14,380 nt of DNA. It comes from an uncultured Colwellia sp. GTDB taxonomy: Bacteria > Pseudomonadota > Gammaproteobacteria > Enterobacterales > Alteromonadaceae. Below, in pieces: positions 1 through 14,380 of the stretch. Each line of letters opens with the position of its first letter. Position 1 is the stretch's first letter. The notes below the pieces were generated by a model. It was not told the DNA's origin and did not search any database. It saw only the letters and a program-made list of their open reading frames with translations. Position numbers and translations under genes: made by a program. The stretch is from NCBI GenBank assembly GCA_913020705.1, contig CAJWBY010000125.1, positions 1-14,380 on the forward strand, written 5' to 3'.

Positions 1-227
1 GTTTAGGAAAAAGGGGGCGTGTTATCGGGATGAGTGGTGCTTGCCAAACACACCATTACCGCGGAGCGGTTTAGTTCAATGTGGCATGACCTGAACTGTG
101 TTGATGAATACTCTACTTCCGCTTATGGCTAGGAGCGGAACAAAATGGGGTTAAATATCCTAAGGCGCAATGTGCCCCTTTGTGATATAGAAAATAATTC
201 AGTGCGACTATATTTTAGCAATTTGAA
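1..227. other. Gene-free flank with clustered short inverted repeats
   Basis: No convincing coding region is visible before 374. Three short inverted repeats follow one another: ACCGC/GCGGT (58-62 with 66-70), GTTCA/TGAAC in the stretch that follows, and TTCCGCT/AGCGGAA (117-123 with 134-140). A further GC-rich hairpin lies near 164-180. The stretch is GC-richer than what follows. It could be the end of a mobile element, an integron attC-like recombination site or a structured RNA. I recognise none of these specifically, because attC core sites could not be identified with confidence. Confidence 0.25.
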
Positions 228-361
228 CTATCAATCAACTATAGGCCAGTGAGAATAAATTCTCTGCTCATAATCACGTAATTTATCTATCAATTAATAT
301 TGTCAGAAAGTCCATTGATAGTTTATCAGTGATCACTCATGTTGTTATATTCATTGATAAC
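228..361. promoter_or_regulatory. ATTGATA box cluster upstream of the serine recombinase
   Basis: The box ATTGATAG or its complement CTATCAAT occurs at 228-235 (minus), 287-294 (minus) and 314-321 (plus), and ATTGATAA occurs at 353-360 (plus), ending 13 bases before the start codon. The perfect 10-bp palindrome AGTGATCACT lies at 328-337. Opposed copies ahead of a small resolvase-family recombinase look like res-type crossover subsites, an operator for autoregulation, or both. Function is inferred from position and symmetry only. Confidence 0.45.
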
Positions 362-373
362 TAGCGAACAATT

Positions 374-991
374 ATGAACACTAGAATATACTTACGCGCA
401 TCGACACAAAAGCAAGACTCGTCAAGAGCTAAACAATTACTCACAGAATTTGGTGAATCTCATCAACTCAATATAGTTACTAATTACGTTGAAAATATCT
501 CAGGAACAAAACTTAATCATCCTCAGCTAAATAAGCTACTAGACGAATCTCAGCATGGGGAAATTTTACTTGTTGAAAGTGTTGATCGTTTATCGCGATT
601 ACCGATGAGTGACTGGGAGAAGTTAAAATCTATTATTAGCGATAAAGGACTAAAGCTAGTTGTTGTTGACCTCCCAACTACTCACACTCTTTTAGGCTCT
701 GATGATATCACCACCAGCATATTATCTATCATTAACAATATGCTTTTAGATCTCATGGCTACAATGGCACGTCTTGATAATGACAAGCGAATAGAACGAA
801 TTAAACAAGGGCAACAACGCGCGATTGATACAGGTAAGAAAATAGGTGGAAGTACAAAAAACCAAGAAATTAGGAGTAAGGTAATTTCATATTTAGACAA
901 AGGTCTTACCGTTGAAGAAGTCGCTAAAATGGCTGACTGTGGTGTAGCTACTGTTTACCGCATAAAAAAGGAAATGAAATCTCTAACTTAG
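374..991 (+). CDS. Small serine recombinase (resolvase/invertase family)
   Basis: A 205-residue site-specific recombinase of the Tn3 resolvase/Hin type, which cuts and rejoins DNA through a 5'-phosphoserine link. The N-terminal catalytic domain shows the family's YxRxST motif as YLRASTQKQD, with nucleophile Ser10 and Arg8, and the DRLSR motif at 71-75. The long E helix lies around 125-150. A C-terminal helix-turn-helix (about 178-198, EEVAKMADCGVATVYRIKKE) would bind the crossover subsites. The length is that of complete resolvases and no key residue is missing. No transposase or partner gene is visible beside it, so it may resolve a replicon, invert a segment, or be left over from a transposon. 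Opposed ATTGATA boxes directly upstream are candidate binding sites. Family is confident; biological role is unknown. Confidence 0.9.
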   Translation: MNTRIYLRASTQKQDSSRAKQLLTEFGESHQLNIVTNYVENISGTKLNHPQLNKLLDESQHGEILLVESVDRLSRLPMSDWEKLKSIISDKGLKLVVVDLPTTHTLLGSDDITTSILSIINNMLLDLMATMARLDNDKRIERIKQGQQRAIDTGKKIGGSTKNQEIRSKVISYLDKGLTVEEVAKMADCGVATVYRIKKEMKSLT

Positions 992-1012
992 TGGCCAAAT
1001 TAACTATGCCAC
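991..1012 (+). terminator. Weak stem-loop after the recombinase gene
   Basis: The 5-bp inverted repeat GTGGC (991-995) and GCCAC (1008-1012) overlaps the TAG stop and is followed by AACATTTT. The stem is short, so termination is only possible. The following 1013-1210 is AT-rich with no gene I can support. Confidence 0.25.
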
Positions 1013-1210
1013 AACATTTTGTATCTTTAAGCTTTATTGGTATTCCCATTAGATTTACATGGAAACTGAGATTTAGTATTGATACTTATCAACAATGCTT
1101 ACCTATGTTGAATCATTATATTTAATATCCCATAATTTCAAACTATTATAAATATAAAATCATCTTACAATGTTAATGAGTAAGTTTATTCAACAATAAA
1201 TTTTTGACAC

Positions 1211-1243
1211 AAAAAAGCCCCGCTCAATTAAGAACAGGGCTTT
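1211..1243 (-). terminator. Rho-independent terminator, minus strand
   Basis: AAAGCCC (1214-1220) pairs with GGGCTTT (1237-1243). Read on the minus strand, the stem is followed by a run of six T. It lies just downstream of a tRNA-like remnant, as expected for the terminator of a former tRNA gene or of the ppiC transcript. Confidence 0.65.
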
Positions 1244-1249
1244 CTAATA

Positions 1250-1316
1250 TTGTACCTCAAGAAAGACTTGAACCAACACGTATTGTAAACGCGGTAACTT
1301 GTGAGTCCTTCATGGA
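1250..1316 (-). pseudogene. Possible tRNA 3'-half remnant
   Basis: On the minus strand the sequence GGTTCAAGTC has the form of a tRNA T-loop. It is followed by a seven-base would-be acceptor strand TTGAGGT and then ACAA in place of ACCA, and a terminator comes next. Upstream, a GGACTCACAA segment resembles a damaged anticodon arm of a Leu-type tRNA. The T stem has mismatches and no matching 5' acceptor strand is visible, so this would be non-functional. It could be chance resemblance. Confidence 0.3.
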
Positions 1317-1339
1317 TTCAAAAAAATACTAGTTGTAAA

Positions 1340-1600
1340 TTAAGTCCGATAAAGCACTTTAATTACATGCCAACCAAATTTAGTTTTAACAAGATGAGGC
1401 TCTAATATTGCACCGTTAAATGCTATTTTATCAAACTGAGGTACCATTGTACCTCGTTTAAACTCACCTAAATCACCACCTTTTTTACCAGACGGGCAGT
1501 TAGAATATTTTTTAGCTAATGTTTGAAACTTAGCACCTTTAGCTAATTGCTTAATAATATCTTCTGCAATTTCCTTGTGCTTAACCAATATGTGAAGCAA
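1340..1600 (-). CDS. ppiC: PpiC-type parvulin prolyl isomerase, N-terminally eroded
   Basis: The product resembles the small cytoplasmic peptidyl-prolyl cis-trans isomerase PpiC (parvulin, 93 residues in E. coli). The hallmark LHILVK strand, the block CPSGKKGGDLGEF, the MVPQFDKIAF helix and the ending FGWHVIKVLYR are all present. The reading frame has no ATG. A TAA stop lies directly upstream of the first usable codon, a TTG at 1600, with no convincing ribosome-binding site. About seven residues of the usual N-terminus (MAKTAAA-like) are therefore missing. Near the C-terminus, LEPHLVKTKFG is one residue shorter than the usual form and lacks a conserved glycine. The gene is probably a pseudogene or a poorly expressed second copy. 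Family assignment is firm; function of this copy is doubtful. Confidence 0.7.
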   Translation of the reverse strand: MLHILVKHKEIAEDIIKQLAKGAKFQTLAKKYSNCPSGKKGGDLGEFKRGTMVPQFDKIAFNGAILEPHLVKTKFGWHVIKVLYRT

Positions 1601-1813
1601 TTATAAGTAACTGTCCTAGTTAATTTCAATCGGTATCTCTTCACTAGACTCCTTGTCATATATTTATCACATTAACCCTGCCATTAATCTAATCATATAT
1701 ATTGGTGTCTTCCCTCTCCTTCTTCACTATGTGACTAAAGATATTATAAATTTTATAATAATCTTACACCGCTAGAAGTATGCAAGAATGCCTTAGTAAA
1801 AATTGAGGTGTAT

Positions 1814-2086
1814 ATGAAAAAGCATATGATTAAAAAGGATGATAAAGAGAAAATCTTCTTCACCCATTTAGCACTTGAGTTGGTAGAAGACTCTTTAGAT
1901 TCGTTAAAGCGCGATAATATTCATTTACTCACTGCTTACTTCGAATATTTACAACAACTGTGTGAATACCTCGCTATTACTTTTGATGCCCCCAAATTCA
2001 TTGGAATTAATAGCGAGGCTTTCTCCGTGTTACAACATCTCCACAAGCGTTTACTCATCTTGACCAAAAATTGCAACACAGAATAA
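1814..2086 (+). CDS. Small hypothetical protein, mostly helical
   Basis: Not recognised. The product is about 90 residues, with a very basic start (MKKHMIKKDDKEK) followed by long, probably helical, leucine-rich stretches and no membrane segment or signal peptide. I chose ATG 1814 because GAGG at 1805-1808 lies five bases upstream; a GTG at 1808 in the same frame would overlap that site. It precedes the winged-helix/EAL operon by about 130 bases. The intervening DNA holds an inverted repeat CAACAG/CTGTTG (2105-2110 with 2144-2149), so it may be a separate transcript. A small regulatory or adaptor protein for the neighbouring signalling genes is a guess from position alone. Confidence 0.6.
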   Translation: MKKHMIKKDDKEKIFFTHLALELVEDSLDSLKRDNIHLLTAYFEYLQQLCEYLAITFDAPKFIGINSEAFSVLQHLHKRLLILTKNCNTE

Positions 2087-2213
2087 TTACTGGGGGCAGT
2101 AATACAACAGAACAAGAAAACTCCAGGATATAAGAGAGTTGTGCTGTTGAGATCAAGGATGATCTAATTCAATTTAAATTAATTTACTCAGTGAAAAAGT
2201 GCAGTAACAGTTT

Positions 2214-2633
2214 ATGGAAATTATAGGTATGGATTTACAAAGAGCTAACGAAAAAACGAAAAAATGCAAAACTTATTGCAGTCAGTGCGAAGTCAAAGGG
2301 TCTTTGGTATTTAGCGGCAATATATCATTATGTAGTATTACCCAGTCTATCATCTTTGACGATAAAAGAATAAAACTTTCAAATAGAGCATTGAGAGTAC
2401 TTTGTGCCCTTTTACAATGTAAAGGCTCCTCTGTCAGCTTTAATTATTTACATGAATATGGTTGGCCTGACAGTTTAGTGGTGAGGAATAACCTCACCGT
2501 TACAATATCAGAGATAAGAACAACCCTTAGACATACTAATATAAAAATACAGAATATCAGAGGTTTTGGTTATGCTCTAACCTCATCAAATGATGAAATA
2601 GAGCTAATTAAGGATACAGAGTGTTTAGCTTAA
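2214..2633 (+). CDS. Winged-helix DNA-binding protein with N-terminal CX3CX2C motif
   Basis: A 139-residue protein. The C-terminal part (about 55-125) reads as an OmpR/PhoB-type winged helix (Trans_reg_C). It has a helix around LSNRALRVLCALLQ, a YGWPDSLVVRNNLTVTISEI recognition-helix region, and a wing ending IRGFGYAL. There is no receiver domain. The short N-terminal part carries Cys18, Cys22 and Cys25 in CX3CX2C spacing, which could bind a metal or an iron-sulphur cluster. The protein encoded at 3665-4066 has the same architecture and cysteine spacing, so the two are paralogues. The EAL gene starts inside this gene. The first ATG (2214) has no clear ribosome-binding site, and ATG 2229 is an alternative start. 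Transcription-factor role is inferred from the fold; the sensing role of the cysteines is hypothetical. Confidence 0.75.
   Translation: MEIIGMDLQRANEKTKKCKTYCSQCEVKGSLVFSGNISLCSITQSIIFDDKRIKLSNRALRVLCALLQCKGSSVSFNYLHEYGWPDSLVVRNNLTVTISEIRTTLRHTNIKIQNIRGFGYALTSSNDEIELIKDTECLA
2610..2623 (+). promoter_or_regulatory. Internal ribosome-binding site for the EAL gene
   Basis: AAGGA at 2610-2614 lies six bases before a GTG start (2621-2623), all inside the end of the winged-helix gene. It supports the GTG start and translational coupling through a 13-base overlap. Confidence 0.6.
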
Positions 2634-3334
2634 ATAATATTGATTTCACCAGTGTAATCTGGGGGGAAGTGGTTATTTCACCTCGCATAGAGAAGATTAT
2701 CACTCCACCTTACGCCTGTGAAAACATAGAGGTTTTATGCTCCGTGGCTAATCAAGACTCAAGCATCGCTGCCTACAGCTTTTTTCAACATTTAACAGAG
2801 AGTGAACATGTGCAGTTGTTTAAATTGATTTTAACCGCCATATTAGCAGAGCCCTCTATAAAAAATTATACCGTTAGCCTAAACACGCCTATACAAGTTA
2901 TACGTAGGCTTGGTGAACTCCTTCCATTGTTGTTGAGTCACAATGAGCAAAAGATAGCTTTTGAGTTATTAGAAAGCGATCTCCAAGAATTAGGCGTTTA
3001 CGAATACGGGATACTTGACGAAATAAACAAGATTTCAAACATCAGCTTATGGTTAGATGATTTTGGCAATAATCAGTCAAATTTCGACATAGTCCTCTCA
3101 AAAAAAGTGAAGTTCAGTGCAATCAAAGTTGCGAAAGAACTCTTTTGGGGGCTTTTAGTCACAGACATAAACTTCCTAAAAAGTTTATTAACTTACTTAA
3201 AGCAAGAGCACCTCCTTATAGTTGAAGGGGTAGAAACGAAAAAACAGGTAGAGTTTATATCGAATATTAAAGGTGTAAAAATTCAAGGGTTTTATTTTAA
3301 TCCACAACTGGAAACAGGTATTGGAGTCAAATAA
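2621..3334 (+). CDS. EAL-domain c-di-GMP phosphodiesterase
   Basis: A 237-residue stand-alone EAL domain, the family that hydrolyses cyclic di-GMP to pGpG. No sensory, GGDEF or membrane segment precedes it. The signature triplet reads EVL (37-39). Other active-site positions appear intact: Asn88 in SLNTP, Glu115 in FELLE, Asp146-Asp147 in LDDFG, Lys169 in AIKV, Glu202 in VEGVET and Gln222 in IQGF. The domain is divergent between motifs and the LDDFGxGYSS loop is altered to LDDFGNNQSN, so activity is plausible but unproven. The GTG start lies in the upstream winged-helix gene, and the stop overlaps the next start (TAATG), so three genes form one tightly coupled operon. Its partner regulator probably controls, or is controlled by, local c-di-GMP. 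It could also have become a c-di-GMP receptor. Confidence 0.85.
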   Translation: MFSLNNIDFTSVIWGEVVISPRIEKIITPPYACENIEVLCSVANQDSSIAAYSFFQHLTESEHVQLFKLILTAILAEPSIKNYTVSLNTPIQVIRRLGELLPLLLSHNEQKIAFELLESDLQELGVYEYGILDEINKISNISLWLDDFGNNQSNFDIVLSKKVKFSAIKVAKELFWGLLVTDINFLKSLLTYLKQEHLLIVEGVETKKQVEFISNIKGVKIQGFYFNPQLETGIGVK

Positions 3335-3600
3335 TGGATAAACTCACTCATGCTCAAATAATTTCTGAATTTGAAATAGCAGCACAATACATATCTAGTG
3401 AAGTAGTTCCTATCGATATTAATCTATTGAAAAATAAAGCAATAATGTTTACAAAAAAAGATGAGTACTTCCTCGATGTATGCATGGGATTAATGCAGAT
3501 GTTAACCGAAGAGGTAAAACTAAAAAGTATTAGTCAACAGAAAGAAATTAATACACTTACAGAAGAAGAAAAATACTATTTAAGCTCTATTTATGAATAA
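3334..3600 (+). CDS. Small hypothetical protein, last gene of the EAL operon
   Basis: Not recognised. The product is 88 residues, acidic to neutral, probably all-helical, with no signal peptide, membrane segment or cysteine cluster. Its ATG overlaps the EAL stop codon by one base (TAATG), which strongly suggests translational coupling and a related function, such as a partner or adaptor of the EAL or winged-helix protein. The ORF ends exactly at the shared terminator stem. Coding status is supported by operon position and absence of a competing frame rather than by homology. Confidence 0.6.
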   Translation: MDKLTHAQIISEFEIAAQYISSEVVPIDINLLKNKAIMFTKKDEYFLDVCMGLMQMLTEEVKLKSISQQKEINTLTEEEKYYLSSIYE

Positions 3601-3643
3601 AGCTGAAAATAAGCTCCTAAGTGTAGGATGCTATTTTCAGCTT
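3600..3643. terminator. Bidirectional terminator between converging operons
   Basis: A perfect 12-bp inverted repeat, AAGCTGAAAATA (3600-3611) and TATTTTCAGCTT (3632-3643), starts at the last base of the upstream stop codon. It ends 21 bases before the stop of the opposing gene. AT-rich flanks on both sides fit use from either direction. Confidence 0.75.
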
Positions 3644-3664
3644 CATTAAAGTACTGCAATTATT

Positions 3665-4066
3665 CTATAACTTTAAGCAATAACCTTCTTTTCGGTGGTT
3701 TTCAATATCAATTAACGATCCTCGTAACAAAATTCGTAAATCATAAATAGCAACATTTAAGTTATTTCTTACAATAGTAGATTCTGGCCAAACATATTGA
3801 ATTAAATAATCTTTTGGTAATACTGTGTTCCTGTGACGCGTTAAGGCGCAAATCAACCTAAACCCTTGAGAACTTACTTTGCGGTGTTCGCCATGAATAA
3901 TAAAAGTACCAAGGTTCTCTCCTTTATCAATATTTGCACTTGCAAGTTGTTCATATGGAAACAAAGGACAATCCCGACATCTGTTATAGCAAGGTGTTAA
4001 TTTTTCTTCATCAGGGGCTACTAACGTATAAGTGCTATTATTTTGCAAAATACTTAGGTTATTCAT
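3665..4066 (-). CDS. Winged-helix DNA-binding protein with N-terminal CX3CX2C motif (paralogue)
   Basis: About 133 residues from the ATG at 4066, which is preceded by AAGGGG at a six-base distance and overlaps the HD-GYP stop by eight bases. A longer frame opening at 4090 lacks such a site. Cys26, Cys30 and Cys33 form CX3CX2C (PCYNRCRDCPLF). The C-terminal winged helix includes GFRLICAL, YVWPESTIVRNNLNVAIYDL and a wing ending KEGYCLKL. It matches the plus-strand protein at 2214-2633 block by block (WPxS, xVRNNL, GYxL), so they are diverged duplicates. Translational coupling to a c-di-GMP-type enzyme mirrors the other arm. Likely a transcription regulator; redox, iron or metal sensing by the cysteines is an inference. 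Confidence 0.75.
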   Translation of the reverse strand: MNNLSILQNNSTYTLVAPDEEKLTPCYNRCRDCPLFPYEQLASANIDKGENLGTFIIHGEHRKVSSQGFRLICALTRHRNTVLPKDYLIQYVWPESTIVRNNLNVAIYDLRILLRGSLIDIENHRKEGYCLKL

Positions 4067-5123
4067 AAACCACCCCTTCAAAAACATCACTATCTAGTAG
4101 GAAGTTACAATCGCAATTTTCAGAAGAGGCTAAGGTAACTTGATATTTCCCCCCCCCCACTTTAGCTAAAATTTTAACGAAATCTCCATCAAATGTTTTT
4201 ACTTGAGTGCCGACAGGAAACTCCCTTATCACTTCAATAAACCTAGCGACAAGACGAGGATCTAACATAGTTCCTGAAACTCTGGCTAACTCTGAAATAG
4301 CAGAATAAGAACATAAGGCACTCTTATAATTTCTGTTACGAGTTATTGCTTCATATGTGCAAACCAAGGTAAGCATCCTTGAATAGAGGTTTATATCTCG
4401 ACCGGCTAACCCAGCCGGGTAACCTGTACCATTAAAATGCTCATGATGTGATTCAATAATTCGACTCACGAGACTAGGGAATTCTTTATTTTCTTCAATA
4501 AGCTTTACGCCTATTTGAGTGTGGCACAGAACGTGATCTCTTTCTGTTACAGTCAATTTTTCTGGTTTATCGAACGTAATAGGAAGCTTAACCATTCCTA
4601 CATCATGCAGTAAGGCAGCACAGCCAAGACTCAATAGTTTGTCTTTTTTTATGCCTAAATATTTACACATTGTTAAATAGAGTATCAGTACTCTTAATGA
4701 TTTATGCGCAATGCAGGGGGATTTGCTTTGGATAGTATTTAAATACTCATAGGTTTTAGAGTCGGCTAAAACCTGAACAGTTAAATAATTAACAACCTCT
4801 TTTACCTTTTTAGAGCTCAAATAAGAGCTCGTGGTCAAGTCATTAAAGATAACATTTAATAGCTTAAAGGACTTTGATAAAGCGGCTTTTCCTTCTTTTT
4901 CTTTATTTTGAGTCGACACACTTTCATTGTCAATATAACTCAATGACGACCCTGACTTTACAAAGACATATTCACATGTGTTTCGTAGTTGAACTAAATG
5001 CTTTTCAGACTTAATTACGAAGGTATGTTTTAAGAAGGGGGTATCAAGCCATTTTCTATCTAATTTAACGACTTTCATACCAATCTTTAGTTGGTTTACT
5101 GCTAATTTATTCATAGGTATCAT
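4059..5123 (-). CDS. HD-GYP domain protein (c-di-GMP phosphodiesterase family)
   Basis: A 354-residue cytoplasmic protein with an N-terminal DUF3391-like segment (about 5-65, opening LAVNQLKIGMKVVKL) and an HD-GYP domain (about 135-300). Visible metal and signature residues are His173-Asp174 in LLHDVGMVKLP, His201, His226-His227 and the GTGYP form of the GYP motif (232-236). In the final ligand motif, normally DxYDA, the sequence is CTYEA with Cys255, so one iron-ligand aspartate seems replaced. The enzyme may be impaired or changed in metal preference, or act as a binding protein. A run of ten G encodes the glycines near residue 323-325 and is a potential slippage site. The stop overlaps the start of the downstream winged-helix gene. 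An imperfect palindrome lies just upstream of the start; no strong ribosome-binding site is visible. Confidence 0.85.
   Translation of the reverse strand: MIPMNKLAVNQLKIGMKVVKLDRKWLDTPFLKHTFVIKSEKHLVQLRNTCEYVFVKSGSSLSYIDNESVSTQNKEKEGKAALSKSFKLLNVIFNDLTTSSYLSSKKVKEVVNYLTVQVLADSKTYEYLNTIQSKSPCIAHKSLRVLILYLTMCKYLGIKKDKLLSLGCAALLHDVGMVKLPITFDKPEKLTVTERDHVLCHTQIGVKLIEENKEFPSLVSRIIESHHEHFNGTGYPAGLAGRDINLYSRMLTLVCTYEAITRNRNYKSALCSYSAISELARVSGTMLDPRLVARFIEVIREFPVGTQVKTFDGDFVKILAKVGGGKYQVTLASSENCDCNFLLDSDVFEGVVYE
4149..4158 (-). repeat. Homopolymer of ten G in the HD-GYP coding strand
   Basis: Ten C on the plus strand encode V-GGG-K in the HD-GYP protein. Reading one base fewer or one more brings early stops within about 6 or 13 codons, removing the last 25-30 residues and uncoupling the downstream start. 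Such tracts are classical phase-variation sites and also sites of sequencing error. Confidence 0.8.
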
Positions 5124-5138
5124 ATATTCAAAATAATA

Positions 5139-5164
5139 AACATCGACTAGATATAGTTGATGTT
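5139..5164. promoter_or_regulatory. Candidate operator upstream of the HD-GYP gene
   Basis: AACATCGACTA (5139-5149) and TAGTTGATGTT (5154-5164) form an 11-bp inverted repeat with one mismatch and a four-base centre. It lies 16 bases before the HD-GYP start. Position suits an operator or a 5'-leader hairpin. The rest of 5165-5440 is AT-rich non-coding DNA in which I see no gene. Confidence 0.4.
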
Positions 5165-5440
5165 AAATTTACAATTTAAAAATTAGATACCGTCCCATTG
5201 GCAATATATGAAATCCATTTCTATCTGTAATATATACTGGTCATACCAAAGAAGTCAATATTCACATAGCTCAAAATGAAATTTGATAAAACAAAATAAT
5301 CTTAGCAAAAGCAATTATAAAAAAATTTACACTAAATAACATGAACTTATGCCTTGGCATTTCGTCCCCCTTAATTTTCTAATGGGGCTTGATACGACGG
5401 ATATTGAAGGGTTAGGAATGGCTATACAGAATTTAGGCAC

Positions 5441-5461
5441 AAAAAAACCAGCCTAAGCTGG
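5441..5461 (-). terminator. Rho-independent terminator of the tRNA-Leu remnant
   Basis: CCAGC (5448-5452) and GCTGG (5457-5461) enclose a four-base loop. On the minus strand the stem is followed by seven T. It sits about 33 bases beyond the 3' end of the degenerate tRNA. Confidence 0.75.
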
Positions 5462-5493
5462 CTTCTTGTATTCAAGCAATAAATCAATTGAAT

Positions 5494-5577
5494 TGGTACA
5501 GGAAGACGGACTTGAAAAGTCACGCCCGAAGGCAACGGATTTTGAACCCCTCATGCCTTCCTATTACATCATCCTGC
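5494..5577 (-). pseudogene. Degenerate tRNA-Leu (CAA anticodon)
   Basis: Read on the minus strand this is an almost full-length class II tRNA. A 5' acceptor strand GCAGGAT partly pairs with TTCCTGT, followed by ACCA (5497-5494). The anticodon loop is TTCAAAA, giving CAA. A long variable arm TGCCTTCGGGCGTG and the T-loop TTCAAGT follow. The T stem has two mismatches (GACTT against CCGTC), the anticodon stem has a G-G clash, and the acceptor has a T-T pair. The molecule is therefore probably not functional: either an old duplicate or a remnant left by an element that carried or targeted this tRNA. It lies immediately downstream of the metallopeptidase gene and retains its own terminator. Confidence 0.65.
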
Positions 5578-5582
5578 ATAGA

Positions 5583-6724
5583 CTATATTGATTGCCTTCT
5601 AAGCTTTGACTTAGACCAACTTGAAAACTGCTTTTGTAGCACGTTTAATGGTACCTCCAATTTCTGTTCAACTTTATTTCTATCGATAATATTACAAAGA
5701 TTTTTTTGTTCGCTCTTAATCAGCTTAGCTAGTATTGTTTTACGTTGTGGGTGCTCCATCATGAAATAAACAAATGCCCAACTAGTTGTGTATAACTGTT
5801 GCCTTAAGCCTGAATTCCACTGACTTCTGCTAGCTGAAAATAAGCTAGATAAAGGCAATAGAGGTTTTGATATAAAGTATTTATTCGTCCAATCTTTATT
5901 CGGATAAACTGTAGCTGAATTACCTGCCACTTGAATGTATTCACTATATTCAGCAAGCCCTTCATTTAGCCACCTTGGTGTATACCCAATAATTGCGCGG
6001 TTAATCGCATGTGTTGCCTCATGCGCAGCCGTACGCATTGTTCGTTCATTATTTCGAAATAGTAAATATGCCTGATTATTACCATGACTATAAAAACCGT
6101 TAATATTGTCGCCACTAGACATGTTATGTCGTTTCTTTACTTGCTCAAAAGCCATTTTCGATTGATATACCCGCAAGTTAATATCTACTTTTTTTAAGGC
6201 TGAGCTATCAAGTAATCTTCCGTATAGTTCAAATAGCTTATTCAGCTTTGCGGTAAGTTTTTGATGGAAATTATAAGGTAGTCTTTCGGTATTTAAACCT
6301 AAAGAGAAGTAATCGAAAACCTTTTCACCTGCGTAATCAAGTAGTTCAAACTGCCCCTCATCTGGTGCTTTATCGCTAACATGATAAACATCGTTATCAT
6401 CTGTCCACGTGAAGATATTACCAACCTTTTTATATTTCAACTCACCTAATGATGTATCTACACATACATGCCGATTACCGACTTCTACATGCGAGTAATT
6501 CTGCTCCGTATCATCTATGTCGAGTTTTACTGTATTATTATCTAGCCTTTCAGTACTAACTGCTTCAAGTTCTTGGGTATCTAAAAATAGGGATTCAAAC
6601 CACCTAATACTTTGAGCAACTTGATCTGGCAAATCAATTTTTTCTCTGAAAAATGATTAGCGAGGAAAAAGCTACCCACAAATGCGAGAGCCGTTAAAAG
6701 TACAAGTAATATTTTCCGTTTCAA
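5583..6724 (-). pseudogene. DUF4124/HExxH metallopeptidase, signal segment out of frame
   Basis: The main frame (5583-6632) encodes about 349 residues. A DUF4124-like segment (about 65-90, with FTWTDDNDVYHVSDKAP) is followed by a gluzincin metallopeptidase region. That region has HEATH at 204-208 and WLNEGLAEY with third ligand Glu224, the pattern of zinc peptidases of the MA clan. The frame begins without ATG. Directly upstream, in another frame, TTG 6724 opens a typical signal peptide or membrane anchor (KRKILLVLLTALAFVGSFF). The two join in frame if the A6 run at 6638-6643 had seven A, giving about 380 residues. So the gene is frameshifted by one base, unless slippage restores it. The TTG is preceded by AGGG at eight bases and lies 20 bases after the integrase stop. 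The product would be secreted or anchored, facing the periplasm. Substrate unknown. Confidence 0.7.
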
Positions 6725-6744
6725 AACTCTATCCCTAAGTTTTA

Positions 6745-8520
6745 TTACACTTCAAACGCATCAATAATCGGAATTAAATTCTTTATATCCGTAACTTTGT
6801 GCGTGTAGTTGCTAGTAATACCAAAGCTACTAATTTCATGGCCAACAACTTGTTGAAGCAAGTTAATATTAACATTGGGCTCACTCATGCTCTTAGTTAT
6901 AAAGGTATGGCGCAGGCTGTGAAAAGAACGGATATGATCAAACTCATTGGTAGGAGGAATACTCAGACTTGCCATATGGCGCGGCATCCAACCCGTTACA
7001 ACCTCAACATTAGACAGCTCATAAAAAACCCTGTCCTCGCAACTTTTAACATACTCAATAAACACAGCATCTATTAATGCATTATGTAATGGTATGAGCC
7101 GCTTAGAGTGAGCTGTTTTAAGTTTTTGAGTAGCATGTTCATCGGTTATGATCAAATAATGGCGGCGTGACTCTTTATCAAGCTTCACATCACTTTTCCT
7201 AAGCTGAACTAACTCGCCACGTCTAGCACCAGTATAAATGCCAAGGTAAATGACCCACTTTTTCCATTTAGTGCGTTCTTGTTTAGCGGAATTTAACAAT
7301 GCCGATAGTTCTTTATCATTGAATATTCCGCGTACTCTAGCTTTAAAGTTACGTCTAATTGAACAGGGTGAAATGGTAATGTAGGCAATAGTGTCACGTT
7401 TAGCATAGGAGAAAACACCCATAACCCACTTGTGGTATTGCTGAACTGATTTGGGTGATTGAAGATCTTCGTCGGGAGCATCAACTTCAAGCCGTTGCTC
7501 CCATGTCATTTTATTGTATGGGCCAATATTCATTCTAGGTAACTCAAAGCACCTATCTATAAATCGACCAATATCTTGTTTGGTATAGCTATCAATAGGT
7601 TTATCTTCAACTAATGCCAGCCAAACTATGTGCATGCGCTCGTAACTCTGCTGCATTTTCAGGGACAGTTTATCTTTATTAATTTTATGCGCTAGGAATT
7701 CGGCATAGACTTGAGAAAATAAGGGTTTGGTAGATTTAGGTTGTAGAGGCTCAATAGTACTAAGCTGCTGTGCAACGGGTGATAAACTAATCAATGACTT
7801 CAGCTCTCGCTCACCAATGCTATCACCCGTAAATATTGAACTAAGTAATTCATCTCTCAAATCATTAGACGCTTTTAATTTGCTAAGTAATACTCGATAG
7901 GACACTGAGTCTTGATCAATATTAAACCCCGAAGCTTTCAGTAGTTGGCTTGCTTGGTCTTTTAACCCTTCATCGTTATCAACGTTATCACTATCAACAA
8001 AAGACATGGCTTTAATAACGGTTGAAATAGACTCTAAGAAAGGCCACTTCTGCTATTGGGTTAAACCTACTACCACTTCACTAAAGCGTACTAATCGTTG
8101 TTCATTATTCTGTGCTTGCGCGATATAAAGATATTGCTCTTTAAAGACCTCATTCAAGCCTAATAATGAACCGGTTGATAGGGCATTAACGGTATGCCCC
8201 TTATCACTATAACCTTGTTCAAGCTTAGCTATCATCGGGTCAATATCGGATATTTCTAACTGCTTCAACATAGCATCCTTGATTTTGGTAAACTGCAGAC
8301 AAGTGGAGTCAGTGTCTAATGTTCTTGAGCGAATAACAAGTTGTTTTAACGAAGAAATTAACGGTAGAAGACGCTCTAAAACCAATATTGCAACACTTAG
8401 TTTATGCGTTCGTAAGCAGAGCCGTATTTCCCTCGCGCCAAGGTGTTTCGGTACTTTAACTCTCACATAAAAAGTACTTTTCCTAAGGTATAAATACTTA
8501 AACCCTGTAACTGCCTGCAA
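6745..8520 (-). pseudogene. Tyrosine recombinase/integrase interrupted by an amber codon
   Basis: One gene of 591 codons is split by an in-frame TAG at 8055-8053. The N-terminal part (8520-8056, 155 residues, TTG start) opens with FKYLYLRKSTFYVRVKVP, typical of the DUF6538 N-terminus of large integrases. After the stop, 15 codons run in the same frame into a 420-residue C-terminal part. That part has a core-binding domain (about 95-205) and a catalytic domain with Arg262 in TGARRGEL, a lysine near 297-303, HSLRH with His363 and Arg366, His390 in VGHE, and Tyr401 in TSNYTHK. All catalytic residues are present, so only the amber codon disables it. It could be a recent nonsense mutation, readthrough, a base-calling error, or two separate proteins. 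Position beside rnpB and repeated boxes suggests an integrated element. Confidence 0.8.
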
Positions 8521-8551
8521 TTTACTAACTCAAGTTGGCCAATTTTTTAAA

Positions 8552-8733
8552 ACCGTGTACCAAAGTGTGTACCAATTATTTGAGATTTTAAAACATTGAA
8601 ATTAATGCTGAGCTGAAAAGTTTATCAGGAAAAAATCTGAGCCTAAATAACTTCCGAAGCGCAATTTCAGTCGAAAATTTCAGCGTCGATTTATGTGTAT
8701 AGAAATCAGTACCGTGTCACTAACCGTGTACCA
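8552..8733. repeat. Repeated ACCGTGTACCA boxes upstream of the integrase
   Basis: ACCGTGTACCA occurs exactly at 8552-8562 and 8723-8733. A shorter GTGTACCA lies at 8567-8574 and a degenerate ACCGTGTCAC at 8711-8720, so the boxes come as two close pairs about 170 bases apart. Between them is a direct repeat AATTTCAG at 8663-8670 and 8676-8683. Paired arrays next to an integrase start resemble arm-type integrase sites or excisionase sites of an attachment region. No gene is visible in 8521-8765. Confidence 0.5.
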
Positions 8734-8765
8734 TTTTTTTGATTGTAACGAATTGATATGAAAGG

Positions 8766-8816
8766 ATTTTAGAAAACTGCTTGCTTCCATTAACGAAAAC
8801 AAGCAGTTACTAAAAT
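8766..8816 (-). terminator. rnpB terminator
   Basis: AACTGCTTG (8775-8783) pairs with CAAGCAGTT (8800-8808). An outer stem, ATTTTAG (8766-8772) with CTAAAAT (8810-8816), extends the hairpin across a small internal loop. It sits right after the RNase P RNA 3' end on the same strand. Confidence 0.75.
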
Positions 8817-8817
8817 T

Positions 8818-9245
8818 TGTGAGCTAACACTATAAGCCGGGTTTTGTATCTCTTCCGAAGAAGAGTGACAATCATTCGTCTAGGCCTTAAATCGCTCTAA
8901 GGCTCAAGCAACCTACCCGGTTTCCACGCGAACCACGCTTATACTATTTAAACTTACGTTCAAATAGTCATGAAACCCTATTTGGTCTTGCTCCGGGTGG
9001 AGTTTACCCTGCAATTACTGTTACCAGTAATCCGGTGCGCTCTTACCGCACCCTTTCAGCCTTACCTGTTCTTCCGAAGAAGTCATCGGCGGTCTTCTCT
9101 CTGCTGCACTTGTCGTCGGCTCACGCCGCCCAGGCGTTACCTGGCACCCTGCTCATTGGAGCCCGGACTTTCCTCCCCCTTATCCGTATATCTTCAGTTT
9201 GCACATCTGATACAACGATAAAGCAGCGATTGTCTGGTCAACTCG
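8818..9245 (-). ncRNA. rnpB: RNase P RNA (bacterial type A)
   Basis: The catalytic RNA of ribonuclease P, which removes 5' leaders from precursor tRNAs together with the protein RnpA. The conserved blocks are all present on the minus strand: GAGGAAAGTCCGGGCTCC (9176-9158 region), the GGTAAGAGCGCACCG region with GGTGAAAGGGT-like sequence (9066-9033), GTAAACTCCACCCGGAGCAA, and the 3' block ACAAAACCCGGCTTAT (8847-8832). The terminal helix P1 forms between GAGTTGAC (9244 onward) and GTTAGCTC (ending 8821). The length of about 425 bases is normal for gammaproteobacteria. One insertion-like hairpin near 8945-8970 extends a peripheral helix. The ends are set from P1 and the promoter. Reading frames on either strand here are not genes. 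Confidence 0.95.
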
Positions 9246-9251
9246 CCGCGC

Positions 9252-9280
9252 ATTTTACCTGAATTATAATAAAACACCAA
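9252..9280 (-). promoter_or_regulatory. rnpB promoter
   Basis: On the minus strand, TTGGTG (9280-9275) and TAAAAT (9257-9252) are separated by 17 bases. The -10 box ends six or seven bases before the RNase P RNA 5' end inferred from helix P1. Confidence 0.65.
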
Positions 9281-9368
9281 CGGTTATTCATTTGACTACA
9301 AAAAATGATTGCGAGCACTAATGTGAGTAACCTTTATGGCTATAATTAGCTCTTGTAAAAGATCCAGT

Positions 9369-10916
9369 TTAATCTCTTTCGCTAAAACATAACGCGCTAA
9401 AGGCGACATGCACACCATTTGTCCAACCAAAACCTTCTTGTACATCATACTCTCCGCCTTCGGCTTTATGGCTTTGCTGACAAACATTATATTTTTCCAT
9501 TATTTTTCCTGTTTGCTGAAAATACGACTCTACTGTATTAAGCCAACGGTTCTTAATGGTTTGTGCTAAACATTGTTTTTCATATTTAATTAAGCCTTGA
9601 ACAGCAAACCAATGCAATGGCGCCCAACCATTTGGTGAATCCCATTGTTGACCTGTTTCAATAGCAGTCGTGATTAAACCTCCTCGCTGTAAAAATTCAT
9701 TTTCAATTACCTTACTAATTTGGTCAGCTTGTTTCGCATCAGCTAACGCAACAAATAAAGGTAATACACTCGCTAAAGATTTGACTGAACTTTTCGATTT
9801 TTTATCAAGATCATAGTCCATATAAAAACCATCATGTTCAGACCACATATAACGCTGTATTGCTGATTTTCTTGTTGTCGCATACTTTACATAAACAATA
9901 CTCGATGCTTCATTACCAAGCATTTCATGATACTGAGCGAGTAACTTTTCTTGTTTGTACAATAGGCAATTTAAGTCAACAGGTAAAATACGAGTGGTAC
10001 GAATTGACGCTAATGAATGATCTTCACTTAACCAACGAGCGCTAAAATCCCAACCAGATTCACAAGCAGCACGTATATTGCGATAAAAAGATTCAGCATC
10101 ATCAGGTTTTGATTCGTTAAACAACTCAATATCTTCACGATATGACTCCGGGCGTGGAGAAGCATTATCATCCCAATATCGATTCAACAAACTTCCGTCT
10201 GGCATTTTAACAATTCGTCCAGATTCAAGTACCTCATCTGAACCCAGCTCTTTTCCCTTCATCCAGAACTTATATTCGGCTTCAACTGCGATAATATGCG
10301 TTGTTATAAATTGTTGTTTATCTGACTGAAAAGGTAAAAGTAAGTCAACTAACAAGCCTAAAATAGGTGGCTGTGATCGAGATAAGTAATAACTTCTATT
10401 ACCATTAGGAATACAGCCATAGCTTGATTGTAGATCTAAAAAATTACTCAACATAGATTCAGCTAAAGCAATATTTCCTGACTCAACTAAACCTAATGCA
10501 GTGAAATAACTGTCCCAGTAATAAATCTCTCTAAACCTTCCACCGGGAACTATATAAGGTTTTTTTAAAGGTAATAAAGAATCGTTTCTATTGGTATCAG
10601 CATTCTTCTTTAACACTGTCCATAATGAGTCAATATGTTGTTCAATACTGGTTTTTACGGTTTCACTGCGTACTTCTTCATATTTAATAATATCAAAATA
10701 ACCTTCAATAAAATTTTTCAGGTTAAACGTCGTGATATCTATTTTTTCGTTATGGTAACTTTGTAAGATTTCCACATAAGAAGCTTTTGGCATAGCGTCA
10801 GCAAAAGTTTTACTGTCGCTAAACAAGCCACTCATTTGCACATCTTTGAATAATTCACTTTCAAAAAAATGTAAACTTTCTTTAACTTGTTGATTTAATA
10901 ATTCGGTATTCATCAT
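9369..10916 (-). CDS. treF: Cytoplasmic alpha,alpha-trehalase (GH37)
   Basis: A 515-residue glycoside hydrolase family 37 enzyme, hydrolysing trehalose to two glucose molecules by an inverting mechanism. Both trehalase signatures are clear: PGGRFREIYYWDSY at 124-137 and QQWDSPNGWAP at 423-433. By alignment with E. coli trehalase, the catalytic acid is Asp290 in ESGWDFSARW and the base Glu474 in MEKYNV. A GGEY...GFGWTNGV segment completes the C-terminus. There is no signal peptide and the length is close to TreF (549), so it should act in the cytoplasm. The ATG is preceded by AAGG at seven bases, and the gene follows the MFS permease by 23 bases, indicating one transcript. It is probably induced through the LacI-type repressor encoded upstream. 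Confidence 0.93.
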   Translation of the reverse strand: MMNTELLNQQVKESLHFFESELFKDVQMSGLFSDSKTFADAMPKASYVEILQSYHNEKIDITTFNLKNFIEGYFDIIKYEEVRSETVKTSIEQHIDSLWTVLKKNADTNRNDSLLPLKKPYIVPGGRFREIYYWDSYFTALGLVESGNIALAESMLSNFLDLQSSYGCIPNGNRSYYLSRSQPPILGLLVDLLLPFQSDKQQFITTHIIAVEAEYKFWMKGKELGSDEVLESGRIVKMPDGSLLNRYWDDNASPRPESYREDIELFNESKPDDAESFYRNIRAACESGWDFSARWLSEDHSLASIRTTRILPVDLNCLLYKQEKLLAQYHEMLGNEASSIVYVKYATTRKSAIQRYMWSEHDGFYMDYDLDKKSKSSVKSLASVLPLFVALADAKQADQISKVIENEFLQRGGLITTAIETGQQWDSPNGWAPLHWFAVQGLIKYEKQCLAQTIKNRWLNTVESYFQQTGKIMEKYNVCQQSHKAEGGEYDVQEGFGWTNGVHVAFSALCFSERD

Positions 10917-10939
10917 GGGATAACCTTGTTGTTATTTCT

Positions 10940-12181
10940 TTAAACAGAATGCTTCGCTGTTGCGACTTTAAAAAAATACAAACTAGCGACTAAGAGCCCC
11001 ATAGGTATTAACGAAAGATAAAAGGCTTGTTGACCACCGAGTGCTTCAAAAGAAAACCCAGTAATAACAGATCCCGTTGTGCCTCCAAGTGCGGAGAAAA
11101 CTACAATGAGCCCAGTCATAGATGAGTGTTTAGAGCGCGCTAAGCTACTGAGCATCACTGAATTTAATACGGGATAAATAGGCGCCATCATTAAACCAAT
11201 TAATGGAAGTAAATATGCAACGGCTGGAGCGTCAAAAACACTGGTGACTAAACCCGTAGTAGGCTCGTGCGTTAATGGCAGCAGTAATAGAATAATTAGT
11301 GCCATACCCGCTAAACAGATATTCAAAAACGTATACCAATTTATGTAACGTAGTATTTGCCCTGCCAATAATCGACCTAACGCTAATGCAGCGGCAAAAA
11401 TACTCGTCATCTGAACACTAATGTTGGTAGGTAATCCTAAGACTTCACTATTGAAAGTAGGTAGCCAAGTGCCGATCCCTTGCTCGATTAATACATACAG
11501 AAAAATTGAAATAACAAAAATCAGTACCAATCCTTGATAGCTCATTTTTACCATTTCAATAAAATCAGTAAATATACTTGTCGATGTCAAAGACTGCTCA
11601 GCTTTGCTAATCGAAGAAAAGTTCACTAACACTAAGGTTAATAAAGAAATAACGGCAAGCACATAATAAACATTCATCCATTGCGTAGACTCAGCAGAGT
11701 TTCCATCAATATAAAAACTAAATAACCAATAGCCAGATAAACTGCCCAACATAAAAATACCTTCTATGGTGTTAAGCAGTGAGGAATGAGACTTTACTGA
11801 ATATGTTAACTGACCAATAATTGAGTAAACGGATATTTTTACAAGCGCGAACGACACACCGATACAGGCAAATAGTAGTTTGATCACGACGAAGTTACCA
11901 ACAACGGGCGTTAAGAAACAAGCAACGGTTACTATCGCTAAACCCACAGACAGTGCAACTTTATAACCTATTCGAGGAATAACAGATGCCACAAAAAAAG
12001 AAACAAAAGCGATAGATAGATCTTTAAACCCTTCTAATGAACTCGCTTGCGGTTTACTTATATCAAAGCTATTTATTGACTGAAGAATGACAGTACCAAC
12101 GCTATTCAGCAGAATAGCAAAAACGAAATAGCTTGCGGCAATTGCACATATGGTTATAAAACGTGACATGAATAAACTCAT
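10940..12181 (-). CDS. MFS sugar permease, probably for trehalose
   Basis: A 413-residue integral inner-membrane protein of the major facilitator superfamily with about twelve hydrophobic segments. It has a loop IPRIGYKVAL after the second or third helix and a second-half counterpart near LGRLLAGQILRYI. The overall look is that of the FucP/TsgA-like sugar:proton symporters, but the exact subfamily is not certain from reading. Its place between the repressor and the trehalase gene, in one direction and 23 bases from the latter, points to uptake of trehalose or a closely related disaccharide. Its promoter overlaps a LacI-type operator in a 34-bp palindrome. The annotated ATG lacks a strong ribosome-binding site; an in-frame ATG four codons on is an alternative. 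Confidence 0.85.
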   Translation of the reverse strand: MSLFMSRFITICAIAASYFVFAILLNSVGTVILQSINSFDISKPQASSLEGFKDLSIAFVSFFVASVIPRIGYKVALSVGLAIVTVACFLTPVVGNFVVIKLLFACIGVSFALVKISVYSIIGQLTYSVKSHSSLLNTIEGIFMLGSLSGYWLFSFYIDGNSAESTQWMNVYYVLAVISLLTLVLVNFSSISKAEQSLTSTSIFTDFIEMVKMSYQGLVLIFVISIFLYVLIEQGIGTWLPTFNSEVLGLPTNISVQMTSIFAAALALGRLLAGQILRYINWYTFLNICLAGMALIILLLLPLTHEPTTGLVTSVFDAPAVAYLLPLIGLMMAPIYPVLNSVMLSSLARSKHSSMTGLIVVFSALGGTTGSVITGFSFEALGGQQAFYLSLIPMGLLVASLYFFKVATAKHSV

Positions 12182-12199
12182 TATTGGATAGTTAAGTTT

Positions 12200-12228
12200 A
12201 GTCTATAACCAAAAGCGCACAAATGCAA
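12200..12228 (-). promoter_or_regulatory. Promoter of the permease-trehalase operon
   Basis: On the minus strand, TTGCAT (12228-12223) and TAGACT (12205-12200) are 17 bases apart. The -35 box lies inside the operator, so bound repressor would block RNA polymerase. The -10 match is moderate. Confidence 0.45.
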
Positions 12229-12247
12229 ACGTTTGCATTTGTGCGCT
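12214..12247. promoter_or_regulatory. 34-bp perfect palindrome with LacI-type operator core
   Basis: The two 17-base arms are perfectly complementary. The left arm, AGCGCACAAATGCAAAC, holds the half-site of the TGCAAACGTTTGCA core found twice upstream of the repressor gene. In minus-strand RNA the arms form a stable hairpin followed by TTTTGGTT, so the element could also end repressor transcription before the permease gene. Confidence 0.8.
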
Positions 12248-12271
12248 AATAATAAGAGGGTTTAACGATTA

Positions 12272-13294
12272 TTAGATAGAACGCGTAGAGTTTCGTGCTA
12301 TTAACTGAATATCCATAACAACCGACTTAGCTTTTTCCCCGTTAAACTGTGCTAATAATTGTTCGACCATTATTTTAGCCGCCGATTTAGTATTTTGTTT
12401 AATCGTGGTCAGTGACGGGTGAAAAAGCTCAGCCATCGCAATATCATCAAACCCTACAATGCCAACATCATTAGGAATACTAATATAGCGTTCTTTCAAG
12501 GCTTTTAAAGCGCCAAGGGCGACCATATCACTTGATGCAACAATGCCATCAAAACTTAACCCCTTATCAAGAATTAAATCGCCAATTCTTTCGTACGCCA
12601 CTTTACTGGTAATATCACATGCTAGTGTTAATTCATCACTAATATTAATACCATACTCTTTTAGCGCTCTCCCATAGCCCTTATAGCGTTCACTCATTTC
12701 TGCATGTTCAGGATCACCAAGAAACAAAATACGCTTGCAACCCGTATTTATTAAATGTTCAGTCGCTTGATATCCGCCTAACTCATTATTACTACCAACA
12801 ACCGCGTAGTTTGCATGCGCTTTTGGATCGCCCCAAACTACAAGTGGTGCATTAGATTTAGCCACTTTTTCAATTTTTTCGGTACTTTTACCCTGCCCAA
12901 TAACAATAATGCCGTCTGCACGACTACTACCTATAAAGTAATTTGCCCAATCTTGTGTTGCCATAAAAGAGTTAGACAACAGTAATTCATAACCTCTTTG
13001 ATTAAGCGCTTGATTCAAATCACCCACCACTTTAAGCAAAAATGGGTCACTGATACTTTGATCGGTATTGTCAGTTAAGTTTAAAATTACCGCGACAACA
13101 TTTGTTTTTTGCGTGCGCAAACGGCTAGCCGCTCGGTTTAGGCTGAAATTATTTTCACTCGCTAATGCTTGTAATTTTTCACGGGTTTCTTTTTTTATCA
13201 ATGGGTTATCATTCAAAGCCCTTGATACCGTTGACGTTGATACGCCAGCTAATTTAGCAAGCCCTGCCAAAGTAAGTTTATTTTCGTTAGCCAA
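12272..13294 (-). CDS. LacI-family transcriptional repressor of the trehalose genes
   Basis: A 340-residue LacI/GalR-family regulator. The N-terminal helix-turn-helix and hinge occupy about 7-60 (LTLAGLAKLAGVSTSTVSRA, then SRLRTQKT). A periplasmic-binding-protein-like sugar-binding domain fills the rest, with family motifs DGIIVIGQG, GIVASSDMVALGALKAL and GIVGFDDIAMAELFHPSLTT. The start is TTG 13294; the helix-turn-helix begins almost at once, so no longer start is needed. It should bind the TGCAAACGTTTGCA palindromes before the permease gene and in the divergent region at 13380-13416, repressing the permease-trehalase genes, the receptor gene and probably itself. The effector is likely trehalose, a phosphate derivative or glucose; this is inferred from gene context. 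Confidence 0.9.
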   Translation of the reverse strand: MANENKLTLAGLAKLAGVSTSTVSRALNDNPLIKKETREKLQALASENNFSLNRAASRLRTQKTNVVAVILNLTDNTDQSISDPFLLKVVGDLNQALNQRGYELLLSNSFMATQDWANYFIGSSRADGIIVIGQGKSTEKIEKVAKSNAPLVVWGDPKAHANYAVVGSNNELGGYQATEHLINTGCKRILFLGDPEHAEMSERYKGYGRALKEYGINISDELTLACDITSKVAYERIGDLILDKGLSFDGIVASSDMVALGALKALKERYISIPNDVGIVGFDDIAMAELFHPSLTTIKQNTKSAAKIMVEQLLAQFNGEKAKSVVMDIQLIARNSTRSI

Positions 13295-13379
13295 TTCCGT
13301 TTATTTCCAAAATTAATAAAATATAAATGCCGACGAAGTATTACATATCTAGCTAGTAATGCAATTGAAAGAACAATAA

Positions 13380-13393
13380 TGCAAACGTTTGCA
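13380..13393. promoter_or_regulatory. LacI-type operator, repressor-proximal
   Basis: A perfect 14-bp palindrome TGCAAACGTTTGCA, 86 bases upstream of the repressor start. It is identical to the core of the palindrome before the permease gene. Position suits autoregulation. Confidence 0.8.
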
Positions 13394-13401
13394 AAAAAAA
13401 C

Positions 13402-13430
13402 TTGCAAACGTTTGCATTGATCTCTATATT
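13402..13430 (+). promoter_or_regulatory. Promoter of the TonB-dependent receptor gene
   Basis: TTGCAA (13402-13407) and TATATT (13425-13430) are separated by 17 bases. The -35 box is part of the second operator, predicting repression by occlusion. Confidence 0.6.
13403..13416. promoter_or_regulatory. LacI-type operator, receptor-proximal
   Basis: A second perfect TGCAAACGTTTGCA, centre-to-centre 23 bp from the first and separated from it by an A-rich spacer. Near two helical turns, this spacing could allow adjacent dimers to contact each other. Confidence 0.8.
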
Positions 13431-13510
13431 AATTCTGGGGAAGAAAATATTATAAATATAACTAGTAACTAATATGGCGCTGCTAATATTAGTGTAAGAG
13501 GGCAAAATAC

Positions 13511-13826
13511 ATGACTACTAACTTCAAACTATCTACCATTGCGATAGTTGTCGCATTAAGCTGTCAAGCAAGTACAAGCTTTGCAGCAGAGAAAACTGAG
13601 CATAAAAATAAAAACGCTAAAAATCAGCGGCTTAAGAAATATTAATTTTTTATAATATTTATATTAATCATTTAGAAGCTGATAATTTAACGCAAGAAAT
13701 TCGTCTGGTCTCTCAGTCAGACTCCCCTTTATCATGGATAATAGGGGGTTATTATAATAAAGCTACGAATAGTTCAACAAGTGCTGAATATACACCGAAA
13801 TTTGCAGATTTTGCTGGGTCAGATCG
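13511..13826 (+). pseudogene. TonB-dependent receptor remnant
   Basis: The 5' end is intact. ATG 13511 follows GAGGG at eight bases, and a 44-codon frame encodes a signal peptide (TIAIVVALSCQASTSFAA) before a TAA at 13643. Then, in another frame, about 13645-13826 encodes a typical internal stretch of a TonB-dependent receptor: DNLTQEIRLVSQSD, then PLSWIIGGYYN and YTPKFADFAG. Plug, TonB box and nearly all of the barrel are missing, so a large internal deletion and loss of the 3' end removed the outer-membrane channel. The operator-controlled promoter suggests the original product imported trehalose or an oligosaccharide across the outer membrane. The remnant runs directly into a transporter fragment of different base composition. 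Confidence 0.75.
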
Positions 13827-13945
13827 AACTGATATTCAGCCTGTTGGCGACGGTCTTTTTCTTTAAAGAACCGATCACCCGACGTGAATTATGTGGTTTA
13901 GGCATCTTATCGGTCAGCATCCTAGGGTTGATTCTGGTGATCTGA
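13814..13945 (+). pseudogene. 3' end of a DMT/EamA-type transporter gene
   Basis: About 43 codons end at TGA 13943-13945. The reading QIELIFSLLATVFFFKEP, then ITRRELCGLGILSVS and a hydrophobic end ILGLILVI, matches the last two membrane helices of drug/metabolite (EamA-type) transporters, where a KEP/GEP-like loop follows the ninth helix. The upstream nine-tenths of the gene are absent, replaced by the receptor remnant. This could be a real recombination product or an assembly join. Substrate cannot be inferred. Confidence 0.55.
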
Positions 13946-13948
13946 CGG

Positions 13949-14380
13949 TTAATCGGGCAGTACATAGCCCCGCAGCCGCAGCATTTCGCTGGATTCGTCG
14001 TTATTTTTAAAAAATGGCACCGAAGCCGGCGCGCCGGTTTGTGTCAGGCGGCCAGATATTTCGGCCAGAACGACTTCGGTGATGAACGGCAGATCAAAGT
14101 CTCGGGTTTTATCCAGCGGCACCCATTGCAAATGCGATAACTCATCTGAAGCGGCAGAAAAATCATCCAGAAAGCTACTGCTAGGTGCAGTGGCAGCCGC
14201 CACAATTGCCACTGCCAAGACGTATTTGCCAATCGTCAACAGATCGCCGTCGTTGAGTTCGGTGCGTACATCTCTGCCGGTGGGGCTGAGACTGCCGTTG
14301 AGAAAGGTGCCGTTGGTGTTGTGATCGATCAGCACAAATCCTGCGCCTTGCAGCTCGATGGTTGCGTGGGAGCCGGAGAT
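13949..14380 (-). CDS. FHA-domain protein, TagH-like (5' end outside window)
   Basis: A partial frame of 143 residues, open at the window edge. It starts inside a forkhead-associated domain: SGSHATIEL supplies the Ser and His of the phosphothreonine-binding loop, and DHNTNGTFLNG the following conserved block. A linker then leads to a C-terminal region ending RLRGYVLPD. The phrase pattern (SxxHA, TNGTFLN, LxDGDLLTIGKY) resembles TagH/Fha proteins that signal assembly of type VI secretion systems through phosphothreonine recognition. The region after the FHA domain is short for TagH, so it may be truncated or a smaller relative. It converges with the transporter fragment, three bases apart. Base composition is clearly GC-richer than the rest of the window. 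Confidence 0.6.
   Translation of the reverse strand: MSGSHATIELQGAGFVLIDHNTNGTFLNGSLSPTGRDVRTELNDGDLLTIGKYVLAVAIVAAATAPSSSFLDDFSAASDELSHLQWVPLDKTRDFDLPFITEVVLAEISGRLTQTGAPASVPFFKNNDESSEMLRLRGYVLPD

Follow-up and report, generated by a model that had tools for sequence, protein, structure and literature searches.

We observed that two paralogous winged-helix proteins with four conserved cysteines, WH1 and WH2, are each encoded by a gene that overlaps the gene of a c-di-GMP-domain protein (EAL and HD-GYP, respectively) in the stretch of DNA analysed, which is 14,380 nucleotides long and is called the window here. The two operons converge, and the arrangement recurs at other loci. We read this cassette, giving the reading about an even chance, as a pair of transcription factors that carry a four-cysteine centre, respond to the state of their c-di-GMP-domain partners and control attachment.

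A recurrent convergent locus

WH1 (2214-2633, plus strand) overlaps the EAL gene (2621-3334, plus strand) by 13 bases, and WH2 (minus strand, from ATG 4066 to 3665) overlaps the HD-GYP gene (4059-5123, minus strand) by 8 bases. An earlier note on this DNA had given these coordinates, strands and overlaps correctly, and the convergence that it described is also found elsewhere. The two operons hold six genes (orf92, WH1, EAL, orf88, WH2 and HD-GYP), and five of the six loci returned by one scan of genome contigs had the complete set in identical convergent order, so the layout is not a product of chance. The six-gene relatives compared with the window were L001, L002, L003, L004 and L006; with the window counted, WH2 adjoins HD-GYP in all six six-gene loci. 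The two modules are not mirror-related, as had been claimed, since WH1 precedes EAL in its transcript whereas HD-GYP precedes WH2. ATG 2229 for WH1 and ATG 5114 for HD-GYP are the likelier true starts, because they are common to five (the exception being L004) and to all six of the aligned loci, respectively.

Both WH proteins matched the Pfam family Trans_reg_C (39.4 bits for WH1 and 39.6 bits for WH2, against a cut-off of 26.2), which is consistent with an OmpR/PhoB/ToxR-type winged helix, and the best PDB matches in a fold comparison of WH1 were SaeR, RpaA and ToxR. The proteins (139 and 133 aa) have no N-terminal receiver domain, Trans_reg_C being the only family above the Pfam cut-off. 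They are identical at 38 of 111 residues (E 8e-20) and both contain C-X3-C-X2-C, which bears out the claim that they are winged-helix paralogues with identical cysteine spacing. This motif was present in 49 of 51 database relatives; the other two were P0030 (96 aa, N-terminus absent) and P0036 (113 aa, first cysteine missing, last two kept). Both were excluded from the alignment of 47 WH rows, where C13, C17, C20 and C59 were invariant in every row and made up four of only 11 invariant columns. Judged from these sequences, a fourth conserved cysteine, located in the first wHTH helix, accompanies CX3CX2C, and the whole set is a family feature. A related protein in the genome G438, one of the matches of an order-level search, has CX4CX2C with the fourth cysteine, as does a Vibrio tubiashii plasmid protein. 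The four cysteines of each WH protein may hold a redox centre or a metal centre (Fe-S or Zn). The AlphaFold model of the four-cysteine WH protein was of modest confidence (mean pLDDT 72, with 37-58 for the first 30 residues).

The WH tree separated WH1-type, WH2-type and distant rows into three groups, with L045 on a long, unsure branch. The context of 29 WH-family genes could be placed (9 WH1-type, 6 WH2-type and 14 distant). An intact partner was found beside 19 of them (13 EAL, 6 HD-GYP), while 2 had a damaged EAL copy and 8 had none adjacent, the last two classes being judged by eye. The recurrent c-di-GMP neighbours that had been predicted for winged-helix homologues were thus found, and with 19 of 29 genes having an intact partner, the homologues do not mostly lack such neighbours. 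The eight genes with no adjacent partner indicate that a WH factor can also occur alone.

Between the converging operons lies an inverted repeat (3596-3647) with 24-nt arms that are 83% complementary. Its fold is much more stable than those of shuffled sequences (z -5.3), and it is a likely terminator; the terminator scan of the window called none. We observed a matching stem in L001 (z -3.8) and L002 (z -5.0) and a different stem in L004 (z -3.0), and there is no room for the hairpin in L003 and L006. The shared terminator described earlier is therefore supported as a hairpin in the window but is not generally conserved, being found in only two of the five relatives.

The c-di-GMP-domain partners and the small proteins

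The EAL protein matched Pfam EAL at 45.6 bits (cut-off 31.3). It is probably of the PdeH-like type, its best NCBIfam being PRK11596 (47 bits, below the cut-off of 190), which we take to be PdeH/YhjH. The EAL catalytic set consists of E, N, E, E, D, D, K, E and Q. All nine residues are present in the window's protein, and 11 of 13 aligned proteins keep the full set, L003 and L050 having one substitution each. We consider it likely, not certain, that this protein is an active c-di-GMP phosphodiesterase, since it departs at the R of EALxR and in the DFGTG loop.

The HD-GYP protein consists of DUF3391 followed by HD-GYP (Pfam HD_5, 93.5 bits; cut-off 27.2). The positions equivalent to H189, K225, D305 and D308 of PmGH read K, M, C and E in all 18 members of its clade, so that phosphodiesterase metal ligands and the catalytic lysine (H189, K225, D305) are absent, while HD, H250, HH and GYP are retained in all 18. 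Beyond this clade, the following 59 HD-GYP proteins among the matches listed include 41 with H, K and D retained at H189, K225 and D305. According to PMC4159591, alanine at H189 or K225 abolishes the activity of PmGH, and D305A lowers it with some remaining; RpfG, in which 2 of 8 metal ligands are missing (H189 is Phe), is thought there to be binuclear and not dead. Since all four positions are changed in 18/18 clade members, the HD-GYP protein is probably no longer a working phosphodiesterase. The view that both partners are phosphodiesterases thus probably holds for EAL, with its 9/9 residues, and is not supported for HD-GYP, where residues important in PmGH mutagenesis are lost.

The small genes orf92 (1814-2086, plus strand) and orf88 (3334-3600, plus strand) were absent from the earlier note. 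The WH1 operon starts with orf92, both in the window and in the five six-gene relatives, whose copies are 30-94% identical to the window's; orf92 matched no Pfam family at E<=1. The product of orf88, which follows EAL, is predicted to be all-helical and had no match in Pfam, PDB sequences or PDB folds. Of 14 EAL genes that are intact, 13 are followed by an orf88-like ORF, with no more than 13-24% identity in the distant cases. In L004, orf92 and orf88 show only weak similarity. We also considered orf88 as a YmgB relative; this was unsupported, no link to a known family being found.

Upstream elements and genomic neighbours

A conserved AT-rich block, ATTATAAATTTTATAATAAT (1743-1762, plus strand), lies at the predicted orf92 promoter and is identical in 18 of 20 columns at all six loci. 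It contains the predicted -10 TATAAT of a promoter-like site (GTGACT-17-TATAAT, 1731-1759), a type of match that occurred overall at chance frequency. Compared by eye, the block resembles two units of a 9-bp repeat at the promoters of relatives. Tandem 9-bp arrays precede 8 of the 14 distant WH genes; a reversed-pattern control gave 8 matches and says little, because the arrays can also match the pattern read backwards.

The WH1 leader RNA (2085-2167, plus strand) is predicted to form hairpins at 2086-2103, 2105-2149 and 2150-2165, the third with the loop AGGA (2156-2159), and CA[N]GGA[U/C]GA was present in all seven WH1-type leaders. The leader covaries, although for two of the five covariation measures the signal is ordinary, being equalled or exceeded in 48 and 102 of 500 shuffles. 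The leaders of L003 and L006 folded no better than shuffles. The leader model R1 matched 5 of 13 genomes, once each and at its own source WH1 loci, and had three matches in 196 family genomes, including G197 at E 0.009. As R1 matched neither G287 nor the genomes of distant WH genes, this leader is not family-wide.

The HD-GYP leader element (5188-5221, minus strand) was found in all six orthologues. It contains a possible hairpin, GAAA[UGGA]UUUC (5210-5221), and CCAATGGGACGGT (5189-5201) in a possible short hairpin; the four HD-GYP leaders tested folded no better than shuffles. CCAATGGGANGGT also precedes the three sister-clade HD-GYP genes, giving a total of 9/9. Both GGA and GGGA occur in all six HD-GYP leaders, and when the sister genes are included, GGA is lost in one of nine (L117). 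A promoter for HD-GYP and WH2 is predicted at 5229-5258 (TTGACT-18-TATATT, minus strand) from a motif scan that matched at chance frequency, and its TTGA is kept in 6/6; the promoter and terminator scans were at or below chance (16 vs 15.4 and 0 vs 1.8). The leader elements of both operons stand out in alignments amid otherwise diverged upstream DNA, and Rfam gave no match to them up to E 10 in the window, L001, L003, L004 and L006. The gene csrA is present in 6 of 6 genomes. Since these conserved elements carry GGA in possible hairpin loops, as compared with the CsrA SELEX rule in PMC7652899, both operons may be controlled post-transcriptionally, CsrA being the first candidate.

The distribution of the family is patchy, with a WH match at E<=1e-15 in 13 of 395 family genomes. 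Genus searches gave 3/17 (genus of G001), 1/3 (genus of G005) and 4/13 (genus of G092), and an order-level search of 394 genomes gave six matches at E<=1e-12, four of them weak. Plasmids yielded no close relatives (28 records, all below 60% identity), phages no match, and viral contigs (A3) no confirmed relative. A scan of viral contigs for TACCAATGGGANGGTA gave 46 stretches, judged to be at chance level for a short pattern in a large collection. The WH genes of relatives adjoin a pilus-like operon. In 13 genomes selected because they have a WH gene, each of the five near-full-length usher-like genes is no more than 4 kb away from one. This gene matched no usher family, making the assignment weak, and was unmatched in four full-cassette genomes (G001, G002, G003 and G005). 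Since the relatives of the first pair adjoin pilus-like genes, the WH/c-di-GMP cassette may be a surface-attachment switch.

Possible mechanism and comparison with known systems

In the mechanism that we propose, each WH protein would bind DNA through its winged helix, and its four cysteines would carry the metal or redox centre named above. EAL would most likely hydrolyse c-di-GMP, and HD-GYP, no longer hydrolytic, would most likely be a c-di-GMP- or ligand-binding regulator. Co-translation from overlapping genes would bring partner and factor together, and the ligand state of the partner would gate the factor, following trigger-enzyme logic. The output would be surface attachment, inherited from pilus-linked relatives, and the leader elements would place both operons under post-transcriptional control, possibly by CsrA. 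The gene layout with its recurrence, the cysteines, the active-site residues, the conservation of the leaders and the pilus-like neighbours of relatives are what the sequences show; the cofactor, the protein contact, the DNA targets and the role of CsrA are all parts that we infer. Taken further, the locus could represent a dual c-di-GMP switch of a new class, in which two four-cysteine factors read metal or redox state, one being gated by an active EAL enzyme and the other by an HD-GYP pseudo-enzyme (catalytic Asp to Cys), and in which dedicated leader RNAs on both mRNAs provide the tie to CsrA. Its ancestor would have regulated a pilus operon, with tandem 9-bp arrays that vary in copy number at the promoters. 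We put this fuller version forward tentatively and regard it as rather doubtful.

A plainer, somewhat unlikely explanation is local feedback, with the WH proteins as ordinary activators and the co-transcribed EAL and HD-GYP genes as their targets, so that switching on the regulon would lower the general c-di-GMP pool, no contact being involved. The catalytically complete sequence of EAL and its PdeH-like match fit a global phosphodiesterase, and PMC9487511 ties the phosphodiesterase MrkJ to type 3 fimbriae. However, an HD-GYP protein remodelled in 18/18 would probably not lower c-di-GMP, and both the exact WH2/HD-GYP pairing (6/6) and the WH-EAL pairing across proteins only 26-30% identical point to cognate partners. 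HD-GYP could also still be a hydrolase with altered metal chemistry (binuclear, with Cys for Asp305), and the locus would then encode two phosphodiesterases, perhaps with different substrates. The retained HD, H250, HH and GYP (18/18), the residual activity of PmGH D305A and the absence of H189 from RpfG agree with this (PMC4159591), but the changes affect H189, K225, D305 and D308 together, and alanine at K225 or H189 abolishes PmGH activity (PMC4159591), so that we consider it improbable.

Very improbable, in our view, is that the cassette is a passenger of mobile DNA, cargo near integrases and a duplicated parvulin gene, with a gene order that reflects insertion history and not function. 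Tyrosine integrase and resolvase genes do lie near it in the window, L001 has an integrase-like ORF (by eye) and a 258-bp parvulin duplication flanking its cassette, and only 13 of 395 family genomes have a WH match. Yet visual inspection of the ORFs that surround the Thalassotalea copy revealed no integrase. Moreover, the proteins have diverged to about 50% identity while the layout, the overlaps and the leader elements have persisted, and such persistence requires functional selection. The cassette is a compact natural case in which transcription factors are inherited together with c-di-GMP-domain proteins as cognate pairs, and it holds two such pairs. As one partner looks active and the other looks converted to a regulator, the trigger-enzyme idea can be compared directly within one locus.

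The earlier note knew of no described system with this layout, and none was found in the literature, searched at the level of titles and abstract openings. What is new here is the fourth conserved cysteine, the covarying WH1 leader, CCAATGGGANGGT, the 9-bp arrays and the pilus-like neighbours. Analogues of this logic are known in FimK and BluF/BluR. FimK of Klebsiella joins an HTH with an EAL domain in the type 1 fimbrial operon, and so resembles the cassette in having a DNA-binding domain joined with EAL beside fimbrial genes (PMC9487511). FimK is one fused protein, whereas the genes here are separate and overlapping. It is not known to have a CX3CX2C winged helix or an HD-GYP partner, or counterparts of orf88 and orf92. 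In E. coli, the EAL protein BluF antagonises BluR by direct contact, and BluR-BluF-ycgZ-ymgAB likewise unites a regulator gene, an EAL gene and small proteins (PMC3509220). That system has a MerR-type regulator, a BLUF light sensor and a degenerate EAL, whereas the cassette has an OmpR-type winged helix with cysteines and a full-set EAL, only Trans_reg_C and EAL being above cut-off.

PdeH (YhjH) is a single-domain EAL protein like that of the window, whose best curated family is PRK11596; the window's EAL differs in falling below that family's cut-off and in being coupled to a winged-helix gene. The HD-GYP protein shares the HD, HH and GYP signatures with the phosphodiesterases PmGH, RpfG and PA4781, and its DUF3391 N-terminus with other members, but its entire clade departs from PmGH at the four positions given above. 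RitR and CosR are redox-responsive OmpR-family regulators. The wHTH fold is shared with RitR, and the PDB fold list includes RitR entries and one titled as a family of redox sensors; unlike RitR-type regulators, the WH proteins have the four-cysteine set including CX3CX2C and no receiver domain. We know of no four-cysteine sensory form of the OmpR/ToxR fold from elsewhere, and if a cofactor is bound, this winged helix would be a new one.

Recurrence of the cassette and its surroundings

Two convergent operons of the window meet at about 3600-3665. On the forward strand, operon 1 consists of orf92 (1814-2086), WH1 (2214/2229-2633), an EAL gene (2621-3334) and orf88 (3334-3600), and operon 2, on the reverse strand, of an HD-GYP gene (5123/5114-4059) followed by WH2 (4066-3665). 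Both WH1 and WH2 have a winged helix of the OmpR/PhoB/ToxR type and no receiver domain; the two proteins are paralogues. A single scan of genome contigs with a 31-row WH alignment gave six loci. We observed the same six genes in unchanged convergent order in five of these, namely L001 and L002 (Colwellia MAGs), L003 (a gammaproteobacterial MAG), L004 (Colwellia sp. 12G3) and L006 (Thalassotalea loyana), while L005 had a single WH1-type gene, alone. The earlier note had described two modules, each pairing a cysteine winged-helix protein with a c-di-GMP enzyme, and this layout was right in substance. The cassette flanks were not alike in Colwellia and Thalassotalea. In a sample of 395 genomes from the family of the Thalassotalea genome (G005), 13 had a WH match at E<=1e-15.

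We also tallied the partners of 29 WH genes with a judgeable neighbourhood (9 WH1-type, 6 WH2 and 14 distant): the partner was intact in 19 and damaged in 2, and 8 had none directly beside them. HD-GYP accompanied all six WH2 genes. WH1-type genes had EAL in the window, L001, L002, L003, L004, L006 and L043; those without it were L044, truncated at a contig end, and L058, which is the L005 locus taken from its genome. The distant genes had an intact EAL at L045, L046, L049a, L050, L052 and L055, a damaged one (by eye) at L047 and L057, and none directly behind at L048, L049b, L051, L053, L054 and L056. At L048, an EAL-orf88 pair lies about 1 kb upstream of the WH gene, with an usher remnant containing stops in between. 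An orf88-like gene followed 13 of the 14 intact EAL genes, the distant ones being identified chiefly from position and length.

A pilus-like operon adjoins five WH loci (L043, L050, L051, L052 and L055). The L043 operon encodes a chaperone matching PapD_N (28.1 bits, cut-off 23), small exported proteins and a putative outer-membrane protein of about 890 residues, whose "usher" identity we infer from gene content; the pilus likeness of the other four was judged by eye and by a search with the large gene. In 13 genomes, which had been chosen for having a WH gene, this search gave five near-full-length copies, none of them more than 4 kb from a WH gene; its other matches were a remnant interrupted by stops and, in G182, one weak match. 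The full-cassette genomes G001, G002, G003 and G005 gave no match to the usher-like gene. Genome G182 (L048, L049, L050, L051) has five WH genes together with two nearly complete copies of the usher-like gene and a third reduced to a remnant with stops, a case of local expansion and decay. In genome G286 (L046, L047), transposase-like ORFs (by eye) adjoin the WH genes, one near the broken EAL gene.

Around the L001 cassette, a parvulin gene (ppiC-like, by eye) is duplicated (L001:5129-5386 and 9137-9394, 97% over 258 bp); the window has just the left copy (1340-1600), and L002 just the right one, which is in pieces (9141-9405). Integrase-like genes lie near the parvulin gene and cassette in the window and L001, and the parvulin-flanked site is an apparent insertion hot spot. 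Recombinase/integrase genes occupy window positions 374-991 and 6745-8520, with a resolvase-type recombinase to the left of the cassette and, to the right, a tyrosine integrase (DUF3258) and a separate DUF6538 ORF; a stop may have divided a single integrase into these two. The RNase P RNA gene (class A, 302.8 bits; 8816-9245, reverse strand) lies between the integrase region and genes resembling, by eye, a glycosidase, an MFS transporter and a LacI-type regulator. A 34-base perfect palindrome (12214-12247) between the MFS-like and LacI-like genes is probably a terminator.

Winged-helix cysteines and the c-di-GMP-domain partners

Beyond the reading of the earlier note, we found a fourth cysteine, a remodelled HD-GYP and leader elements. 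A 47-row alignment across all three WH groups had only eleven invariant columns, four of which were cysteines: C13, C17 and C20, forming CX3CX2C, and C59 in the first wHTH helix. The protein database gave 51 WH relatives, 49 of which had CX3CX2C; the exceptions, P0030 (which lacks the N-terminus) and P0036 (which lacks the first cysteine), were left out of this alignment. Remoter relatives, one from genome G438 and one from a plasmid of Vibrio tubiashii, combine CX4CX2C with the same fourth cysteine. The four invariant cysteines of the alignment match what is expected of a four-ligand metal site or a redox switch. In the AlphaFold model, with a mean pLDDT of 72, the N-terminal stretch is poor.

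The EAL protein keeps E37, N88, E115, E118, D146, D147, K169, E202 and Q222; its nearest curated model, PRK11596, scored 47 bits, under the 190-bit cut-off. Judged from its sequence, EAL is probably an active enzyme.

For HD-GYP, we aligned the best 77 of 264 relatives: 18, including two fragments, with at least 45% identity, followed by 59 at 25-42%, mostly part-length. In all 18, the positions H189, K225, D305 and D308 (numbering of PmGH, a known HD-GYP protein) were K, M, C and E. The H, K and D of the first three positions were retained in 41 of the 59 next-ranked relatives; P0072, also among these, has none of the three. A non-hydrolytic role is more likely on this sequence evidence, because alanine at H189, K225 or D308 abolished or nearly abolished PmGH activity, and D305A reduced it (PMC4159591). 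A warning against this reading is that RpfG also lacks H189 (PMC4159591). The partners are probably not two phosphodiesterases, contrary to what had been proposed. The sister HD-GYP genes in G237, G044 and G138 (L115, L116, L117) have the same K, M and C with no WH2 neighbour (both by eye), which suggests that HD-GYP was remodelled first and coupled to WH2 later. Two of the three adjoin a GGDEF-type gene. All three carry the CCAATGGGATGGT leader and point to a family of remodelled HD-GYP proteins that extends beyond the cassette.

Leader elements and tandem arrays

A structured leader RNA (2085-2167) lies upstream of WH1. Over seven sequences, standard pairs filled 88.4% of cells compared with 84.2% in shuffles (1 of 500 as high), 8 cells were changed on both sides (3.6 in shuffles; 1 of 500), and covariation scored 0.188 (0.120 in shuffles; 1 of 500). 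The count of doubly changed pairs (5, with 3.1 in shuffles; 48 of 500 as high) and that of pair types (13, with 11.2 in shuffles; 102 of 500) were unremarkable. The pairing was lost when the partner was slid. Compared with shuffles, the leaders of the window, L001, L002 and L004 folded better (z -2.9 to -4.3), and those of L003 and L006 did not. The structure is likely, judged from few and related sequences. All seven sequences have CA[N]GGA[U/C]GA in the third hairpin, resembling the CsrA SELEX consensus RUACARGGAUGU, whose GGA is in the loop (PMC7652899). We found csrA in all six genomes examined.

Upstream of HD-GYP, CCAATGGGANGGT was present in 6/6 orthologues, and also about 125 bases ahead of the start in 3/3 sister HD-GYP genes without WH2. 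It occurred in 22 of 117 loci examined and, as far as these could be placed, they were loci (many overlapping) with such an HD-GYP gene. A short hairpin with a GGGA loop is possible (4 pairs, 100% of cells); its covariation is weak, and the four HD-GYP leaders examined all folded no better than shuffles. A DNA operator and an RNA hairpin are equally possible.

Upstream of 8 of the 14 distant WH genes, a 9-bp unit such as TTTTTATAA is repeated in 2.8 to 7.9 copies to form an AT-rich array, often immediately ahead of a TTG(A)-like box (by eye); L043, a WH1-type locus, has an 8-bp array. The scan total was 12 of 21 WH genes, three of which (window, L001, L058) had weak arrays of other units, with scores of 34-35. 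One further array scored at least 50 in 20 loci (242,007 bases), ahead of the L048 EAL gene. The exact three-unit pattern gave 7 arrays in 13 genomes, all ahead of a WH or EAL gene belonging to this family. Several units contain TATAAT, and the arrays may represent -10 boxes in several copies or else direct-repeat operators. The orf92 promoter of the window has a 20-bp block, with 18 columns identical in 6/6, that looks like two array units.

Proposed working and known systems

In the literature searched, which comprised listings and the starts of abstracts and covered few subscription journals, we found no description of the cassette. The WH proteins may carry a metal or redox centre, and each co-translated partner would, by analogy, gate its WH protein; the output would be attachment, and CsrA may control the cassette mRNAs. 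PdeR-MlrA and PdeL are further precedents. The model for partner gating is BluF, which acts on BluR (PMC3509220). FimK, a fused HTH-EAL protein, is an analogue of the WH-EAL pairing (PMC9487511). We conclude that the cassette is a variation on a known theme, in which a transcription factor is coupled to a c-di-GMP-domain protein.
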